Of a DNA stretch of 64,000 bases, positions 1 to 64,000 are shown piece after piece (within the stretch, counting starts at the first letter, position 1; every line of letters starts with the position of its first letter). The translations under genes and the position numbers were made by a program. The notes below the pieces were generated by a model, which was not told the origin of the DNA, ran no database searches, and was given only the letters and a program-made list of their open reading frames with translations. The stretch is from a virus: positions 1 to 64,000 of IMG/VR virus record IMGVR_UViG_3300043313_001099, one strand, 5' to 3'.

Positions 1-38
1 TGAGCACCGACCACGACCCGGACGGAGGTGCCCGGTGA
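1..38 (+). CDS. 3' end of an upstream gene, partial
   Basis: An open frame enters from the left edge and stops at the TGA at 36-38, overlapping the GTG start of the next gene by 4 bp, the coupling style seen throughout the window. Only about 11 codons are visible, so no function can be given. A TGA in another frame at 1-3 could instead be the end of the upstream gene. Confidence 0.25.
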   Translation, partial: STDHDPDGGAR

Positions 39-256
39 GCCTCCGCCCCCCGCACCAGCGCACGGTCGGCTGGTGCTCCGGACACGGCAAGGACCTGTAC
101 CCGACGCGCGCCGCCGCCAAGAAGTCGTTCAAGTCCCGTGGCGACAGCGGCCGACGCGCCTACCCCTGCGAGCTGGTACCCGGCCACTGGCACTACGGCC
201 GCCTCCCCCCGGCCGTCCGCTACGGGCTCAAGACCTGCGCCGAGGTGTACCAGTGA
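35..256 (+). CDS. small Cys/His-containing protein, unknown function
   Basis: This 73-residue protein starts at GTG 35 after a GGAGG ribosome site at about 24-28 and ends in a GTGA overlap with the sigma-factor gene. It has a WCSGHG motif near the N-terminus and a YPC...GHWHYG segment near residues 45-55, so a small zinc-binding fold is possible. The sequence is basic in the middle (AAAKKSFKSRG). I do not recognise a named family. Its position directly before a sigma factor suggests co-expression with regulatory genes. Confidence 0.7.
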   Translation: MSLRPPHQRTVGWCSGHGKDLYPTRAAAKKSFKSRGDSGRRAYPCELVPGHWHYGRLPPAVRYGLKTCAEVYQ

Positions 257-852
257 CCGCCGCCGACGACCCGCACGGGACGCGGGCAGCCTGGGATCTG
301 GTGGCCCGCGCCGTCGCCGGGGACAGTTCGGCGTGGGACCAGATGTACCGCGACTGGACCCCCGCCGTGCTGGCCGCCCTCCGGCGGCGCGGCCTCGCCT
401 CCCATGACGCGGAGGATCTCACCGCCGTGGCGTGGCTCCGCGCCCTGGAGCACTTCCCGAACCTCCAGCACACCGGCCACCCGCGAGGCTGGCTCGTCAC
501 GGTCGCCACCAACGCCGCCCGAGACAGGTTCAAATCCTCCTGGTTCCGGCAGGTCAGCCCGCGCGGGCTGGCGGCGGAGTGGGAGACCGACGAGGGGCAG
601 GCACGCACCTACGTCCGCCCCGACCCCCTCACCGTGGAGGACGAGGTGATGCGCCGCGCCGACCAGGCCGCCCTGCTCCACGCCCTGTGCACCCTCCCGT
701 CCCGGCATCGGGAGGTCCTGGTAGCCCGGACGTTCCGAGGCATGTCCTGCTCGGCCGTGGCCGCCGCCACCGGCAGCACCGTCCGCGCCGTCGAGGGGCT
801 GTCCGCCACTGCCCGGCAGCAGCTCCGCCCCCTCCTGGAGGCGAGCCGCTGA
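253..852 (+). CDS. ECF-type sigma-70 family RNA polymerase sigma factor
   Basis: The 199-residue protein shows both halves of a small sigma-70 factor. Region 2 spans about residues 16-95, including AEDLTAVAWLRALEHF and PRGWLVTVATNAARDRF. Region 4 spans about 140-195, with LPSRHREVLVARTFRGMS leading into an HTH. The chosen GTG start at 253 overlaps the preceding stop (GTGA); an in-frame extension upstream to 28 overlaps the previous gene and is rejected. The stop is coupled to the next gene by TGATG. Sigma factors redirect host RNA polymerase. Which promoters it serves is unknown: the promoter family repeated in this window has a housekeeping-like -35 (TTGACA), so dependence on this factor is only a possibility. 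Confidence 0.88.
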   Translation: MTAADDPHGTRAAWDLVARAVAGDSSAWDQMYRDWTPAVLAALRRRGLASHDAEDLTAVAWLRALEHFPNLQHTGHPRGWLVTVATNAARDRFKSSWFRQVSPRGLAAEWETDEGQARTYVRPDPLTVEDEVMRRADQAALLHALCTLPSRHREVLVARTFRGMSCSAVAAATGSTVRAVEGLSATARQQLRPLLEASR

Positions 853-1364
853 TGCCCAGACCAGCCATGGACCTGCACCCCGACGACGAGGCCGCACGCC
901 ACGAGCACCGCGACCGGATCGTCCGCCTCCGCTATGACGCCGGCTGGTCCTCCGGCTACCTCGCCCGCCACCTCGGCCTCGTCCGCGAGACCGTGACCAG
1001 TTTCGAGACGTACCCCTCGGCCAACTCGGAGATCAGCCGGTACGACCGGCACGCCGCCCCGTTCGGCTTCCGCACCTACCTGGAGACCGAGGGACTCGAC
1101 GGGTACGGGGAGACCCCGTACTCCGCCGTCATGGACGCCGCCGGAGACATCGGCGCGGCCGAGGTCGCCCGACTCCACGCCTACCGGCTCCACGCCGGCC
1201 TGGCACGCCTGGACGTGGCCCGGCTACTCGGCGTCCACCCCTCTGTGCTGCTCAAGCTGGAGGAGCATCGGAGCCCGCCCAAACTGGCCTCTGTACAGCG
1301 CCTGGCCCGCATCCTCGGCGGTAGGCTCGCCATCACCCTGATCCCCCTGGAGGAGGAGCTCTAA
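852..1364 (+). CDS. helix-turn-helix DNA-binding protein with two HTH segments
   Basis: A 170-residue protein translationally coupled to the sigma-factor gene (TGATG). Two HTH-like segments can be seen: residues 21-52 (IVRLRYDAGWSSGYLARHLG, then RETVTSFE) and 110-165 (AGLARLDVARLLGVHPSVLL, then a second helix pair), the latter resembling Xre/Cro-type domains. It is likely a transcriptional regulator of the transfer or phage genes. It ends convergently with the BldC-like gene, overlapping it by 4 bp. Confidence 0.75.
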   Translation: MPRPAMDLHPDDEAARHEHRDRIVRLRYDAGWSSGYLARHLGLVRETVTSFETYPSANSEISRYDRHAAPFGFRTYLETEGLDGYGETPYSAVMDAAGDIGAAEVARLHAYRLHAGLARLDVARLLGVHPSVLLKLEEHRSPPKLASVQRLARILGGRLAITLIPLEEEL

Positions 1365-1729
1365 CGCCCCTGCTCGGCCGCCCGGAGTTCGGCCGCTCTC
1401 GCCAGGTTGCGCACGCGCAGCTCCGCGAGGGCGGCCGTCCTGGCGTCCGGGGGGAGCTGCATGATGCGCCCGAGTTCGTCCACATCAGCCGGCCGGTACC
1501 GGCGGTACCCGGACGGCAGGACCTTCGCCGGCACCAGGTACGCCTTGCCGTCCCACCGCCGCACTGTGGACGGGGCAACGCCCAGCCTCTCGGCCGCCTC
1601 ATGGGGCAGCAGGAGATCAGCCTCGGACAACGGTCCCCCAGGTTGCGCAAGTCGGTCAGGTCGACCGAGCGTACAGACAGCCTCGGAACGATCATCGTCG
1701 GCACGCGGTGCGAGGGTGGGGGCGCTCAT
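1361..1729 (-). CDS. BldC/MerR-like helix-turn-helix regulator
   Basis: A 122-residue protein whose residues 39-85 form a winged HTH of the MerR/BldC/excisionase type (LLPHEAAERLGVAPSTVRRW, then SGYRRYRPADVDEL). There is no effector domain, as in BldC. It is divergent from the DUF2637 gene; the 66-bp gap holds a direct repeat that is a good candidate operator. BldC is known to bind direct repeats cooperatively, so autoregulation and control of the transfer genes is a reasonable inference. An excisionase-like role is the alternative. Confidence 0.8.
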   Translation of the reverse strand: MSAPTLAPRADDDRSEAVCTLGRPDRLAQPGGPLSEADLLLPHEAAERLGVAPSTVRRWDGKAYLVPAKVLPSGYRRYRPADVDELGRIMQLPPDARTAALAELRVRNLARAAELRAAEQGR

Positions 1730-1795
1730 GATTCCGACACTGCGGCAAGTCGCGCAAACTTGTCAAGTCGCGCAGCGTCGTGCACACTGACCGTC
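1730..1795. promoter_or_regulatory. divergent control region with 18-bp-spaced direct repeats
   Basis: CAAGTCGCGCA occurs exactly at 1746-1756 and again at 1764-1774, with a start-to-start distance of 18 bp; AACTTG lies between them as a partial inverse copy. The region separates a BldC/MerR-like gene (minus) from the DUF2637 gene (plus). A shorter copy (GCGCAAGTCG, 1645-1654) lies inside the regulator gene. Confidence 0.55.
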
Positions 1796-3289
1796 ATGAG
1801 TGGACAGACCCCGCAGACCTCCGTCGCGGTGCCCGACGCCCCTCCGGTGCTCGACCCCTCCACCCCTCCGGAGGGGTGGGCAGGAGACCTCGGCGCGCCG
1901 CGCCACGCTGCCACCCCCCAGACCTCCGAGGGCACCGACTACGTGACGACTCTCGTCCAGGGAGGAGTAGACCTCACCAAGCTCGGAGGGGCGCGGGTGA
2001 CACGCCGCGCCGTGGAGGGGGACCTCAGGCGGCGCGAGCGCCTCGCTGAGGTCCAGGCCGCTGACACTGCGCGCCGCCTCAAGGCCGAGCGCCGAGCAGC
2101 CCTCCGCGCCGAGCGCCGCGCCGCCCGCCAGGCCCGCGCCGACGCCCGCGCGGAGTGGGTCCGCGACCGCCTTGCCTCCGCCTCCCACAACTTCGCCGGC
2201 CTCGTCTCCTCCGGCATCTACACCGCTGCCCTGTCCGTGGCCGTGACCGGGCAGGCCACGATCGCCACCACCCGACACTGGCCGCTCGTGTTCGGCATCG
2301 GCATGGCCGTGTTCATCGAGGGCATGGCCGTCAGCATGGCGCTCACCGCCCACCAGCTCCGCCTGCGCGGCGAGCGCGCCCTCATCCCCCGCGCCCTGAC
2401 GTGGGTATTCGCCGGCCTGGCTGCCTTCATCAACTACGTCGCCCACTACCAGCAGGACCGAGTGCTGGCGTACGCCCTCGGCATGTCCAGCGTGGCCGCG
2501 ATCACTCTGTTCGAGATCCGGAGCGGTGCCCGCAACCGGCCCGCCCTGCGTGAGGCCGGGATGATCCCCGACCCGCCCGAGCAGTTCGGCTGGCGACGCT
2601 GGCTCCGGCACCCACTGGAGACCTTGGGCGCGTGGTCCGTGGACGTGCGTACCCGGGTCAGCCCGCGCGGTGCCGCCCTCCTCGCCAACGCCGAGGCCCG
2701 CCGGAGCTACCGCCGGGAAATCCGCGAGCACCGCCGCCTGGTGACCGCCGCCCGCCGCGCCGTCATCGTGGCCGCCGCCCGCCGCCCCGGCGCGGGTGTG
2801 GTCGAGCAGATCCGGGTGGCCACGGCAGCCCTCACGGCGGAGACCCCCGCCCCTCCGGCCCTCCCTGAGATTCCCGCCCGCCCGAGGGGTGGGGCACGCC
2901 CCTCCGGCCGCCAGGCCCCCCGCCCCCCGGCGCGCCTGGAGGTCACCCCTCCACCGGCAGCCCCTCCGGCGCTACCCCCCGCCCCTCCGGCCCCCAGCCG
3001 GGAGACCTCAGCCCTTCGGCCGCCGGAGGTCCCCGCCCTCCCGAACAAGCCCTCCGGGTCGGAGGTCTTGCCACCCCCCGGCCTGCATGTCGTCCGGGAG
3101 GGGGACCGCCCCATCCAGGCGAGGTCCATTGCGGACTACGCGACAGCAGTGATCGACAGGGCCGGCACCGACCCGACGTGGGGCCAGGTGAACGCCGCAC
3201 TGATCGCGCTGTTCCCCGAGCTGAAGCACGTCAAGTCCCGCACCGACCGGGTACTGGCCGAGGTCCGCCGCCGGAGGGATGCCGCATGA
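1796..3289 (+). CDS. DUF2637-family membrane protein, probable plasmid transfer/spread function
   Basis: The 497-residue protein has a charged Arg/Ala-rich helix (about 68-126), a four-helix membrane domain typical of DUF2637 (about 134-153, 163-184, 199-216 and 222-240), a basic juxtamembrane segment, a long Pro-rich linker (about 340-440) and a short C-terminal globular tail. DUF2637 proteins are common on actinobacterial plasmids and are often encoded near tra/spd genes. The ATG at 1796 gives a start next to the candidate operator; an in-frame extension upstream would run through the divergent regulator. The next gene overlaps by ATGA. Confidence 0.82.
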   Translation: MSGQTPQTSVAVPDAPPVLDPSTPPEGWAGDLGAPRHAATPQTSEGTDYVTTLVQGGVDLTKLGGARVTRRAVEGDLRRRERLAEVQAADTARRLKAERRAALRAERRAARQARADARAEWVRDRLASASHNFAGLVSSGIYTAALSVAVTGQATIATTRHWPLVFGIGMAVFIEGMAVSMALTAHQLRLRGERALIPRALTWVFAGLAAFINYVAHYQQDRVLAYALGMSSVAAITLFEIRSGARNRPALREAGMIPDPPEQFGWRRWLRHPLETLGAWSVDVRTRVSPRGAALLANAEARRSYRREIREHRRLVTAARRAVIVAAARRPGAGVVEQIRVATAALTAETPAPPALPEIPARPRGGARPSGRQAPRPPARLEVTPPPAAPPALPPAPPAPSRETSALRPPEVPALPNKPSGSEVLPPPGLHVVREGDRPIQARSIADYATAVIDRAGTDPTWGQVNAALIALFPELKHVKSRTDRVLAEVRRRRDAA

Positions 3290-3606
3290 CCGCCCTCCGC
3301 CGCCGGGTCCGCCTGTTCGAGGGTAAGCCCGACCTCCGCATCCACCCCGGCCTCCGCCCCCTCCCGGGGGACCGGCTCCGCCTGGAGCTCGACCGCAACG
3401 TGGACGAGACCAAGCCGACCGCCCTCCGCACCCTCCTGGAAGATCTCGTCCTCATCTACCGCACCGACAAGCTGAGCCGGCCGGACCTCCGCGTCGACCT
3501 CGACCGCTGGTCCCTCGTCGTGCACGTCCTCACCAACGCCAACGCCCCGGGCCGCATCCTGGCCCGCTGCATCATCCGCTCCGGCACCACCAAGGTCATC
3601 CGATGA
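3286..3606 (+). CDS. conserved hypothetical, transfer operon
   Basis: A 106-residue basic protein linked by ATGA overlaps to the DUF2637 gene before it and a 73-residue gene after it. It has alternating strand-like segments (RLRLELDRNVDE, DLRVDLDRWSLVVHVL) and no recognised motif. Position suggests an accessory role in the membrane/transfer operon. Confidence 0.7.
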   Translation: MTALRRRVRLFEGKPDLRIHPGLRPLPGDRLRLELDRNVDETKPTALRTLLEDLVLIYRTDKLSRPDLRVDLDRWSLVVHVLTNANAPGRILARCIIRSGTTKVIR

Positions 3607-3824
3607 TGCGCCGGGCGGAGCGCAGGAGACTGCGAATCAGCACCTACTGGCAGAAGCGCGTCAACGCCGCGAAGGAGGGGAGCCCGGAGTCACAGGCACA
3701 CGCCGAGTGGGACCGGCTCCGGGCAACGATCGTGGCCCTACCTGAAGAAGATCAACAGAAAGCCTGGACCACCACAGCGAAAGCCCTGGCCGAGACATAC
3801 GGCTGGATCGCACAAGGCGGCTGA
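3603..3824 (+). CDS. small basic hypothetical protein, transfer operon
   Basis: A 73-residue protein starting in an ATGA overlap. It has a strongly basic N-terminus (RRAERRRLRIS) and a helical remainder with no known motif. It is the last gene before the 140-bp gap that holds the GC/CA hairpin. Confidence 0.6.
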   Translation: MMRRAERRRLRISTYWQKRVNAAKEGSPESQAHAEWDRLRATIVALPEEDQQKAWTTTAKALAETYGWIAQGG

Positions 3825-3898
3825 GCAGCCAAATCACAAATCACAGTCACAACCGACCGGAGCCCATCCCCCGACAACCGACGCCCTACGCGCCAGCC

Positions 3899-3937
3899 GC
3901 GCGCACGCACGCGCGCACCCGTGCGCGCACGCGCGAG
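3899..3937. repeat. alternating purine-pyrimidine tract with hairpin
   Basis: About 36 bp of nearly uninterrupted GC/CA/GT alternation, with an inverted repeat GCGCGCAC / GTGCGCGC around a 2-nt centre. Such tracts favour Z-DNA or cruciforms. It lies just upstream of a well-placed ribosome site (GGAGG, 3953-3957). Confidence 0.5.
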
Positions 3938-3965
3938 ACGCCAAGTGTAACTGGAGGTACCCCGC

Positions 3966-4424
3966 ATGTCCCTGTCACACGGTCACTGGATCGGCCCCGC
4001 CGTGTCGCTCACGGCCGGAGTCATCTGCCTCGTGCTCGCCGTACTCATCCGCACAACGGGGGAGGACCACTCCCCGCGCGCCGTGGTCGTCCTCCTCCTC
4101 ACCGGAGTGACCGGATTGCTGGGCACCCCGGTTGGCCACTGGATCCACGACGGCGTAAACAAGGGCAACCACGCCCTGTCCGAGGTCATCAGCCCCGTAG
4201 TCGGCCCGGTCACGCTGAGCGTGCTGGCCTTCGTTCCGGCCTACATCGTCGGCATCCACTGGCACCGGCACCGGATCAACGATCGGACGTACGTGGCAGC
4301 GATCAGCCTCCCGTTCCTGGTGACCCTCATTCCCGGCTGGGTCGGGGCGATCCTCACCCTGGCCGTGTTCGGCCCCGCCGACCTCCTCGGCTGGGCCGTC
4401 GTCACCCTGTTCAACCTGCACTGA
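3966..4424 (+). CDS. four-helix integral membrane protein
   Basis: A 152-residue hydrophobic protein with membrane segments at about residues 11-28, 37-55, 75-95 and 112-145. The start ATG follows GGAGG at 3953-3957. No named domain is recognised. It sits between DUF2637 and the TraB-like translocase, where Streptomyces plasmids carry spread (Spd) membrane proteins, so a role in intramycelial spread is inferred from context only. Confidence 0.7.
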   Translation: MSLSHGHWIGPAVSLTAGVICLVLAVLIRTTGEDHSPRAVVVLLLTGVTGLLGTPVGHWIHDGVNKGNHALSEVISPVVGPVTLSVLAFVPAYIVGIHWHRHRINDRTYVAAISLPFLVTLIPGWVGAILTLAVFGPADLLGWAVVTLFNLH

Positions 4425-4453
4425 CCCAACCACCGAAAGGGGGAGAGACCCCG

Positions 4454-5329
4454 ATGGAGTTCCTGATCTTCGGCCTGTGCCTGTGCCTGGCCATCGCCGC
4501 CGACCGCGCCGTCCACAAGGCCGTGGACCACGTACGCGGCGAGTACCGAGCCCGCAAGGAGCGGTACCTGGCCCGGGGAGACAACCACCCGCACCGCGTC
4601 GCCAGCGCACTGGGAGCGTTTGCCCGGGGCGTACCCGGCGCAGCCAGTGCGGTCCGCACCGGCTGGAGTGAGGGATGGGCGGAGGGCCGGCAGCGCTACG
4701 AGAACCGGGGCGCGCCGGCCAAGGAGGAGGCCCCGGCCCCTCGCCGCCGGCCACGCCCATCGCCCGCCGCCGAGCCGGCCCCGGCTCCGGCCCCGGCTCC
4801 GACCCCGGCTCCTGCGCCGCCATCCGAGCAGCCCGCCGCCGCGCCGGCACCGACGCCGGCACCGCCTACCCCCAAGCCGGCACCGCCGGTCACCATCCTG
4901 CCCGTCCACGCGCCGCACCTGCGGCTCGTGCCCAACACCGGAGGAGACAGCATGTCCATCGAGATCAACACCGTTGCCGATGTCCGCAGGGCCGTGCACG
5001 CCCACCGTGACCGCGCCACCGGCGAGCTGGAGGCCGCACAGACCGCGCTGACCCGCGCAACGGCGGACAACGCCGCAGCCATCAGCCTCCAGGAGCAGGC
5101 CAAGACGGTCCTGGACAAGGACGCCAACGCCCGCGCCGCCCTCGCCTCCCTGACGGAGGCCACGACCTCCGACATGCGGTACTGCGCCGCCAAGGTCACC
5201 GCCGCCGAGGCCAAGCTCGCCTCTTGCAACGCCGCCCTGGCCGCCCTGGCCCGCCACACCGCCCTGGAGGAGGGCGTCGCCTCCACCCCGGAGGCGTCCA
5301 GCCAGACCTCCGCCTACGCGCCGCAGTAA
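4454..5329 (+). CDS. membrane-anchored Pro/Ala-rich coiled-coil protein
   Basis: A 291-residue protein with an N-terminal membrane helix (about residues 3-19), a basic segment, a long Ala/Pro repeat linker (about 90-150, APAPTP-like) and a C-terminal Ala-rich coiled coil (about 170-290). The architecture suggests a protein that reaches from the membrane through the cell wall. It precedes the TraB-like gene by 80 bp. A strong internal ribosome site and ATG at 4940-4954 could make the coiled coil separately. Confidence 0.7.
   Translation: MEFLIFGLCLCLAIAADRAVHKAVDHVRGEYRARKERYLARGDNHPHRVASALGAFARGVPGAASAVRTGWSEGWAEGRQRYENRGAPAKEEAPAPRRRPRPSPAAEPAPAPAPAPTPAPAPPSEQPAAAPAPTPAPPTPKPAPPVTILPVHAPHLRLVPNTGGDSMSIEINTVADVRRAVHAHRDRATGELEAAQTALTRATADNAAAISLQEQAKTVLDKDANARAALASLTEATTSDMRYCAAKVTAAEAKLASCNAALAALARHTALEEGVASTPEASSQTSAYAPQ
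4940..4954 (+). promoter_or_regulatory. internal ribosome-binding site and start codon
   Basis: GGAGGAGA (4940-4947) lies 4 nt before an in-frame ATG (4952-4954) inside the preceding gene. Use of this start would give a 125-residue soluble coiled-coil protein lacking the membrane helix and Pro-rich linker. Confidence 0.45.
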
Positions 5330-5409
5330 CCGGCCGCCGGCCGGGCGGCACGCACCGCTGCCCGGCCGGCCCACCAGCTCCACCGCTCCATCCCGATAGG
5401 AGAAGCCGC

Positions 5410-7485
5410 ATGTCCCGCTGGTCCCTGACCCGCACCAGTCTCCCCGGGCCTGGTACCGCGCCGTGGCACAAGCCCTCCCTCAGTCGGCGCGCCCGGCGCG
5501 CCGCCCGCCGCGCCGGCTGGAAGGTCACCCGCTGGTCCGTCCGCAAGGGCTGGAAGCACCGCGCCCGCCTCGCCCCCCTCTACTTCGCCGCCGTCCTCGG
5601 CGCAGCGTCCGAGGTGTGCCACCTGATCGGCAACGGCGGACGCACCATGCTCACCTTCGGACTCCTCGCCGGCCTGGCCGTGGCCGGCTGGCTGTGGCTC
5701 CGCATGAACCCGACCAAGCTGACCTGGCTTCCCCGCCGACACCGCCGCCCAAGCCGCACCCGCCTCATCAAGGCGGGCGCACTGTGGGCCGCAGCAACCA
5801 GCTACGCCACCCTCGCCGGCTGGGCCGGAATCGGCATCAGTAACCGCACCCTCGGCACCCTGATCTTCGGATCGATCGTCCTCGGCAGCGTCTACTGGTG
5901 GGACCGCCGCATCCGCCCCGTGCCCGTCATCGAGGAGCCCGCCGCGCCGGCCGTGGATGAGCGCCTGGCCGACTGGGACGAGTTCGTGGCGGCCGCGGGC
6001 AAGCTGGCCCCCGGGTCCACCCTCTCCGACCTGACCCCTATCGCGGACCCGCAGGACCCGGCCAAGGAAATCGGCTGGCAGGGCAGCGTGCTGGCCCGCA
6101 AGGGCTCCGCGTTCTCCGAGGTCACCGCGACCGGCAACCTGGAAAAGGTTGCCGGGGTGTGGGGCCGCACCCTGGCCGACGTGTCCCTGGTGCCCACGCC
6201 CGGCGAGTTCGGAGGCACCCGCGCCGGCCGCCTCCGCGTCTACACCGACAACCCGCTCCGCCGCGTCGTGGAATGGCCCGGCCCCGACCTCGACACCCTG
6301 GACGCCACGGGCGCTCTCCCCCTGGTGGTGCGCGGCTCCGGCGAGTTCGGCCTGTACCGCTTCCTGACTCCCGGCTCCGGCGCGACCCACTCCCTCATCT
6401 CCGGCGCGACCGGCTCCGGCAAGAGCTCCGCTATCAACGCCCTCCTCGACGCGGAAAAGCAGATCCAGTGGGCGTCGTCCGTGGTGATCGACCCGCAGCG
6501 CGGCCAGTCCCTCCCCGCCTGGCAGGACCAGGTATCCGTCTACGGCCGGACCGTCGATGAGGGCATGGACATCCTCAAGGTCATGCACGCGAGAATGCTC
6601 CAGCGGAACGAGGAGCTCTCCAGCTTGGAGTGGGACCACCCAACCGCCGGCCGGGTACGCGGCATCGGCTTCTTCGACCCCCGCGTCTACCCGATCCGTG
6701 ACCTGAACATGCCGCTGCTCTCCCTCACCATCGAGGAGGCGCACGCCCTGTTCGCGGCGTGGCCGGAGTCCGTGGGCCTGGTGCTTGAGATGGCGCTGAT
6801 GGGGCGCAAGTGCGGCATCAAGCTGCGCATCATCACCCAGGTCCCGCTGCTCAGCCAGCTCGGTGACTCCACCCCGCTCCGTGACTCCCTCGTCTCCGGC
6901 AACGTCCTGATCTTCCGCACCGGCAACCGGCTGACCAAGCAGGTCGCGTTGCCGGACGGCTTCTCCGTCGACCCCTTCAGCTTGCCCCGGGAATGGCCGG
7001 ACGGCTCCACCACCGCCGGCCTCTGCTACCTGATGGGTCCGGGTGCCACCGAGGAGCCGGCGCGCGCCATGTACCTCACCGATCCGTATGTGGTTGCCCG
7101 CGCCGGCACCATCACCCATGACCTGGTGTTCCCCGCCGCGCTGGCCGCCTACCGGAAGCGCCGCGAGGAGGAGGAGGAGCTCCTCCGCGCCGCCGAGGCC
7201 CAGCAGACGGCACAGAGCCAGCAGGCGCAGCCGGCGGAGGCCGCACAGGGCAAGGCCATCGACCGGGTGGAGGCGTACATCAACAAGGTCCGCCGGCCCG
7301 TCATCAACACCGTGATCGCGGAGGCCCTCGGCATCAAGGTCGGCACGGTCAACGAGTCCTGCCGCCGCCTGTTGCAGGCCGGCCGGATCTCCAGGGTGGA
7401 GGACCGGCCCGGCATGTGGACCTCCACCAGCTACGACCCGGCCGAGACGGACTCGGCCGAGGACGCCCACGAGATCGCCGCGTAA
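5410..7485 (+). CDS. TraB/FtsK-SpoIIIE-type DNA translocase (conjugal transfer)
   Basis: The 691-residue protein has a basic N-terminus, about four membrane helices in the first 165 residues, and a RecA-like motor with Walker A GATGSGKSS (residues 332-340) and Walker B LLSLTIEEAH (E442/E443). The C-terminal winged helix (about 610-680) corresponds to the FtsK gamma/TraB clt-binding domain. In Streptomyces a single TraB hexamer moves double-stranded plasmid DNA between hyphae. The start ATG 5410 follows AGGAGAA; a longer in-frame extension upstream overlaps the previous gene and is rejected. Its presence beside a complete virion cassette is the main argument for a dual plasmid/phage lifestyle. 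A chromosome-type FtsK role is less likely at this length. Confidence 0.88.
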   Translation: MSRWSLTRTSLPGPGTAPWHKPSLSRRARRAARRAGWKVTRWSVRKGWKHRARLAPLYFAAVLGAASEVCHLIGNGGRTMLTFGLLAGLAVAGWLWLRMNPTKLTWLPRRHRRPSRTRLIKAGALWAAATSYATLAGWAGIGISNRTLGTLIFGSIVLGSVYWWDRRIRPVPVIEEPAAPAVDERLADWDEFVAAAGKLAPGSTLSDLTPIADPQDPAKEIGWQGSVLARKGSAFSEVTATGNLEKVAGVWGRTLADVSLVPTPGEFGGTRAGRLRVYTDNPLRRVVEWPGPDLDTLDATGALPLVVRGSGEFGLYRFLTPGSGATHSLISGATGSGKSSAINALLDAEKQIQWASSVVIDPQRGQSLPAWQDQVSVYGRTVDEGMDILKVMHARMLQRNEELSSLEWDHPTAGRVRGIGFFDPRVYPIRDLNMPLLSLTIEEAHALFAAWPESVGLVLEMALMGRKCGIKLRIITQVPLLSQLGDSTPLRDSLVSGNVLIFRTGNRLTKQVALPDGFSVDPFSLPREWPDGSTTAGLCYLMGPGATEEPARAMYLTDPYVVARAGTITHDLVFPAALAAYRKRREEEEELLRAAEAQQTAQSQQAQPAEAAQGKAIDRVEAYINKVRRPVINTVIAEALGIKVGTVNESCRRLLQAGRISRVEDRPGMWTSTSYDPAETDSAEDAHEIAA

Positions 7486-7495
7486 GGAGAACGCC

Positions 7496-8011
7496 GTGAG
7501 TCTGCCTAGCAAGATCGTCGTCGGGTTCGTTGGGGTGAGCGTGGGCGTCTCCCTGCTCGGCCACTCCGATACCGCACATCATGCCGGCGCGGGAGCGGCC
7601 CACCTTGCGGCCGGCATGGTCCTGACCGCCGCCGTTGGGGCGCTGGGTGGAGTCCCCGCCTGGCTGTACGTCCGAGACCGGAATGACCGGCTCTATGCGC
7701 GGGAGCGCGCCGAACTGGACGCCCGGGTGCGTGATATCCGCGCCCGCGCCGAGCGGGCGGACCGGCTACCGACTGCTGGCTACGACCCGGCCGAGCCGCG
7801 TACCCCCTGGTACTGCACTCTCAAGGCGCTCCTACCGTCCGGGGAGGCCATGAAGCTGCACGGAGGCGTGGTCGAAGCACCGGAGTCGCTGGACCGGCTG
7901 GCGGTGCAGGCCGCCGTGGTAGATGCGTTCGAGAGCGCCTACGGCCGGCCGGAGGGGGTGGCGTACACCTGCCACGCGACGCCGTTCGTGGGGGACCGCA
8001 TGGCGGTGTAG
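7496..8011 (+). CDS. two-helix membrane protein, unknown function
   Basis: A 171-residue protein starting at GTG 7496 after AAGGAGAA, 10 bp from the translocase stop. It has two membrane segments (about 7-22 and 35-59), a charged helix (about 62-90) and a small soluble C-terminal domain. It is probably the last gene of the transfer operon. No family is recognised. Confidence 0.7.
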   Translation: MSLPSKIVVGFVGVSVGVSLLGHSDTAHHAGAGAAHLAAGMVLTAAVGALGGVPAWLYVRDRNDRLYARERAELDARVRDIRARAERADRLPTAGYDPAEPRTPWYCTLKALLPSGEAMKLHGGVVEAPESLDRLAVQAAVVDAFESAYGRPEGVAYTCHATPFVGDRMAV

Positions 8012-8023
8012 CCCTCCCCTCTA

Positions 8024-8064
8024 TTGACACGAGGTTGACCGAGAGGTAATCTGGTGTCAGTAAG
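8024..8064 (+). promoter_or_regulatory. promoter a of the repeated TTGACA/TAAC family
   Basis: -35 TTGACA at 8024-8029, 17-bp spacer beginning CGAGGTT, -10 TAATCT at 8047-8052, then 7 nt and GTAAG at 8060. It drives the 88-residue gene at 8091. Confidence 0.8.
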
Positions 8065-8090
8065 TCACCCCCGACACAAGGGAGCACGCA

Positions 8091-8357
8091 ATGCCCGAGC
8101 TCAACGCCATGGAGATCCTCACCCGGAAGTTCCGCGACAACGACGGGATCACCCTCGCGCTCAGCGGCGTAGAGCAGCACTACCTCGTGATGGAGCTCGG
8201 CGGCGCACTGGAGAGCCTGTTCGGCGACGACGACACGTACACCCGAAAGCTCACCGGCCCCGCCCGCGACGAGGCCCAGTTTCTCGCCGGCCTCCTGACC
8301 CGACTCCTGGATGCTGCCGACGCGGCCTCCGACGAGCCGGACGAGATGCGCGTCTGA
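8091..8357 (+). CDS. small acidic hypothetical protein under promoter a
   Basis: An 88-residue acidic, mostly helical protein that follows promoter a and an AAGGGAG ribosome site. No motif is recognised. It is expressed as a single-gene unit, with a terminator-like hairpin after it. Confidence 0.75.
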   Translation: MPELNAMEILTRKFRDNDGITLALSGVEQHYLVMELGGALESLFGDDDTYTRKLTGPARDEAQFLAGLLTRLLDAADAASDEPDEMRV

Positions 8358-8374
8358 TCCCCCGCCCGGTCGCC

Positions 8375-8405
8375 GCGCCCCTACTCCCGCCGAGGGGCGG
8401 GGCGC
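8375..8405 (+). terminator. GC-rich hairpin after the 88-residue gene
   Basis: CGCCCCT (8376-8382) pairs with AGGGGCG (8393-8399), and an alternative pairing uses GGGGCGC (8399-8405). There is no U-tract, as is usual in Streptomyces. Confidence 0.45.
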
Positions 8406-8430
8406 AGTGCAGATTCGCCAGTCTCCCCTA

Positions 8431-8467
8431 TTGACACGAGGTTAGCCGGGAGGTAACTTAATGGGTA
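8431..8467 (+). promoter_or_regulatory. promoter b; predicts a leaderless transcript
   Basis: TTGACA 8431-8436, 17-bp spacer (CGAGGTTA...), -10 TAACTT 8454-8459, then 7 nt. Where its relatives have GTAAG at the start point, this copy has ATG (8467), so the mRNA should begin at the start codon. Confidence 0.75.
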
Positions 8468-8814
8468 TGACATCCCCCGCCGCCACCGCCCACGCCACCC
8501 TCCTCCAGATGGTCGAGGCCACCGACACCGCCACGGCGCTCGCCCTGGCCGAGACACTGCGCGGCGCGACGCTCATCGCCGCCGAGGCGCTCATCGGCAG
8601 TGCGGTCGGCGGCCGAGTGTCCAGCCGCCGCCGGCACATCGCCAACTGGACCATCCTGAACGCCCTCAACTCCGCCGCCCTCCGGTTCTCCACCGCCGGA
8701 TGGGGCAGGTACATGGACGCGGCGGAGGCGGCGCACCGCACCGCCGACGCGGCCGAGTTCCTGGCCGGCCACCGGGCAACCCGCCGCGCCCTCCTGAACG
8801 GGGCGCAGGCATGA
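8467..8814 (+). CDS. helical hypothetical protein, predicted leaderless mRNA
   Basis: A 115-residue Ala-rich helical protein. The ATG at 8467 is preferred over 8461 because it coincides with the predicted transcription start of promoter b and no ribosome site precedes either. No motif is recognised. The stop overlaps the next gene (ATGA). Confidence 0.7.
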   Translation: MTSPAATAHATLLQMVEATDTATALALAETLRGATLIAAEALIGSAVGGRVSSRRRHIANWTILNALNSAALRFSTAGWGRYMDAAEAAHRTADAAEFLAGHRATRRALLNGAQA

Positions 8815-9047
8815 GCCGCGCCGAGACGGCCGAAAGCCTGGTCACCGCCGCCTTCGTAGTCGTCCGGCGCGCACGCAGCTCCGGATGCAGCAACCTGATC
8901 ACCAACCTGTGCATCCAGGAGATCGCGGAGACCCGCCGCATCCCCGGCGACGCCTACTCCCTGGCGACCTGCCGCCGCATCGCCCGGGAGCGCGCCCGCC
9001 TCATGGGAGAGGAGGAGCTCCTGGCCACCGAGATGTGGAAGCGCTGA
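8811..9047 (+). CDS. small helical hypothetical protein
   Basis: A 78-residue protein starting in an ATGA overlap with the previous gene. It contains two cysteines (SGCSNLITNLC) and a basic helix (CRRIARERARL). It is co-transcribed from promoter b. Function unknown. Confidence 0.65.
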   Translation: MSRAETAESLVTAAFVVVRRARSSGCSNLITNLCIQEIAETRRIPGDAYSLATCRRIARERARLMGEEELLATEMWKR

Positions 9048-9074
9048 CCGCACCAACCGACAAGGAGAACACGC

Positions 9075-9335
9075 ATGGCCCGCTGGAACTACACCCTCCA
9101 CCTCAAGGACTTCTTCCACGACGAGACCCTGACCTTCCCCGAATGGCGCGACCGCGTGGTGAACCGCGTGCGCAGCACCACCTGGTACAAGGCCACCAGC
9201 ACCGCCGGTGACCCGTGCCTGGCGGACATCGTGGGAGAGCTGGCCGACACCCAGGACCGGCGGGAATTCGATCAGGTGTTCGCCGCCGTCTACGACCAGG
9301 CCGACTACGACCGCTGCTGGATCGAGACCCGCTGA
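9075..9335 (+). CDS. small acidic hypothetical protein
   Basis: An 86-residue protein starting at ATG 9075 after AAGGAGAA. It is rich in aromatic and acidic residues (LHLKDFFHDETLTFPEW; YDQADYDRCW). Not assigned to a family. Probably in the promoter b operon. Confidence 0.7.
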   Translation: MARWNYTLHLKDFFHDETLTFPEWRDRVVNRVRSTTWYKATSTAGDPCLADIVGELADTQDRREFDQVFAAVYDQADYDRCWIETR

Positions 9336-9422
9336 CCGGACAGCCCGGCCGACCGGTCAGCCCTCCGATTCTGGCCGGTTCCCAGGCCCGCCCGGCCTAC
9401 CCCGACAGGAAGGATTCCGAGC

Positions 9423-9701
9423 ATGAGTAGTACCCCAACGTTCCCGGCAACCGGCAGATGCCGGTCCTGCCGCGCACCCCTCATCTGGGCCACCACCAGC
9501 AAGGGCAAGCTGATGCCCGTGGATGCCGAGCCGACCCCTGACGGCAACCTGATCCTCACCGCCTCCCCCGGTGGGGCCGCACCGACCGTAATCGTCCTCG
9601 CCTCCGCCGAGCTGCCCATCATCGAGGGCGAGCGGCGGAAGCCACACAAGGCCACCTGCCCGGACGCCGCCGCCTGGCAGACGCGCACCCGGACCGCCTG
9701 A
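9423..9701 (+). CDS. zinc-ribbon-like small phage protein
   Basis: A 92-residue protein with CRSCRAPLIW near the N-terminus, GKLMPVD in the middle and HKATCPD near the C-terminus. The C-x2-C...H-x3-C arrangement, together with the W...T..GK.MPVD context, resembles small zinc-binding proteins common in actinophages. AGGAAGG precedes the ATG. Function unknown; nucleic-acid or protein binding is likely. Confidence 0.7.
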   Translation: MSSTPTFPATGRCRSCRAPLIWATTSKGKLMPVDAEPTPDGNLILTASPGGAAPTVIVLASAELPIIEGERRKPHKATCPDAAAWQTRTRTA

Positions 9702-9723
9702 TCACCGAGAGGACCGAGTAGAC

Positions 9724-9909
9724 GTGACGCGACTGCTGGTGACGCTGACCAACGGCGTTGAGCTCGTGAGTCGCCTGCCCGTCCACCTGGACGAGGAGGA
9801 GCTACTGGATGACCTGCGGCAGAACCGGCCGCTGATCATCCGGGGCAGGGATGGTGAGCGGACAATCGTGCCGGTCACGGCAATCCTGCACATCCGGCCG
9901 GCCGAGTAA
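9724..9909 (+). CDS. small beta-rich hypothetical protein
   Basis: A 61-residue protein starting at GTG 9724 with GAGAGGA upstream. It contains beta-like segments at both ends and an acidic centre (LDEEELLDDL). No family is recognised. Confidence 0.6.
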   Translation: MTRLLVTLTNGVELVSRLPVHLDEEELLDDLRQNRPLIIRGRDGERTIVPVTAILHIRPAE

Positions 9910-9939
9910 TAGACCCCACGAAACCGTTTGGAGACACCG

Positions 9940-10203
9940 ATGGACGAGAGGTTTCATGCCGGATCCGCCCACTTCACTACTGCTGAGAAGTGGCTGGCGA
10001 GGGCTGAGGAGGAGTACGCCAAGAGTTCCTGGTACCCGAAGGACAAGGCGACAGTGGCAACGGAGATTGCCATGGTTCACGCGCTCCTGGCACAGGCAGC
10101 CGCTACCGCAGAGCTGAACGCGCTGAGCATTTCGGGTGAGCTGGTCACCGGCCGGGACTCGAACCAGACTGCGGCCTGGAGCAAGGTGATCGGCCGTGGC
10201 TGA
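9940..10203 (+). CDS. small helical hypothetical protein
   Basis: An 87-residue predominantly helical protein (EKWLARAEEEYAK; TEIAMVHALLAQAAATAELN) starting at ATG 9940 after TTGGAG. This shape is common among small helical proteins of actinophage accessory regions. It overlaps the next gene by 8 bp. Confidence 0.65.
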   Translation: MDERFHAGSAHFTTAEKWLARAEEEYAKSSWYPKDKATVATEIAMVHALLAQAAATAELNALSISGELVTGRDSNQTAAWSKVIGRG

Positions 10204-10456
10204 CCCGTTCATCCCTGTGGCGACGGAGCCCGTCACGCCGGACCGGCTCGGGGTTGGTGACAAGATCGAGGACCCGCGCGGAGACACCTACTTCGTACAC
10301 AGCGTGCACCGTGCCGGCGACGATTACGTGGTCGGCCTAGTCGAGTACCCGGGGCATCCGACCGTGTGGGACACCACCCTCCGCCCTCGGGACACCGTGA
10401 CCCGCATCCTGGTGGACGGGTCGCCCGCCCCCCGGATGCCCGGCTCCCACATCTGA
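10196..10456 (+). CDS. small beta-rich hypothetical protein
   Basis: An 86-residue protein with GTG start at 10196 overlapping the preceding gene. The GDKIEDPRGDTYFVHSV and YVVGLVEYP segments suggest a small SH3-like beta barrel. Function unknown. Confidence 0.6.
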   Translation: MADPFIPVATEPVTPDRLGVGDKIEDPRGDTYFVHSVHRAGDDYVVGLVEYPGHPTVWDTTLRPRDTVTRILVDGSPAPRMPGSHI

Positions 10457-10474
10457 CGCCAGAGGAGGCACCAA

Positions 10475-10708
10475 ATGCGAACCCTTGCCTTCGTAACGCT
10501 TACCCCGGACGGGAAGATCATGGACACGTCAACCGTGACCATCAACGGTCAGACCGCACCAGTCCCGCTCTGGACCCGGACCGGGGTACGGGCCGCCCCG
10601 CCCCGAATTGGGCAGGCCATCGCGGACCTCGGGTACCGCGCCCCTGACTACTACGGCACGATCACCGACATCCCCGGCGGCAGTACCATCGAAGTTGTCC
10701 CGGCCTGA
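10475..10708 (+). CDS. small hypothetical protein, last gene of the left + strand block
   Basis: A 77-residue protein starting at ATG 10475 after AGAGGAGG. No motif is recognised. It is followed 3 bp later by the strong bidirectional terminator. Confidence 0.65.
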   Translation: MRTLAFVTLTPDGKIMDTSTVTINGQTAPVPLWTRTGVRAAPPRIGQAIADLGYRAPDYYGTITDIPGGSTIEVVPA

Positions 10709-10711
10709 ACG

Positions 10712-10764
10712 CACGAAAGCGCCCCGCCTCCCGGCCAACAGGCCAGGGGCGGGGCGCTTTCGTG
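10712..10764. terminator. strong bidirectional terminator between converging gene blocks
   Basis: A perfect 17-bp stem: CACGAAAGCGCCCCGCC (10712-10728) with its complement at 10748-10764. It separates the left + strand genes from the - strand virion operon. Confidence 0.9.
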
Positions 10765-10775
10765 TGAGGCGGGCG

Positions 10776-11621
10776 TCAGCGGGCAGCTTCAGCCTTGTAC
10801 GCGGCCGTCTCCGGGGGGAACTCCTCCAGCGGGTAGTAGAGGGTGGCTGACGTGCCGGGAGCACACCACCACGCCACCGACCGGCAGCCGTTCCGCCGCA
10901 GGTACGCGACACAGGCCGTGATCCAGGCCGCGCGGGCGGGAGACCGGGACGTGTCCCGGGTACCGTCCGCCTTGAGAGGCAGGATCGCGCCCAGCTCGGA
11001 CACGATCAGAGGGACACCGGCCTCGGCCGCCGCAGAGAACGGCAGGGCGAAGAACGAGGCGGGATCCTCGTACCGGGCCTGCTCGTCGTAGCAGTCCCAG
11101 CCCATGTAGTCCCCGACGCCCGGCCACCACTGGTGCCAGTCGCCCTTGTGGCGCGACCAGTACAGGGTGTGAATCGGGACCAGCTTGAACAATGAGCGCC
11201 GAGGATGCCCGGCCGCCCACTGCCAGAGGAGCTGCCAGTTCGCCCGGTACGTGGCCGCATCGAGGTCGCCCTCGGGCTCGTGGTGGTAGGTGACCCAGAT
11301 CTGCCGCCAGGTCGACGGCGCGGCCGACAGCCAGGCCAGGAACGCGGTCTTGGTCGGCATGTCCTTGAAGGACGGGTGAGGAATCCAGGTCGCCGGCACA
11401 GAGGCCAGCACGCCGGTCCACGGGGGCAGCCCTGCACCCTCCTTGGAGAACAGGCGGGTCGGCCCGGTCAGCCCGGGAAACAGGCTCTTGTGGGAGGTCA
11501 GCGCTGCGGCGGTACCCGGGGTGTCGACCCCGACCAGCATCCGGGGCCGCACGATGGCGGTCCCGGACGCGGGTACGACGGTGCCGTTGGGCAGGGTGAC
11601 CGCTCCGGAGAACGTCACCAT
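10776..11621 (-). CDS. glycoside-hydrolase-like tail or lysis protein
   Basis: The 281-residue protein begins with a short Ig-like strand pair (VTFSGAVTLP) and continues into a TIM-barrel-like domain. Candidate acid/base TYHHEPEGD (about residue 115) and nucleophile IVSELGA (about 207) fit a GH26/GH-A-clan arrangement. It may cut a surface glycan of the host. It is the last gene of the virion operon, ahead of the terminator. A related PYHEPE motif occurs in the 587-residue tail protein at 15150-16913. The assignment rests on motif recognition only. Confidence 0.65.
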   Translation of the reverse strand: MVTFSGAVTLPNGTVVPASGTAIVRPRMLVGVDTPGTAAALTSHKSLFPGLTGPTRLFSKEGAGLPPWTGVLASVPATWIPHPSFKDMPTKTAFLAWLSAAPSTWRQIWVTYHHEPEGDLDAATYRANWQLLWQWAAGHPRRSLFKLVPIHTLYWSRHKGDWHQWWPGVGDYMGWDCYDEQARYEDPASFFALPFSAAAEAGVPLIVSELGAILPLKADGTRDTSRSPARAAWITACVAYLRRNGCRSVAWWCAPGTSATLYYPLEEFPPETAAYKAEAAR

Positions 11622-11628
11622 CCGGGCC

Positions 11629-11910
11629 TCAGCCGGCCGGAGTGGCGTGGAACATGGCCGGGTTGTCCGGGTCCTGGAGGACCACGTACCCCGGGGCGGA
11701 GAACGCCCCGTAGCGCCCGCCCGGGATGGTGACGTGGGCCGTGCCCGACGCCTCGAAGCTGCCGAGGCCGGGCACAGCGACGGAACCGGTGAAGGTCACA
11801 TCCTTGACCTGTGCGTCCATGTTGGCGTCGACCTCCACGGTGAAGGTGATCGGGTCACCCTCGGTGTAGGTGGCGTCGGGGGCGTCGAAGCGGAGGGTTG
11901 CGGTGGTCAC
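11629..11910 (-). CDS. Ig-like-domain virion protein
   Basis: A 93-residue all-beta protein resembling a single bacterial Ig-like domain (LRFDAPDATYTEGDPITFTV; VTFTGSV; ASGTAHV). Such domains decorate phage tails and aid surface attachment. Part of its sequence recurs at the N-terminus of the next protein downstream, suggesting a split or duplicated domain. Confidence 0.65.
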   Translation of the reverse strand: MTTATLRFDAPDATYTEGDPITFTVEVDANMDAQVKDVTFTGSVAVPGLGSFEASGTAHVTIPGGRYGAFSAPGYVVLQDPDNPAMFHATPAG

Positions 11911-11961
11911 GGAGCTCCTGTCCTGTGCGATGAGTGGATGTCGGGGATGGGCGGAGGGGTG

Positions 11962-12318
11962 TTACCGGCTGAGCCCGGCGGTGCGCCGGCCGGACAGCGA
12001 CGGGGCCTTGCCCACGGACAGCACGGTCAGCGCGGCGAGGATGAGCTCCGTCAGGTCGCCGGAGTCGATCCCGCCGACGATTGCCGTCGCGGCCACGTTC
12101 AGCACCGCCAGGAACAGGGCGATCACGGTCTTGACCCACGGCCACTGCGGCATGCTTGGGAACAGGTACACCGCAAAGGCGGTCACGGCGGCGATGGCCA
12201 CCTGGATGCCCTCCTGCTGGGTCAGGTGCCCGTCCGAGATGAGGGCCTGCGTGGCGGTCACGACCGCGAACAGGAACGCCCAGAGCGACTTGCCGTACCG
12301 CGAGTAGAACTCGGACAT
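11962..12318 (-). CDS. holin
   Basis: A 118-residue membrane protein with three helices (about 11-27, 37-53 and 61-81) and a basic C-terminus (SGRRTAGLSR). It lies in the lysis region beside endolysin candidates, as expected for a phage holin that permeabilises the membrane. No enzymatic motif is present. A GGAGG-like site precedes the ATG. Confidence 0.75.
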   Translation of the reverse strand: MSEFYSRYGKSLWAFLFAVVTATQALISDGHLTQQEGIQVAIAAVTAFAVYLFPSMPQWPWVKTVIALFLAVLNVAATAIVGGIDSGDLTELILAALTVLSVGKAPSLSGRRTAGLSR

Positions 12319-12327
12319 GAGAGCCTC

Positions 12328-13224
12328 CTACAGGCTGTCGATGAAGTTGCGGATCCCCTGCGCCAGGCGCGCCAGGAATGCGCGCACCCGGTCCAGGAGG
12401 CTGTAGCCCGCTGCCGGCGCAGGGCCGGGAGTCGGGCCGGGGAGAGGGAGCGTCCGGCCGGTCAGCTCCCGGTACGCGGACGCCAGGGCAGGCAGGTCGA
12501 TGCCGGCCTGGAATGCGGGGTGGGACAGGTGCTCCGGCCAGATCACGACCCACGCCTCATCAAGCTGGTGGGTCAGGAACTCGTCCGTCGTGCCGAGTAC
12601 GTCGCCCCACGTCACCACGGACACGTCGAGGCCGTGGCCACTGGCGGAGGTGTACGCGCCGGCCGCAACCGCGTGTCCGCCCCATTCGGCGGAGCGGGAG
12701 TAGTCCCACAGCCCTCGGTAGGTCTGGTCCTGCTGGGCCACTTGGAGGTCGACGCCGAGGAGGGCCACGCCGAAGATCGACACGGCGGCCCGGAGCTCGT
12801 CCAGGTTGGTGTGGTCGACCTGTGCGAAGCACACCGGCCGGTACCCGCCGATGCCGCCAGCCAGGAGGGCCTCAAGCATGGTTTGCATGTCCACGCCGTT
12901 GTCGTCCGCGCCCGTGGCCGGATCGAACCGGGGATTGCCCGACCGGCGGTAGAGGTCGAACACGTCCTCCTGCGACGGGGACCGCTCCGGCACATCCGCG
13001 TACACGGTGAGCGCCTTGAGGCTGTTCGCCACGCTCACCGGCCCGCAGTCTCCGAACTGATCATTTCGGTACAGCTCGAAATCAAAGACCCGTGAGAGGT
13101 GGTCGACGGTGATCGGGTGCGCGGGCACGCCGGCGGTGAGGAGTGGGCCGAGGCGGAGCGCCGGCCGCCGCGACGGTGCACGCCGGCCGAGCCGCCTGCC
13201 GTCCTCGACGTGTTCGTGGGGCAC
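12328..13224 (-). CDS. papain-like (C39-type) cysteine peptidase or amidase
   Basis: A 298-residue protein with a QFGDCGPVSVANSL motif (catalytic Cys60), EWGGHAV (His184) and VVTWGD (about 204-208), the order and spacing of a papain/C39 fold. A Pro-rich linker and an amphipathic helical tail follow. It starts at GTG 13224 after GGAGGTAA. In the lysis region it may be a second peptidoglycan-cleaving enzyme or a virion-associated protease. No transporter or signal peptide is seen. Confidence 0.7.
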   Translation of the reverse strand: MPHEHVEDGRRLGRRAPSRRPALRLGPLLTAGVPAHPITVDHLSRVFDFELYRNDQFGDCGPVSVANSLKALTVYADVPERSPSQEDVFDLYRRSGNPRFDPATGADDNGVDMQTMLEALLAGGIGGYRPVCFAQVDHTNLDELRAAVSIFGVALLGVDLQVAQQDQTYRGLWDYSRSAEWGGHAVAAGAYTSASGHGLDVSVVTWGDVLGTTDEFLTHQLDEAWVVIWPEHLSHPAFQAGIDLPALASAYRELTGRTLPLPGPTPGPAPAAGYSLLDRVRAFLARLAQGIRNFIDSL

Positions 13225-13303
13225 AGGGGTTACCTCCGTATGGGCGCAGGGCTGCCCACCCGCCAGCGGGACGCTGGGCGGGCCGGGCGGGCAGGATGAG
13301 GGG

Positions 13304-13597
13304 ATGACGGAGCGACCACTTCAGGTCTGGTGGAATGGCCGGTGGGGCAGGATGTCCAGCCGCCGGATCTACGTCATGGACAGGCCGGACGGGTATGAGG
13401 TGGAGGCAACCGGGGGCCGCGCCGGCCGGAGGGTGTGGGACGTGCCCAACCTGGCGGACGGCGTGCCCGACACGGAGCGGGTCGACGCCCTCCTACGGGA
13501 CCTGATGTCCCCGGAGGACGCCGACCCCAACGACGGCTGGTGCAACATCACCGACGCCTACCGGAACAGGCTCAGCTCACCACCGGAGGCGGAGTGA
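13304..13597 (+). CDS. isolated + strand gene (moron candidate)
   Basis: A 97-residue protein with a beta-rich start (VWWNGRWGRMSSRRIYVMDR) and acidic C-terminus, transcribed against the surrounding virion operon and overlapping the 3' end of the following gene by 26 bp. Its ribosome site is weak. Independent, opposite-strand genes in late operons are often lysogenic-conversion morons. Function unknown. Confidence 0.55.
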   Translation: MTERPLQVWWNGRWGRMSSRRIYVMDRPDGYEVEATGGRAGRRVWDVPNLADGVPDTERVDALLRDLMSPEDADPNDGWCNITDAYRNRLSSPPEAE

Positions 13598-14036
13598 CGG
13601 CGAGCGACTGAAGCTGCTCCACCTGCACTCTGGCCACGCGGAGCTCGCTCTCCCTGGCAGCCAGCAACTCCCTCGCCATCTGGAGCTCGGCGTGGGCCCG
13701 TGCGAGATCCGTGTGGGCCTGCGCCAGCTCGGCGCGCAGGCTCCGGGCCTGCGCCAGGAGTTCCTGCTCCCGCTGCTCCAGCGTCGCCACCCGGATCCGT
13801 AGCGCGGTGACCTCGTTTTCCAGCGCGATCAAGCGCTCAGCCATGTGTTTGCGCTCCTCGGACATCATGGCAACCACCTGCTGTGCAGCGTTGGTAACCA
13901 CGTCGGCGGCCTGCGCCTCAGTGAGTTCCACTGAGGCATTCGATTCCGCCTTGCGGCGACGTCCGAGGAGCGCGGAGAACCCAACCCCGGCAACGGTGAT
14001 GACTGCCACCGTGACCTCGGTTGGCACGGGGATCAT
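13572..14036 (-). CDS. membrane-anchored coiled-coil lysis-region protein
   Basis: A 154-residue protein with an N-terminal membrane helix (about residues 7-25), a short basic stretch (GRRRK), then a long coiled coil with heptad-like E/L/R/A repeats (about 60-145). It is coupled by an ATGA overlap to the endolysin gene. Position and shape fit a spanin-like or holin-regulating protein, but that is inferred from context. Confidence 0.65.
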   Translation of the reverse strand: MIPVPTEVTVAVITVAGVGFSALLGRRRKAESNASVELTEAQAADVVTNAAQQVVAMMSEERKHMAERLIALENEVTALRIRVATLEQREQELLAQARSLRAELAQAHTDLARAHAELQMARELLAARESELRVARVQVEQLQSLAVTPPPVVS

Positions 14037-15142
14037 CCGGCCAGCCGGCGGGCGAGGTCGTCCCCCTCCGCTTTGGTGATGGCGGCCAGCACCGCCGAGT
14101 CGGTGAGCGCCGCCTTGAGAGCAGCCACCAGGTCAGCCTGGCTGACCCCGGGTACCCCGGACGCGGCCGGCTGTACGGCCGGCAGCGCGCCGGCCCAGGT
14201 CCCCCAGCCGGACCGCACGTACCGGGGGTAGACGCCGCCGCCCAGCTTGGGCAGGTCGACCCACTCGAACTTGCCCGGCTGGTTGATCAGGTTCCGAACG
14301 GTGTCCCCGGTGAGGAGATCCGGGTAGGTCGGGCCGAAGCCGGACGCCTTGCCGTACGCGATGATCTGCGCGTCGGCCAGGCTGACCGGCCGGCTGACCA
14401 GCCCGTTGCACAGGTAGTAGTTGTTCTTGTCGTCAACGGCGAGGAACATGGCGGCCTCCTTGGAGTCGTCAGTGAGAGCGGCGAGGTGGCCGCTGGCGAG
14501 TAGCGCGTAGAGCTGCGTCCGGGTACCCCGGAATGCGGAGATGTCGCTCGTGCTCAGCCCGGCGATCGTGGCTGAGCTGGCGAACTGCCAGAACGCCGGC
14601 ATCTGTCCGGAGTAGGAGACCCACCCGGGGCCGTTGTCCCCCGGGTACAGGTCCCGCCAGTAGGCCAGGCGAGACGACGGGTAGTTCGCATTCCAGATTG
14701 CGTACGGCCAGCCGCGCAGGCTGTCCCCGTACTGGGTCTTGGAGGCGTAGACCACGACTTTCTTGCCGGTACGGGCGAGCTCGTCGGCGTACTCCCGGCC
14801 GTCCTGCGGAGACACCGAGTCGTACGGCCACCGCTCCAGGTCAACCTGCCACCACCAGCCCGGCATGTCCCGCCACCAGGGGGCGATGCGGTCGCACTGC
14901 GAGATGAGGACCCTGGCCTGCGCCGCGCCGTCCCCGGACCGGACCACGCCGTACGCGCCGATCAGGTCGAAGCCGACCTGCCGCCAGGAGGCGAACGCCA
15001 GCGCCGCCTCCTCGTCGTAGCCGCCCATGCCTTCCGTGACCTTGTGGCTGACGGCCGCCAGCCCTTCCGCCTTCATTCGTGCCGCCACGGTCGGCGTGAT
15101 GTAGTCGTCGTAGTGGCTGAAGTCCCCGAGGAACTCGGTCAT
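14033..15142 (-). CDS. GH25 lysozyme-type endolysin
   Basis: The 369-residue protein opens with FLGDFSHYDDY and has WWWQVDLERW at about 97-106, the D...DxE signature of GH25 muramidases (D7, D101, E103). They cleave the glycan backbone of peptidoglycan at lysis. The C-terminal half (about 230-369) is a separate helical or binding region. ATG 15142 is chosen because GAGGGAG precedes it and longer forms run into the upstream gene in the wrong frame. It lies just after the tail genes. Confidence 0.85.
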   Translation of the reverse strand: MTEFLGDFSHYDDYITPTVAARMKAEGLAAVSHKVTEGMGGYDEEAALAFASWRQVGFDLIGAYGVVRSGDGAAQARVLISQCDRIAPWWRDMPGWWWQVDLERWPYDSVSPQDGREYADELARTGKKVVVYASKTQYGDSLRGWPYAIWNANYPSSRLAYWRDLYPGDNGPGWVSYSGQMPAFWQFASSATIAGLSTSDISAFRGTRTQLYALLASGHLAALTDDSKEAAMFLAVDDKNNYYLCNGLVSRPVSLADAQIIAYGKASGFGPTYPDLLTGDTVRNLINQPGKFEWVDLPKLGGGVYPRYVRSGWGTWAGALPAVQPAASGVPGVSQADLVAALKAALTDSAVLAAITKAEGDDLARRLAG

Positions 15143-15149
15143 CGCTCCC

Positions 15150-16913
15150 TCACTTCCCCGTGGCAGCGCGCCATGCCGCCGGGGAGGCGGTGTCGGCAGG
15201 CTGCGACGTGATGGTCTGGGTGGCGACGTTGCTGACCGTGGGCCAGTACACCGCCCGATGGATGGCTTGCCGGATCTGCCAGTCACCCTTGGGCCCGGTC
15301 TCGTCAAACCACGAGAACAGGGCGTATCCGTGCGCCACCGCGTAGGCGTACGAGGTGGTAATCCAGTTGGGTCGGCGCGTGGAGTCAGCGAAGTCCGGCG
15401 CACAGCCGACCTCAGTCCATCCCTTCTGGACACCCTTCGCGTCCGCCCAGGCGGTGAACGCATCCATGAGGACCGGGGCGTTCTTCCACGTCGTGCTGTC
15501 ATGGCGGGCGGACGGCAGGTTGTATTGATCGACGGCGTATCCCTCGACGCCCGGCACCCAGTAGTCCTCGGGGTCGCGGCCGGACACCGGATCCCAGGTG
15601 TAGCCCATGAGGATCGGCCAGACTTTGACCTTGGGGTTGCCGATGGTGGCCACGAGGCTGACCAGGTGTGCGACGCCGGCCCGCCAGGTGGAGGCGAGCA
15701 TGGAGCCGGACTCAACGTTGTCCTCCGGCTCGTGGTACGGGCAGATCTTCAGCCACTGCCCGGTGTAGCCGCCGAGGAGCGTCGTCAACTTCGCGTCGTA
15801 GCTGCCAGCAGCCAATGCCGTCATGTCGAACTTGATCGACAGCACGCAACCTCGGCTCGCCCAGTCACTCGTCTCGCCCGGCACAGGCCAGGTGGTGCCG
15901 AGGGCAGCCACAGAGGACTGACTCGGGTTGAGGTAGACACGGAGGAAGTCGACCGCCCCGCAGGCGGAGACCCATGCGTCGTAGGACTGCTGGAGGGTGT
16001 GGCCCGATGCCGGGTACGGAGCGACGGCCGCGCCCACCTTCAGCACGGGAGTGTCCGGCCGGGAACCGATGGGGTACGTGATGAAGTCGAACCAGACCGT
16101 AGAGGCCGTGATGCCGGACCCTACGGAGATCAGGCCGCCCGACGTGATCGTGACCGCGCCGGAGCCGCCGGACCAGCGGATGCCGCCGGTCAGCGAACCG
16201 GATGGGCAGTGCGCGGCAGCGATGGTGCCGAGGGTGGTGCCGGACGTAGCGGTTCCCACGAGCGTTCCCCGGATCCGGACCGTGGCCCCGTCCGCCTCCA
16301 GGCGGGTCGAGCAGTGCACGGTGCCGTGAGCCATGCCGGTACCGGGGGTCACGTCGATCCAGGGACCGGGTACCGGCTGCGCCGTACCGCCTCCGGAGCT
16401 GGATGGGGCCGGTACCGACAGCCATTTCTGGAGGAGCTCATTCCAGGTCGGCACGTCGCCGTCCGCCCGGGTAGCCGGATCTCCCAGCGCCGAGTCGGTG
16501 AGGTCGCCGCTGCCGATGTTGTGCGGGTTGACGGCCGTGGTGTGTCCGGTCAGGGCGGTAGCGCCGACAGCAACGCCGGCCACCGCTGAGGCCACCGCGT
16601 CCGCCAGGGCCACCGAGAGGACCAGTACGCGCGGGCCACCGGCCGCCGACGCCCACATGGCGAGCACCCCGGGAGGTCCGTACACGGAGAGGATCGCGCC
16701 GGCCGTGATGCCGCCGGAGCCGGTGCTTGTCGTGGTGCCGGTGACGGCGGTCAGGCCGTCCGGATCCGAGCTGAGGTCGGTGTACTGGGTACCGCCGACC
16801 TGTGCGTTCCAGAACGTGACAGCCACCCCGGGCTGAAGCACCATCGTGGAGCCGCTGCCTGCCGTCACCGCGTAGTCGGCCGCCCCGCCGCCGAACAGAT
16901 ACCGCACAGCCAT
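15150..16913 (-). CDS. tail/receptor-binding protein with C-terminal glycosidase-like domain
   Basis: A 587-residue protein. The N-terminal part (about 1-150) is beta-rich like tail-fibre adaptors and contains an AVNPHNIGSGDL linker typical of actinophage tail proteins. A middle beta domain follows (about 180-290). The C-terminal 260 residues resemble a GH TIM barrel (KICPYHEPED, YAVDQYN, GWTEVG), like the 281-residue protein at 10776. ATG 16913 is chosen because the frame upstream lies inside the next tail gene. Likely binds and trims a host cell-surface polysaccharide. Confidence 0.72.
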   Translation of the reverse strand: MAVRYLFGGGAADYAVTAGSGSTMVLQPGVAVTFWNAQVGGTQYTDLSSDPDGLTAVTGTTTSTGSGGITAGAILSVYGPPGVLAMWASAAGGPRVLVLSVALADAVASAVAGVAVGATALTGHTTAVNPHNIGSGDLTDSALGDPATRADGDVPTWNELLQKWLSVPAPSSSGGGTAQPVPGPWIDVTPGTGMAHGTVHCSTRLEADGATVRIRGTLVGTATSGTTLGTIAAAHCPSGSLTGGIRWSGGSGAVTITSGGLISVGSGITASTVWFDFITYPIGSRPDTPVLKVGAAVAPYPASGHTLQQSYDAWVSACGAVDFLRVYLNPSQSSVAALGTTWPVPGETSDWASRGCVLSIKFDMTALAAGSYDAKLTTLLGGYTGQWLKICPYHEPEDNVESGSMLASTWRAGVAHLVSLVATIGNPKVKVWPILMGYTWDPVSGRDPEDYWVPGVEGYAVDQYNLPSARHDSTTWKNAPVLMDAFTAWADAKGVQKGWTEVGCAPDFADSTRRPNWITTSYAYAVAHGYALFSWFDETGPKGDWQIRQAIHRAVYWPTVSNVATQTITSQPADTASPAAWRAATGK

Positions 16914-16927
16914 GTCCAGCCCCCCCG

Positions 16928-17848
16928 TCAGCCGACCGGCCAGGACACCGAGTGCAGAGCAACCCCGGTGCCGGTCGGAATGTCGATCCAGAAGTCGTTG
17001 AGGACCACGGAGCCGTCCACGTCGATGTAGCCGTGGCCGAGGTTGCCGTGCGTGAGGTACATGAGGATCTGCACCTGCTCCGTAGGCAGGTACGGGGTGG
17101 GGATGTTGGCGAGGGTGGAGATCCCTGTCGCCGTCACCAGCCCTCCGGTGCGGTTCACCGAGAGCTGGAGGCTGGCGACGCCGTTGACGGCGCGAATCTT
17201 GGACTGGATCACGGACCAGCCGCCCGCTGCTGACACGGGGAGCCAGCCGGAGTCGGATCGGATGATGAGCCACGTCGACCCGTTGGACACCAGGAGCCGC
17301 TGGGTGTCCGTCTCGTAGATGATCAGACCGGCGGCGTGCGCCGGCCGGGAATCCCTCTTGCACACCACGGCGGGCGGGGCCACGTACTGCGCGAACCAGG
17401 TCACGTCGGAGGCGGCGATGGTGGCCGCGCCGGGGGCCACGTTGACCTGTGCGAGCGGCAGCTCCCACACTCCGGTGTCTCCGAGGTCCTGCACCGGGGC
17501 GGGGAGGGAGGAGCCGCCGGTTACGACGGCGACGCGCACGTTCCAGGTGGAGCGGGTCAGCCGCAGCACCACGAGGTCCTTGCGGACGGATCCGCCGCCG
17601 TTGGCCGCGACCGTGAACGAGGTGTCGGAGGTGCCCGAGTACCAGGTGAAGCCGCGTACCCGACCCCAGTTGCCGAGGCGGGACTTCACCGCCCGGGCAC
17701 TGTTGTCGGCGTAGATGACCGGGGTGTCGCCGGGCGTCCCGTAGATGGCGCTCGGCGTGTTGAACATGGCGTGAAGCTCGTACTCCCGGTCAGACATGCT
17801 GCCGGAGCTATGAGTGGGGGACGGCCAGGAGTCCTCGGCCACGGTCAT
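16928..17848 (-). CDS. minor tail / baseplate fibre protein
   Basis: A 306-residue protein with the ELHAMFNTPSAIYGTPGD-type N-terminus seen in actinophage baseplate proteins, followed by a fibre-like beta region (WSVIQSKIRAVNGVASLQLS, TPYLPTEQV). It overlaps the Gp37-like gene by ATGA. Probably part of the tail tip. No enzymatic motif. Confidence 0.72.
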   Translation of the reverse strand: MTVAEDSWPSPTHSSGSMSDREYELHAMFNTPSAIYGTPGDTPVIYADNSARAVKSRLGNWGRVRGFTWYSGTSDTSFTVAANGGGSVRKDLVVLRLTRSTWNVRVAVVTGGSSLPAPVQDLGDTGVWELPLAQVNVAPGAATIAASDVTWFAQYVAPPAVVCKRDSRPAHAAGLIIYETDTQRLLVSNGSTWLIIRSDSGWLPVSAAGGWSVIQSKIRAVNGVASLQLSVNRTGGLVTATGISTLANIPTPYLPTEQVQILMYLTHGNLGHGYIDVDGSVVLNDFWIDIPTGTGVALHSVSWPVG

Positions 17849-19002
17849 CTCCTCTCGAACAGGCTGGTGCGCCGGATGAGGCGGCGGAGTTCCCGCACGT
17901 AGGCGGGGTCGCTGCTGGAGCCGGTGCCGATCTGGACAGACACGAGTTCGCCGTCCTCCGGGGTGGCAGTGAGGGTCACGGAGGTCACCACGTCGACCAC
18001 GGCGAGGCCGGGCCAGAGGTCCACGGACACGAGGTCGCCCAGCGTGAAGTCGATTCCGTACCGCTGGTCGGGGGTGTCGATGGCGACCACGGACAGCCCG
18101 GCCTGCTCGGCGGCCTCCGCCAGGGCCTGGTCGCCGGCCTGGTCCATCTCGGCATTGGTGCCGGACGAGTTGACGAACGGGGCTTCCATGCGCGGCCAGC
18201 CGGCGGCCAGTGCGGCGGAGCTGGGCCGTTCCCGGATGGTCCGGGACGCTCCGTCTCCGTCTCCGCCGACGATGGCCACCGTGGCGGAAGGTGCCTGCGG
18301 CCGGTACTGAATCGCCAGCAGGTTGTTCCGCTGCCGGGAGAACCGGATCCGGCGTGACCTGTCTGCCGGCGCAGACACCTCGAAAAGGATCTGCTTCCCA
18401 ACCTGTCGGGTCCGGTAGTTCAGTCCCCCGGCGGCCAGTGCGACTGCGCGCAGGTCGTCGCCCATCTGGCCGAATCGGGAGGAGAAGTCGATGGCGGAGC
18501 CGACTCCGGCGGAGGTCCCCAGGGCCAGCTTGGGAATGCGCCGGGCGGTGAGCGCACCCGGGCCGGCGTTCTCATTGACCAGGGCGCGGAGGATGGTCTC
18601 CCCGTTGGTCGCGGTCCAGGACCGCTTGGCCGTGACCTGTGCCGTAGCCGCCAGGGCGGCGTTCGGGTACGTGTTCCGGGCGCAGATCAGGGCCAGGTCG
18701 TCGGTCCACCGCACGGTGGACTCCCCCGGGCCGGCGGCGGAGGAGTCATCGGCGGACCAGTCGTACTCGTCCGGGTACTCGATCGGTCCCGCGCACCACA
18801 CCTCGCCGCTCCGGAGAAGCAGGATGCGGTTTCCCGGTCCGGCGATCCGCTCGTGGAGCGCGCCGGAGGCTGGGCTGGTCAGGGAGTATGCGCCGGGGGC
18901 GTTGCGGTCCTGCCTGCCCTCGATGGCGGTCCAGGGGATCGGATCTCCCAGGACGTTGAGGTCCTTGTCCGTGACCAGGGCGGTGAGTGCCACGGCGCTC
19001 AC
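17845..19002 (-). CDS. siphovirus Gp37-like tail hub protein
   Basis: A 385-residue protein matching the ReqiPepy6 Gp37-like tail family: a ligand-like opening (ALVTDKDLNVLGDPIPW), WCAGPIEYPDEYD, and a C-terminal DFTLGDLVSVDLWPG segment typical of hub/Tal proteins. It forms part of the baseplate between the distal tail protein and the fibres. ATGA coupling to the following gene. Confidence 0.8.
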   Translation of the reverse strand: MSAVALTALVTDKDLNVLGDPIPWTAIEGRQDRNAPGAYSLTSPASGALHERIAGPGNRILLLRSGEVWCAGPIEYPDEYDWSADDSSAAGPGESTVRWTDDLALICARNTYPNAALAATAQVTAKRSWTATNGETILRALVNENAGPGALTARRIPKLALGTSAGVGSAIDFSSRFGQMGDDLRAVALAAGGLNYRTRQVGKQILFEVSAPADRSRRIRFSRQRNNLLAIQYRPQAPSATVAIVGGDGDGASRTIRERPSSAALAAGWPRMEAPFVNSSGTNAEMDQAGDQALAEAAEQAGLSVVAIDTPDQRYGIDFTLGDLVSVDLWPGLAVVDVVTSVTLTATPEDGELVSVQIGTGSSSDPAYVRELRRLIRRTSLFERR

Positions 19003-19014
19003 CCCCCTCAGTGG

Positions 19015-19980
19015 TCAGGCGGTGCCGTAGCAGATCGGCAGCTCGTAAGCGATGGAGGTGCCGGCCCCCGAGCCGGAGACCGTGAATGTCACGGAGCTCT
19101 CCCCAGGGGGGAGTCCCCACGGTTGGGCGGCCGGCCAGTTGAGTGCCTCGGTCCAGACCTCGCCGGCCGGGCCGCGCACCTGCAACGGCTTTGTGCTGAC
19201 GGTGACGATCTCGCCGGCCAGGAGGGGGCCGTGGTCAACGCCGTCCGCGTCCGGGTCGAGGGTCCAGGACTCACCGGTGGAGTTGAGGGTGGCGGTCACT
19301 CCGGACGCCGGGCCGGTAATCGTCCAGGTCCCCCACGCGGTGTCCTCGCCCGGGTTGACGATCGTGGTGTCCCCGAGCGTCTGCGACGAGGTGATCGTGG
19401 GGTACGGAGCCAGGAACGGCACCGGGGCGGCGGTGTAGCGCCGCTCGATGACGAGGGTCTCCAGCGCCTTCCACCACGGGTCGAGACAGACGAGCTGGAC
19501 GATCGCGTCGTCCTCCCAGGTGCCGCCGCCGGGAGTGCCATCGAACCCGCTGCTGTAGTGGGCGTCGATCCAGCGGGCGGACCCGTCCGGCCGGACCACG
19601 GTGAGCCGGCCAGGTCCCCGGAGTCGGGTCTGGGTGAACGCCCACTGCAACTGCCGCCAGCGGGCCAAGAACTCCATGTGACTGGAGCCGATGACCCGTA
19701 TCGGCCAGGTCATGTACCGGGGCTGCGGCTGCTGGTGCCGCATCGACGCCCCGCCCGTGGGCAGGGCGTCGAGAGTGGTGGACAGCGGTACCGCTCCCCA
19801 GGCCACGGCGGCGTCGATTGCCCACCATCCCCGGCTGCTATCGGTGAGCGGCCAGGTGGTCCCGTCCGGCGCAGTCCACGTCACCGTGGGCGCGCCGAAC
19901 AGAGCCTCCGCCGTTGGGGGTGTTGGAGGGATCGGCTCCAGTACCTCAACGACTTCGCCGTCCCCTGTGAAGATGGGCAC
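19015..19980 (-). CDS. distal tail (Dit-like) protein
   Basis: A 321-residue protein with the WPLTDSSRGWWAI opening, MTWPIRVIG segment and VCLDPWWKA motif typical of siphovirus Dit-type phage tail proteins. It starts at GTG 19980 with GGAGGTAGG upstream and lies directly after the tape measure gene, the canonical position. Confidence 0.82.
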   Translation of the reverse strand: MPIFTGDGEVVEVLEPIPPTPPTAEALFGAPTVTWTAPDGTTWPLTDSSRGWWAIDAAVAWGAVPLSTTLDALPTGGASMRHQQPQPRYMTWPIRVIGSSHMEFLARWRQLQWAFTQTRLRGPGRLTVVRPDGSARWIDAHYSSGFDGTPGGGTWEDDAIVQLVCLDPWWKALETLVIERRYTAAPVPFLAPYPTITSSQTLGDTTIVNPGEDTAWGTWTITGPASGVTATLNSTGESWTLDPDADGVDHGPLLAGEIVTVSTKPLQVRGPAGEVWTEALNWPAAQPWGLPPGESSVTFTVSGSGAGTSIAYELPICYGTA

Positions 19981-20054
19981 CCGGACCTACCTCCGTCCCC
20001 TGTTCACTCGCCAGCGACCACCACAGCGGCCGGGCCGGGCGGTTCCGCCGGGGG

Positions 20055-22991
20055 TCAGCCCTGACGGCCCACCCGAGAGCGCGCCTCGTTGGCCTGCTGA
20101 ATCGCGGCCAGTTCCGCCGGAGTGATCCGGGCGTACTTGGCCTGGACCGTGGTCTCGTAGTGGTGGTGCGTCGTGCCCCCTCCGCTACCGCCAGCGCCGC
20201 CCCGTGGGACGACGCGGGCCCCGTACCAGTCGGCCGCCGTGCTGAGGATCGACATGGCGCGCCCGTACGGTCCCCGCTTGGGGATGAACGCCTCCCCGCC
20301 GGTTGCCGGCTCCGCATAGGCGTACCGGGCCGGGTACTCCGGGGAGTACACGGCGGCGTTGCGGAGCGCGCCCTCGGCGGCATGGGTGTACGCGCCGCCC
20401 CACCGCTCGAACTTCGTCCCGGGGTGGACCGTCTTGCGGCTTTGCCCGGTCGCGGTGTTGGTGATGATCGTGGTCGTCACGACTCGCCCGTTGAGCGCGT
20501 TGAACGACCGGGTGATCTTGTCGACCCGTTCCACCGCAGCATCCAGGCCCGGTACGTCGATCCGGGTAGTGACGGACGGCGGCATCTTGGCGTAGTCCCC
20601 GATCAGGGTGTTGATCTGGGCGTCGTTGAGGCCGAGGTTGTGCAGCACGGTCCGCAGCGTGTTGATCTGGTTGTTGTACGCCGCATTGGCCGCGTCGATG
20701 GAGTGGGTCTGTTCGTACACCGCCTGTGCGGCCTTGGCCGCTGCCTCGGCCGCCTCCCCCACAGCGACCCGGTTGGCGAGGGCGGCGGAGGAGTTCCCCG
20801 TGATGGCGTTGTGGTTCTCCTTGAAGCTGTCCTTGACGTTCTGGATCGCGTCGTTGGCGGCCAGCATCGCCTTGTCGGTGGACAGCATCGCCCCGTTGAG
20901 CTCATTCCACACATCAGTCAGGGTCTGACCCTTGCTGATTGCCTCGTCCAGGCTGCCCGCCATGAGGCGCGCCTTGCCGGCCGCGTCCGCGAACCCCTTG
21001 GCAATGCCGGTGTTTGCGGAGGCCACCTCGCCGGCCGCCTTGTTGTACTCGCCGTACAGGCTGTTGATCTGTTCCATCGTGTAGCCCTGCTTGAGCAGGG
21101 CATCCCTGATCTCCCCGAACAGCAAGGCGGCCTGCGCCGCATTACCGTTCCGGGCCATGTCACCCAGGCTCTTGTCCAGGTCCTTCTGGTCATTGTTGAC
21201 CTGGGTGTACTCCTTCTTGAGGTCCCGCGCGGCGTCCGCGTTGCGAGTCGCCTTGGCGAAGAAGTAATCCATGTTGATCTTTGCGAAATGCTCACTGAAC
21301 GTAGTTGCGTTGGTGCCGAGGACCTTCAGCGCCTCGCCGGTCAGCCGGCCGGTGTTGGCGAACTGGACGAGCGTGGTTGTCAGGCCGTTCAGGTTCCGAG
21401 CTACCGGCTTGGAGTCCTTGTTCAGCCAGTCCATGAACGCCCTGATGCCCTCGACGGCCAGGATGGAGCCGGCCACGGTGACGCCCGCGATGCCGGCCCA
21501 CTTGCCGACGCTGGCGAGCGCCCCGGCTGCCTTTTCGCCCGTGGGCCCCATCTCGGTCAGGGTCTCCAGGAAGTCCTTGCCGGCGTTCCGCGCCTTGACG
21601 AATCCGGCGGTCGCCAAAAGTCCAGCACCACCGATGCCGGTCATGTAGGTGGCTGTGGTCTGGAGCCAGGGCGGCAGCCCGGCGAAGATGTCAACGCCCT
21701 TGTCCGCAGTCTGTACGAGGGCGCGGAGGCCGGTGTTGGCACCGCCGGTACCGATGACCAGGGTTTCCAGGCCGCCCTTGAGCTTCTCTACGTCGCCGGC
21801 CAGGTTGTCCATCTTCTTCGCGGCGGTCTCGTTGGCCGCGCCGCTGTCGTTCACGGAGTCGATGTACTCCTGTAGCCCTTTCGCACCCAGGCTGTAGAGG
21901 ACCGTGGCTGCCCGGGTGGCGTCGGAGCCGAAGATCTGCGACATGGCCGCGTCTCGCTCCGCCTGAGACAGTCCGCCCAGCTTGGCCTGGAGCTGGTCCG
22001 CAAACTTCGTGACACCGATGAAGCGTCCCTGCTGGTCGTACAGGGTGATGCCGAGCTCCTGCATCAGCTTCTTCGTCTTCTCGGACGGCGACTGCAACGC
22101 CTGGAACATGGCCTTCAGGCTGGTGCCGGCGTCGGAGCCGACCAGCGCGCGGTCCGCGAAGGCAGACAGCACGCCCACGGTGTCCTCCAGGGAGAGGCCG
22201 ACCTGGTGCGCAACCAGGCCGCCCTGCGCCATCCCGTCCGCGAGCTGCTTCACGTCGGCGGCGGACTTGTTGGCTCCGGCGGCGAGCACGTCCGCAACGT
22301 GCCCAACCGCGCTACCGCCGAGCTCGAAGATATTCATCGCCCTGGCTGCGTAGGTGGCGGCGTCCCCGAGCTCCAGGGTGCCGGCGGCAGCAAGGGACAG
22401 GGTGCCGGTGAGCGCCCCGCCGAGGATGTCCCGCGTGGAGACGCCAGCCTTGGCGAGCTCCTCCTCCGCCTGCGCGGCCTCGGAGGCGGAGAAAGCGGTG
22501 TCCCGGCCGGCCCGGATTGCTGCATCTCGCAGGTCATCCAAGCTGGCGGCGGCCTGCTGCACGGACTGGCCAGTGGTGTCCAATACCGCGTCGACATGGG
22601 ACATCTGCTGGTTGAAGCCGGAGGTGACGAAGGCGGCTCCGCCGAATGCGGCAAGGAGGCCGGTGCCGAGGCCGGCCACCCCGCCGATCATCCGGTTGAA
22701 CTTGGCCTCATGGGTGGAGGCCAGGCGGTCCAGCTCTGCGCCGAAGCCCTTGGCGGCTTTCTGCCCTTGCTCCAGCGGAGCGCTGACCTTCCGCGCGCCC
22801 TTCGCCACGGTGTCCAGGCCGGTCCCGGCCTTGGTTGCGCTGACTTGTAGTGAACTGCCGGACGCGGAGAGGAGGTCCATCTCGTGCCGGAGAGCCATCG
22901 TCTTGGCCGTGGCCGAGTCGGCGTCCTTGAGGTACGCGGCGAACTCGCTGCGCAGCTTCACGGTCACGGTGCGGGCAACGTTCCCCGACAT
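20055..22991 (-). CDS. tape measure protein
   Basis: A 978-residue protein, the longest in the window. It has an N-terminal coiled coil, a TP901-type core (about 90-400, with GGAAFVTSGFNQQMSHVDAV and FSASEAAQAEEELAKAGVS), hydrophobic patches (about 450-515) and a long helical C-terminus. It sets tail length; at roughly 0.15 nm per residue a tail near 140-150 nm is expected. It follows the frameshifting chaperone gene and precedes the distal tail gene, the canonical order. Confidence 0.92.
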   Translation of the reverse strand: MSGNVARTVTVKLRSEFAAYLKDADSATAKTMALRHEMDLLSASGSSLQVSATKAGTGLDTVAKGARKVSAPLEQGQKAAKGFGAELDRLASTHEAKFNRMIGGVAGLGTGLLAAFGGAAFVTSGFNQQMSHVDAVLDTTGQSVQQAAASLDDLRDAAIRAGRDTAFSASEAAQAEEELAKAGVSTRDILGGALTGTLSLAAAGTLELGDAATYAARAMNIFELGGSAVGHVADVLAAGANKSAADVKQLADGMAQGGLVAHQVGLSLEDTVGVLSAFADRALVGSDAGTSLKAMFQALQSPSEKTKKLMQELGITLYDQQGRFIGVTKFADQLQAKLGGLSQAERDAAMSQIFGSDATRAATVLYSLGAKGLQEYIDSVNDSGAANETAAKKMDNLAGDVEKLKGGLETLVIGTGGANTGLRALVQTADKGVDIFAGLPPWLQTTATYMTGIGGAGLLATAGFVKARNAGKDFLETLTEMGPTGEKAAGALASVGKWAGIAGVTVAGSILAVEGIRAFMDWLNKDSKPVARNLNGLTTTLVQFANTGRLTGEALKVLGTNATTFSEHFAKINMDYFFAKATRNADAARDLKKEYTQVNNDQKDLDKSLGDMARNGNAAQAALLFGEIRDALLKQGYTMEQINSLYGEYNKAAGEVASANTGIAKGFADAAGKARLMAGSLDEAISKGQTLTDVWNELNGAMLSTDKAMLAANDAIQNVKDSFKENHNAITGNSSAALANRVAVGEAAEAAAKAAQAVYEQTHSIDAANAAYNNQINTLRTVLHNLGLNDAQINTLIGDYAKMPPSVTTRIDVPGLDAAVERVDKITRSFNALNGRVVTTTIITNTATGQSRKTVHPGTKFERWGGAYTHAAEGALRNAAVYSPEYPARYAYAEPATGGEAFIPKRGPYGRAMSILSTAADWYGARVVPRGGAGGSGGGTTHHHYETTVQAKYARITPAELAAIQQANEARSRVGRQG

Positions 22992-22994
22992 GAC

Positions 22995-23959
22995 TCACCC
23001 CCCCGGCGTGCTCCGGCGGGGGACGTACCGCACCCGCCACCTGAGGGCGTGCATCCGCTTCGCCCCGGACTTCTCGTGCTGCTCGGCGGCGGCACCGAGC
23101 ACGTCGCAGGCGTGGCACCGCACCTTGGCGGTGACCCGGTACCGGCCTTCGCGCTCCGGGGCTGTGGTCTCCGTCAGGTTCCCGCCGCAGCCCTCGCACC
23201 GGGAGTCCTCGTAGACCTGAAGCGCGAGCATGTAGGCGCGCTGCTGCTCGGTCCATTCCGTCTCGCGCGTGGTGACGGAGCGGATCACGCGCCCCCGGTC
23301 GTCGTACTCGTGCTCGGTGACCGTGGTGGGCTCCCAGCCCTCCAGCCGGGCAACGGATACGCCCAGCGTGCGGGCGGTCCGGATCAGCGCGCGGAGGTCC
23401 CCAGAACTCTCGACGCGGCTGACGAGAAAGGGACGGAGACGGCCGCCTTGTTCAGTCGCCAGGCGGCTTTCACGAGGTCATCGAACTGGGCGTCCGCGAT
23501 GCCGGTCTCCGGATCGAGCATGGCTGCCCAGTCCTCGTCATCGATCTCCGGGGAGACGATTGACTTCCGGACGACGGCGAGGTTGAACGCATCGAGGTCG
23601 ACGCCGGCTTTCACGTCCTCCTCGTTCTCGTCGTTCGGCGGGAACTGCGCCACCAGGGCGTTCCAGCCGTGGTCTCCCGGCGGGAGGGCGCGGAGCCGGA
23701 ACACCTCGACGCTGCTCTCCATCTCGGCGCGGAGGGCCTCGATCCGTTCCGCGATGGCGCGCTTGTCCGCGCCGGAGGAGAGCCGGTCGTCGGGTTGGGT
23801 GCCGGCCCTGACCAGCTCGATGTCGAGCTCCTGGATCTCGGCGTAGAGGTCACCGCGCAGGTAGACGGGGACGCTGAACTCGGCGCGGCGGTTGTTCTTG
23901 AGGCGGTCCTTGAGGCGGCCCGGCTTGGCGGCCTTGGCGCGCGGGGTACGGGTGGTCAT
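22995..23959 (-). CDS. tail assembly chaperone, frameshifted long form (gpGT-like)
   Basis: Translation begins at 23959 and shifts -1 at the slippery site CCCTTTC (plus 23426-23432) into a second frame that is open to the stop at 22995, giving about 321 residues. The second-frame part continues as LVSRVESSGDLRALIRTART and contains a four-cysteine zinc motif (CEGCGGN...CHACD). Gene order (major tail protein, G/GT, tape measure) is the classic context. The second frame has no good start of its own near the junction; an internal GTG at 23288 would make only its last 97 residues. Confidence 0.82.
23384..23959 (-). CDS. tail assembly chaperone, short form (gpG-like)
   Basis: A 191-residue mostly helical protein with a basic N-terminus (RLKDRLKNNRRAEF), produced when no frameshift occurs. 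The start ATG at 23959 is preferred; upstream in-frame sequence runs through the terminator hairpin. It binds the tape measure during tail assembly in related phages. Confidence 0.8.
   Translation of the reverse strand: MTTRTPRAKAAKPGRLKDRLKNNRRAEFSVPVYLRGDLYAEIQELDIELVRAGTQPDDRLSSGADKRAIAERIEALRAEMESSVEVFRLRALPPGDHGWNALVAQFPPNDENEEDVKAGVDLDAFNLAVVRKSIVSPEIDDEDWAAMLDPETGIADAQFDDLVKAAWRLNKAAVSVPFSSAASRVLGTSAR
23426..23432 (-). other. -1 ribosomal frameshift slippery heptamer
   Basis: The - strand reads C CCT TTC in the G frame, a perfect X XXY YYZ heptamer; tRNAs can re-pair to CCC TTT. It lies 14 codons before the G stop, within the overlap of two open frames. Confidence 0.82.
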
Positions 23960-23995
23960 AGCTGGCCCTTCGCTGGCTGGCCCGGGACATGGTGA

Positions 23996-24030
23996 GGGGC
24001 GGCGCGCCGGGCCAGGTGGCGCGCCGCCCC
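23996..24030 (-). terminator. hairpin after the major tail protein gene
   Basis: A perfect 13-bp stem GGGGCGGCGCGCC (23996-24008) / its complement (24018-24030) with a 9-nt loop. It would reduce transcription of chaperone genes relative to major tail protein. Confidence 0.75.
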
Positions 24031-24057
24031 GGTAAGGGGTGGTCGGGCAGGCGGTCG

Positions 24058-24570
24058 TTACGCGGCGACTGTGGCATCCTGGGCCACGGCGGAGCGGACG
24101 AAGATCTCCTGCTCGATCTTGAGGGTGGCGTTGTCCTCCTTGGGCAGCTTCACCTGGTAGCCGCACTCGGCCGGCCACACGTCCACCTTGTCGGCGGCGG
24201 CCATGGCGACCTCGTACGCCTTGCCCCAGCGGGCCACGACGTAGCCCTGGGTCAGGTGCCGCAGGGTCGTGAATGCCTTGTTGTCGGTCGCCCCAACAGC
24301 GGCCTGCTGCCGGTACACGTACCGGAGACTCAGCGAGTTCGTGTAGCGGCCAGCCCTTTTGAAGGTCTGCCGGGAGCCGAGGCGCTCATCCGTGGTGGCC
24401 TGCTGGTCCGTGGTCGGGTTGAAGCCGTCGTTGGTCAGGTAGTCGGTCAGGTCGACTACGCCAACGGCGGTCACCTCTGCGGTGGTCGGGTTGGTGGGGT
24501 CGGCCAGGGCCGGCACCCACAGAACCTTGACGTTGCCGTCGCCGTAGTCGGCTGCGGGCGCAGTGGTCAT
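24058..24570 (-). CDS. major tail protein
   Basis: A 170-residue beta-rich protein (VKVLWVPALAD, EVTAVGVVDLTDYLT, FKRAGRYTNSLSLRYVY) typical of siphovirus tail-tube subunits. It is flanked by a terminator hairpin on its 3' side and by head-tail joining genes on its 5' side. AGGAGAG precedes the ATG. Confidence 0.85.
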   Translation of the reverse strand: MTTAPAADYGDGNVKVLWVPALADPTNPTTAEVTAVGVVDLTDYLTNDGFNPTTDQQATTDERLGSRQTFKRAGRYTNSLSLRYVYRQQAAVGATDNKAFTTLRHLTQGYVVARWGKAYEVAMAAADKVDVWPAECGYQVKLPKEDNATLKIEQEIFVRSAVAQDATVAA

Positions 24571-24623
24571 GGTGGGGTCACTCTCCTGTCGGGGGATTGC
24601 CGGCGGGGCCGGTCAGGCGGGGG

Positions 24624-24827
24624 TCAGGCGGACTTGGCTGTGGCCTTGCGGATGGCCTCGGCCGGGGTGGCGTTCGGTACCGCCGGGCGCGGAACCGCTC
24701 CGGGCCCGGAGAGGCGCGGGACGCCGGGGACCTCCACGAGTCCGTCCGGCAGGGGGAAGGACTCCAGGGGAACGTCGTACTCGTGGCCGAGTGCGGTATC
24801 GCGGACCCAGACCCAGGTGGTGGACAC
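24624..24827 (-). CDS. small protein between tail terminator and tail tube genes
   Basis: A 67-residue protein starting at GTG 24827 after AAAGGAG. It has a beta opening (TTWVWVRDTALGHEYDVP) and an Ala-rich helical tail ending KATAKSA. Small proteins of this type are found in actinophage head-tail regions. Function not known. Confidence 0.65.
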   Translation of the reverse strand: MSTTWVWVRDTALGHEYDVPLESFPLPDGLVEVPGVPRLSGPGAVPRPAVPNATPAEAIRKATAKSA

Positions 24828-24877
24828 GGTGACTCCTTTCGCCGGGCAGCGGCCCGGGTGGCGGGCCGGCGCAGCGG

Positions 24878-25303
24878 TCAGGAGCCGGCCGGCATGGAGG
24901 CGAAACTGAGGGTGATCCACCCGAACCGGGTGGGCTGGCCGTCCGGCGTGCGGACGGACGGGTCGGTGCGCGGCGGCCCCGAGGCGGCGACCTGCTGGAC
25001 GCGGGTACAGGTCCGGCCGGGGATCGGGAGCGCCCTGCCGACGACGGAGGCGGCCACCCGGTCCAGGGCGGCCAGGACCTCATCCGTGGTCTGGCCTACG
25101 GCCGTTACCTGGATCATGGTCGTGGCGGTATGGGCGGTACCGTGGAGGTTGATTCCGGCAAGGCCGGCCGGCGGCGTCCACACCACGAGGTAGGGGAACC
25201 GGAGCTCCGAGTCGGGCCCGGTCACATCTCCCTGGAAAGTCTGGTAGTCCAGGGGGACGAGCGCGGCGGCAAGCGCGGTGGCGTGGGCGCGGGTCACGTC
25301 CAT
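24878..25303 (-). CDS. tail terminator / tail completion-like protein
   Basis: A 141-residue alpha/beta protein (RFPYLVVWTPPAGLAGI, MIQVTAVGQTTDEVLAALDR) in the gpU-like slot between the HK97-gp10-like protein and the major tail protein. Adjacent by 1 bp to the upstream gene. Assignment rests on fold-like pattern and gene order. Confidence 0.65.
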   Translation of the reverse strand: MDVTRAHATALAAALVPLDYQTFQGDVTGPDSELRFPYLVVWTPPAGLAGINLHGTAHTATTMIQVTAVGQTTDEVLAALDRVAASVVGRALPIPGRTCTRVQQVAASGPPRTDPSVRTPDGQPTRFGWITLSFASMPAGS

Positions 25304-25660
25304 CTACGCACCGCCGATCGGGTTGGCGACGGCGCGGAGGGCGGCCGTGAATCCGGGCTCCACCTGATCGGCGGCCGGCCCCATGAACGGGCGCGGGGCC
25401 ATCTTGGCGGTGCCGAACTCCAGCTCCGGGGAGTAGTCCGTCTCCGGCCCGAGAATGACCTCGACTGCCTCCAGGCTCTCCTCCTCCACGTCCATGCCGA
25501 TGGAGTTTTTCGTGGCTCCGGTGTCCACGGGGACGATCGTCTGGGCGTGAGCCACCCCGTCCATTCCGGACTTGCGGGTGATGAGCGACACCTGTCCGGG
25601 GAGGGTTTCGGAGTGGTGCTGCATGGCGGAGATCAGCTCGTTCATGCCGGTGTAGGACAT
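25304..25660 (-). CDS. HK97 gp10-like head-tail joining protein
   Basis: A 118-residue protein with IVPVDTGATKNSI and YSPELEFGTAKMAPRPFM, hallmark motifs of the HK97 gp10-like family (VDTG...EFG...ARPF). It forms the tail-completion or neck ring. Located in the canonical connector block. Confidence 0.85.
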   Translation of the reverse strand: MSYTGMNELISAMQHHSETLPGQVSLITRKSGMDGVAHAQTIVPVDTGATKNSIGMDVEEESLEAVEVILGPETDYSPELEFGTAKMAPRPFMGPAADQVEPGFTAALRAVANPIGGA

Positions 25661-25673
25661 CCGGCACCCCCTC

Positions 25674-26135
25674 TCACCTGTTGACGGGCGGGGTGCTGGT
25701 GCAGGTGAGGGTCCAGGTCCAGGCCAGGGAGGACCGGGCCATCGACATCACCCAGAGGCGCGCGCCGACCAGCTCCGGATGCGCCGGATGGGCGGTGACC
25801 GTGAGGAGGTCTCCCACGGCGGGGTCCAGTTCGGAGCCGAACAGGACCAGACCCACCGAGTAGCGGGAGCTGGTCACGTCCCGCCCGCCGACCTCCTCGG
25901 AGGCGGCCTCCCGGTCGGCCGGCTGGATGACAGCCGGCCCGGAGTACAGGAGCGTCGGGGCCGGCAGTTCCGTCCGGCCCGTGACCTCGTTGAAGATGCC
26001 GGCGGCGGCGGAGCGTGGTCGGTGCAGGGTGGCGGTCGCGGTCATCACACCCTGCGCGGTGGCGGCGTGGTACAGCTCCCAGCCTGGCGGGATCGGCCCG
26101 CTACCCGGCCGCTGCGGGTACCCGGGGCGCGGCAC
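25674..26135 (-). CDS. head closure (neck) protein, DUF6093-like
   Basis: A 153-residue beta-rich protein (TGRTELPAPTLLYSGPAVIQ, VGDLLTVTAHPAHPELVG) resembling the DUF6093/head-closure proteins of actinophages. It sits between the gp6-like connector and gp10-like protein. The exact start is uncertain; an internal start at the later ATG (MTATATLHRPR) is possible. Confidence 0.68.
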   Translation of the reverse strand: MPRPGYPQRPGSGPIPPGWELYHAATAQGVMTATATLHRPRSAAAGIFNEVTGRTELPAPTLLYSGPAVIQPADREAASEEVGGRDVTSSRYSVGLVLFGSELDPAVGDLLTVTAHPAHPELVGARLWVMSMARSSLAWTWTLTCTSTPPVNR

Positions 26136-26138
26136 CGG

Positions 26139-26777
26139 TCACCACCCGCCGAAGTAGCCGCAGTCGCGGCGGCCGGGGTACTCGATCACGTCCATGGCAA
26201 ACGGGTCGCCGTCCGCGTCGTACCTGTCGGCCTGCTCCCGGAGGGCGCGTGCACGGGCCCGGAGCTCGGCGGCGACCGCCGGCCCGTTCGTGGACACGTC
26301 CATGGTGCGGACCTGCTTGGACACGAGGGCCTCGTTGGAGGCGATGGTGTCGAGGGCCTGCGCGGCAGCCAGCCGGACGTTCCCTCCCTCCAGGGCGAGG
26401 AAAGCGGAGATCTCCGCGTCGGTGAACGTCGGACTGGCGGTGTCCACGTCGGAGATCAGGAGCCGGACCCGGCCGAGGTCTGTCGTCGGGTCGGTGGTGA
26501 TGAGCGCCCCGGCGACCAGATGCGGCAGGACAACGAACGTTCCCTCAACGGCGTCCCCGACCGTGCCCGTGGCCTCGGCCCGGTAGGCGTGGAGGCCGGG
26601 GAGGGTCGGGGCGTAGGCCAGCCGGTACGGGATCCCCGGGGCCACGTCCATCGGCGCGGTGCTGCCGTCCGGGAGGGTGACAGTGCCGGTCACGGTCGCG
26701 GTGTCGACCGGCGTCCCCTCGATATCCACGAGCGGCCACTCCACGACCGCCGTGCGCCCGATCCAGTACGTCGTCAC
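26139..26777 (-). CDS. head-tail connector (gp6-like) with N-terminal beta domain
   Basis: A 212-residue protein starting at GTG 26777 with GGGAGG upstream. Residues 1-90 form a beta-sandwich-like domain (TVTGTVTLPDGSTAPMDV); residues 95-200 are a gp6-type helical adaptor (VRLLISDVD, FTDAEISAFLALEGGNV, AQALDTIASNEAL). It binds the portal in the connector. It overlaps the repeat-protein gene by 4 bp. Confidence 0.75.
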   Translation of the reverse strand: MTTYWIGRTAVVEWPLVDIEGTPVDTATVTGTVTLPDGSTAPMDVAPGIPYRLAYAPTLPGLHAYRAEATGTVGDAVEGTFVVLPHLVAGALITTDPTTDLGRVRLLISDVDTASPTFTDAEISAFLALEGGNVRLAAAQALDTIASNEALVSKQVRTMDVSTNGPAVAAELRARARALREQADRYDADGDPFAMDVIEYPGRRDCGYFGGW

Positions 26778-29011
26778 CTCAGTACCTCCCCGTTCCGGTC
26801 GGCCAGGCTGGCGGTGCTGCGCGGGGCCAGTCGCGGCCCGGGGCGGGAGACGGCGGCAGGGTTGCCGCGCCCCGCCGGGAGAGGAGACCCTGCTGGTACC
26901 ACCCGTGCTCGAGCACTGAGCTGTCCGGCGGCGTGGACCTGTGACAGCGCGACGAGTACCGGCACCGACGCCACGGCCAGGGTGAGGCTGCTGGCGGCTG
27001 CGCCGGCCGCGCCCCGGATGACCGTGCCACCAGCCCCGGCGGTGACTCCGGCGGTGAGGGCGGCGTCGGCCGGCCGGACCGGCGTGGAGCCAGCGGTCAG
27101 CGCGGTGCCGGCGGCCAGGGTGCTGCCCGTGATGGCGACCCGACCGGCCGCGCCAGTGAGGGCGTGTCCAGCGGCGAGGTCCGCCGCGCTGACCACTATG
27201 CGGCGACCGGCCGCGTCCAGGAGACCGGACGCGGCGAGCCCCGAACCGGCTGGAGCCACCCGGCCGCCGGCCGCCGCGAGGGTGCCGGCGGCGAGGAGCC
27301 CGGCCGCGCCCCCCACCACTACCCCGGTGCTGGCGGCGGCAAGGAGCCCGGAAGTGGCCAGGGCGGAGCCGGAGGTGACGAGGCGGAGCCCGGTACCGGC
27401 CAGGGCTCCGCCGGCCAGGAGTTCGGCATCGGCATCGGCCACGCCGGCGCGGGGGATGCTGGCCGAGGCCAGGAGGTGCCCGGCCGTATCCAGTGTCGCC
27501 GTGGCGACAAACAGGTGTGTGCCGGAGCAGTCCAGGGTGGCGGCGGCGGCGAGGGCGGCGTCGGCCACCTTGACGGCCACGGCCGCACCGGACAGGGCGG
27601 CGGCGGCGGACAGGGCGGCGGTGCTGCCGGAGAGTACCCGCGTAGCCGCCCCGTTCAGTGTCCCCAGCGCGTCCAGGGCGGATGAAGCCTGCCCGACCGG
27701 GGTTCCGGTAGGGGTGAGGGTTGCGGCAGCGTCCAGGGCCACCGTGGGGGCGGCGACCCGGAGCGCTGTGGCGCTGCTGGTTCCGGAAGCGGCCAGGGCG
27801 GAGCCGGTCACGGCAACAGGGAGCGCGGCGGAGGAGAGGGAGCCGGCGGCCGTCAGGGCGGACCCGGCCGGGTGGACCGGCGTACCGGCGGCGGAGGCCG
27901 TGCCTCCGGCGGCCAGTGCGGCGGAGGCGGCACGTACCGCAGCGCTGGCGGCGGAGAGCGTACCGGCGGCGATCTGCGCCGACGCCGCAACCGCAACGCC
28001 GGTGCCGGTACCGGACAGGGCGGCAGCGGCCGTCAGGCTGGACACGGCCACCTTGACCGGCGTGCTGGCGGCGGAGAGGGCCTGTGCGGCGGCCAGCGCG
28101 GCGGCGGCTTTCGCCACCCCGGTACCGGCGGCGGCGAGGGAGGCGGCGGAGGACAGGGCGGACGCGGCCACGGCGACCGGCAGGCCGGCAGCGGCCGTGG
28201 TCCCGGCGGCGGTGAGCGCCGAGGTCGGGAACTGGACCAGGCTGCCTGTGGTCGTGAGGGTCTCGTCGGCGGTCAGGGCGGACGCCCCGATGGCGACCTC
28301 CGTACCGGGCCCGTCCACTCCTCCGGCGGCGACGAGGGCCACGCTTGCAGCGGCAACCGCGACCGGCCCCGGGTACCCGGTGTCGGTGACCACGAAGTCG
28401 TCCATCCACCAGGTCGGCACGGAGGCGAGGGCGGCGATCTGGCCGAACTGGATGCCGCCGATCTGCGTGGTGCCGAAGTTGCCGGAGGCCACCGTGACGG
28501 TCTCCGTGGGCGTGCTCGCGGAGTCCATCGTGGACCAGAGCTTCATCTCGGCGGTGCCGGTGGTTCCGATGGTGCAGAAACCCTCCAGCCGGTACCAGCT
28601 TGACACCGCAAACGCCGTGGTGCTGTTGCCGACCGGGTTGTTGTCGGCCTGCCGGATCTGGAGGATGCGGCCGGTGGTCCACGCCCATCGCATGATCTGG
28701 AGGCCGGCCGAGGTAACCAGCCGGCCCCCTGAGAACGCCGTGGAGAAGCTGGCGGGGGTACGCACGTAGACCCGGAAGTAGACCGTATTGAGGACGGAGA
28801 ACGTCCACGCCACGAACGCCTGCACGGCGCTGGCCCCGGTGGCCACCTTGATGGAGACGGTGCCGTGGGCGGACTGTGCGGAGTCGGACGCCAGGGTTGC
28901 GCCGGAGCCGGCCTGCACGTCGTTGAAGGCGTCGAAGCTGGCTCCGCCCGAGTTGCCGATGGATACGGGGGTGCCGGAGGAGATCCCCTCGACGGTGTTG
29001 GTCAGCCTCAT
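26774..29011 (-). CDS. large virion protein with about 24 tandem ~20-residue repeats
   Basis: A 745-residue protein. The first ~210 residues are a concanavalin-like beta domain (SFDAFNDVQAGSG, VSSWYRLEGF, PTWWMDDFVVTDTGYPG). Residues ~215-700 are about 24 repeats of 19-23 residues, each beginning with a Val-rich strand and containing SALTAAGTLSAAGTP-like Ala/Thr/Ser/Gly sequence. The C-terminus is basic. It lies between head genes and connectors, so a capsid or connector fibre/decoration role is likely. Ala-rich repeats of fixed length suggest a solenoid or fibrous stalk with an N-terminal carbohydrate-binding module. I know no named family with this exact architecture. Confidence 0.75.
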   Translation of the reverse strand: MRLTNTVEGISSGTPVSIGNSGGASFDAFNDVQAGSGATLASDSAQSAHGTVSIKVATGASAVQAFVAWTFSVLNTVYFRVYVRTPASFSTAFSGGRLVTSAGLQIMRWAWTTGRILQIRQADNNPVGNSTTAFAVSSWYRLEGFCTIGTTGTAEMKLWSTMDSASTPTETVTVASGNFGTTQIGGIQFGQIAALASVPTWWMDDFVVTDTGYPGPVAVAAASVALVAAGGVDGPGTEVAIGASALTADETLTTTGSLVQFPTSALTAAGTTAAAGLPVAVAASALSSAASLAAAGTGVAKAAAALAAAQALSAASTPVKVAVSSLTAAAALSGTGTGVAVAASAQIAAGTLSAASAAVRAASAALAAGGTASAAGTPVHPAGSALTAAGSLSSAALPVAVTGSALAASGTSSATALRVAAPTVALDAAATLTPTGTPVGQASSALDALGTLNGAATRVLSGSTAALSAAAALSGAAVAVKVADAALAAAATLDCSGTHLFVATATLDTAGHLLASASIPRAGVADADAELLAGGALAGTGLRLVTSGSALATSGLLAAASTGVVVGGAAGLLAAGTLAAAGGRVAPAGSGLAASGLLDAAGRRIVVSAADLAAGHALTGAAGRVAITGSTLAAGTALTAGSTPVRPADAALTAGVTAGAGGTVIRGAAGAAASSLTLAVASVPVLVALSQVHAAGQLSARARVVPAGSPLPAGRGNPAAVSRPGPRLAPRSTASLADRNGEVLR

Positions 29012-29039
29012 CCGGTCCCCCTCTCCTGCCCGGTGCGGA

Positions 29040-29420
29040 TCAGGTCATGGAGGCGGTGAGGGCTCCGATGGCGATTTCGAGGGAGTCGCCGGCCGCGACC
29101 GTCTTGGAGGCGGACAGCGCGCCGAAGGCGATGCGGCGCGGAGTGCCGGCCGAGTCGTACAGCTCGATGCCGACGACAGTGCAGGCGGGCAGGTTGTTCC
29201 ACCGCAGGAGGCCGGTGTTCGCGGTGGCGGCGGCCGAGGCGGAGGAGAACGTGACCGACTGGCGGGCGTACGAGCCGCCCGTGACCTCGGTACCGGCGGC
29301 GGTGGAGCTGCCGGCCACGGTCATCAGGGCCACCTTGACCGGCCCGGTGGGGGCGGTGTAGGCGGCGGTACCGAGTGTGGCGTCCAGGAGGCGGTTGGCC
29401 TCGGTCTGCACGGTGGACAT
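29040..29420 (-). CDS. Gp80-like minor virion (head/tail fibre-like) protein
   Basis: A 126-residue protein with TAAYTAPTGPVKVALMTVAG and GTEVTGGSYARQ, the conserved pattern of actinophage Gp80-like/tail-fibre-annotated proteins. It follows the terminator downstream of the capsid operon segment and precedes the repeat protein; both may build a surface fibre. Confidence 0.72.
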   Translation of the reverse strand: MSTVQTEANRLLDATLGTAAYTAPTGPVKVALMTVAGSSTAAGTEVTGGSYARQSVTFSSASAAATANTGLLRWNNLPACTVVGIELYDSAGTPRRIAFGALSASKTVAAGDSLEIAIGALTASMT

Positions 29421-29467
29421 GGGGTGCCTCCCGGGGAGTTGGCGGGTGTCGGGGGATGGTGGTGCGG

Positions 29468-29504
29468 CCGGGCGGGGCGCGCGGAGAAGTTGCGCCCCGC
29501 CCGG
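29468..29504 (-). terminator. hairpin downstream of the capsid gene block
   Basis: A perfect 13-bp stem CCGGGCGGGGCGC (29468-29480) / complement (29492-29504) with an 11-nt loop, located after the 84-residue gene that follows the capsid gene. Confidence 0.8.
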
Positions 29505-29510
29505 TCTCGG

Positions 29511-29765
29511 TTACTGGCCGGCCCGCTTGTCGGGGGTAGCGGCCCGCTTCGCCCGCTGAGGGGCCCTGCGGGGCTGGGTCGGCCGGGCCGGCTCCGTGAT
29601 GTCCACGGAGACAGGTCCGGTCGGCTCCGCCGTGTCCGGGGTTGTGGGGGCCGGGAGCCGCTCATGCAGCACATCCAGGAGGTCATCCAGTTGGTCAGCG
29701 AGGAGGCCGAGCATCTGGTCCGTGGAGGTGATGGCGTGGGGGCGGTCCCGGCGGGTCCGGCTCAC
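29511..29765 (-). CDS. small protein downstream of major capsid gene
   Basis: An 84-residue protein starting at GTG 29765 in a GTGA overlap with the capsid stop. It has a helix (STDQMLGLLADQLDDLLDVL), a Pro/Thr-rich linker and a basic C-terminus (PRRAPQRAKRAATPDKRAG). Function unknown; translational coupling suggests a head role. Confidence 0.65.
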   Translation of the reverse strand: MSRTRRDRPHAITSTDQMLGLLADQLDDLLDVLHERLPAPTTPDTAEPTGPVSVDITEPARPTQPRRAPQRAKRAATPDKRAGQ

Positions 29766-30976
29766 TGACCCGGCGACGCCACGGCGGACTTGGAGTCCAT
29801 CAGCGTGCCGCCCAGGACGTGCCGGAGCTTCCACTCCGAGCTGTCGGTGTCGAAGTCCCCGTCCTCGGGGGTGATCAGCCCGCCGCCGACGCGGACCGCG
29901 TTCGGGCTCTTCTGGAAGAGCTCCGGGGTCTCGTGGCCGATCAGGAAACCGACCTCCAGGGCCGGGCGGCCCGTGGACGGGTTGGCGAACAGGTACCAGG
30001 CGGTGTTGCCCACGGTGCCGGTCGTGGTGATGATCGGCAGCCACGGGTTCACGACCACGCGGACCTTGTTGCGCATCCAGTTCTGGGCGCGCACCTGGTC
30101 CCCGCCGGTACCGACACCGCCGCCGGCCGCCGCGAGGATCTCGGTGGCGTTGACGATGTTCAGGGCCACGACTTCCAGGGCCGGCGGAACCATCAGGGTC
30201 ACGCCGTCCACGTAGATCGGCGCGCCCTCCGTGTCCACCTGCGAGCCGAGCAGGGTGTACGCGGCCTGGAGGCTGGAGACGGACAGGGCCGAGCCGGCCC
30301 CGGCGGTCACCAGGTTCTTGTTCCCGGAGGAGAAGAACGTGGCGTTCGGGCCGGTGCTGGCCGCGAAAAGGGCGGTGGCGAAACGCTCCTCGGTGCGCCG
30401 CGCCGCGTTGCCCAGCCGCGACGGGATGTCCCGGAAAGCATCCAGGTCGTCGTTGATCAGGGCTTCCCAGGACAGCGCGACGCGCCGGCCGTACTTCTTC
30501 ACCGCGTAGCTGTACTCGCCATCGGTGAGGGCGGCGGCCGGGTACTCGGCCTGCTGCTTCACCTCGGAGAGGACCGCCTCGCCGCCGTCCAGGGTGAACC
30601 GCTTGACGGTGCGGAAGTCCCGGACCCGGCCACGGCGGGCCACGGCGTCCCACTGGACGGGGGCCTGCTGGTACTTGGCCAGGATCTGCCGGTCCAGGAT
30701 GTCCCCGAACAGGTGGCTGAAGTCCGAGGTGGTCATGGCCTCCGCGAAGCGGAGCGCCGCGTAGGCGTCCCCCTCGATGACCCGGGCGTACAGCTCGGCG
30801 GCCTCGGTCAGCGCGGTCAGGTACCGGGGGTCGTTGCGCTCCCGGCGGCGGCGGGAGCCGGCCGACAGGTTGACGCCCTCCCCGGCGTAGATGTTGCTGG
30901 TGGAGGCGTTGCCGGACGGGCCGGCCACGTACGAGGCGACCTCTCCGAACGCGCGCTCAAGGGTTGCAGTGCTCAC
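29762..30976 (-). CDS. major capsid protein (HK97-fold)
   Basis: A 404-residue protein located after the DUF2190 cement gene. It has a helical N-terminal arm (LTALTEAAELYARVIEGDA), QAPVQWDAVARRGRVRDF, KYGRRVALSWEALINDDL and a C-terminal TPELFQKSPNAVRVGGG segment, characteristic of HK97-fold capsids of the Mu-like/actinophage type. There is no separate delta domain because the protease/scaffold is a distinct gene. Strong context: protease-cement-capsid order. Confidence 0.9.
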   Translation of the reverse strand: MSTATLERAFGEVASYVAGPSGNASTSNIYAGEGVNLSAGSRRRRERNDPRYLTALTEAAELYARVIEGDAYAALRFAEAMTTSDFSHLFGDILDRQILAKYQQAPVQWDAVARRGRVRDFRTVKRFTLDGGEAVLSEVKQQAEYPAAALTDGEYSYAVKKYGRRVALSWEALINDDLDAFRDIPSRLGNAARRTEERFATALFAASTGPNATFFSSGNKNLVTAGAGSALSVSSLQAAYTLLGSQVDTEGAPIYVDGVTLMVPPALEVVALNIVNATEILAAAGGGVGTGGDQVRAQNWMRNKVRVVVNPWLPIITTTGTVGNTAWYLFANPSTGRPALEVGFLIGHETPELFQKSPNAVRVGGGLITPEDGDFDTDSSEWKLRHVLGGTLMDSKSAVASPGQ

Positions 30977-30987
30977 GGGGTGGCCTC

Positions 30988-31344
30988 CTAGTAGCCGAGG
31001 GTGACGGGGATGGTGGCGGTCTGGCCGCTGGCGATTGCGCCCCCGGCGTAGCCGAAGCGCACCCCGGCGACCTTCTTGGAGAGGACGGGGGTGTCCCCGG
31101 CGACGTAGTACAGGAGGTCACCCTCCGCGACGGCCGCGTTGCCGCCCGCGTCCACGCCCTTGACGGACAGCAGGTACTGCCCCTTGAACGTGCAGGTGGT
31201 CAGGCCGCTCACGGTGTCCTTGTCGACCAGGGCCACGCCGGGACGCTGCCCGTACAGGACCGGCGACCCGGAGACCGGCGAGGCCGGCTGGGTCACGGCC
31301 ACGGCCAGGTTGTCGGCGTTCTCGAATACCTCGTTCTTCGCCAT
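30988..31344 (-). CDS. DUF2190-family capsid cement protein
   Basis: A 118-residue beta protein (SPVLYGQRPGVALVDKD, VAEGDLLYYVAGDTPVL, FGYAGGAIASGQTATIPV) of the DUF2190 decoration family. It stabilises mature capsids. It sits between the scaffold/protease and capsid genes. Confidence 0.82.
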   Translation of the reverse strand: MAKNEVFENADNLAVAVTQPASPVSGSPVLYGQRPGVALVDKDTVSGLTTCTFKGQYLLSVKGVDAGGNAAVAEGDLLYYVAGDTPVLSKKVAGVRFGYAGGAIASGQTATIPVTLGY

Positions 31345-31350
31345 TGGTGG

Positions 31351-33135
31351 TTACCGTCCCTTCGCAGCGGTGGTGGCGAGCGCCTCGTCCATGCCGATGC
31401 GCCCGAAGATGCCGGCCAGCCGCGTTTGCGACTCCTCGGCGGTGGGCTCGCCCGGCCGGCTGCCGCCCAGCCCGGCGACGCGGCCGTGGCCGGCGGCCTC
31501 CAGGAGCGACGCCGCGAACGTGGACTCCGCCTCGATGGCGGAGGTGATCGCGGCCGTCAGGGCGGCCGGGTCCACGTCGCCGGACTCGGTGAGCGGGACG
31601 CGGCCGGTGATGCGCTCCAGGACGCGCGGCATGATCAGGGGGCGCATGGCCTCCGGCACGTTGCCGGCCTCCGCCATGGCCTGCGCGACCGCCGTCTGCC
31701 CGGCCTGGTTGGCGCGCAGGGTGCGGGCCTCCTGGATCGCGGCGTCGCGGGCGGCGATGGCGGCGGCCTCGGCGGCGCGCGCCTCCACGATCTGCGTCGA
31801 CCGGGCCTCGGCCGCCACCCGGGCGCTGCGCTCGGTGTCGAGCTGCGCCTGGAGGGCGGCCTCGTTCGCGGTCAGGGTGACGGACTCGCTTGCCGTCCCC
31901 GCCGCCGGCTGGGTGCCGGTGTTCTGGTCTCCCACGGGAGCCTCCTCGGATCGGGTTGGTGCGACGGCGGCGTTCTCGACTGCCGTCACGGGGGTTGGTG
32001 GTGCGGGGGCCGGGGCTGCGAGGGCCTCGGAGCTGGTGGAGACCGGGACGAACGTGGTGCGTTCGAGCACCGCGATGGGGTCGCCGGTCAGGGTCACGTC
32101 GGGTACGTCTCCGCCGGACGCGGTGAATCCCTGCTGGAAGGTGCCGTCACCCTTGCCGCTCTGGGAGCTGCGGTCGTACCAGACCAGCCCCTTGTCGGGG
32201 TCGTAGTCGCGGACGTACAGGTACGTCTCCTTGCCGCCGTAGGTGGCGGTGAGGGCGCGGCAGAGGGCGCGGCGGGTGTCGTCGGCGGCGGCCTCCTCGG
32301 CGGTCGCCGTGGTGCTGTCGACGGGCGGCTCTTCCCAGCGTCCCCGGGTGAACAGTTGGGGGGCCTCGGCGTCCACCTTCGCCGTCCATGCCTGGAGGGC
32401 GTCCCCGATGGCGGAGGACAGGGTGATCCGTTCGGCGCGGCTGAGGCGGCCGTCGCCGTACATGCCGTCCGCGAGCTGAGTGAGGGCCAGGTGGAGCTGT
32501 GACTCCAGCCAGGTGCCGATGGTGCCGGCCTCCTGCGCGGTGGTCCGCGCCGACTCCAGGAGGGACACGATCGCGCCGCCCGCCCCGGCGCGGGTCACAA
32601 AGTCGACGCTGTAGCCCACGTCGATGCTCTCGAAGATGAGTCCCTGCCGGCCCTGCGCCTCCCCGAAGGACGCCGTGCCGGCGGCTCGGATGGAGAGGCC
32701 GATCTGTTCGGCCAGGGAGGCGACGAGGCCGGCAGCATGCGGGAAGACGACGATCTCGGCATACAGGCCGTCACCCTCGTAGGCGGGGGTGGTGGCCACG
32801 TAGGCGGCGAGGTCCTTCACCGACCGGGCCGGCCGCTCCACCTGCTCCGTCTCCGTGGGATGGTCCAGGAACATCTGGGTACCGACCGGCCACGCCTTGG
32901 GTCCATCCCGCTTCAGCACAGAGGCCGGGTAGTAGCCGGAGCTGCCCCACCGGTCGCCCTCGATGAGGCGGGCCCGGTACCGGCGGGGCGCGGTACCGGC
33001 GGCCGGCGCGGCGAGCTGTGCGCTCGTGGCCTCCGCCAGGGTGACGCGCTGCGCGGTGGCGGTCGCGGACTCGGCGGCGTACACCTGACCGCGTACCAGG
33101 GGGTGCGTGGGGCGGAGCTTGACCCGGTTGGACAT
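31351..33135 (-). CDS. capsid maturation protease-scaffold fusion
   Basis: A 594-residue protein. Residues ~45-215 resemble a phage prohead protease core (RYRARLIEGDRWGSSGYYP, FLDHPTETEQVERP, GLSIRAAGTASFGEA). A middle segment (about 215-370) has an inserted domain with TYLYVRDYDPDKGLVWYD. The C-terminal ~200 residues are a Pro-rich linker and a long Ala/Glu/Arg coiled coil typical of scaffolding. ATG 33135 follows GAGGAGG; a slightly longer start is rejected. It would self-cleave during procapsid maturation. Confidence 0.75.
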   Translation of the reverse strand: MSNRVKLRPTHPLVRGQVYAAESATATAQRVTLAEATSAQLAAPAAGTAPRRYRARLIEGDRWGSSGYYPASVLKRDGPKAWPVGTQMFLDHPTETEQVERPARSVKDLAAYVATTPAYEGDGLYAEIVVFPHAAGLVASLAEQIGLSIRAAGTASFGEAQGRQGLIFESIDVGYSVDFVTRAGAGGAIVSLLESARTTAQEAGTIGTWLESQLHLALTQLADGMYGDGRLSRAERITLSSAIGDALQAWTAKVDAEAPQLFTRGRWEEPPVDSTTATAEEAAADDTRRALCRALTATYGGKETYLYVRDYDPDKGLVWYDRSSQSGKGDGTFQQGFTASGGDVPDVTLTGDPIAVLERTTFVPVSTSSEALAAPAPAPPTPVTAVENAAVAPTRSEEAPVGDQNTGTQPAAGTASESVTLTANEAALQAQLDTERSARVAAEARSTQIVEARAAEAAAIAARDAAIQEARTLRANQAGQTAVAQAMAEAGNVPEAMRPLIMPRVLERITGRVPLTESGDVDPAALTAAITSAIEAESTFAASLLEAAGHGRVAGLGGSRPGEPTAEESQTRLAGIFGRIGMDEALATTAAKGR

Positions 33136-33222
33136 GGGGCCTCCTCGGGCCTGGTGCCCCGGGGCGGGCACGACAAATGGCCGGGCTCCCCGGGGCGGGG
33201 GTCCGGTACTGGACGGGGATGG

Positions 33223-34299
33223 TCAGGCGGTGGCGCGCGCCCGGAGGTCACGGAGCGGGCGGACCTGGTAGGAGGGTCGCCAGTCGGCGGCCTCCCGGCG
33301 GACGGGGATGTCGTCCCAGCCGATCGCGCCGGAGCGGAGAAGCCCCAGGCGGGCCGGGCCCATGATCGCGGTCTGCTGGTCGAGGGGGAGCCGGTCGAAC
33401 CAGGCGCGGGCGTCGGGGATGGCGGGGGCGGTCTCCGGTACCCCGTGAATGCCGAGGTCGGCCCAGCTTTTTGTCTTGGGCATCCGGGAGCAGCGGCAGT
33501 TGGGGTGGCCGAGGGGGCCGGGGTCGGTCACGGGGTACTCGGTGCCGTTCTTCGCCAGGCAGGCCGGGCAGGTGCGCGGCCCCAGGTTGCACAGCCACAC
33601 CCAGCCGTCCAGGACATCGGCGTTGGCGGTCTGGCTGTACCGAGAGGCCGTGCGGTAGGCGTCGAGGGTCTCCGTCCGGGCAATCACCAAGGCGCGACTC
33701 AGCCCACCCTGGAGGGCTCCCTCGGTACGCGCCACGATCTCCCGGGCGGTAGCCCGTGGGCCCGAGCCTGTCGCCACGCCGGCCACAAGGGACCGCTTCA
33801 CCTGGTCGAGTACCGGGCCCGGAACCGCGCGGGCCTGCGACACGATCAGCGACTGCGACCGGGCAACCATGGAGTCCAGGGCGGACGGCAGGATCCGGGC
33901 GGCGAACCGGGCGGCGGCCTCCCCCTCCTGTGCGGCGGGAAGCTGCGAGGCGATGAGCCGTGGCTCGTGGTCGGCGGTTGCCCGGATCGCGGTACCGGCC
34001 GCGTCGGACACAGCAACGCCGGCCCGGCGGGAGAGCTGCGCGAGGGCCTGCTCGGCGGCCGTCAGGGCGGCCGCGAGGCGGTCCATGCGGGCCATCTCCC
34101 AGGGATGTGGCCAGCGGCCGAGGCGCGCTTGTGCTTCCACAAGGTCCTCGGCCGCTGCCTGCACTCGGCCCTCCAGCTCGGACCAGGCCAGCGCCCACGC
34201 GGAGGTGAGGCTACGAGTCGCCTCGTCTGCTGCGCCGCCCACGGTCACCCGTAGCTGCCGCAGGAGCCGCAGAGACTTCCGGTTCACCGCCACCGTCAC
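33223..34299 (-). CDS. MuF-like minor head protein
   Basis: A 358-residue protein with the SPP1 gp7/MuF signature: ARTETLDAYRTASRYSQ, then CPACLAKNGTEYPV and GHPNCRCSRMP near residues 245-285. Such proteins ride in the capsid and aid packaging or ejection. Its 5' end overlaps the portal gene by 89 bp, unusually long for this window. Confidence 0.87.
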   Translation of the reverse strand: MTVAVNRKSLRLLRQLRVTVGGAADEATRSLTSAWALAWSELEGRVQAAAEDLVEAQARLGRWPHPWEMARMDRLAAALTAAEQALAQLSRRAGVAVSDAAGTAIRATADHEPRLIASQLPAAQEGEAAARFAARILPSALDSMVARSQSLIVSQARAVPGPVLDQVKRSLVAGVATGSGPRATAREIVARTEGALQGGLSRALVIARTETLDAYRTASRYSQTANADVLDGWVWLCNLGPRTCPACLAKNGTEYPVTDPGPLGHPNCRCSRMPKTKSWADLGIHGVPETAPAIPDARAWFDRLPLDQQTAIMGPARLGLLRSGAIGWDDIPVRREAADWRPSYQVRPLRDLRARATA

Positions 34300-35938
34300 C
34301 CTCCCCGTCGTCGGCTGAGGGGTCTTCGTCGTCCGGTGCCATGGCCCCGCCGGGGAGCGCGTCGGCCGGGTCAGCTCCGGCGCGGTGGGCGTTCAGGGCG
34401 TTCCGGCCGGCCGCGCCGATGTCCGGCGGGGCCGGGTACTGGAAGTTGCCATCCTCGTCTACGAGGCCGTCCAGGATGGCGTCCACGTCGCGGACACCGA
34501 GGGCCGTGAGAAGTAGTCGGGCCACTTCCTCCGGCGGCAGGACGCCCGTTGAGGCGGCCTCCACGATGGCCTTGACCAGGGTCTCCGGGTCGATGTCGTC
34601 CAGGGCGGGCCACACGAGGTCAATCGTGGTGTCGGTGTCGCCGGTCAGGGTGAGGGTTTCCTTGCCGGAGGCCGGATCACGCTTGATGACGCCCTTGAGG
34701 GCCCCCTGTGGTGCGCGGACCGACTCCACGATGACGTACCGGAGGAGCCGCTGGTAGGCGGCGGCCCACAGCTCCCGACGTTCCGACATCTCCAGCTCGG
34801 TCGGGCGGTCCAGGGTCTCGGCGGTGGCGCGGGCACCGCTCACCCCGGGGTCTCCGAGGAGCATCGTGACGGGGATGCCGAGGGCGGTCGCCACCATGGC
34901 GGCCAGGGGCCGGCCGGAGTCGGCGTCGATGGTCGCCCCCGACTTTGACACTGCCTCCAGGGTCACGTCTGGTCCGAGGAGGGCGGTCGCGCCGGCCCCG
35001 CCCGGCTCCCCGTTCGCGTCGAGCTGGCCGAGCTTCGACCGGGCCTGTGCTGCCTTGGAGCCGGACGCCGTGGCCTTCCAGGCGTACCGGGCGAGGGACC
35101 GCATGAGCCGGGCCCAGTCCTCCAGGAACTCGCGGTAGGCGCGCGCCCAGTCGACGGCGGCGTACGCATCGGGGATGCCCCGCTTCCAGCCGTCCGGCTC
35201 GTTCACCTTCAGGTGGAGGACGGGGGCGTCCCAGGCCACGGGGAAGCCTGCGATGCTGCGGGGCCGGGCGGCCGGCCGGTACCCGAGGGCGGGGTAGAAC
35301 CGCTCCAGGACCTCGTTCGTCGGTTCGCCGGTCGGACCGTAGGTGACGCGGGTCCAGCGGCGGCGGAAGAACCAGGTCTCCGCCGCGTCCTCCGGGTTGC
35401 GGATCACGTCCACGATGTCGTCGGCCGGCAGGGTGCGGACCTGCACGTCCCCGGTCAGGGGCCGGGTGAAGCAGGCGAGGAACACCTCGCCGTCCGTGCC
35501 GAGGGTCCGCTCCAGGCGGGTCCGGGCGGCCGGGCCGGTGACGGCGGCGGCGTTCAGGTCGTCGTCCAGAAACGCCGTGATGACGCCCTGCACGTCCTGC
35601 TCGCCGTTGCCCTTGGAGCCGTTGGCGCGGGCACTGATCTCCGCACCCTGGCCCCACACGTACGCGGACCGCAGAGCCAGCCCCCGCTTGAGCAGGGGAT
35701 TCTTGATCGAGTACAGGCGGCAGATGGCGCGGAGCTGCTTCAGCCCCTCCGGCGTGAACTCCTGCTCCGCCAGTGCGACGAACCGGGTCCAGCCGGCTTC
35801 CATGAGCTGTCGCTCCAGGCCAGCCACGGACTCCGCCAGGAGCAGGTTCGACTCTGCGGCCTGGCCGAGCTGCTCCCGGAGCTCCACGGTGCCGGCGGCG
35901 GACTCGGCCAGACGGGTGAGGAGGGCGGGCAGGCGCAC
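34211..35938 (-). CDS. portal protein
   Basis: A 575-residue portal protein: SIKNPLLKRGLALRSAYVWG, DGEVFLACFTRPL, VDVIRNPEDAAETWFFRRRW, ALGIPVTMLLGDPGV and ATAETLDRPTELEM are conserved portal segments. It forms the dodecameric packaging ring. GTG start at 35938 with GGAGG. The C-terminus is acidic then basic and disordered, overlapping the MuF-like gene. Confidence 0.9.
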   Translation of the reverse strand: MRLPALLTRLAESAAGTVELREQLGQAAESNLLLAESVAGLERQLMEAGWTRFVALAEQEFTPEGLKQLRAICRLYSIKNPLLKRGLALRSAYVWGQGAEISARANGSKGNGEQDVQGVITAFLDDDLNAAAVTGPAARTRLERTLGTDGEVFLACFTRPLTGDVQVRTLPADDIVDVIRNPEDAAETWFFRRRWTRVTYGPTGEPTNEVLERFYPALGYRPAARPRSIAGFPVAWDAPVLHLKVNEPDGWKRGIPDAYAAVDWARAYREFLEDWARLMRSLARYAWKATASGSKAAQARSKLGQLDANGEPGGAGATALLGPDVTLEAVSKSGATIDADSGRPLAAMVATALGIPVTMLLGDPGVSGARATAETLDRPTELEMSERRELWAAAYQRLLRYVIVESVRAPQGALKGVIKRDPASGKETLTLTGDTDTTIDLVWPALDDIDPETLVKAIVEAASTGVLPPEEVARLLLTALGVRDVDAILDGLVDEDGNFQYPAPPDIGAAGRNALNAHRAGADPADALPGGAMAPDDEDPSADDGEGDGGGEPEVSAAPAAATGDRGRRSRRGDS

Positions 35939-35951
35939 GGGGTACCTCCTC

Positions 35952-37478
35952 TCAGACCGGCGAAATGCCGAAGTCGTCGTCTGTGTCGTCCTCCTGGAGC
36001 GTCCCGTCGATGAGGGGGTCGAGGAGGATGCGGGCCAAGCCCTGGCTGAGGGTGTCCACTTGGTCGTCGTTGGCGGACCGGGGGAAGGCTGCGGCCTCGT
36101 TGATCAGGCCATCCACCCAGGGGGCCAGCTCCACGTCCGGCAGCCACACGTTCCCGGCCTGAACGAACGGGGAGACCGCGCGGGCCCTCGCCAGCTTGGA
36201 GCCCTCCGGCTCCACGGCGATCAGGCCGGAGACGCGGCGGCGGAGGGAGTTGATGACGGCCGGCCCGTTGGCCTTGTCCTCGATGTAGATGGCGAGGGCC
36301 TGCGGCCAGAGCGCCCGGACGCCGCGCACAGCCTGCACGGTGTCGGTGAACGACAGGCGACCGCGCACCTGGTGGAGGAGGTAGGCGTCGGCTCCGCGCC
36401 GGCCCCACACCTGCCCCACCACGAAGTCGGTCGACTCGGAGTCCTTGAACGCCATGTCCCAGGACTGGCAGATCTCATCGAAGCCGAGCCCCATGCGGGA
36501 GCCGTCCGCGCGCTCAATCCACTGCGCGGCGGTGTAGAACTTCCACCATTCCCGCTTGAACACGTCGCCGGAGTCGGGTGCGGGTGCGCCCTGGTACAGG
36601 GCGGTGAACACGCGCTCCCCAACGTCCTTGCGGATCTGCTCCCACTGCTGGACGGTGCGGCCCCGGGCGGACACCATCCACTCGCCAGGCTGCCGGCCGA
36701 GGGGGTCGGTCTGCCCTTTCTCCGGCCGGTGGTTGGCCTGCGCGGGGATGTTGATGAGCCGCCACTGGGAGTCGTCTTCCGCGAGCAGGCGGCCGGCGAG
36801 GTCGTCCTCGTGCCAGCGGGTCAGGATGATGATGACCGGCGCGCCGGGCGCGAGGCGGGTACGGGCAACGTTGGTCCACCAGTCCCACACGTTGTCGCGG
36901 TACGTCGCGGAGTCGGCCTGCTTCCTGTCCTTGATCGGGTCATCGATGATCAGGACATCAACGGCGCGGCCGGTGAGCGCGCCGCCGATGCCGGTGCAGT
37001 ACACGCCACCCCGGGAGCCGTTGAGCTGCCATTCCTGCGCGGCCGACGTGTCCGGCCGGACGGTCAGGCCGAGGGTCGGGTGTTCCGCGATGTCGTTCCG
37101 GATCGCACGCCCCCAGCGGCGGGCCACGCCGTGCTCGTAGGAGGCGATGGCGATGCGGAGCTCCGGGTTGCGGATGAGGAGCCACAGCGGCGTGCGCCGG
37201 GAGACCCGCTCCGACTTACCCTCCTGCGGCCCCATGGTGATGATGAGGCGCTCGCAGCGGCCCTCAGCTACGTCCACCAGGGCGGAGTCGATCAGGTCGA
37301 GGGCGGGGGTCTGGACGGTTCCGGCGTCGATCTCCTTGGCGAGGAGACCGGGGCTGGTGAACTTCTGCCGGGTGGCTTCACGGACCTTCGCTGCCAGCTT
37401 GTCCCGCAGGCGCTCTTTCTCCGCCACCTGCCAGTCGCGCCAGGAGGTCCTCGATCTCTTGGTCGAGGGAGTCGACAT
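35952..37478 (-). CDS. terL: terminase large subunit
   Basis: The 508-residue protein carries Walker A GPQEGKS (83-89), Walker B VLIIDD (175-180), the coupling motif IIILTRWHEDD, and the RNase H-like nuclease residues in QSWDMAFKD (D341), YIEDKANG (E400/D401) and NDDQVDTLSQ. It drives DNA packaging and cuts concatemers. ATG 37478 has GGAGGTGGAGC upstream and overlaps the small subunit gene by 101 bp. Confidence 0.95.
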   Translation of the reverse strand: MSTPSTKRSRTSWRDWQVAEKERLRDKLAAKVREATRQKFTSPGLLAKEIDAGTVQTPALDLIDSALVDVAEGRCERLIITMGPQEGKSERVSRRTPLWLLIRNPELRIAIASYEHGVARRWGRAIRNDIAEHPTLGLTVRPDTSAAQEWQLNGSRGGVYCTGIGGALTGRAVDVLIIDDPIKDRKQADSATYRDNVWDWWTNVARTRLAPGAPVIIILTRWHEDDLAGRLLAEDDSQWRLINIPAQANHRPEKGQTDPLGRQPGEWMVSARGRTVQQWEQIRKDVGERVFTALYQGAPAPDSGDVFKREWWKFYTAAQWIERADGSRMGLGFDEICQSWDMAFKDSESTDFVVGQVWGRRGADAYLLHQVRGRLSFTDTVQAVRGVRALWPQALAIYIEDKANGPAVINSLRRRVSGLIAVEPEGSKLARARAVSPFVQAGNVWLPDVELAPWVDGLINEAAAFPRSANDDQVDTLSQGLARILLDPLIDGTLQEDDTDDDFGISPV

Positions 37479-37896
37479 GCTCCACCTCCGCACGGACCCG
37501 CGTGGGCTGGTCCAGGCCGAGGAGCTTCGCCCGCCGTTCGCTGATCTTCAGGAGCGAGTCGATGGCCTTGAGGACCACTCCGTCATCGATGAGCGGCTTG
37601 CCGTCCTCCGGGTTGACGGCGATCTTGCCGGCGGCCGTGACGTGGACGTGCTTCTCATAGAGGACGCGCCAGGCGGAACGGGCCATCTCATCCAGGCGCT
37701 CGGCCTCCATCTGCCGGAGCTCATTGGCGGGCTCCAGGAGCATGTCGGCCAGTCCGCGCGCCACTGCCTCGTGAGCGGAGGCGACGGACCGGAACCCCAT
37801 CTGTGCGGCGATCTGCCGGTACGTGAGGTTGCGGCGGCGCAGGTCGACCGCCTGCGCGTCCTTCTGGATCTGTGCGACGGTGCGGCCCCGACTCAT
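37378..37896 (-). CDS. terS: terminase small subunit-like protein
   Basis: A 172-residue protein with an N-terminal HTH (LTYRQIAAQMGFRSVASAH) followed by a helical oligomerisation region and coiled coil, typical of DNA-recognising small terminases. It precedes the large subunit. Starts in an ATGA-type overlap with the ParB-methyltransferase gene. Confidence 0.82.
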   Translation of the reverse strand: MSRGRTVAQIQKDAQAVDLRRRNLTYRQIAAQMGFRSVASAHEAVARGLADMLLEPANELRQMEAERLDEMARSAWRVLYEKHVHVTAAGKIAVNPEDGKPLIDDGVVLKAIDSLLKISERRAKLLGLDQPTRVRAEVEHVDSLDQEIEDLLARLAGGGERAPAGQAGSEGP

Positions 37897-39329
37897 CCCC
37901 CGGTCCCCCTCTCGGCGTTCAGGCGGAGGAGGAGATCTCGCAGCTCGCCGTGCCGGTCGTGCCGGTAGCCGCCGGGGTACTCCATGTTGAGCTCCGCGTC
38001 CAGGGCCTCACGAAGCGTGGACTCCGGGAGCGACCGGGGCCGGCGGCAGACTGCCTGGATCGTGGAGGCGCTCGCCGCGAGGCTCAGCGACACGTCGTGG
38101 AAGTAGCGGTCAAGGAGCTCACGGAGTCCCTCGACGGTGTGGAAGTGTTGCAGGGTCCAGACGCCGGAGCGGAACGACGCGGAGAAAGCGTCCGGGTCGA
38201 GGAACTCGATGCGCCGTGCCCCGGCCGCCCTCATGTACGTCGAGTTGCTGTGCATCTGCGTGAACGCCCGATTCCGGGTGGCCGCGTAGAACGTGCCATC
38301 GGCGGCCGTGAGGGCGTTGCAGGACGCCAGCACCCACTCCTCGAACTGGAGCGAGGTCAGGGAGTTGAGCACGGAGTCCAGTACGACGTGCTGGTACAGG
38401 CCGTGGGCCTGGACGTCGGCCGCGATGTTGAGGAGCTGCCGGACGACGGCGCGCACGCTGATGCCGCGCGCACCGGCGGGCTGGAGATGCGGCTCGTAGG
38501 CGAAGGCGCGGTGCCCGGCGGCCAGGAGGCGGGCCACGTAGTCGCCGTGGCCGGCCCCGAAGTCAACGAGGCGCTCCCCGGGCTTGATGGCCGGGAGGAT
38601 GTACCCCTCGTACAGGGTGGATTTCTGGTCGCGGGACTTCGCGCCTCGGGCCTCGTCACGGCGGAGCCGGTTCATCTGGCAGAGGAGCTGGTTGTACGGC
38701 TTCACGCCTAGGGCGGTGTAGTCGTACACCCCGTAGTCGCGGGCCAGGGCGTCCAGGAAGCCCTGCACGTCTCCGGCGGGGAGGGTGTACGCCAGGACGG
38801 GTACGCGGGCCAGCTTGGCGGCCAGGGCGTAGTCGGCGTTGAGGATGATCCGGCCGTCGGGGTCGGCCACGACGGAGCCCCAGGGTCCGTACTGGACGAT
38901 CAGCTTCACGATCTCGCGGACGATCATGTTGCTGGACTTCCCGGTCACGTCGCCGTGCTCCACGGTGGAGTAGCCCACGGATAGGCCGGCGGGGATGTGG
39001 GCGGTGCCGCGTCCGGTCTCCACCGAATTGTGGAACAGGTTGAAACGGATCTCGTCGTGGAGCCGCACCTTGCGGGAGAGCAGGATGGCGGGGGTTGTGG
39101 CGACGCCGTTGGCCTTGAGGGCGCGGGTCCGCTGGTGCCCGGCAACCAACGTGCCGTCCGCGTTCAGGATGACCGGCTTGCACATGCCGTACCTGCTGAT
39201 CGACTCCCGGAGCGCGGCGAAGGCGTCGGGGGTGATGCGGCGCGGGTTGTATGAGGCGGGCTGGAGCAACTCGACGGGGAACGCCGGGTCGAATCGGATC
39301 TCAGTCTGCGCGGAGAGGGAGGCGGTCAC
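37893..39329 (-). CDS. ParB-like nuclease domain fused to a SAM-dependent methyltransferase
   Basis: A 478-residue two-domain protein. Residues ~1-100 are ParB/Srx-like (SYNPRRITPDAF, LVAGHQRTRALKA). Residues ~235-430 are a Rossmann-like methyltransferase with motif I VDFGAGHG (255-262) and the acidic AYEP loop. Fusions of this kind occur in phages next to terminase genes. It may modify phage DNA or couple DNA recognition to packaging. A canonical catalytic DPPY is not seen, so the methyl-acceptor is unknown. Confidence 0.75.
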   Translation of the reverse strand: MTASLSAQTEIRFDPAFPVELLQPASYNPRRITPDAFAALRESISRYGMCKPVILNADGTLVAGHQRTRALKANGVATTPAILLSRKVRLHDEIRFNLFHNSVETGRGTAHIPAGLSVGYSTVEHGDVTGKSSNMIVREIVKLIVQYGPWGSVVADPDGRIILNADYALAAKLARVPVLAYTLPAGDVQGFLDALARDYGVYDYTALGVKPYNQLLCQMNRLRRDEARGAKSRDQKSTLYEGYILPAIKPGERLVDFGAGHGDYVARLLAAGHRAFAYEPHLQPAGARGISVRAVVRQLLNIAADVQAHGLYQHVVLDSVLNSLTSLQFEEWVLASCNALTAADGTFYAATRNRAFTQMHSNSTYMRAAGARRIEFLDPDAFSASFRSGVWTLQHFHTVEGLRELLDRYFHDVSLSLAASASTIQAVCRRPRSLPESTLREALDAELNMEYPGGYRHDRHGELRDLLLRLNAERGTGG

Positions 39330-40117
39330 ATCGGCCGCCCTTCGCTGAGCCAGAGGAGGAAGCCCCAGTCCGTCGTGTGCTCGTGGAGGTACCAGCGGTA
39401 GCGGACCAGAAGGGCCTCGATCTCCTGGTCCGTGATGCGCAGGTTCATCTTGCCGATGCGGACCACGGTCGTCGTGTCGCCGGACGCGCCCTCGGACTGC
39501 TGCCGTTCGGGGGCGGCGAAGGCGGGCACGCCGGCCAGCTCCGGGTCGTCGTCAGCAGCCGGCGCGGCCGGGCCTGCGCCAGGCATGGGGGCCGGCTGGC
39601 CGGGGACCGGGGCGGGCGGGGTGGCCGGGGAGGCCGGCGCGGCTTCACGCGGGTCTGGGTCGCCCCAGCCGGCGTCATCCTGGCCCCGGTACAGGGCGCG
39701 GTGCGCCTCTGCCTCGTCGGCCGCCAGGAGCGCGGTCACGTCCTCCCCGGTGTACCCGGTTGCCGCGAAGTCGTCCGCGTCCCGGAGGAGCGCAACGAGG
39801 GCGGCGGTGTCGTAGTCAGCGAGGTCGGAGGAGCGGTTGTCAACCAGGGCGATGCGCTTGGCCTCAGCGTCGGTGCAGGTGATGACCTCGCAGCGGGCGG
39901 TGGTGGCGCGGCCGAGCTCGCAGATGGCCTGGTACGTGTTGTTGCCGACGAGGATGACCAGCGCGTCCCCGGTGTCCCGGACGGTGAGCGCCCGGTACTG
40001 CCCGTTGGCCGTGAGGCTGGCCTTGATGACGGGGATGTCGCCGCGTCGGGCGTTGCCGGGGAGCTGTGTGAGCTGGTCGAGGGGGATCTCGCGGGTCTCG
40101 ACGTAGATGGCGGCCAT
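39326..40117 (-). CDS. ParB/Srx-domain protein
   Basis: A 263-residue protein with an N-terminal ParB-like domain (DQLTQLPGNARRGDI, VILVGNNTYQAICELG, IALVDNRSSDLADYD), a Pro/Ala linker (about 155-200) and a C-terminal tail (YLHEHTTDWGFLLWLSEG). It is the first gene of the - strand virion operon and is coupled to the ParB-methyltransferase. No HTH typical of plasmid partition ParB is seen, so a phage nuclease/ATPase-like role is favoured. Confidence 0.72.
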   Translation of the reverse strand: MAAIYVETREIPLDQLTQLPGNARRGDIPVIKASLTANGQYRALTVRDTGDALVILVGNNTYQAICELGRATTARCEVITCTDAEAKRIALVDNRSSDLADYDTAALVALLRDADDFAATGYTGEDVTALLAADEAEAHRALYRGQDDAGWGDPDPREAAPASPATPPAPVPGQPAPMPGAGPAAPAADDDPELAGVPAFAAPERQQSEGASGDTTTVVRIGKMNLRITDQEIEALLVRYRWYLHEHTTDWGFLLWLSEGRPM

Positions 40118-40145
40118 GCTGCGTACCTTCCATGCAGATCAGGAG

Positions 40146-40187
40146 TTGACACGAGGTTACCCGTGCGCGTAACCTTAGGGATGTAAG
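40146..40187 (+). promoter_or_regulatory. promoter c of the repeated TTGACA/TAAC family
   Basis: TTGACA 40146-40151, 18-bp spacer beginning CGAGGTTA, -10 TAACCT 40170-40175, 7 nt, GTAAG 40183. The AGGTTA-N10-TAACCT dyad overlaps spacer and -10. It drives the two + strand genes at 40220 and 40418 and lies divergent to the virion operon. Confidence 0.82.
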
Positions 40188-40219
40188 CGAGTTACCCCGA
40201 CAGGAAAGCAGGCACCGGC

Positions 40220-40414
40220 ATGGGACGAAGCAACTACGGCGCGCAGGGCACCCTCTCCGCCTCCGGCATCAAGTGGACCGTCAGCCTCCGGGACACGACG
40301 ATCACCGTGACCGCCAGCGGCAGCCCGGACTCGACCTCCATGTACTGGACCCCCAACGACGCCTACACGGCATACACCCACCTGGTGACCGCGCTCACCA
40401 ACGTCAGCGAGTAG
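40220..40414 (+). CDS. small beta-rich hypothetical protein under promoter c
   Basis: A 64-residue protein with alternating strand pattern (GTLSASGIKWTVSL, TTITVTASGSP) and a helical end. AGGAAAG precedes the ATG. Function unknown. Confidence 0.72.
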   Translation: MGRSNYGAQGTLSASGIKWTVSLRDTTITVTASGSPDSTSMYWTPNDAYTAYTHLVTALTNVSE

Positions 40415-40417
40415 GCC

Positions 40418-40636
40418 ATGACCACGGAGCCCCTCAACTGGCGCGTCAAGTCCGGCCACCTGGTCGACGGGATGGTCCGCTGGACTGTCATCATCGACGG
40501 CTGCTCCCTCACCATCGAGGAGGAGGGTGACCCGGTGACCGGGTACGACGAGATCACCCACTATTACGACACGCCGGAGGATGCCGACCGGGCGGGTGCT
40601 CGCGTTGCGGCCAGCCTGGAGGCGCGGAGCGTGTAG
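40418..40636 (+). CDS. small beta-rich hypothetical protein
   Basis: A 72-residue protein 3 bp after the previous gene, with which it shares the W-T-V/I-I-x-G-x strand pattern (VRWTVIIDGCSLTIEEEG), suggesting distant paralogy. Followed by a strong terminator. Confidence 0.7.
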   Translation: MTTEPLNWRVKSGHLVDGMVRWTVIIDGCSLTIEEEGDPVTGYDEITHYYDTPEDADRAGARVAASLEARSV

Positions 40637-40651
40637 CCGCCCAGCCAGTAC

Positions 40652-40694
40652 GACCACGCCGGCCCCTGGATCGCACCCAGGGGCCGGCGTGGTC
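40652..40694. terminator. strong bidirectional terminator
   Basis: A perfect 18-bp stem GACCACGCCGGCCCCTGG (40652-40669) with its complement at 40677-40694 and a 7-nt loop. It separates the + cassette from the - strand genes that converge on it. The following 170 bp to 40865 hold no confident gene. Confidence 0.9.
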
Positions 40695-40865
40695 TGTCGG
40701 GGGATGGAAGTGTGGGCGCGGGCTGCCGGACTCCCCGAGGGGGTCAGGTCTGAGCTCCGCGCAGTAGCGGGCGTCCGACTCGAACGGCGTTTCCGGGTGC
40801 ATGATCCCGGCGTGGTTCCACTCCACTACGCCCGCGCTGGACCGGCAGAGGCCGGCCCGGGTCGA

Positions 40866-41210
40866 TCAGGTACCCACCTTGGGGGACGCGGCGTGGTCGG
40901 CGGAGGTGGCGGACACCCAGTGGAACTCGCCGTTCGGGCCCACGGGCCGGTGCTGGCCGCAGCCGGTGCAGTAGGTGGCCCCGTAGAACTTGGGGTCACG
41001 GGCGTACGTCTCGGCCAGCCCGACGCCCATGGTGGTCACCGTTCCGCAGGGCTGGTGCCAGTAGGAGCGGCGCACGGGGCGGATGAAGCCCTTCGCGCGC
41101 TCCTCCTCGGAGAGCACCAGGTACACCTCAGCCTGTGGGCGGGCCGGGGCGTCGGCCGGGTCAACGCCGTGCGTGAGGCGCGGGTCGGTCGGGTCGTCGG
41201 TGAGGCTCAA
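40866..41210 (-). CDS. zinc-ribbon-like phage protein
   Basis: A 114-residue protein with HQPCGTVTTMGVGLAETYAR and YCTGCGQHRPVGPNGEFHW. The spaced H/C...C-x2-C-x-H pattern indicates metal binding. This arrangement is widespread in actinophage accessory genes. It overlaps the upstream gene by 4 bp. Function unknown. Confidence 0.75.
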   Translation of the reverse strand: MSLTDDPTDPRLTHGVDPADAPARPQAEVYLVLSEEERAKGFIRPVRRSYWHQPCGTVTTMGVGLAETYARDPKFYGATYCTGCGQHRPVGPNGEFHWVSATSADHAASPKVGT

Positions 41211-41419
41211 TGCGCAGTCCTTTCCTGGAGGGCGGGGCGGCGCGGCTGTCCCACGAGGAGCTCGTCCAGGAGGCGGGTGAGGGCGCGGCGCAGGGACTCC
41301 ACGGCGGCCACCACCCTCCGGACATGGCGAGAGCCCGGCTGGCGGGCCGGGCTCTCGTAGTCACTGTGTGGGGCGCGATGGGTACAGTGCGCCTGCTGCG
41401 TCAGACGGTACAGCCCCAC
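41207..41419 (-). CDS. small basic helical protein
   Basis: A 70-residue protein with a helical Arg/Leu-rich centre (VRRVVAAVESLRRALTRLLDELL). GTG 41419 is the best start, 10 bp after the previous stop, although no clear ribosome site is present. Ends in an ATGA overlap with the zinc-ribbon gene. Confidence 0.5.
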   Translation of the reverse strand: MGLYRLTQQAHCTHRAPHSDYESPARQPGSRHVRRVVAAVESLRRALTRLLDELLVGQPRRPALQERTAH

Positions 41420-41429
41420 CGCCAGTCGA

Positions 41430-41828
41430 TCAAGTCCGGGTGAGTTCTCCGGCGCGTCGGGCGGCCAGGATCCGCACGATGGCCTTGACCTCCCCCACGT
41501 AGAACGCCGGGCGGTTGTCGGGGGTGAGGCCGCGCACCAGCAGGTGAACGCGGGTGGAGCCATCCGGCCCGATGACGCCTCGGCGTCGCCAGGACCGGAT
41601 GGTCTCCTCCTCTACGCCCGCCAGTTCGGCGGCGTCGGCGGTGCTGACGAGATCCTCGTCCGCATGGATGACCTGTCGGGGGATCAGCCATGTTTCACCC
41701 AGGGCCACGATGTGCCGGTCCAGTACGGCGCAGGTCTCAGGGTCAACGATCTGTAGCTGGTTCCGGTACAGCCGTGCTACTGACCGTGCGATGTTGACCT
41801 TGGTTCCACTACCGCCAGATTCGGACAC
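41430..41828 (-). CDS. MerR/excisionase-type HTH protein
   Basis: A 132-residue protein with an HTH at about 62-85 (STADAAELAGVEEETIRSWR) preceded by a helical region and followed by a helix ending AARRAGELTR. The single MerR-like HTH without effector domain fits a DNA-binding regulator or recombination directionality factor. It starts at GTG 41828, and a small serine recombinase lies 410 bp upstream on the same strand. Confidence 0.72.
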   Translation of the reverse strand: MSESGGSGTKVNIARSVARLYRNQLQIVDPETCAVLDRHIVALGETWLIPRQVIHADEDLVSTADAAELAGVEEETIRSWRRRGVIGPDGSTRVHLLVRGLTPDNRPAFYVGEVKAIVRILAARRAGELTRT

Positions 41829-42239
41829 TTGGCCCCCGCCTTAGTGGTCTCTGTGATCACTCAGGCACCTCACTGTAACTTTCTACCCGCGCGTAACAAG
41901 CCTGTCATCTGGGCGACTTCTGGTGCCCAGTTGTAGAGAGCTAACGAACCTTTGGGCGGGCAGGTCAGACCGGGCGGTTAGTACAAGCGTTCGATACGGC
42001 GGAGGCGATATCTGAGCGTGACCACGACGCCTATCGAAGTATCGGGAGGGGGCGGCACGAGCATTGACCGGTTTCCAGATGATTGCCTGGGGATACCGTC
42101 CGGAAATCAACGGAATCGTCACCCTGGCCGGCCCGGCGCAGCGGAGCAGATCCGAACGGCCGGGTCCGCCCCCGAGGCCGAGCAAGACCGCAGAGAGGTT
42201 ACCGGCCGTTCAGTAGTGTTCTAAAACGGCAGGGCCCGA
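41829..42239. other. 411-bp non-coding region between HTH gene and recombinase
   Basis: No confident gene. It contains TTCGATAC (41990-41997) and, about 40 bp on, ATCGAAGTATCG (42033-42044), which pair as an imperfect inverted repeat, and a weak - strand promoter-like TTGTTA...TACAGT just upstream of the HTH gene. A short open frame at 42018-42224 (+) lacks support. It could hold a recombination site for the adjacent recombinase. Confidence 0.45.
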
Positions 42240-42824
42240 TTAGCCCTTTACCGCCTCGGCGCGGCCCAGTGCGCGGTAGACCGTGGAGCGAGCCACCCCG
42301 AACAACTCCGCAAGATCCGTCGATGTGTGTGCCCCCTCCTCGTGGAGCTTGACGAGGTGCGCCTCCTGTGCGGGGTTCAGCTTGGGGCGCTTCCCCCGCA
42401 GCCTCCCCTTGGAGCGGGCCACAGCCATCCCCTCCCGGGTGCGGAGCCGGATGAGGTCGAGCTCGAACTCCGCGAAGGTGGCCAGGATGTTGAAGAACAT
42501 CTTGCCCATGGGGTCGGCCGGGTCGTAGATGGAGCCTCCGAGGGAGAGTCGGACGCCCCGGGCGGTGAGGGAGTCTCCGATGTCGCGGGCGTCCGGTACG
42601 GAGCGGGCCAGGCGGTCCAGCTTGGGCACGACGAGGGTGTCTCCGGCGCGGCAGGCGGCGAGCGCTTCGCGGAGGCCGGGGCGTTCGCGGTTGGCTCCGG
42701 TGAGTCCGTGGTCGAGGTAGATGCGCTCCGCGTCCACGCCGAGCGCAGTGAGGGCGTCTCGCTGAGCGGTGAGGTCCTGTTCGTCGGTGGAGCATCGGGC
42801 GTACCCGATGAGAAGTCCGGCCAT
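42240..42824 (-). CDS. resolvase/invertase-type small serine recombinase
   Basis: A 194-residue protein with the GYARCSTDEQDL nucleophile motif (Ser12), DHGLTGANRERPGL and KLDRLARSVPD conserved blocks, a long E-helix (MGKMFFNILATFAEFELDLI) and a Hin-like C-terminal HTH (about 148-188). It could resolve plasmid multimers or invert a segment. The ATG at 42824 is chosen over a longer start because it lies about 7 bp after a TACACT -10-like element, predicting a leaderless mRNA. It is the only recombinase in the window. Confidence 0.88.
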   Translation of the reverse strand: MAGLLIGYARCSTDEQDLTAQRDALTALGVDAERIYLDHGLTGANRERPGLREALAACRAGDTLVVPKLDRLARSVPDARDIGDSLTARGVRLSLGGSIYDPADPMGKMFFNILATFAEFELDLIRLRTREGMAVARSKGRLRGKRPKLNPAQEAHLVKLHEEGAHTSTDLAELFGVARSTVYRALGRAEAVKG

Positions 42825-42981
42825 GCCGATCAGTGTACCGTTTAGCGCCCCCTGACCGGGCATATTTGGGGGCGGGTCTTACGGGACAGGGCCGACCAGG
42901 GCAGACGCCTCCCGGGCCACCCGGGCGAAGGTGTCCCGGTAGCCGATCCCCTTACGGACACCCTCTGGCGGGCACGGAGAA

Positions 42982-43008
42982 GCCCCGGAGAGCTCGCTCA
43001 CCCGGGGC
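42982..43008 (-). terminator. hairpin at the end of the 43-44 kb operon
   Basis: GCCCCGG (42982-42988) pairs with CCGGGGC (43002-43008). It lies downstream of the 238-residue gene; the ~170 bp to the recombinase promoter contain no confident gene. Confidence 0.6.
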
Positions 43009-43036
43009 CTCGGCCGTCCTGCACCACTCGGCCCGC

Positions 43037-43753
43037 CTACATCGCCTCGGTCCACTCCACGCGCTCCCCTTCCACCGTGGCCGCGTGGACCTCTCCGGCG
43101 TGCCCGGCCAGCCCTGCACACCACGCCACCTCGATCCGGCCGCGCACCGAGTAGTCCCCCCGGGAGTTCGGCAGCTCGTACTGGACCAGCTTCAACCGGC
43201 CGAGGTCAACCACGGCCGGGCAGAGGCCGGCCTGACGCCGGAGCTCCCCCGTGCTCGCCAGCTCCGCCTGGAACGCGGCCGTCACCCGCGACACCACAGC
43301 GCGGTACGGCGACTCCAGCTCCCCCCAGTCGTTCGGCACGGATTGTTCGGTGAACAGGCCCGCCCTGACCGGGATCTTCCTCGGGGTCTCCCAGTCGGCT
43401 CCGAGGGCGAGGGAGTTGAGGCCGGGGAAGGCGGCCCGGAAGGCGGCCGGCAGGAGATCCAGGGAAACGCGGGCGTAGGCGTCCGAGCGGTCCAGGGCGG
43501 CCCGGAGTTCGTCGGCGGTCGGGGCCGGGCTGGTCCGGTTCCACACCTCCCAGGCGCGTACCACGTCGGGGAAGGCGCGGCGGAGGGCGGCCAGGTTCTC
43601 CGGCGTGCTCTGTGCCTTGACGATGAGCCGGAGCAGGTTCCCGGTGAACGAGTCCTCCGAGCCCCCGAGGAACAGTGCGAGGTCTCCGAGGCCGGTCATG
43701 GGTTCCGTGGAGCCGGGCAGGCCGGCGCGTACCCAGGGTGTGCGGTCAGACAC
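43037..43753 (-). CDS. hypothetical protein, accessory operon
   Basis: A 238-residue protein starting at GTG 43753, overlapping the previous gene by 8 bp. It is mostly helical in the first half (LLRLIVKAQSTPENLAALRR) and beta-rich at the end (VVDLGRLKLVQYELPN, RGRIEVAWCAGLAGH). No family is recognised. It ends the operon before a hairpin. Confidence 0.68.
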   Translation of the reverse strand: MSDRTPWVRAGLPGSTEPMTGLGDLALFLGGSEDSFTGNLLRLIVKAQSTPENLAALRRAFPDVVRAWEVWNRTSPAPTADELRAALDRSDAYARVSLDLLPAAFRAAFPGLNSLALGADWETPRKIPVRAGLFTEQSVPNDWGELESPYRAVVSRVTAAFQAELASTGELRRQAGLCPAVVDLGRLKLVQYELPNSRGDYSVRGRIEVAWCAGLAGHAGEVHAATVEGERVEWTEAM

Positions 43754-44246
43754 GGGGGCGGTCCTTCCTCGTAGGGCTGTTGTACCGGGGCGGGCTGGTC
43801 GGGTAGATGTCCCGGCCGGTGGCGCGGGCGGCCCGCTCCACGATCCGGGCGGCGTGGTCCTCCCCTTCGCCCGGGGGCACCAGGGGGATGTTGAAGGGCG
43901 GCGTACCGAGGAGGGTGACGAGGACCTCTCCCGGGTTGACCTGTGTGGAGATGTTGGGCGGCAGGGTGCGCTGCTGGCTGGAGTTGGCGGCGTACAGGGC
44001 GTCGGAGAGGAGGAGGCAGGGCGCGGCGGCAGTCCGCACGGTACGGAGGCCGTGGCCGTAGCGGGGACGGTCAAGGCGGAGCGCCTCCTCCCATCCGTTC
44101 AGGGGCTCCCGGAGGGTGCGGAGGATGCCGCGCTGGAGGCAGTCGTGGAAGCCGGCCACCTGGACGAGGGAGGGGCCGGCGAGTAGGAAGTACTGCACCG
44201 TCCACCAGTCGGCGGCGGTAGCGGCCTCCCAGGTGCCGTCGCTCAT
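43746..44246 (-). CDS. hypothetical protein, accessory operon
   Basis: A 166-residue protein (WWTVQYFLLAGPSLVQVAGF, LLGTPPFNIPLVPPGEGEDH). It overlaps the upstream gene by 4 bp. No domain is recognised. Confidence 0.68.
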   Translation of the reverse strand: MSDGTWEAATAADWWTVQYFLLAGPSLVQVAGFHDCLQRGILRTLREPLNGWEEALRLDRPRYGHGLRTVRTAAAPCLLLSDALYAANSSQQRTLPPNISTQVNPGEVLVTLLGTPPFNIPLVPPGEGEDHAARIVERAARATGRDIYPTSPPRYNSPTRKDRPRV

Positions 44247-44680
44247 GAGCCGGCACCGGCCCGGCGGGCCAGGGCGGCGGCGGCGAGGAGGGAGCGGCCG
44301 GCGTCCCGGGCTTCCGCTGCGGAGAGGGCAACCGGGTGCCCCCCGGCTGCGGTGTCCAGGTGGATGTGGTCGCCGTGCAGGCGGTAGTTCAGCACTCCGC
44401 CCTGGACCATCATGTCCATGCTGTACCCCTCGTAGTCCGTGAGATCACCGACCTGAGTGCCGGGCCCGACGCCGAGGTGCGCCCGGAAGGCGGCCAGGTC
44501 CTCCGCGAGCTCCTCGGCAGCGGCGGCACAGGCCAGGCCGGCGGCCATGACCACATCCAGGTCCGGGTAGTCCTCGGCGTGGTTGTACGCATCCGCGAGC
44601 TCCCGGAGGGCGGCGATGCGGGCGGCGACGTTGCCGCTCTGCGGCGGGGGCGGGGCGGGGCGAGTGTTGTTGCTGGTCAT
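44243..44680 (-). CDS. hypothetical protein downstream of iteron cluster A
   Basis: A 145-residue helical protein with a Pro-rich N-terminus and a beta tract (GGVLNYRLHGDHIHLD). ATG 44680 is preceded by GAGGAG; longer in-frame starts would run through iteron cluster A. Its promoter/leader region contains that cluster 22 bp upstream. Confidence 0.68.
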   Translation of the reverse strand: MTSNNTRPAPPPPQSGNVAARIAALRELADAYNHAEDYPDLDVVMAAGLACAAAAEELAEDLAAFRAHLGVGPGTQVGDLTDYEGYSMDMMVQGGVLNYRLHGDHIHLDTAAGGHPVALSAAEARDAGRSLLAAAALARRAGAGS

Positions 44681-44701
44681 GCGGTGGCTCCTCGGTCGGG
44701 T

Positions 44702-44751
44702 ATGGCAATTTGCCATCGGTTTGCTATCCGCTTGCCATCGGGTTTGCTACG
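44702..44751 (+). repeat. iteron cluster A: 15-bp palindrome plus 11-bp-pitched repeats
   Basis: ATGGCAATTTGCCAT at 44702-44716, then TTGCCATC-type units starting at 44710, 44721 (TTGCTATC), 44732 and 44744 (TTGCTACG). Spacing is 11, 11 and 12 bp. The last unit covers the TAG stop of the neighbouring - strand gene. Confidence 0.85.
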
Positions 44752-44944
44752 CGCCGGTCTGTCCGACTGTGGGCCAGGTGATCCACGGGCTGATCGGCCG
44801 GGGCGGGAGGGTGGTACGGACCCACAGAGGTTCGCGGGGGGCGTCGCCGGCCTCGATCCGTTCGGCCAGCTCAGCAAGGGTGCGTGCTTGCAGAGGAGCC
44901 GCGCGGTATGGCAATTTGCCATCGCCTTGCCATGTGGTTGTCAT
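44747..44944 (-). CDS. small hypothetical protein between iteron clusters
   Basis: A 65-residue protein with LAELAERIEAGDAPREPLWV and a Pro-rich end. ATG 44944 overlaps the previous stop (ATGA), but the first 15 codons coincide with iteron cluster B, so a downstream non-ATG start is possible. Function unknown. Confidence 0.45.
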   Translation of the reverse strand: MTTTWQGDGKLPYRAAPLQARTLAELAERIEAGDAPREPLWVRTTLPPRPISPWITWPTVGQTGA

Positions 44945-44956
44945 TGCCTTGCCATC
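44908..44956 (+). repeat. iteron cluster B
   Basis: Palindrome ATGGCAATTTGCCAT at 44908-44922; units at 44916 (TTGCCATC), 44927 (TTGCCATG), 44938 (TTGTCATT) and 44949 (TTGCCATC), exactly 11 bp apart. It overlaps the end of the 147-residue gene. Confidence 0.85.
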
Positions 44957-45384
44957 CTCTCCTGCTCCAGCCGGCGCTCAACGGCGGCGAGCTGGTCGGT
45001 CAGGGTGTCGACGTTGAGCTCCGCCAGGTCCCGCCCGCGCTGGGCGGCTGCCAGCTCCGCGCCCATGCGCTCCTCGGTGATCCGGACAGCCTCGTCCACC
45101 AGCCGCCGGAACCGCTCATCGCCGGCCAGGCTTCGCCGGAGGTAGTCCAGTGCAGGGCCGGGGGTGATCGTGCCAGCACCGGCGTAGAGGTCGGCGCACC
45201 GCTGGTACACATCCAGCACGGCCGGCGGGGCGGTGGCGTCCCGGGCCGGGCACGGGTCGCCGGCCCACGTCGCGTAGGTCTGCCCGCAGGACGTGCAGCG
45301 GGAACCGGGGCCTCTGCTGGATGTCCAGCGGTGGCCGGAGCGGGCCTCCTCCTCCACCCATGCCGGGTCGCGGGGGGCGGTCAT
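44941..45384 (-). CDS. zinc-knuckle and coiled-coil protein
   Basis: A 147-residue protein with CTSCGQTYATWAGDPCPARD near residues 28-48 and a coiled coil at the C-terminus (about 100-147). ATG 45384 overlaps the previous stop (ATGA). Probably a small DNA- or protein-binding phage protein. Confidence 0.7.
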   Translation of the reverse strand: MTAPRDPAWVEEEARSGHRWTSSRGPGSRCTSCGQTYATWAGDPCPARDATAPPAVLDVYQRCADLYAGAGTITPGPALDYLRRSLAGDERFRRLVDEAVRITEERMGAELAAAQRGRDLAELNVDTLTDQLAAVERRLEQERMARQ

Positions 45385-46028
45385 GTCCGGGGCCAGGTAC
45401 CGAGGCGGGCGGCGGTAGCCAGGCAGTACAGGGAGCGCACGAGGTTGCCCGGACCCACGCCGCTGGTCGCCCACATGTCGTCCCGGTCCACGAGGCGCAC
45501 GGTGTCCTCCAGGGGCTTCCCCCTCATCCGGGTGAGGCCGTAGCCGTAGCCGTTGATGTCGACGGCGGTGACGGTGCGGACCTCGACGCGCTTCCGGTTG
45601 TTAACGAGGCTGCGGACGCCGCGTAGCTGAGCGGCCCGGTCCTCATCGGTGAGATCCTCCTCCGCCACCATCCAGCCCTCATTCATAGCGACAACGGCGG
45701 CGATGCCGTCTCGGGCGTCGGCGTAGGCCAGGGCCGGCAGGTCGCGGTCCGGGGCGGGGAGGGACAGGGCGGTCGTGCGGAGGTCGTCGGCGGGGTTGTC
45801 CAGGCCGGTGCGCCAGGCCCGACTGGAGACCGGGCGGACCTCAACGGCGTTGGTGTCCAGGTCGGCCAGGTGAAGGGTCCAGACGCGGGCCGGCTGGTCC
45901 CATCCGAGCCGCTCCCCCTCCCGGGCCTCGATGGAGCGGAGGGCACAGATCAGGCCGTCCCGTTCACGGTTGCCGGTCACGTCCTCCCAGCGGCCGAGGA
46001 TGATGCGCTTCCGTTCGATGTACGCCAT
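45381..46028 (-). CDS. hypothetical protein, accessory operon
   Basis: A 215-residue alpha/beta protein (KRIILGRWEDVTGNRERDGL, VWTLHLADLDTNAVEV, KRVEVRTVTAVDINGYGYGL). The start ATG at 46028 follows AAAGGAGA. It lies divergent to the toxin-antitoxin genes and shares their palindromic control region. Family not recognised. Confidence 0.7.
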   Translation of the reverse strand: MAYIERKRIILGRWEDVTGNRERDGLICALRSIEAREGERLGWDQPARVWTLHLADLDTNAVEVRPVSSRAWRTGLDNPADDLRTTALSLPAPDRDLPALAYADARDGIAAVVAMNEGWMVAEEDLTDEDRAAQLRGVRSLVNNRKRVEVRTVTAVDINGYGYGLTRMRGKPLEDTVRLVDRDDMWATSGVGPGNLVRSLYCLATAARLGTWPRT

Positions 46029-46071
46029 GCCGGCGGGGTCTCCTTTGCTGGTAGGGGTGTCGTTACGGAGT

Positions 46072-46103
46072 AGTGTACGGGATCGTTTACGGGGCGGTAC
46101 ACT
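46072..46103. promoter_or_regulatory. palindromic operator between divergent genes
   Basis: AGTGTAC (46072-46078) and GTACACT (46097-46103) form an inverted repeat with an 18-bp centre. Each arm contains a TACACT -10-like element pointing outwards. The ATG of the antitoxin gene is at 46110, 7 bp after the + strand -10, so its mRNA may be leaderless. Confidence 0.65.
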
Positions 46104-46109
46104 GCTTCC

Positions 46110-46367
46110 ATGACGAGGATGCTGCGGGTCTCTGCCGACACCCATGAGAGGCTGCTCTCGCTGGTCCGGGCCGAGTACCCGGGCCGGACCGTGAACGATG
46201 TGCTCGGCGTGCTCCTCGATGAGCATTGGGAGCGGCAGGCCATCTTGGCTGTGGACTCCACGTCGGACGCCGAATGGGAGGGATGGCGGGCCGAGATGCG
46301 TGACCTTGACCGGCTCGGTAGCCCCGACGTTGACCCGTGGGTCCACTCCACGGAGCAGGCCGCGTGA
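46110..46367 (+). CDS. antitoxin of a MazEF/PemIK-type pair
   Basis: An 85-residue protein with a ribbon-helix-helix-like N-terminus (MLRVSADTHERLLSLVRAEY, then a second helix) and an acidic, Trp-rich C-terminus expected to wrap the toxin. GTGA coupling to the MazF-like gene. The palindrome upstream suggests autoregulation. Confidence 0.78.
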   Translation: MTRMLRVSADTHERLLSLVRAEYPGRTVNDVLGVLLDEHWERQAILAVDSTSDAEWEGWRAEMRDLDRLGSPDVDPWVHSTEQAA

Positions 46368-46699
46368 TCCCCGATCCGTGGACCGTGTGGTGGGCCGACC
46401 TCGACCCGACAGAAGGGCACGAGCAGGGTGGGCACCGGCCGGTCGTGGTGATCTCCTCCCCGCTGCATGTCCGCCTCACCCGGGGAGAGCTGGTCACGGT
46501 CGCGCCGATCACCAGCCGCGACCGGCCGACCTGGCTGCACCGGGTACCCGTCGTCACGCCCCGGGGAACCTCGTACGTGGTAGCCGAGCAGCTCCGCAGC
46601 ATCGCGGTTGCCCGGTTGGGTGACCGGCCAGCCTGGCGGCTCACCCCGCACGAGGCGGCGGCGGTACGGCAGGTCCTCCGGCGCATGGTGGACTTCTGA
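46364..46699 (+). CDS. mazF: MazF/PemK-family endoribonuclease toxin
   Basis: A 111-residue protein with WWADLDPTEGHEQGGHRPVV, the conserved MazF opening, and VAPITSRDRPTW and VVAEQLRSI motifs. MazF toxins cleave mRNA when the antitoxin is lost. The pair sits on the + strand inside a - strand operon, like an inserted addiction cassette that would stabilise the element as a plasmid. Confidence 0.88.
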   Translation: MIPDPWTVWWADLDPTEGHEQGGHRPVVVISSPLHVRLTRGELVTVAPITSRDRPTWLHRVPVVTPRGTSYVVAEQLRSIAVARLGDRPAWRLTPHEAAAVRQVLRRMVDF

Positions 46700-46768
46700 C
46701 CGCCTCGTGTACGGTGATGCTTGCGAGCCCTAATTCGTGATCTACCCCGTGGGCAGTAGCTCCCAGAA

Positions 46769-46811
46769 GTGAGCCCGGTCCCCGTCCGGACGGTCGGCGG
46801 CCGGGCTTCAC
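46769..46811. terminator. hairpin between converging toxin gene and - strand operon
   Basis: GTGAGCCCGG (46769-46778) pairs imperfectly with CCGGGCTTCAC (46801-46811), one bulged base, loop 22 nt. Confidence 0.55.
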
Positions 46812-46822
46812 GCTGTCCGGGG

Positions 46823-47572
46823 TCAGCGGCGACGCCCCACCTGCCGGGCGAGGAGCTCCAGGGTGTACTGGCCGTACTCCTCCAGGGTGAGGGAGTGGCC
46901 GCAGTTGTCACAGGTGATCGTCTCCGTGCCGACCAGCCAGTGCAGTCCGCGTTCCCCACAGCCCGTGGTGCGGGAGGAGCAGCGCCACTTCTGGCAGCGG
47001 AGATCGCCGTGGATGCGGCAGGGCACCAGCGGGCAGGGACCTTCCCGGGGCTCCCGGGCCTCGGTGACTCCCCGGTACCGGCGTACCCGGCGGCACAGGT
47101 CCGCGAGCTGTACGGCGGCGTCCGCCCCGTCCATGTCTACCGGCTCCGCCTCGCCGTAGCGGAGGACGCCGGCCGGCGGCAGGGAGCGGAGGGTGGGGAA
47201 GTGCTCCAGGAGGATGCGGCCGGCGCGGGCCACTGCGACATGGCCGCGCACGCCGCGCTCAGCTACGTCGGCGAGGCCGGCGGCGGCGGCCACGGGTACC
47301 GCCCACATCTCCAGGGTCCAGCGGATCTCGCGGGCCATGGCGTCCGCGCCGAGGTTGATCGGGATGGCGGCCTCGACGCTGCGGGAGCCGGGCATGGAGG
47401 AGAGGCCACGGCCGACCAGTTGGCCCTGCTCATCTCCGAGGGCCTCGTAGTGGTCGGGGAGCTCCCGTACCGCCTGGATGGCGTGGCGTTCGCAGGGCCA
47501 GCACAGCGCCCCCCCGGTGTCATCCGAGGGGGCGTCGCGGTTGCGGCAGTAGGGGCCGAATCGGCAGGTCAT
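46823..47572 (-). CDS. double zinc-finger-like phage protein
   Basis: A 249-residue protein with an N-terminal CRFGPYCRNRD...CWPCE cluster and a C-terminal set of eight or more cysteines/histidines (CPLVPCRIHGDLRC; CDNCGHSLT). The helical middle (about 30-170) is conserved-looking in actinophage accessory proteins of this type. Metal binding is clear; the target is unknown. Confidence 0.75.
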   Translation of the reverse strand: MTCRFGPYCRNRDAPSDDTGGALCWPCERHAIQAVRELPDHYEALGDEQGQLVGRGLSSMPGSRSVEAAIPINLGADAMAREIRWTLEMWAVPVAAAAGLADVAERGVRGHVAVARAGRILLEHFPTLRSLPPAGVLRYGEAEPVDMDGADAAVQLADLCRRVRRYRGVTEAREPREGPCPLVPCRIHGDLRCQKWRCSSRTTGCGERGLHWLVGTETITCDNCGHSLTLEEYGQYTLELLARQVGRRR

Positions 47573-47952
47573 TGGGCGGCGAGTCTCGGGGCGTCCACGG
47601 CGACCGTCAGGAGGCGGCGGCGCAGGCCGGGGATGGCCGGACCGCGCAGGCCGGCCGAGGTCTCCAGGTCCCGCTGGGCGGGCTGGATCGGGGAAGCGGG
47701 GACGGTGCGGCCCTCATCGGCCGGGCCACCGATGGCCTCCAGGAGCTCCTGCGTGACGGTGCGGATCAGGTGGTCGGCCACGGACTCGATGATGGCCGTC
47801 GCGGCGTCGATCCAGGCGGCCCGCTGTGCCTCCGGGAGGTCATCCCAGGAGGGCATGTTCAGGCCGGCGTGGTTCTTCCAGTCGGCGCGGCGGCCGTAGG
47901 CGTGGTAGCCGATCTGGGCCGGTGCGGCGGCCGGGGGAAGGGTGGGTGACAT
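47569..47952 (-). CDS. conserved small actinophage protein
   Basis: A 127-residue protein with a YHAYGRRADWKNHAGLNMPS WDDLPEAQRAAW-type N-terminus (about 15-50), a pattern common in actinophage accessory genes, followed by a helical region. ATG 47952 follows GGGAG. It overlaps the next gene by 4 bp. Function unknown. Confidence 0.72.
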   Translation of the reverse strand: MSPTLPPAAAPAQIGYHAYGRRADWKNHAGLNMPSWDDLPEAQRAAWIDAATAIIESVADHLIRTVTQELLEAIGGPADEGRTVPASPIQPAQRDLETSAGLRGPAIPGLRRRLLTVAVDAPRLAAQ

Positions 47953-48048
47953 GCGAGTTCTCCCTCGTCGGGTAAGGGGTGGGTGCGCCGGGCACTGTAA
48001 CGGAACCAGCCGCCGTGGTGTCGCTGACACGGCGGCCGGTTCTGCTGG

Positions 48049-48240
48049 TCAGCGGCGTGTCTCGGCTCGGTGGGCAATGAAGGCCGCGAGGTTGCAGGCG
48101 GCAATGAAGATGGCGAACCACATCGCAACCGTGCGGCGGTTGACGACGGCGAATCCGATGGCTACCAGGCTGGAGAAGTAGCAGCCGAGGAGGAACACGT
48201 CCACCATCGGCCGAGGGTCGATGCGGCGGAGCCTGCTCAT
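48049..48240 (-). CDS. small two-helix membrane protein
   Basis: A 63-residue protein with two membrane helices (about 13-31 and 39-55) flanked by basic residues. ATGA overlap with the upstream gene. Function unknown; superinfection or envelope-related roles are possible. Confidence 0.68.
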   Translation of the reverse strand: MSRLRRIDPRPMVDVFLLGCYFSSLVAIGFAVVNRRTVAMWFAIFIAACNLAAFIAHRAETRR

Positions 48241-48602
48241 CGGCCATTCCAGGTCAGCTCGAAGATCGCCGGCCGGTCCGCCGTGGCGGCGTGCCGGGGC
48301 ACGATCCTGTACCAGGCGCGGCAGCCGCCCCGGGTCGGGTTGCCCCGGCGGTACGCCCACGGCTTCCCACACTCGATCAGGCAGTTGTGCCGGTCGGCGC
48401 GGTCCACGGCCCAGCGGGAAACGAAGGTGGCGATGCCGCAGCAGGGGGCGGTGACCCGGTACCGGGCGTCGTCGCCTTTCTCCGGCCGGTGCAGGGTGGC
48501 CTCTACGAGGATCGGCTCCCCCTTGCGTACCGAGGGGCGGCCGGTCGGCGTCCGCAGCTCCTCCCTGGTGTAGATGTGCGGCGCGGCGTCCACGGCGGTC
48601 AC
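48237..48602 (-). CDS. cysteine-containing hypothetical protein
   Basis: A 121-residue protein with VTAPCCGIATFVSRW and CLIECGKPWAYRRGNP, suggestive of a zinc site. GTG 48602 overlaps the upstream stop (GTGA). Function unknown. Confidence 0.68.
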   Translation of the reverse strand: MTAVDAAPHIYTREELRTPTGRPSVRKGEPILVEATLHRPEKGDDARYRVTAPCCGIATFVSRWAVDRADRHNCLIECGKPWAYRRGNPTRGGCRAWYRIVPRHAATADRPAIFELTWNGR

Positions 48603-49039
48603 CGCTCGCCCATCTCGGGCCGAACGTGCAGCGCGATGCCGAGGGCGTCCAGGACCACCTGGCCGTTGGTACGGTCAAAGCGGCACAGGATGTCTCCGAG
48701 GCGGTCGATCTGCCGTCCCGTGGCCAGGCCGACCGCAAGGCGGAGCGCGCCGAACGCAGAGCTGGACAGGTAGCCGATCCACCGTGCGGACTCCGGGGCC
48801 GGGTCGGAGCCGGCCAGCTCGGCGGCGTCCAGGGCGGCGCACAGTTCCCGCCACTGGGCGGATAGCCCCTCCGGGTCGGCGTGGAGGCAAGCCCGGAGGC
48901 CGGCGTGCTCCAGGAGGCTGCCGCCGTTGAAGCCGGTCAGGATGGCAATGGCGGCCTGCCGGTTGAGGTCATCGTTGCGGTGTGTATGGCGGAGGGCGGC
49001 GGCCAGGGCGGCCTGCGCGGCGGTGCGTACGTCGATCAT
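48599..49039 (-). CDS. helical hypothetical protein
   Basis: A 146-residue mostly helical protein. It shares the style of the 152-residue protein upstream (helical, Ala/Leu-rich) and may be a distant paralogue. ATGA-type coupling on both sides. Confidence 0.68.
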   Translation of the reverse strand: MIDVRTAAQAALAAALRHTHRNDDLNRQAAIAILTGFNGGSLLEHAGLRACLHADPEGLSAQWRELCAALDAAELAGSDPAPESARWIGYLSSSAFGALRLAVGLATGRQIDRLGDILCRFDRTNGQVVLDALGIALHVRPEMGER

Positions 49040-49494
49040 GGGGTCTCCTCGGGCGTGACGTTGTGGCCTACCCGGTTGCCGATGGAGTGGGCGCGGGCCA
49101 GGTGTCGGGCGGCGTCGGCCATCAGGAACAGGGCGGCCTGCACGGCCTCCGTGTAGGCGGTGTGTGTGGCAGCCAGGGCGGCCGGCTCATCGGTGCGGCC
49201 GGTCCTGGCGTCCGTCACGTACGAGCCGGGCAGTCGGCACAGCTCCCTGAACCTGTCGGCGGTCTGGGTCAGGGTCTGATCCAGGAGAGCCAGGGCCCCG
49301 TGGATGTTGCCGGTCAGGTAGCCGACGCCGGAGGCGTACGGCAGGCCGGCAGGGTTGGCCGTGGCGTAGTTGAGGTACCGGACCAGCTCGTAGACGAGGG
49401 AGGCGGCGCGGGCGGTGTTGTCCTCCGTGTGCGGGCCGTTGAGGGGGAACAGGTACCCGGCCAGTTCGCGGGTGTCCTCGGGCAGGTCGGTCAT
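49036..49494 (-). CDS. helical hypothetical protein
   Basis: A 152-residue helical protein (VYELVRYLNYATANPAGLPY, HGALALLDQTLTQTADRFRE). No motif recognised. Couples by overlap to a 63-residue gene upstream. Confidence 0.68.
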   Translation of the reverse strand: MTDLPEDTRELAGYLFPLNGPHTEDNTARAASLVYELVRYLNYATANPAGLPYASGVGYLTGNIHGALALLDQTLTQTADRFRELCRLPGSYVTDARTGRTDEPAALAATHTAYTEAVQAALFLMADAARHLARAHSIGNRVGHNVTPEETP

Positions 49495-49682
49495 CGGCGT
49501 GCCGGCATCGCGCGGGCGGCGAAGGCAAGCTGCTTCAGCCTGGTGGCGTCCGCGACCAGGCTCGTGAGCTGGTCAGGGCGGAGGGTATCGATGATGGCCT
49601 TGGCCTCCTGCTCGTCTCCCTGCATGAGGGCGAGCAGGGCCTCGGTCTGCGGGTGGGGGGTTTCCGGGTGCTGGCGGGACAT
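49491..49682 (-). CDS. small helical protein
   Basis: A 63-residue protein predicted as a helical hairpin (TEALLALMQGDEQEAKAIID, TSLVADATRLKQLAF). It starts 90 bp after the end of the upstream gene at 49776, the first of a four-gene overlap chain. Confidence 0.62.
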   Translation of the reverse strand: MSRQHPETPHPQTEALLALMQGDEQEAKAIIDTLRPDQLTSLVADATRLKQLAFAARAMPARR

Positions 49683-49775
49683 GCCGCGCCTCCTGTCGGG
49701 GTCGGGATCGGGATGCCGGTCGGCTCTCCCCCGCGCGCACCCGGGCGGTACCCGGGCACGACGGGGGCGGGCCGG

Positions 49776-50351
49776 TCAGCGGCCGTCACTGTCTCGGTCA
49801 TCGACGGCAGGCCGGCCGCCGATGCAGGACCAGTGCGCGTCGTACGGCCGGCCGCCAATGATGTGGAGGTCATCCTTGCTGGTCGGCTCGCCACACACCC
49901 GGCACAGCACGGCCGGTTCCTCGGCCGGGGTCTCATCGGGCTCCTCCCAGCGGTGGAGGTTCAGGGTCCGGACGCCCCGATTGGTCCGCGACGTGTGGGA
50001 GAACTCCCAGCCCTCGGCCTCGGCAGCAGTGCGGGCGGCGGCGAGTTGCGCCTCCTCCTCGTCCTGCGGCACGCGGTCAAGGTAGACGGTGCGGGTGGCC
50101 CGACGGAGGCCGACGCGGGACAGGTCGCCCACTCCAGCGCCGTCCGGCACGCGGGTGAACTGGCCGGCGAGGATCTGAGTCCACTCGACGGCGGACAGCT
50201 CCAGGTCGATCAGGGTCTCCCCCGAGGTGCTGTCGCGGACGTGGAGGTTGACGTAGCGGCCGGCCTCGTCCGCCTTGGGGTAGCCCTCGGCGTTGGTGAC
50301 CGGGTAGGCGAGCTGGACCAGGGCCTCAACCTTGCGGGCGATGCGGCTCAT
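49776..50351 (-). CDS. hypothetical protein with C-terminal zinc-binding motif
   Basis: A 191-residue alpha/beta protein (YVNLHVRDSTSGETLIDLEL) with a C-terminal CRVCGEPTSKDDLHIIGGRP and HWSC cluster (about 150-178) likely to bind one zinc. Function unknown. Confidence 0.7.
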   Translation of the reverse strand: MSRIARKVEALVQLAYPVTNAEGYPKADEAGRYVNLHVRDSTSGETLIDLELSAVEWTQILAGQFTRVPDGAGVGDLSRVGLRRATRTVYLDRVPQDEEEAQLAAARTAAEAEGWEFSHTSRTNRGVRTLNLHRWEEPDETPAEEPAVLCRVCGEPTSKDDLHIIGGRPYDAHWSCIGGRPAVDDRDSDGR

Positions 50352-50387
50352 GCGGGTAGTGCTCCTCTCGGGGGTCAGGTTGCCGGT

Positions 50388-50558
50388 CTATCGGATCGGC
50401 CGGGCACTGTGTGGCCGGCCGAGGTCACTGGCGTCGATGTGACGCCAGTACGGGTCCTTGCAGTCGACCCACTCGATCGGGCCGTTGCAGGTGTGGCAGA
50501 CCATCCATGCGGCCTGCTGCCAGGTCTTCTCGCGGTCGCCAGGGGAAGTGGTCGACAT
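50388..50558 (-). CDS. very small zinc-binding-like protein
   Basis: A 56-residue protein with CHTCNGPIEWVDCKDPYWRH. ATG 50558 follows GGAG at good spacing. The metal motif and reading frame support it as real despite its size. Confidence 0.6.
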   Translation of the reverse strand: MSTTSPGDREKTWQQAAWMVCHTCNGPIEWVDCKDPYWRHIDASDLGRPHSARPIR

Positions 50559-50578
50559 GCGGTGGTGCTCCTTTCGGG

Positions 50579-50959
50579 TCAGACTGCGGGAGTGAACTGG
50601 AGGTGGCTGAGTGCGCCCGGCGCGTACTCCATGGTTCCGACGCGGGACCAGGTGCCGCCCGGGTAGACCTCGATGACGGGGGAGCCGGCGCGGGCCAGCA
50701 TCGGCATGACGTAGATGCTGGCCGTGGTGAGCAGGCCGGCGCGGAGGAGGGCGTCCAGGTCGTTGCCCATCGCCAGACGAAAGTCCTGGCTGGACATCGA
50801 CAGCGGGATGCCGAGTCCTTCGCCCACCAGCCGGTGCGCTGCGGTCTTGTTGGCGGCGGCCACGAGGACTCGCGCCTGACTGGTGTGCCGGGGCAGGCCA
50901 AGCGCCTCGGCCATCTGCGGCCCAATGAATCCGCTGTTGCCGAGTGTGAACACCTTCAT
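50579..50959 (-). CDS. hypothetical alpha/beta protein
   Basis: A 126-residue protein (FTLGNSGFIGPQMAEALGLP, ARVLVAAANKTAAHRLVGEG). The opening is reminiscent of a nucleotide-binding fold but lacks a clear GxGxxG. Preceded by a hairpin at 51007-51038. Confidence 0.62.
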   Translation of the reverse strand: MKVFTLGNSGFIGPQMAEALGLPRHTSQARVLVAAANKTAAHRLVGEGLGIPLSMSSQDFRLAMGNDLDALLRAGLLTTASIYVMPMLARAGSPVIEVYPGGTWSRVGTMEYAPGALSHLQFTPAV

Positions 50960-51006
50960 GATCTGTCCTCTCTTGGCCAGGGTTGGCCTGTCTGGCTTCC
51001 TCCGGC

Positions 51007-51038
51007 ACGCCCGGCCTCTGTGGTACAGGGCCGGGCGT
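51007..51038 (-). terminator. hairpin between two - strand genes
   Basis: ACGCCCGGCC (51007-51016) pairs perfectly with GGCCGGGCGT (51029-51038), loop 12 nt. Confidence 0.65.
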
Positions 51039-51049
51039 CCCGGGGTGAG

Positions 51050-51238
51050 TCAGTGGTCGATCCGCTCGTACAGCTCCCAGCCGAGTCCCTGGCCGTTGTC
51101 GACCCAGATGATGGTGCAGACGGCTTTACCGAGGTTGCCGATTTCGCCGCACCGTTCGTACGCCTCACGCTCGGACGGGACGGGGACCATATCTCCGCCG
51201 TCCGTCCGGATGGCCCACTTCCTGCTGGGCTTGCCCAT
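51050..51238 (-). CDS. small hypothetical protein
   Basis: A 62-residue protein (KWAIRTDGGDMVPVPSEREA, CTIIWVDNGQGLGWELYERI). AGGAAGG precedes the ATG. Function unknown. Confidence 0.6.
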   Translation of the reverse strand: MGKPSRKWAIRTDGGDMVPVPSEREAYERCGEIGNLGKAVCTIIWVDNGQGLGWELYERIDH

Positions 51239-51327
51239 GGTCTGTCCTTCCTGGTCGGGTTGGTGTTCCTTGGTTCAGGCCGGGTGAGGGCCGCGCGGTC
51301 GGGACGCTGCGACCCCCACCCGGGGCC

Positions 51328-51672
51328 TCAGTGGCAGAAGCCGTTGACCAGTTCCGGGCGGCAGTCCGCGTTGTGGCCAAGCTCGAAGCTCCGGCGGTGC
51401 TCGCGGACGCTCTCCGCTACGTGGTGGGTGTAGTCGGAGCGGCCCGGCTGGGCGTCGGCCTCCAGAACGGCGTCGCTGCTCTCGTCGTAGGGGAAGCGGA
51501 CCGGGTTGCCGGCGGAGTTCTTGGCGGCGGCCTGGATCGCCAGGTCGCGGGCGCGGATGCCGGTGCGGGCGATGTGGGTGCCCCTGATAGGGCTGGCCTC
51601 GTGGGCGCGCTCGGCTTGGTCCCGAGCGGCCAGCCTGAGGAAGGTGGCTCCGGCGGGGTCCGTGTGCTTCAT
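51328..51672 (-). CDS. hypothetical protein under promoter e
   Basis: A 114-residue helical protein (FLRLAARDQAERAHEASPIR, HVAESVREHRRSFELGHNAD) with two cysteines near the C-terminus. AGGAGG precedes the ATG. First gene of the promoter e unit. Confidence 0.7.
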   Translation of the reverse strand: MKHTDPAGATFLRLAARDQAERAHEASPIRGTHIARTGIRARDLAIQAAAKNSAGNPVRFPYDESSDAVLEADAQPGRSDYTHHVAESVREHRRSFELGHNADCRPELVNGFCH

Positions 51673-51700
51673 GCTGGCCTCCTGAGGGGATCTCGTCTGC

Positions 51701-51742
51701 CTTACGTCTACTAGGTTACTCCTCGGCTAGACGTAGTGTCAA
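51701..51742 (-). promoter_or_regulatory. promoter e of the repeated family
   Basis: On the - strand: TTGACA (51742-51737), 18-bp spacer (CTACGTCTAG... rather than CGAGGTTA), TAACCT (51718-51713), 7 nt, GTAAG (51705-51701). Confidence 0.8.
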
Positions 51743-51780
51743 CTGTCCTGCGGGAGTAACCTTCCCACCCATCTCCACGA

Positions 51781-51821
51781 GCCGGGGGCCTGGCGCGCCA
51801 TCCGGCCACCAGGCCCCCGGC
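51781..51821 (-). terminator. terminator after the DUF6573-like gene
   Basis: GCCGGGGGCCTGG (51781-51793) with its complement at 51809-51821; perfect 13-bp stem. Confidence 0.85.
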
Positions 51822-51828
51822 AGCCCGC

Positions 51829-52245
51829 TCAGTCCTCCGTGGGCTGCATGACGGTAATGACCCGCTCCCCGTCATCTCCCGGGTGAACCACGACCTTGAG
51901 GAGGACTGCGCGGGGGTGGGCATCCAGGCCAGCCCGGGACACGCGGCGCAGCCTGAACAGGGTGCGACCGCCCTTCCGGCCCTGAGTGCGGATGGCGTCC
52001 CGCAGCATTCCGAGCACGTTCCAGAGGCGGCCCGTCTCGTCCTGCGAGATGCCCTTGCGGTTGCTGTCGGCCTCGGTCCAGGCCACGCAGTTCTCCCAGG
52101 CGGCGCGGGTCAGCGCAACCGGGGTGTCGATGATGCCGGCGTTGCTGAGCAGTTCCGGATCAACGGCGATGAGGCTGCCGTCCGCGAGCATGTCGGCGCG
52201 GCTGTAGGCGTCGATGGTGTCCGCGTTGGTGAAGAAGTGGGTCAC
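51829..52245 (-). CDS. DUF6573-like protein
   Basis: A 138-residue protein matching the DUF6573 pattern: FFTNADTIDAYSRADMLADG SL, VDPELLSNAGIIDTPVALTR and WENCVAW. These proteins are frequent on actinobacterial plasmids and phages; function unknown. GTG 52245 follows GGAGG. Confidence 0.72.
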   Translation of the reverse strand: MTHFFTNADTIDAYSRADMLADGSLIAVDPELLSNAGIIDTPVALTRAAWENCVAWTEADSNRKGISQDETGRLWNVLGMLRDAIRTQGRKGGRTLFRLRRVSRAGLDAHPRAVLLKVVVHPGDDGERVITVMQPTED

Positions 52246-52337
52246 AGGTCCTCCGGTGCGATCGGAAGTGGTCCAGCTCCGGGCTGGCTCCGCGTAGCAC
52301 TCGGGGGCGGGTGCTCCGTGGGGTCGGTCCGGGGGCC

Positions 52338-52367
52338 GGCGCGCCCATCCCCGGGGAGGGGCGCGCC
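52338..52367 (-). terminator. hairpin between two accessory genes
   Basis: GGCGCGCCC (52338-52346) pairs with GGGCGCGCC (52359-52367), downstream of the 111-residue gene. Confidence 0.65.
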
Positions 52368-52376
52368 GTGGCGGCG

Positions 52377-52712
52377 TCAGATGTAGAGGCCGGACACCAT
52401 GTCCAGGGCGTGAGCCTGCCCGGCCAGGGCGTGCAGGACCTTGCGGACCTGCTCGGCCATGGCGTCCTCGTAACGGGTCGGGGCCAGGGTGTACATCAGG
52501 GTGGGAGTGATGGTGTTGCGCAGGTACCACCAGAGCTTCCAGCCGGAGTCGTCACCGCTGACCTCGACGGCGTGGATGCCGGGGTACTCGATGCCGATGG
52601 AGTACAGGGTGCTGCTGAGCGGCTCGGTCCAGGTGCCCTTGACGTGGACTCCGGCCTTTTCGAGGGCGGCGGCGAGGAGGGTGTGGGCGGTGGCGTCGGG
52701 CTTGAGGTTCAT
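52377..52712 (-). CDS. hypothetical protein under promoter f
   Basis: A 111-residue alpha/beta protein (LYSIGIEYPGIHAVEVSGDD, LWWYLRNTITPTLMYTLAPT). AGGAGA precedes the ATG. Monocistronic between promoter f and a hairpin. Confidence 0.7.
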   Translation of the reverse strand: MNLKPDATAHTLLAAALEKAGVHVKGTWTEPLSSTLYSIGIEYPGIHAVEVSGDDSGWKLWWYLRNTITPTLMYTLAPTRYEDAMAEQVRKVLHALAGQAHALDMVSGLYI

Positions 52713-52742
52713 GCCGGGGTCTCCTGTCGGGGGAGGATGTCG

Positions 52743-52783
52743 CTTACAGACACGAGGTTACGCGCCCTGATACCTCGTGTCAA
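52743..52783 (-). promoter_or_regulatory. promoter f with complete operator palindrome
   Basis: TTGACA (52783-52778), 17-bp spacer, TAACCT (52760-52755), 7 nt, GTAAG (52747-52743). Here the dyad extends to ACACGAGGTTA...TACCTCGTGT, the most symmetrical copy in the window. Confidence 0.83.
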
Positions 52784-52806
52784 GTTCCGCCGGCGGACCT
52801 GAACGC

Positions 52807-52842
52807 AGCAGCGCCCCCGCCGTGATCGACGGGGGCGCTGCT
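52807..52842. terminator. terminator after the 171-residue gene
   Basis: AGCAGCGCCCCC (52807-52818) with its complement at 52831-52842, loop 12 nt. Confidence 0.82.
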
Positions 52843-52889
52843 TGGCGGTACCGAACTCGGGATTGGCAGTCCTGACAGGAGGCTACCAG

Positions 52890-53405
52890 TCACCGACCCG
52901 CTCGCGCACGGTCGGCGTCATCCTCGAACCGCTCCCCGGGCTGGGGGATCACGACGAACTGTGCATCGGCCCAGCGGCACACGTCCTCGTCGGCCGGCCC
53001 GTACTGCACGTACCACGCCTCATCCGTCCAGTCGGCGTCCGGGTACGGCCGCTCCTTGCGGTGCGCCAGGAGCACGCCGACACCCCGGTACCAGTCAGGC
53101 TTGACGCCGGAGCCGTGCACCGACCTCCAGATCGAGGTGTACTCCACTACCAGGTCTCCGACCTGCGGGGCGTAGATCCGGGCGTACATGCGCTGCACCA
53201 CGGGGGCAGGGTTACCGACCAGGACGGCGCGGGTCAGGTGGAATGTGGAGCTGGCCAGCCAGCGGCGCACCTCCACGGCCTCGTCCTCAAGGGACAGCAG
53301 GGTCAGCATGTCAGCGGAGATCACCGGGCGGGGGAGGTCCGGCCCGGCCGTCGGTCTCTCCGGTGAGCGGGTGATGCCCTCCCACGGCTGCGGGTACTCA
53401 GTCAC
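52890..53405 (-). CDS. hypothetical protein, accessory operon
   Basis: A 171-residue protein with a beta-rich centre (VGDLVVEYTSIWRSVHGSGV, WYRGVGVLLAHRKERPY) and acidic C-terminus. Start GTG 53405 in a GTGA overlap. No family recognised. Confidence 0.68.
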   Translation of the reverse strand: MTEYPQPWEGITRSPERPTAGPDLPRPVISADMLTLLSLEDEAVEVRRWLASSTFHLTRAVLVGNPAPVVQRMYARIYAPQVGDLVVEYTSIWRSVHGSGVKPDWYRGVGVLLAHRKERPYPDADWTDEAWYVQYGPADEDVCRWADAQFVVIPQPGERFEDDADRARAGR

Positions 53406-53716
53406 CACACCTTGCCTCCGAGCAGGTTGAGCAGGCCGAACAGGCCGGCGATGAGCAGGCCAGCACCGGCCGCGCCGGCCGCCATGTTGATCGCCCCGTC
53501 CACGCCGCACGCCACCAGGACCCAGCCCAGCGCCGAGAAGAACAGGGCCGGCGCGACGAACGCCAGCATGAGGCGGGTCGGTACCACGTACTGCCGGCGG
53601 GGTGCGCCGAGGCCGCAGCGCTGGCGGGGCTGCCAGAACCAGCGGCGGCGGTCGGTCAGGAGGTCGTAGGGACGCAGGGCGTACCCCAGGCGTGTCCACC
53701 ACCACGGCCTACGCAC
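53402..53716 (-). CDS. two-helix membrane protein with basic N-terminus
   Basis: A 104-residue protein with aromatic/basic N-terminus (RRPWWWTRLGYALRP) and membrane helices at about 50-70 and 75-97. GTG 53716 overlaps the MazG-like gene by 8 bp; a longer start is possible. Confidence 0.62.
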   Translation of the reverse strand: MRRPWWWTRLGYALRPYDLLTDRRRWFWQPRQRCGLGAPRRQYVVPTRLMLAFVAPALFFSALGWVLVACGVDGAINMAAGAAGAGLLIAGLFGLLNLLGGKVW

Positions 53717-54113
53717 TGCGGGCCGCCGCGCTGCGCCGGTCGAGTGCTTCCACCATCTGCACAGCAACGGCCGCCAGTTGGATCAGCTCGTCGCGCAGCC
53801 TGGTCGGGTCCTCCTCCGCGATGGCCTCCGCGTACTCCTCGGTCAGGATGTGCTCAAACGCCGTCGTGCCGTCACCGCCCTCGTGCTGCGAGGCCGCCTT
53901 GCAGCGGGCCTTCGCCCAGGTGGCCACGTCGCCGGCCACGAGGTCGTAGTCCACGGTCATCGGCACGCCGCACAGCCGCACCTCCGGTCCGGTACCCATC
54001 GGCAGGTGACTCTGGTCGCCGTGCTTCCGGAACTGACGGACACGCTCCAGGGCAATCTCGTCCAGGACGCGGCCAGTCGCCTCGATGGCTTCCAGGTCTC
54101 TGTCCCTACTCAT
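53709..54113 (-). CDS. MazG-like nucleotide pyrophosphohydrolase
   Basis: A 134-residue all-helical protein with EIALERVRQFRKHGDQ near the N-terminus, a central WAKARCKAASQHEGGDGTT, and EHILTEEYAEAIAEEDPTRL RDELIQLA, matching the ExxE...ExxD metal-binding pattern of MazG-type NTP-PPases. Such enzymes in phages may clean or rebalance nucleotide pools. ATG 54113 follows GGGGAG. Confidence 0.75.
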   Translation of the reverse strand: MSRDRDLEAIEATGRVLDEIALERVRQFRKHGDQSHLPMGTGPEVRLCGVPMTVDYDLVAGDVATWAKARCKAASQHEGGDGTTAFEHILTEEYAEAIAEEDPTRLRDELIQLAAVAVQMVEALDRRSAAARSA

Positions 54114-54115
54114 CG

Positions 54116-54289
54116 TTACTCCCCTTCCGGTGCGGCATACCCGCAAAGCAGCTTGCCGAGCGTGGTGGCGTGAGTCCATACGCCTGCGGTCAGGCTGACG
54201 ACAGTGCGATCCTGTACCGCAACGATCACCCGGCCGCACCGGCATACGCGCCTCGTACCCTCCGGCACGCCTTGAATGGGACTACTCAT
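54116..54289 (-). CDS. short cysteine-containing protein
   Basis: A 57-residue open frame starting at ATG 54289, overlapping the previous stop by 8 bp (ATGAGTAG) and ending 2 bp before the MazG-like gene. It has VCRCGRVIV and a further Cys near the C-terminus. Its exact fit between two genes and the shared start pattern support it. Confidence 0.6.
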   Translation of the reverse strand: MSSPIQGVPEGTRRVCRCGRVIVAVQDRTVVSLTAGVWTHATTLGKLLCGYAAPEGE

Positions 54290-54506
54290 CGGTGATCACG
54301 TCCTCCGGGCAGTGCTGGCAGTTCGGGTAGCCCAGCGGGTTGTCCTTGGTCCAATACTCCGGGTACGCCTCGACACGCGGCAGGGTGCCGCTGACGCCCT
54401 TCACCGGGTGCTTGCGGCGACACATCGAGCGCAGCCCTATGCCGCTCGGCTCCACCCGGTGCATGACCCGGCCGTTCTTGACACGCATCCGCGCGGGGCT
54501 GCTCAC
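54282..54506 (-). CDS. small cysteine-containing protein
   Basis: A 74-residue protein ending YPNCQHCPEDVITDE, with an earlier MCRRKH, a possible zinc site. GTG 54506 overlaps the upstream stop (GTGA). Function unknown. Confidence 0.65.
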   Translation of the reverse strand: MSSPARMRVKNGRVMHRVEPSGIGLRSMCRRKHPVKGVSGTLPRVEAYPEYWTKDNPLGYPNCQHCPEDVITDE

Positions 54507-54880
54507 CCCTGCTCACCCACTTTGGCTACAGAGGTGACGGTGATCTCGATGGCCACCCAATTCCGCTGGCTCACGTTCAGCTCCCCGGCCTCGAACTTGG
54601 CGAGCATCTCGGTGCACTCGGTCTCGCTGTACGAGCCGTCGCCGTAGCCCTGGCCGATCAGGTCGCAGGGTCCACGGACCCCGTTGCGCCAGTCCAGCAC
54701 GGCGTAGCAGCGGGTGCCGGCCGGCTGGAAATCTGCCTGACGGGTCAGCGCGACGAAGTTCTCCGACACCGCGCGCACGGTCCACCAGCGCCAGTCACCG
54801 GCGAGCTTCACTCGCTCTCCGACGATCAGCGGCCGTGGCGGCACGGCTCCCGAACCGTCCCGGCGGTAGCGGCTACTCAT
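54503..54880 (-). CDS. hypothetical protein, possible DNA-binding or adaptor
   Basis: A 125-residue beta-rich protein (VGERVKLAGDWRWWTVRAVS, GTRCYAVLDWRNGVRGPCDL, VSQRNWVAIEITVTSV). ATG 54880 is chosen because ATGAGTAG overlaps the previous stop as in the gene at 54289; ATG 54886 is possible. Confidence 0.65.
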   Translation of the reverse strand: MSSRYRRDGSGAVPPRPLIVGERVKLAGDWRWWTVRAVSENFVALTRQADFQPAGTRCYAVLDWRNGVRGPCDLIGQGYGDGSYSETECTEMLAKFEAGELNVSQRNWVAIEITVTSVAKVGEQG

Positions 54881-55538
54881 CGGCATCCCCGTTCATCGCG
54901 GCGCGGGTCCACGGCTTCCAGGTGGTACTGGCGCTGTAGACGGTCATCGTCTCAAGGGTGTAGTCGGTGCGGTCCTTGACGGAGGCGGCCACCTCGTCCG
55001 GGTTGCTGGACTCGCACCAGACGCGGCCGTCCGGGTCGAGCGCCCGGTACCAGGAGTGGCCTCGGGTGTCGGCCTCGTGGAGGGTGACGGTGGAGCGGTC
55101 CACGGTGGAGAGGCTGCCCGGGGCGTCTACCGTCGCTCCGACGAGGGGGGCCAGTGCCTCGGTGACGGTTCGCCAGGTCGACGTGTCCAGGCCGGCCAGG
55201 AGCTCCGGCAGGGGCGGTACGGCCAGGGCGGGGCGGGCCAGCCAGCAGGCGAGCTGGATGGCGGCGCGGGTCGGGCCGTCCAGGGTGCCGGCGAGGTGGC
55301 GGAGCCGGGACCAGTCGACGCGGCCGGCGTGGAGGTCGACGGTGCCGGGGGTGTCCTCGATGAGGTCCAGGTCCAGTACGTCAACCACGTCGGCGCGGGA
55401 CAGGAGGTCTCCCGGGGCTTCCAGGAGGATCTCCAGGGCGGCACGTTCGGGGGTGCGGGGGACGGTGGTGGCCCACAGGGTCTCGGCCAGGTAGTCAGGG
55501 TTCCAGGCCGGGGCGTCGGGGGATGTCGTGGTGGTCAT
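54873..55538 (-). CDS. hypothetical protein, accessory operon
   Basis: A 221-residue protein with a helical first half (LAETLWATTVPRTPERAALE, RADVVDVLDLDLIED) and a beta-rich second half (DRSTVTLHEADTRGHSWYRA). ATGA overlap with the upstream gene. Family not recognised. Confidence 0.68.
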   Translation of the reverse strand: MTTTTSPDAPAWNPDYLAETLWATTVPRTPERAALEILLEAPGDLLSRADVVDVLDLDLIEDTPGTVDLHAGRVDWSRLRHLAGTLDGPTRAAIQLACWLARPALAVPPLPELLAGLDTSTWRTVTEALAPLVGATVDAPGSLSTVDRSTVTLHEADTRGHSWYRALDPDGRVWCESSNPDEVAASVKDRTDYTLETMTVYSASTTWKPWTRAAMNGDADE

Positions 55539-55891
55539 GGCTGCCGTTCCTGAGGAGAGGGTGATCCGGGGTTGCCGTCGTCGGCTCCCCGGTTGCCGGC
55601 CAGTGCGATGCAGCCGGCTTCGGTGAGACGCCAGTAGCGGCGCGGTTCGCTGGTGCGGGTGCGGAAGTCCACGGCGTGCTGCACGGTGGTGCTGAGCCGG
55701 ACGAGGCCGGCGGACTCCAGGCCGATGATGGCCACGGTGTAGATGAGGCCGGTCTGGATGTCGCGGGCGTTGGGTAGGGGCAGGTGGGTGTTGGCTGCGA
55801 TGCGGCCGGCGTCGACCAGGCGGAGGAGCCGGTTGGCGTCGGGGACCAGTTCCACGCTGATGCGGGTGCCGGGTGGTGGTTCGGGGGTCAT
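55535..55891 (-). CDS. small protein with winged-helix-like pattern
   Basis: A 118-residue protein with a helical core and RTRTSEPRRYWRLTEAGCIA LA, resembling the wing of PadR/MarR-type folds, but no clear recognition helix. It follows a TTGTCT-17-TATCCT promoter. Confidence 0.6.
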   Translation of the reverse strand: MTPEPPPGTRISVELVPDANRLLRLVDAGRIAANTHLPLPNARDIQTGLIYTVAIIGLESAGLVRLSTTVQHAVDFRTRTSEPRRYWRLTEAGCIALAGNRGADDGNPGSPSPQERQP

Positions 55892-55932
55892 GTCGGGTTA
55901 CCCCTTCGTTGCTTGTGTGCGATACGTCCATC

Positions 55933-55961
55933 AGGATATCCCTTGCCGGGATGGTAGACAA
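55933..55961 (-). promoter_or_regulatory. sigma-70-type promoter outside the repeated family
   Basis: On the - strand TTGTCT (55961-55956), 17-bp spacer, TATCCT (55938-55933), about 40 bp before the gene at 55891. Confidence 0.6.
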
Positions 55962-55966
55962 TAGGT

Positions 55967-56224
55967 CTACTCGCGTACCGGAGACCTATGCGTGCAGGTC
56001 TTGAGCATCAGCGGGTACCAGATCCGGCTGTACGTGTCGTGGTCCACGAGGCGAACCTCGATGCCGGCGCGGAATGCCTCCAGGCGCTCGGCACGAGTCC
56101 CGTACATCTGGTTCCAGGCTGCCGCCTCGTCACGGCAGGAGCGGGTGCGCTCCCTGACGGCGGTAGGGCAGCCACACTTCTTGACGAACACGAACTGCTT
56201 GCGCTGGGCCTGGGTGCGATCCAT
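55967..56224 (-). CDS. conserved small actinobacterial/phage protein
   Basis: An 85-residue protein with KKCGCPTAV near residue 15-23 and a C-terminal YPLMLKTCTH, a pattern (KCGCP...YP.M...C.H) common to a family of small actinophage and host proteins. Iteron cluster C lies 26 bp upstream of the ATG. Function unknown. Confidence 0.72.
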   Translation of the reverse strand: MDRTQAQRKQFVFVKKCGCPTAVRERTRSCRDEAAAWNQMYGTRAERLEAFRAGIEVRLVDHDTYSRIWYPLMLKTCTHRSPVRE

Positions 56225-56249
56225 GCCGGTTACCTCTCACTCCTGACGC

Positions 56250-56298
56250 ATGGCAATTTGCCATCGTCTTGCCATTGTCTTGCCATCTGGTTGCTACG
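56250..56298 (+). repeat. iteron cluster C
   Basis: Palindrome ATGGCAATTTGCCAT at 56250-56264; units at 56258, 56269, 56280 and 56291 (TTGCTACG), 11 bp apart. The last unit covers the TAG stop of the upstream - strand gene, as in cluster A. Confidence 0.87.
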
Positions 56299-56470
56299 GC
56301 GGGGACTCCTCCGGCGGCGCGGTGCGGGCCAGCTTGGCGGCGTGGCGTGCGGCCAGCCCGTACCGGCGGCGTCGGCGGAACTCCTCGTGCACGGCTCGCC
56401 GTGCGGCCCGGCGGGACAGCGCGCGTCGGGCGTGGTCTTCAGGGGTCGGGACCTCGGGGTATTGATCCAT
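56294..56470 (-). CDS. short basic protein upstream of iteron cluster C
   Basis: A 58-residue Arg/Ala-rich protein (RRALSRRAARRAVHEEFRRR, then a helix and EESPP). It starts at ATG 56470; GGAGG is only 1 nt away, so the start may differ. Codon usage and position between neighbours support it. Confidence 0.5.
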   Translation of the reverse strand: MDQYPEVPTPEDHARRALSRRAARRAVHEEFRRRRRYGLAARHAAKLARTAPPEESPP

Positions 56471-56479
56471 ACCTCCAGT

Positions 56480-56504
56480 GTGAGGTAAGGACCGCTTACC
56501 TCAC
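56480..56504 (-). repeat. 10-bp inverted repeat GTGAGGTAAG / CTTACCTCAC
   Basis: A perfect 10-bp stem with a 5-nt loop between one stop codon and the next ribosome site. The same core (GAGGTAAG...CTTACCTC) occurs at 59791-59815. Confidence 0.7.
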
Positions 56505-56848
56505 TAGTCGTTACAGTTCTGGTAGTAGGTGCAGGCCGGCCACCATGCACGCACGTCAGTACCACCACCACGAGAGCGCGGAGCGCCCTCTCGATGACAC
56601 TTCGGGTACTGGGCAACTTCGCGGAATCGGCAGGTGCCGCAGCGAAACGGCAGGTCCGACCGGTCCGACCGGGTAGCGTTCCGGTCCGCCTCGGGATGCA
56701 GGGCCAGCCAGCCGCCGACCAGGCTGAGGGGGTGCGCCCCGCCAGCAATGGCCTCGGCCTGCCGCTGGGTGCGCCGCGCCGTGGCGGAGAGCTCCGGGAG
56801 CGGCTTGGCCCGGAGGTCGAACAGGGCCGGCTGGTCTTCGCCGCTCAC
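56504..56848 (-). CDS. zinc-binding actinophage protein
   Basis: A 114-residue protein with RCGTCRFRE, PKCHRE and DVRAWWPACTYY, the C-x2-C...C...WWPAC arrangement common in actinophage accessory proteins. ATGA overlap upstream. Function unknown. Confidence 0.74.
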   Translation of the reverse strand: MSGEDQPALFDLRAKPLPELSATARRTQRQAEAIAGGAHPLSLVGGWLALHPEADRNATRSDRSDLPFRCGTCRFREVAQYPKCHREGAPRSRGGGTDVRAWWPACTYYQNCND

Positions 56849-57249
56849 CGGAGCTCCGCCCCGTGCCTGCCGGGGACGGCTCCGGCGTCGAGCTGCCGGC
56901 GGACCTCATCCTCAATCTCGGCCGGGTGGCTGCCGGCGCGGGCCGACGTGCCGATGCCGGCAATGCAGCACTCCACCAGGTGCTCGACGGTGGCCTGGCG
57001 GGGGGCGGCGGTGATGACGGCAGCCACGTAGCGGGGGACGTAGACCTGCGCCCAGACGGCGCGCTCCTGGGCCACGTAGGCGGTGATCGACTGGTGCACG
57101 TCGCGGATCAGGAAGGGCTCGCGCCGGGCGCGGAGCTGCTCGCAGACCAGGGCCACGAGGACCGAGGCGCGGCGGGTGCCGGTGGAGTTGGCGACCTGGC
57201 CGATGATGCCGTCCAGGCTGGCGGGTGGGCGGATGGTGGTGACGGTCAT
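56845..57249 (-). CDS. helical hypothetical protein
   Basis: A 134-residue alpha-helical protein (SVLVALVCEQLRARREPFLI, VYVPRYVAAVITAAPRQATV). AGGAG precedes ATG 57249. It is coupled to the next gene by overlap. Confidence 0.68.
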   Translation of the reverse strand: MTVTTIRPPASLDGIIGQVANSTGTRRASVLVALVCEQLRARREPFLIRDVHQSITAYVAQERAVWAQVYVPRYVAAVITAAPRQATVEHLVECCIAGIGTSARAGSHPAEIEDEVRRQLDAGAVPGRHGAELR

Positions 57250-57329
57250 GCTGAACTCCTGTCGGGGAGGAGGGGCGGTCGGTACCCCGGCGGGCGGTGC
57301 GTCACCCGGCCAGGGGGATCTGAGGGCGT

Positions 57330-57695
57330 TCAGGGGGCCAGCGGGCAGGCCGGCTTCAACTCCTTCACGCCGAGGAGTGCGCGGACTTCGCGGAGCGCGG
57401 CGGCGGCGGCCGGCACGAGGTGGACCAGGGGGACCGGAACGTCCCAGCCGTAGTGCACCCGCACTCGCCAGCACAGGTCCGTGACCGTGGCACCCGGGGC
57501 ACCGAAGGCCATGAGGGTGACGATCGCAGCCAGGTCATCCGGCGCGGCAGGGGCCGGTTCCTGGTTGGCCTGGCGGAGGTGCGCGGCGCGGCTGGCGAGC
57601 TCGGCGGCCAGGTCCATTCGGGAGGGATCGCGGTGGGGTGCGATCAGCTCCTGCGCGGCGCGCTCCAGGAGGTCGGGCAGGGTGAGGTGCTGCAT
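57330..57695 (-). CDS. helical hypothetical protein
   Basis: A 121-residue helical protein (LPDLLERAAQELIAPHRDPS, ASRAAHLRQANQEPAPAAPD). AAAGG precedes ATG 57695. No motif recognised. The 80 bp to the next gene hold nothing notable. Confidence 0.68.
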   Translation of the reverse strand: MQHLTLPDLLERAAQELIAPHRDPSRMDLAAELASRAAHLRQANQEPAPAAPDDLAAIVTLMAFGAPGATVTDLCWRVRVHYGWDVPVPLVHLVPAAAAALREVRALLGVKELKPACPLAP

Positions 57696-57820
57696 GGTGG
57701 TGCCTTTCGTCGGGGGATCTGGTGGTGCTGCGCGGGGCGGGTGCGTCGCTGGTCCGCGCGGGGAGCGTAACTCCGGACAGGTCGGTCGGGCGTCCTCCGC
57801 TCGGCCGGCTCCGGGGCTGG

Positions 57821-58135
57821 TCAGCACTCCCCGGCGTGGGTGGAGAAGCAGACCGGGCAGGCGGCAGAGCGGACCTTGGCAACCTCGGCGGCGTTGATCC
57901 GGGCCTGCTGCCGGACCTGCTTGGCGGCCTGCGCGGCGGCCAGGCGGGCGTTGTAGGCCAGGACCTGTGCGGTGTAGGCGGCGCGGTCGGCGGCCTCCTC
58001 GGGGGTGTCGCGGCGGGTGGTGACTCCCGCGATCGGCGGGAGGCCGAGGCCGACGTAGGGGGCGTGGTCCTTGCGGATCTGCCGGTCGCGGCCGGCCAGG
58101 AGGCTGGACTTGCGGGGGGTGGCGGGGATCTGCAT
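57821..58135 (-). CDS. hypothetical protein under promoter g
   Basis: A 104-residue basic protein ending ACPVCFSTHAGEC, a possible one-zinc motif. ATG 58135 with AGGAG is chosen over a longer start lying inside promoter g. Confidence 0.7.
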   Translation of the reverse strand: MQIPATPRKSSLLAGRDRQIRKDHAPYVGLGLPPIAGVTTRRDTPEEAADRAAYTAQVLAYNARLAAAQAAKQVRQQARINAAEVAKVRSAACPVCFSTHAGEC

Positions 58136-58166
58136 GGTGGGCTCCTGTCCGGGGGAAGCGGTGTGC

Positions 58167-58208
58167 CTTACTGACACGAGGTTACCGCACGGCTAGCCCT
58201 GGTGTCAA
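58167..58208 (-). promoter_or_regulatory. promoter g of the repeated family
   Basis: TTGACA (58208-58203), 18-bp spacer, TAACCT (58184-58179), 7 nt, GTAAG (58171-58167). The neighbouring terminator at 58215-58240 ends the upstream unit. Confidence 0.82.
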
Positions 58209-58214
58209 CCACTG

Positions 58215-58240
58215 AGGGGGCGGAGTCTCCCCCGCCCCCT
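58215..58240 (-). terminator. terminator after the 327-residue gene
   Basis: AGGGGGCGG (58215-58223) pairs with CCGCCCCCT (58232-58240), loop 8 nt. Confidence 0.75.
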
Positions 58241-58254
58241 TTGGCTTGGCCCGC

Positions 58255-59238
58255 TCAGCCGTTCTTGATCTTCCGGGCCACCCGGGCGGCCAGGCTGGCG
58301 ACTACCTCGTCAACCGTGCGGTTCGACTTCGCGGCCAGGGCCTCGGCCAGGATGAGGGCGTTGGCGCGGTGCTCGGCGTGGTTGGCCGGGTTGCTCCAGG
58401 AGTACCCCGGGGCGGCGGCCTCCTCGACGTACAGGATCTCTGCGGCCCGGACGGTGCGGATGGTCTCGTACCCGACCTTGAGCACGCCCCCGTCCGGAGC
58501 GGCGATCAGCTTGGGGTCCTCGGTGCGGGCCTTGCGCTCGGCGGCCAGCTCGTACGCCCGGTTGGTGTGCTTCCGCAGGCCGCCGCCGTGGGTGGCCGCT
58601 ACGGCGCGCGCCCCGCAAACCTCGCAGTCGCCGGTGTAGCTCATGCCGTACGTGCGGTAGTTGACGCCGGTCCGGTTGCTGCACTTGCTCGGGTCCTCGA
58701 CCTCAGTGCGGCCGGCGGTCCAGGAGAGCGGGGCGGAGGGGAAGCAGACCGTGCAGAGGATCGGGCCGAGGGCGTTGACCGCCTCCTGCTCGGTCAGGCC
58801 GGACAGCTCCGGATTCCAACCGAACTCGGTGGCGTTGACGCCCCGGTTGCAGGTCTGGCAGTTCATGGAGCGGTGGATGTGGCCGTTGTTCTGCTGGACG
58901 GTGAAGAACCGCGACCAGCCTCCCCGGCGGAGGTACTCGGCGTGCAGCGGCTCAGCCTTGGCCAGGATGGCGTCCAGCTCGGCGCGGGCCTTGCCGTAGG
59001 CGGCGAGGGCGGCGGCAACCTGGCCGGACGTGGCCTCCAGTGCGCGGGCCTTGTCCAGGGCTTCGGCGTCGGTGGTCGGCCAGCCCTTCCGCTTGCTCCA
59101 GGGGTCCTGCTTCTCACCGAGGGCGCGGTGGATGGTGTTGACCCGGCTGGCCACCCGGCCGCGTGCGCCGCTCTCCTGGCGGTAGAGGTCTGCGAGCTGG
59201 GTGTCGATCTCGGCGGGGGTGGCGGTCCGAATGTTCAT
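58255..59238 (-). CDS. conserved multi-cysteine actinophage protein
   Basis: A 327-residue protein with a helical N-terminus, then GWSRFFTVQQNNGHIHRSMN C QTC, LCTVCFPSAPLSW and CEVCGARAV. The order (SRFF..NGHIH, CxTC, CTVCFPSAP) is a recognisable motif set of a family widespread in actinophages. Metal binding is clear; the role is not established. It is driven by promoter h and ended by a terminator. Confidence 0.8.
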   Translation of the reverse strand: MNIRTATPAEIDTQLADLYRQESGARGRVASRVNTIHRALGEKQDPWSKRKGWPTTDAEALDKARALEATSGQVAAALAAYGKARAELDAILAKAEPLHAEYLRRGGWSRFFTVQQNNGHIHRSMNCQTCNRGVNATEFGWNPELSGLTEQEAVNALGPILCTVCFPSAPLSWTAGRTEVEDPSKCSNRTGVNYRTYGMSYTGDCEVCGARAVAATHGGGLRKHTNRAYELAAERKARTEDPKLIAAPDGGVLKVGYETIRTVRAAEILYVEEAAAPGYSWSNPANHAEHRANALILAEALAAKSNRTVDEVVASLAARVARKIKNG

Positions 59239-59271
59239 GCTGGGCTCCTGTCGGGGGAGGGTGTCGCGTCG

Positions 59272-59313
59272 CTTGCATCTACTACGTTAGAGGACGAGGT
59301 AACCTCGTGTCAA
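59272..59313 (-). promoter_or_regulatory. promoter h of the repeated family
   Basis: TTGACA (59313-59308), 18-bp spacer with CGAGGTTA, TAACGT (59289-59284), 7 nt, GCAAG (59276-59272). Confidence 0.8.
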
Positions 59314-59370
59314 TAGGGAATCTCGACAGGTGCCCCCACCTGCCCATACTCTGCCAAGGCACCCCCCCGA

Positions 59371-59407
59371 GCTCCGGCCGCCCCGACCCGAGGAGGGCGG
59401 CCGGAGC
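59371..59407 (-). terminator. terminator after the 119-residue gene
   Basis: GCTCCGGCCGCCC (59371-59383) with perfect complement at 59395-59407. Confidence 0.85.
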
Positions 59408-59412
59408 CCCGG

Positions 59413-59772
59413 TCACGCCCGGGGGCTGACCACGTGGGAGATGTGAAGCTGCGCCTCCAAGGCGGAGTACCGACCCAGCGCGCGACCCTCGGCGTACGGC
59501 AGGAACCGGTCAACGACGTGCCCCAGGGCGTGCAGGTAGGAGTACGCCCCGAGGATGGTGTTGCCCCCCAACAGCACCTCGAACCCGTGGTTCTCGATCT
59601 CCTCCACCGTCAGGCCGAGCTCCTCGGCACGCATCCGGACCTGGACCATGGCCGGGGTGTACTCCGGCCCGTAGGTCAGCTCGGCCGGCGAGCGGTAGCC
59701 GGCCAGCAGGGTGCTGGTGTGGGCGTCGGTCAAGGAGGGGGTGGTGTTGGTGGTAGCGGTGGTGGTGTTCAT
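59413..59772 (-). CDS. hypothetical protein under promoter i
   Basis: A 119-residue protein with a Thr-rich N-terminus and an alpha/beta core (AMVQVRMRAEELGLTVEEIE, TILGAYSYLHALGHVVDRFL). GGAGG precedes ATG 59772. Monocistronic. Function unknown. Confidence 0.7.
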   Translation of the reverse strand: MNTTTATTNTTPSLTDAHTSTLLAGYRSPAELTYGPEYTPAMVQVRMRAEELGLTVEEIENHGFEVLLGGNTILGAYSYLHALGHVVDRFLPYAEGRALGRYSALEAQLHISHVVSPRA

Positions 59773-59790
59773 GGCCCCTCCTAGGGGTAA

Positions 59791-59815
59791 GAGGTAAGGC
59801 GGAGTGCCTTACCTC
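59791..59815 (-). repeat. 10-bp inverted repeat at the start of the promoter i transcript
   Basis: GAGGTAAGGC (59791-59800), GGAGT loop, GCCTTACCTC (59806-59815). On the - strand it begins at the predicted transcription start, so it can act as an operator or form a 5' hairpin before the ribosome site. Confidence 0.7.
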
Positions 59816-59848
59816 CACTAAGTTACGCGCTCGATAACCTCGTGTCAA
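59808..59848 (-). promoter_or_regulatory. promoter i of the repeated family
   Basis: TTGACA (59848-59843), 17-bp spacer with CGAGGTTA, TAACTT (59825-59820), 7 nt, GTAAG (59812-59808). Confidence 0.82.
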
Positions 59849-59855
59849 CTTCCCC

Positions 59856-59954
59856 TTATTCACCCAGGTCAAGCGGCTTCATGGCTGGTCTCCCTACGTG
59901 GACAGGGGGGCGGGTACGTACACTAGGTTACCCGCCCGTGGCGTCTACGTCTAC
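59856..59954 (-). other. possible weak promoter and eight-codon leader frame
   Basis: On the - strand a TAACCT (59930-59925) is followed by 7 nt and GTACC, echoing the repeated family, but its -35 is poor (GTAGAC). Downstream AGGGAGA and an ATG (59882) open a frame of eight codons ending at 59856. It could be a leader peptide or the remnant of a lost gene. Confidence 0.3.
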
Positions 59955-59987
59955 AGGGTTACCGGCCGAACTTCCTTCCGGCGCTTA

Positions 59988-60028
59988 TTGACATTGGGTT
60001 TTGCGTGGCGTAACGTGGTGTCCAGTCA
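59988..60028 (+). promoter_or_regulatory. promoter j of the repeated family (divergent variant)
   Basis: TTGACA (59988-59993), 17-bp spacer lacking CGAGGTTA, TAACGT (60011-60016), 7 nt, then AGTCA. It drives the DUF2786 gene. Confidence 0.72.
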
Positions 60029-60050
60029 CATCCCCCGAGAAAGGCACACG

Positions 60051-60803
60051 ATGACCACGGACGACGCTGACAAGGCCAAAATGCTCGACCGCATTCGGAA
60101 ACTCCTGGCCAAGGCGGAAGACCCGGCCGCCACCACGGGCGAGGCAGAGACGTACACGGCGAAGGCCACCGAGCTGATCGCCAAGTACGGCATCGACCAG
60201 GCGCTCCTGGCCGCGTCCGGCGTGACGCGGAGCACCATCGGCAACCGGATCGTCACGGTTGACTCCCCGTACTCGTACGCCAAGGCGCTCCTGCTGTACC
60301 GCCTGGTCGAGGCGCTGGGCGGCGAAGCCATCATGATGACGAACCGGCGCGGCACGGCCACGGGCGGAGTCCGCAAGGTCCACATCTTCGGGTACGACTC
60401 CGACCTGGAGCGTGCGGAGCTGCTCTACACCTCGCTCCTGGTTCAGCTCTCCTTCGCCATGCTGGCGGGGATCCCGGAGCCGGGCGAGGGCATCAAGGAG
60501 TGGAGGCGCTCGTTCATCATCGGCTTCACTGAGCGCGTTGTGGCGCGGGTAAGGGAGGCCGAGGAGGCGGCGCACCGGCAGGCGGACCGGGAGCGCACGA
60601 GTGGCCCCTCGACGGATCTGGTCCTGGTCGACCGGGCCAAGCTGGTCCGCCGGGAGTTCATGCAGGTGTACCCGAGCGTCCGAACGACCTCAATGAGCGC
60701 GGGCACCTCGGGCATGGACGCTGGCCGGGCGGCCGGGAACCGGGCCAGTCTGGGCGGTACCCGGGTGGGCAGCGGAGCGGGGCGGCCGGCGCTGGGTCGG
60801 TAG
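60051..60803 (+). CDS. DUF2786-family protein
   Basis: A 250-residue protein with an N-terminal DUF2786 motif (KMLDRIRKLLAKAEDPAATT, then AETYTAKATELIAKYGID), a beta-rich middle (VHIFGYDSDLERAELLYTSL) and a basic Gly/Ser-rich tail. DUF2786 proteins are common in actinobacterial phages and plasmids. ATG 60051 follows GAAAGG. Role unknown. Confidence 0.82.
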   Translation: MTTDDADKAKMLDRIRKLLAKAEDPAATTGEAETYTAKATELIAKYGIDQALLAASGVTRSTIGNRIVTVDSPYSYAKALLLYRLVEALGGEAIMMTNRRGTATGGVRKVHIFGYDSDLERAELLYTSLLVQLSFAMLAGIPEPGEGIKEWRRSFIIGFTERVVARVREAEEAAHRQADRERTSGPSTDLVLVDRAKLVRREFMQVYPSVRTTSMSAGTSGMDAGRAAGNRASLGGTRVGSGAGRPALGR

Positions 60804-60816
60804 TCCGCGCGGAGTG

Positions 60817-60842
60817 GTGGCCCTGCCGAGAGGCGGGGCCAC
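60817..60842 (+). terminator. terminator after the DUF2786 gene
   Basis: GTGGCCCTGCC (60817-60827) pairs with GGCGGGGCCAC (60832-60842) with one G-T pair and a 4-nt loop. Confidence 0.75.
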
Positions 60843-60872
60843 CTGCCGTTTCGGGGGGTTCCCAATCAGGAC

Positions 60873-60913
60873 TTGACACGAGGTTAGTCGGGGCGTAACC
60901 TTGTGGTTGTAAG
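60873..60913 (+). promoter_or_regulatory. promoter d of the repeated family
   Basis: TTGACA (60873-60878), 17-bp spacer with CGAGGTTA, TAACCT (60896-60901), 7 nt, GTAAG (60909). The dyad extends to ACACGAGGTTA...TAACCTTGTGG. Confidence 0.84.
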
Positions 60914-60940
60914 GCACACCGACCAACCACGGAGGCCAGC

Positions 60941-61303
60941 ATGACCGCACCAGCCACCACCCTCCGACTCCCCCGCCTCTACTGGGACACCGCCCTGATC
61001 ATCGACGGAGACCACGCCTGGCTCCAGGGTCCGGCCGGCTACCCGATCCCAACCGCGACCGGCCCCCGCTGCGGAAACTGCGACGGGAAGCGTCACGCCT
61101 CCGCTACCGCGATCCGGCACTGCTACGAGAACTCCCGGATGCAGGACGAGGCCGCTGAGGCGGACTACCGGCACGAGCAGTACTGCGAGCGGGCATGGGA
61201 GAGCCGGTTCTCCGTCCAGATGCAGTACGAGTTGGATCTGGAGCAGCAGGTCACGGGCCGACACTGGTCCGACACGGGCCACGGCGAGCCGTACCAGTAC
61301 TGA
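60941..61303 (+). CDS. zinc-finger-like protein under promoter d
   Basis: A 120-residue protein with CGNCDGKRHASATAIRHCY (about 44-62), a C-x2-C...H...H-C pattern, and a charged helical C-terminus. GGAGG precedes ATG 60941. Function unknown. Confidence 0.74.
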   Translation: MTAPATTLRLPRLYWDTALIIDGDHAWLQGPAGYPIPTATGPRCGNCDGKRHASATAIRHCYENSRMQDEAAEADYRHEQYCERAWESRFSVQMQYELDLEQQVTGRHWSDTGHGEPYQY

Positions 61304-61399
61304 CCGCCCCCGGTCCGGGCAACCGGGATGGGACGTGAGCCGCGAGGCCGCGTCCCGTCCGGGGCCGCCCGGCCCTACCCCGACGAGAGAGGTTCCACC

Positions 61400-61675
61400 A
61401 TGTCCGACGAGACCACGACCGCCATCAGCCGTGGAGACGCCCGCCAGTACCTGGAGGTCATGCGGCAGATGCCCTACGCCGCCAACATCGTCCCCCGGAT
61501 CAACCTCGACACCCTGACTTTCGGCCAGATCATCGACCACATGGGGGAGCTGGCCGCCCGACTTGCCGAGGTCGGCAAGCGGGACGCGCGGCAGTCTATC
61601 GAGTTGGCCGAGGCCAAGGCCGTACTCAAGGGTGGCCGCGACCTGTTCGCCTACCTGTCCCGGCAGGAGGGCTGA
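61400..61675 (+). CDS. small helical protein
   Basis: A 91-residue alpha-helical protein (ARQYLEVMRQMPYAANIVPR, GQIIDHMGELAARLAEVGKR). GAGAGG precedes ATG 61400. Unknown function. Confidence 0.7.
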   Translation: MSDETTTAISRGDARQYLEVMRQMPYAANIVPRINLDTLTFGQIIDHMGELAARLAEVGKRDARQSIELAEAKAVLKGGRDLFAYLSRQEG

Positions 61676-61731
61676 CCGCTGCGCTTCCGGCCGGCATGTA
61701 CCAGCGACGTGCCGGCGCGGTGGCCAACCGG

Positions 61732-61759
61732 CCGACACCGACACCGACACCGACACCGA
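61732..61759 (+). repeat. CCGACA short tandem repeat before a ribosome site
   Basis: Four tandem CCGACA units plus a partial unit, running directly into GAGGAG 5 nt before ATG 61769. A 6-bp unit so close to a start codon could alter spacing, but it preserves frame and codes for nothing. Confidence 0.7.
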
Positions 61760-61768
61760 GGAGTGAGC

Positions 61769-62080
61769 ATGGGACCGTACTGCCGCTACTGTGACCGGCG
61801 CTGCTTCGTGGAGCGCATCCTGCACGATGACCAGTGGTCGCTGCTCGCCACCTGCGAGGCCGGCATGGAGCACGACCGGGAGCGGGTCGGGGAGGATCAC
61901 GTCACCGCCCGCAACCCGCGCAACCCGGACAGCATGGCCGGCCGCCGCCGCTCCCCCGCCTGGATCCGGTACTACCGGAACCACCCCGAGGTCTCCGCGA
62001 CCTGGGGCGAACAGAACGGCCGGGAGCCGACCTGCACCTGCGCGGCCTGCTCCCCCGTCAACGCCGGCCCGACCGGGTGA
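61769..62080 (+). CDS. zinc-binding-like small protein
   Basis: A 103-residue protein with YCRYCDRRCFVERI at the N-terminus and CTCAACSP at the C-terminus. GAGGAG precedes ATG. Possibly two zinc sites. Function unknown. Confidence 0.7.
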   Translation: MGPYCRYCDRRCFVERILHDDQWSLLATCEAGMEHDRERVGEDHVTARNPRNPDSMAGRRRSPAWIRYYRNHPEVSATWGEQNGREPTCTCAACSPVNAGPTG

Positions 62081-62151
62081 CCGGAGTGGCGCGCGGCCCC
62101 GGTCGCGTACCGCTCCGGCCACCCGGCCGGCACCCGACAGGAGGGACCAGC

Positions 62152-62490
62152 ATGGAGATCATCACCGGCAGTACCCCGCTCACGGACGAGGAGGCGGGGG
62201 AGCTCCACCACGTCATGTACCGGATGCCAATGGGGGCGGTCGGCGTCGACCTGGCCCGGCTCCAGCCCACAACCGCGCGTCCGGTCACGGCGGCCGACGT
62301 CGTTCACGTCCTCAACCAGTTGCGGAACGAGGCAACCGCCTTCGTCTCCTCCGCGACCACCTGCCGCGACGAGGTGAAGTGGTGGCGGGACTGGTACCGC
62401 CGGCAGGTGGAGGCCGGCATCCAGTTGCCGGAGATGCCCCTGCTCGGCAGCGAGCCGCCGCCCCCGGCCGACGACGAGGTGGCGCGGTGA
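62152..62490 (+). CDS. hypothetical protein
   Basis: A 112-residue protein with a helical N-terminus, TAADVVHVLNQLRNEATAFV and an aromatic segment (KWWRDWYRRQVEAG). AGGAGG precedes ATG. It overlaps the next gene by GTGA. Confidence 0.68.
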   Translation: MEIITGSTPLTDEEAGELHHVMYRMPMGAVGVDLARLQPTTARPVTAADVVHVLNQLRNEATAFVSSATTCRDEVKWWRDWYRRQVEAGIQLPEMPLLGSEPPPPADDEVAR

Positions 62491-62687
62491 AGATCAGCGT
62501 GCCACTGGTCATCGAGGTCGACCCCCGCGAGTGGAACTGCGGCGAGTTCGCCGGCCTGACCGGTCGGGAGCTGGCCGAGGCTGTGCGCGAGGACGTGCGC
62601 CGGTACGTGGAGTACTCGGTGCAGGGCCTGAACCTCCTGAGCGAGGCGGACGCCCGGGTCAACCGGGTCCGCGTCCGGGGGCGCTGA
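62487..62687 (+). CDS. small hypothetical protein
   Basis: A 66-residue protein (GTG 62487) with ISVPLVIEVDPREWNCGEFA and a helix (AVREDVRRYVEYSVQ). It closes the operon before a terminator. Confidence 0.64.
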   Translation: MKISVPLVIEVDPREWNCGEFAGLTGRELAEAVREDVRRYVEYSVQGLNLLSEADARVNRVRVRGR

Positions 62688-62709
62688 GGCTCTCTCCAAC
62701 CGCTCTGCA

Positions 62710-62740
62710 ACGCCCCGTCAGGCCCCGGCCGGCGGGGCGT
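62710..62740 (+). terminator. hairpin at the end of the 60.9-62.7 kb operon
   Basis: ACGCCCCG (62710-62717) pairs with CGGGGCGT (62733-62740), loop 15 nt. Confidence 0.7.
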
Positions 62741-62813
62741 CCTGCTGTCTCCCCGGGAGGGGTTCGCCCGATGGCAAAATTCCGGCGCGGCACCCCCTCT
62801 GACCTGGGATGGA

Positions 62814-62880
62814 ATGGCAATTTGCTATCGGGTTGATGGCAACGCTATGGCAGGCATTATGGCAAACGTGTTTTGCCATT
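62814..62880. repeat. iteron cluster D, mixed orientation
   Basis: Palindrome-like ATGGCAATTTGCTAT at 62814-62828, then ATGGCA units starting at 62836, 62847 and 62859, and TTTTGCCATT at 62871-62880. ATGGCAA also occurs at 62771. Pitch is 11-12 bp or twice that. It lies in a non-coding region. Confidence 0.8.
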
Positions 62881-62988
62881 CGGTTAAATACAGGTTCGCG
62901 CCCTACCGATCGACACATGCCTAGACAGGTATAAGTGATTGCCGTCACAGGTGTCATGGTTTCCGCAGGTCAGAGGGCCTATCAGGGC

Positions 62989-63050
62989 ATGGCAATTTGC
63001 CATCGTCTTGCCATCCGGTTGATAGCAAAGCGATGGCAAGTCATAGCGAT
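62989..63050. repeat. iteron cluster E
   Basis: Palindrome ATGGCAATTTGCCAT at 62989-63003; TTGCCATC-type units at 62997, 63008 and 63019 (TTGATAGC), then inverted units ATAGCAA at 63022, ATGGCAA at 63033 and ATAGCGA at 63044, all 11 bp apart. The surrounding 62870-63110 sequence is visibly richer in A and T than the rest of the window. Confidence 0.83.
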
Positions 63051-63117
63051 TACCCATACCTATTAAGTACAAAGTCAAAGGCATTATTCGTCCGGCCTGT
63101 CGGCCAGACACTCCCCT

Positions 63118-63157
63118 TTGACACTGGCGAACCTCTCCGGTAACGTCGTATGCGTAA
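63118..63157 (+). promoter_or_regulatory. promoter k of the repeated family
   Basis: TTGACA (63118-63123), 17-bp spacer, TAACGT (63141-63146), 7 nt, GTAAG (63154). CGTATG...CATACG surrounds the start point. Confidence 0.78.
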
Positions 63158-63188
63158 GCCATACGACTGACTGAGGAGAGTGCCTCGT

Positions 63189-64000
63189 ATGACCCTTCAC
63201 GACGCCGGTAGCGCCCCGACCGCGCCGGCCGCCCCCGCCCCCCGGGGAAGCCTGACCATCCGTCACAACCACGCTGAGGGCACGCTGCTGGAGGGCTCCT
63301 CCCGGGGAGACGGCGTACTGGAGCTGACCCGGCAGCACGGCTTCCGCTGGTTCCGCAGCCTCGGGCTGCTCGGAATCCCGTTCAGCCGGGACCACGCCGC
63401 CCGCCGCCGGAACATCGAGGCCGCCGCCGCCGCCCTCCGCAGCGCCGGATTCGAGGTCGCCGTCGAGATCGATGACCGGCCGCGCCCCCGCGCCGAGGCC
63501 CTGGCCGACCAGTCCGGCCGGTTGGACGACCGACACGAGCGGCTGACGACGGCCGCCGCCAGGCACTCCGCCGCCTCGGACGCTCACCGCAACCGGGCCG
63601 ACCAGGCGGGCGAGCGGTTCTACATGGGCCAGCCCATCCTGGAGGGCCACCACTCGGAGCGGAGCGCCCTCGCCGCCCGGGCAAGGATGCACGCCGCCGA
63701 CCGCCTGGCCCGCGTCGAGGCCGACGCTGCCGCGTACCGGGCTGAGCAGGCCGGGGTGGTCGGGCGGAGGGCTGCGCGGGCAGCCACCCCGGAGGCAACC
63801 GCCCGCCGGATCCTGGCGACGGAGACCGAGCTCCGCGATTTGAACCGGCGTCTGGCGGCCCTCAGTGCCCCGCAGGGCGTTGAACTCGCCCCGGCGGGGA
63901 GCCTGTACCGGGAGGAGCTTCTGGCGCGCCGTGCGGTGGCCGAGGAGCGCCTCGCCCACGACCGGGCAGAGCTGGACCGGGCCGAGGCCGCCGGCCGGTA
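63189..64000 (+). CDS. DUF3560-family protein, 3' truncated by window edge
   Basis: The first 270 residues are visible. A conserved beta-hairpin/WR motif opens the protein (HNHAEGTLLEGSSRGDGVLE, FRWFRSLGLLGIPFSRD), then DDRPRP and a coiled-coil region containing MGQPILEGHHSERSALAARA, all signatures of DUF3560, a family abundant on Streptomyces plasmids. GAGGAG precedes ATG 63189. It may be a nucleic-acid-associated protein; no function is established. Confidence 0.88.
   Translation, partial: MTLHDAGSAPTAPAAPAPRGSLTIRHNHAEGTLLEGSSRGDGVLELTRQHGFRWFRSLGLLGIPFSRDHAARRRNIEAAAAALRSAGFEVAVEIDDRPRPRAEALADQSGRLDDRHERLTTAAARHSAASDAHRNRADQAGERFYMGQPILEGHHSERSALAARARMHAADRLARVEADAAAYRAEQAGVVGRRAARAATPEATARRILATETELRDLNRRLAALSAPQGVELAPAGSLYREELLARRAVAEERLAHDRAELDRAEAAGR

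Follow-up and report, generated by a model that had tools for sequence, protein, structure and literature searches.

Positions 62988 to 63088 of the phage DNA analyzed here (a window of 64,000 nt, which is bases 1–64000 of a 75,461-bp IMG/VR virus record with a mean GC content of 0.706) are likely to form a replication origin, in which an initiator-bound iteron array (O2) would act with a melting element at 63049–63088 and a loader, the other arrays of the genome being further binding sites. In the proposed mechanism, the product of 73176–74027 would bind the six-unit array at 62988–63048, the bound initiator would melt the adjoining AT-rich 63049–63088, and the DnaC-like loader encoded at 74024–74869 would next place the replicative helicase. 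In relatives the array lies inside the initiator gene, whereas in this phage about 10 kb separate the two and the array occupies non-coding DNA; the remaining arrays would be more initiator-binding sites, with an auxiliary, late-origin, fork-pause, or regulatory role. We infer the protein–DNA binding, melting, initiation, and role of the other arrays from sequence. What began as a guess from raw sequence, an AT-rich iteron region proposed as an origin or centromere, is now a specific proposal that can be tested, with the initiator, loader, site layout, and melting element all named.

Exact ATGGCAA/TTGCCAT units occur nine times in 62741–63117, where 2000 local dinucleotide shuffles averaged 0.14 and never gave more than 4; the whole window has 25 (2.2 expected). 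As the sequence-only reading had described, they form two clusters with inverted units, O1 (62814–62879) and O2 (62989–63048). O2 has the layout ATGGCAA-T-TTGCCAT-4-TTGCCAT-7-ATAGCAA-4-ATGGCAA-3-ATAGC. The elements of the region are as follows.

62771–62777, minus strand: single outlying half-site TTGCCAT, matrix score 18.6
62795–62806 (CCCTCTGACCTG) and 62966–62977 (CAGGTCAGAGGG), no strand: 12-bp perfect inverted pair, with one arm left of each array
62814–62879, plus strand: second iteron array O1, units partly inverted, probably auxiliary, 61-bp model score 18.8
62988–63048, plus strand: main iteron array O2, gapless 61-bp match to the in-gene arrays of seven relatives
63049–63088, no strand: probable DNA unwinding element, least stable 40-bp window of the record

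Between O1 and O2 (62889–62972), CAGGT is found four times within about 80 bp. A literature search with the 15-mer returned no paper.

A 61-column matrix was built from the in-gene arrays of seven relatives, with this phage left out of the build. The matrix aligned without gaps at 62988 with a score of 64.9, while relatives that had been left out scored 74 to 89. The next places in the genome scored 18.8 (62813), 16.5 (44907), 9.4 (56249), and 9.0 (44701), and the best score on 30 random genomes was 7.4. A nearest-neighbor stability profile, in which position 63049 was not chosen beforehand, showed that no 40-bp segment of the 75.5-kb record is thermodynamically weaker than 63049–63088, directly right of O2; for windows of 60 bp and 100 bp, the stability minimum of the whole record starts at 63032 and 62989, respectively. 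The gap is AT-rich, as had been claimed, and the GC content of 62791–63090 (0.50) is the lowest for any 300 bp in the record. It is also non-coding: 62688–63188 holds no gene in our calls, and two overlapping ORFs lack coding-type GC3. All gene boundaries are rough calls made in this analysis, and by these calls the gap ranks fifth in length, not first as the sequence-only reading had it.

The record encodes tailed-phage proteins (tape measure, head maturation protease, portal, terminase large subunit, and ParB-like-domain genes) and, for replication, an SSB, a helicase, and the following two products beyond the window.

73176–74027 of the record, plus strand: winged-helix O-like/DnaD-like initiator, assigned by PHROG replication families
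74024–74869 of the record, plus strand: DnaC-like loader (PHROG DnaC-like phrog_50, E 5e-28)

The terminase is nearest to that of Brevibacterium phage LuckyBarnes (57% identity), followed by Arthrobacter phages; no close relative of the record itself was found. The N-terminal domain of the initiator nests within the clade that bears the motif (100/99 node). Its branch is long (1.39), so the specificity of the initiator could have drifted. AlphaFold2 predicted the N-terminal fold confidently (pLDDT mostly 84–96 for residues 11–130), and the best PDB matches of the model in Foldseek were winged-helix proteins, all weak (best E 0.075, none reaching 0.05). The C-terminal domain is common to the motif-bearing L012 and L111 and to Streptomyces phage replication initiation proteins. 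No half-site is present within the initiator gene at 73176–74027.

The link between arrays and this initiator family came from scanning 2.9 million viral contigs and 84,980 prokaryote species for the exact pattern. A palindrome with at least two nearby half-sites in the viral contigs was always inside one initiator gene family, except in contig G011. Three of the five prokaryote-genome matches were the same initiator gene, and the other two were Helicobacter Sel1-repeat genes carrying the palindrome or array by chance, which were set aside as coincidence, as were the lone palindromes (L094, L095, L099, L100, L102, L104–L108, and L110). The family members with in-gene arrays are IMG/VR contigs (L007–L012, L096–L098, L101, and L111) and Paractinoplanes ferrugineus (L071); the phage group concerned is also seen in actinomycete genomes. 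When the whole records of six array-bearing relatives were searched, no array was found outside the initiator gene. The gene product carries MxW(G/A)RxDDxFDDHPKV and belongs to PHROG "replication initiation", with some members O-like or DnaD-like. The motif is present in L103, yet this sequence is long-branched and not part of the clade; it is absent from named phages that have only the C-terminal domain in common. Because the in-gene half-sites use all codon frames, and GC3 is 0.33 to 0.50 inside the half-sites versus 0.55 to 0.86 outside, selection acts on the DNA of these arrays; a protein-level cause of the motif (a DGNLPS peptide) was rejected on the same two observations. Arrays of this in-gene kind recall lambda, with its origin iterons in gene O, and the oriL of SPP1 in gene 38.

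The array of this phage resembles these in-gene arrays in half-site, 61-bp layout, and homologous initiator. It differs from them in its surroundings: theirs are all in a coding linker, most with (CCCN)n, whereas O2 has an AT-rich stretch and a non-coding gap. With its array outside a coding gene, this phage lets the role of the DNA be told apart from the needs of the protein sequence, which is impossible with in-gene origins. This phage is probably not the only one whose array is displaced from the initiator gene. G011 (150 kb, IMG/VR) has a single intergenic array of a simpler type at 27713 (L090, 7714–7774) and an initiator homolog (L113) at 124413–125285 (E 4e-25), around which no half-site was found in 3.9 kb. 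The origin half of the sequence-only reading is supported by the in-gene arrays of relatives, by an encoded initiator of that clade, and by the weakest-melting DNA adjoining the best array. GC skew turns near 10.5 and 60 kb, following gene orientation, and is uninformative for the origin because it tracks that orientation.

ATGGCAA/TTGCCAT arrays missed by the sequence-only reading were also found at 44.70, 44.91, and 56.25 kb.

44702–44750, plus strand: array A1, palindrome and direct repeats about 11 bp apart, 61-bp model score 9.0
44908–44955, plus strand: array A2, palindrome and direct 11-bp repeats, 61-bp model score 16.5
56250–56297, plus strand: array A3, palindrome and direct 11-bp repeats, 61-bp model score 9.4

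In A1 to A3, direct repeats spaced 11 to 12 bp apart come after a 15-bp palindrome, whereas in O1 and O2 the units that come next are inverted; A1 to A3 have neither the convergent half nor a weak flank. Judged by their sequence, O1, A1, A2, and A3 are probably extra initiator-binding sites, and O1 probably assists O2. For A1 to A3, a regulatory role is conceivable, as is one in fork pausing or as late origins, which has been proposed for SPP1 oriR. Five arrays in one genome weigh against a single origin at 62988–63088, as the origin could be at 44.7–44.96 kb or multiple. It is possible, though rather doubtful, that the main origin would be another array or that several origins would be used, for example, A1 and A2 (44.68–44.96 kb) early and 62.99 kb late. 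The pairing of A1 and A2 within a 260-bp gap would fit this, as would SPP1, which has two origins about 13 kb apart with one initiator binding both (PMC6316719), but A1 to A3 score 9 to 16.5 against 64.9 with the 61-bp model, lacking the convergent half, and have GC-richer flanks (gap GC 0.66). Extra arrays could alternatively be decoys, sequestering the initiator when a related phage co-infects the cell, in line with the block of lambda by ectopic lambda origins (PMC4488673). We regard such a function as very improbable: the phage's own initiator would be titrated too.

Downstream of the gap, as the sequence-only reading had stated, is a DUF3560 gene with a promoter-like sequence.

63118–63146, plus strand: promoter-like sequence TTGACAC-N16-TAACGT ahead of the DUF3560 gene; the record has 13 sites of this kind
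63189–64000, plus strand, continuing to 64604 in the record: DUF3560 gene (PF12083), a neighbor and not an initiator

Pfam PF12083 was matched with E 1.8e-11 from the start at 63189. As a candidate initiator, the product was rejected: it matched no replication family, tblastn against INPHARED phages returned no match, and a viral-contig scan gave no confirmed relative. DUF3560 relatives are found on actinobacterial plasmids. The promoter proposed for this gene stood in part, in that its pattern recurs 13 times in the record, but a strict sigma-70 scan was empty. The TTGACAC-N15-17-TA sites lie mostly about 60 to 75 bp 5′ of early genes.

Window, plus strand: TTGACAC-N15-17-TA sites at 8024, 8431, 40146, 60873, and 63118
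Window, minus strand: TTGACAC-N15-17-TA sites at 51742, 52783, 58208, 59313, and 59848
Record beyond the window, plus strand: TTGACAC-N15-17-TA sites at 64665, 67878, and 73103

Seven of the 13 begin with TTGACACGAGGT, and the spacer common to these sites may be an operator. The terminator proposed on the left of the gap is likewise partly retained: a GC-rich hairpin is present at about 62707–62745 (–31.8 kcal/mol for 61 nt), but with a z of –1.3 and no T-run it is weak. Scanning 62400–63400 with tools for sigma-70 promoters and intrinsic terminators gave none.

These signals bear on whether the arrays are operators, through which the initiator or another phage DNA-binding protein would repress or time several promoters, the pair at 62.8–63.0 kb regulating the DUF3560 gene. 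Two arrays end close upstream of minus-strand genes, A1 at 21 bp from 44243–44680 and A3 at 25 bp from 55967–56224, and the arrays are dispersed through the genome, a distribution that phage repressor sites can also show. Nevertheless, none of the five arrays overlaps any of the 13 promoter-like sites of the TTGACAC-N15-17-TA type, O2 retains the full convergent layout, the arrays of relatives are found mid-gene in coding sequence and not at a promoter, and the weak AT-rich element would be superfluous for an operator. We therefore consider an operator function improbable.

A further reading, which had been offered together with the origin, is that the phage is a phage-plasmid and the arrays are its centromere (parS). 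The 75.5-kb record yielded no tyrosine integrase and no large serine recombinase, and genes for a small serine resolvase, a PemK toxin, and ParB-like domains are compatible with extrachromosomal life. However, a search for the ParA-type ATPase family (PF13614) found none in the record, the ParB-like genes adjoin the terminase 23 kb away, and the arrays go with the initiator family, not with a partition family. The centromere half of the reading is not supported, and such a role is highly unlikely.

In iteron plasmids and P1 (oriR and incA), short phased repeat arrays are present at the origin and away from it. The present phage differs in that no plasmid-type Rep lies beside the arrays and the initiator is of the phage O/DnaD type. 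The theta-origin ingredients named by the sequence-only reading, iterons and AT-rich DNA, are present here; the candidate is of a phage-initiator type, not a plasmid Rep type, and is narrower, at about 62988–63088.

Among phages, SPP1 of Bacillus (initiator gp38, loader gp39) offers a parallel to the proposed origin. Its origins consist of repeats and an AT-rich unwinding element, with oriL inside initiator gene 38 and oriR intergenic about 13 kb off, both served by a single initiator (PMC6316719). Repeats with an AT-rich element and an intergenic array far from the initiator gene are shared, but the initiator gene here has no sites at all, the iteron sequence and initiator family differ, and there are five arrays. 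In lambda, the iterons of ori lie in gene O and are followed on the right by an AT-rich stretch of about 40 bp (PMC4488673). The weak AT-rich stretch directly after the iterons and an O-like initiator with a helicase loader are similar here. By contrast, the array is 10 kb from the initiator gene, and its half-sites are 7 bp long and spaced about 11 bp apart, whereas the lambda iterons measure 19 bp.

In the relatives, (CCCN)n tracts were observed on the coding strand just past the iterons; 62700–63200 of this phage contains no such tract. This C-tract came to light through a generic, noisy test of initiator genes for 8-mer repeats. The observation covers initiator genes L007–L011, L016–L061, L071, L096, L103, and L111. 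In the wider family (GC 0.41–0.74), a strict (CCCN1-4)n tract was present on the coding strand of 30 of 47 initiator genes and on the other strand of one. Control ORFs from the same loci had it in 4 of 196 cases (Fisher 4e-22, a value that overstates independence because kin were not down-weighted), and synonymous-codon shuffling gave 5.9 tract-bearing genes on average versus the 30 observed. The encoded peptides vary (SHSHTQSQ, PTPTPNP, QPNPTQPN, and RPVPSRPV). Judging from its sequence, the tract is a strand-specific, quadruplex/i-motif-capable element in the initiator-gene linker. We tentatively suggest that a large phage group may combine in-gene iterons with a (CCCN1-4)n tract whose complement would form a G-quadruplex for strand opening or fork loading, and that in the present phage the AT-rich element would replace the tract after the iterons left the gene. 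The comparison brings out a tract in phage initiator genes that is strand-specific and quadruplex-capable and for which we found no earlier description; in a literature search, which was not exhaustive, titles and abstracts did not describe such tracts. A G-tract such as GGGGAACAGGGGAACAGGGGAACAGGGG occurs inside the initiator gene of Ididsumtinwong (L067), Bantam (L068), and Alderaan (L070), which have another N-terminus.

Several other features of the record were observed. The small serine resolvase/invertase gene is at 42243–42824, and the PemK/MazF-type toxin gene at 46110–46696 has a small gene upstream that probably encodes an antitoxin. ARAGORN reported a tRNA-like gene at 40766–40835 with an undetermined anticodon (catg). 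The first approximately 70 bp of the record (1–70) recur at about 75210–75280 and diverge after, which suggests a terminal overlap or an assembly edge.
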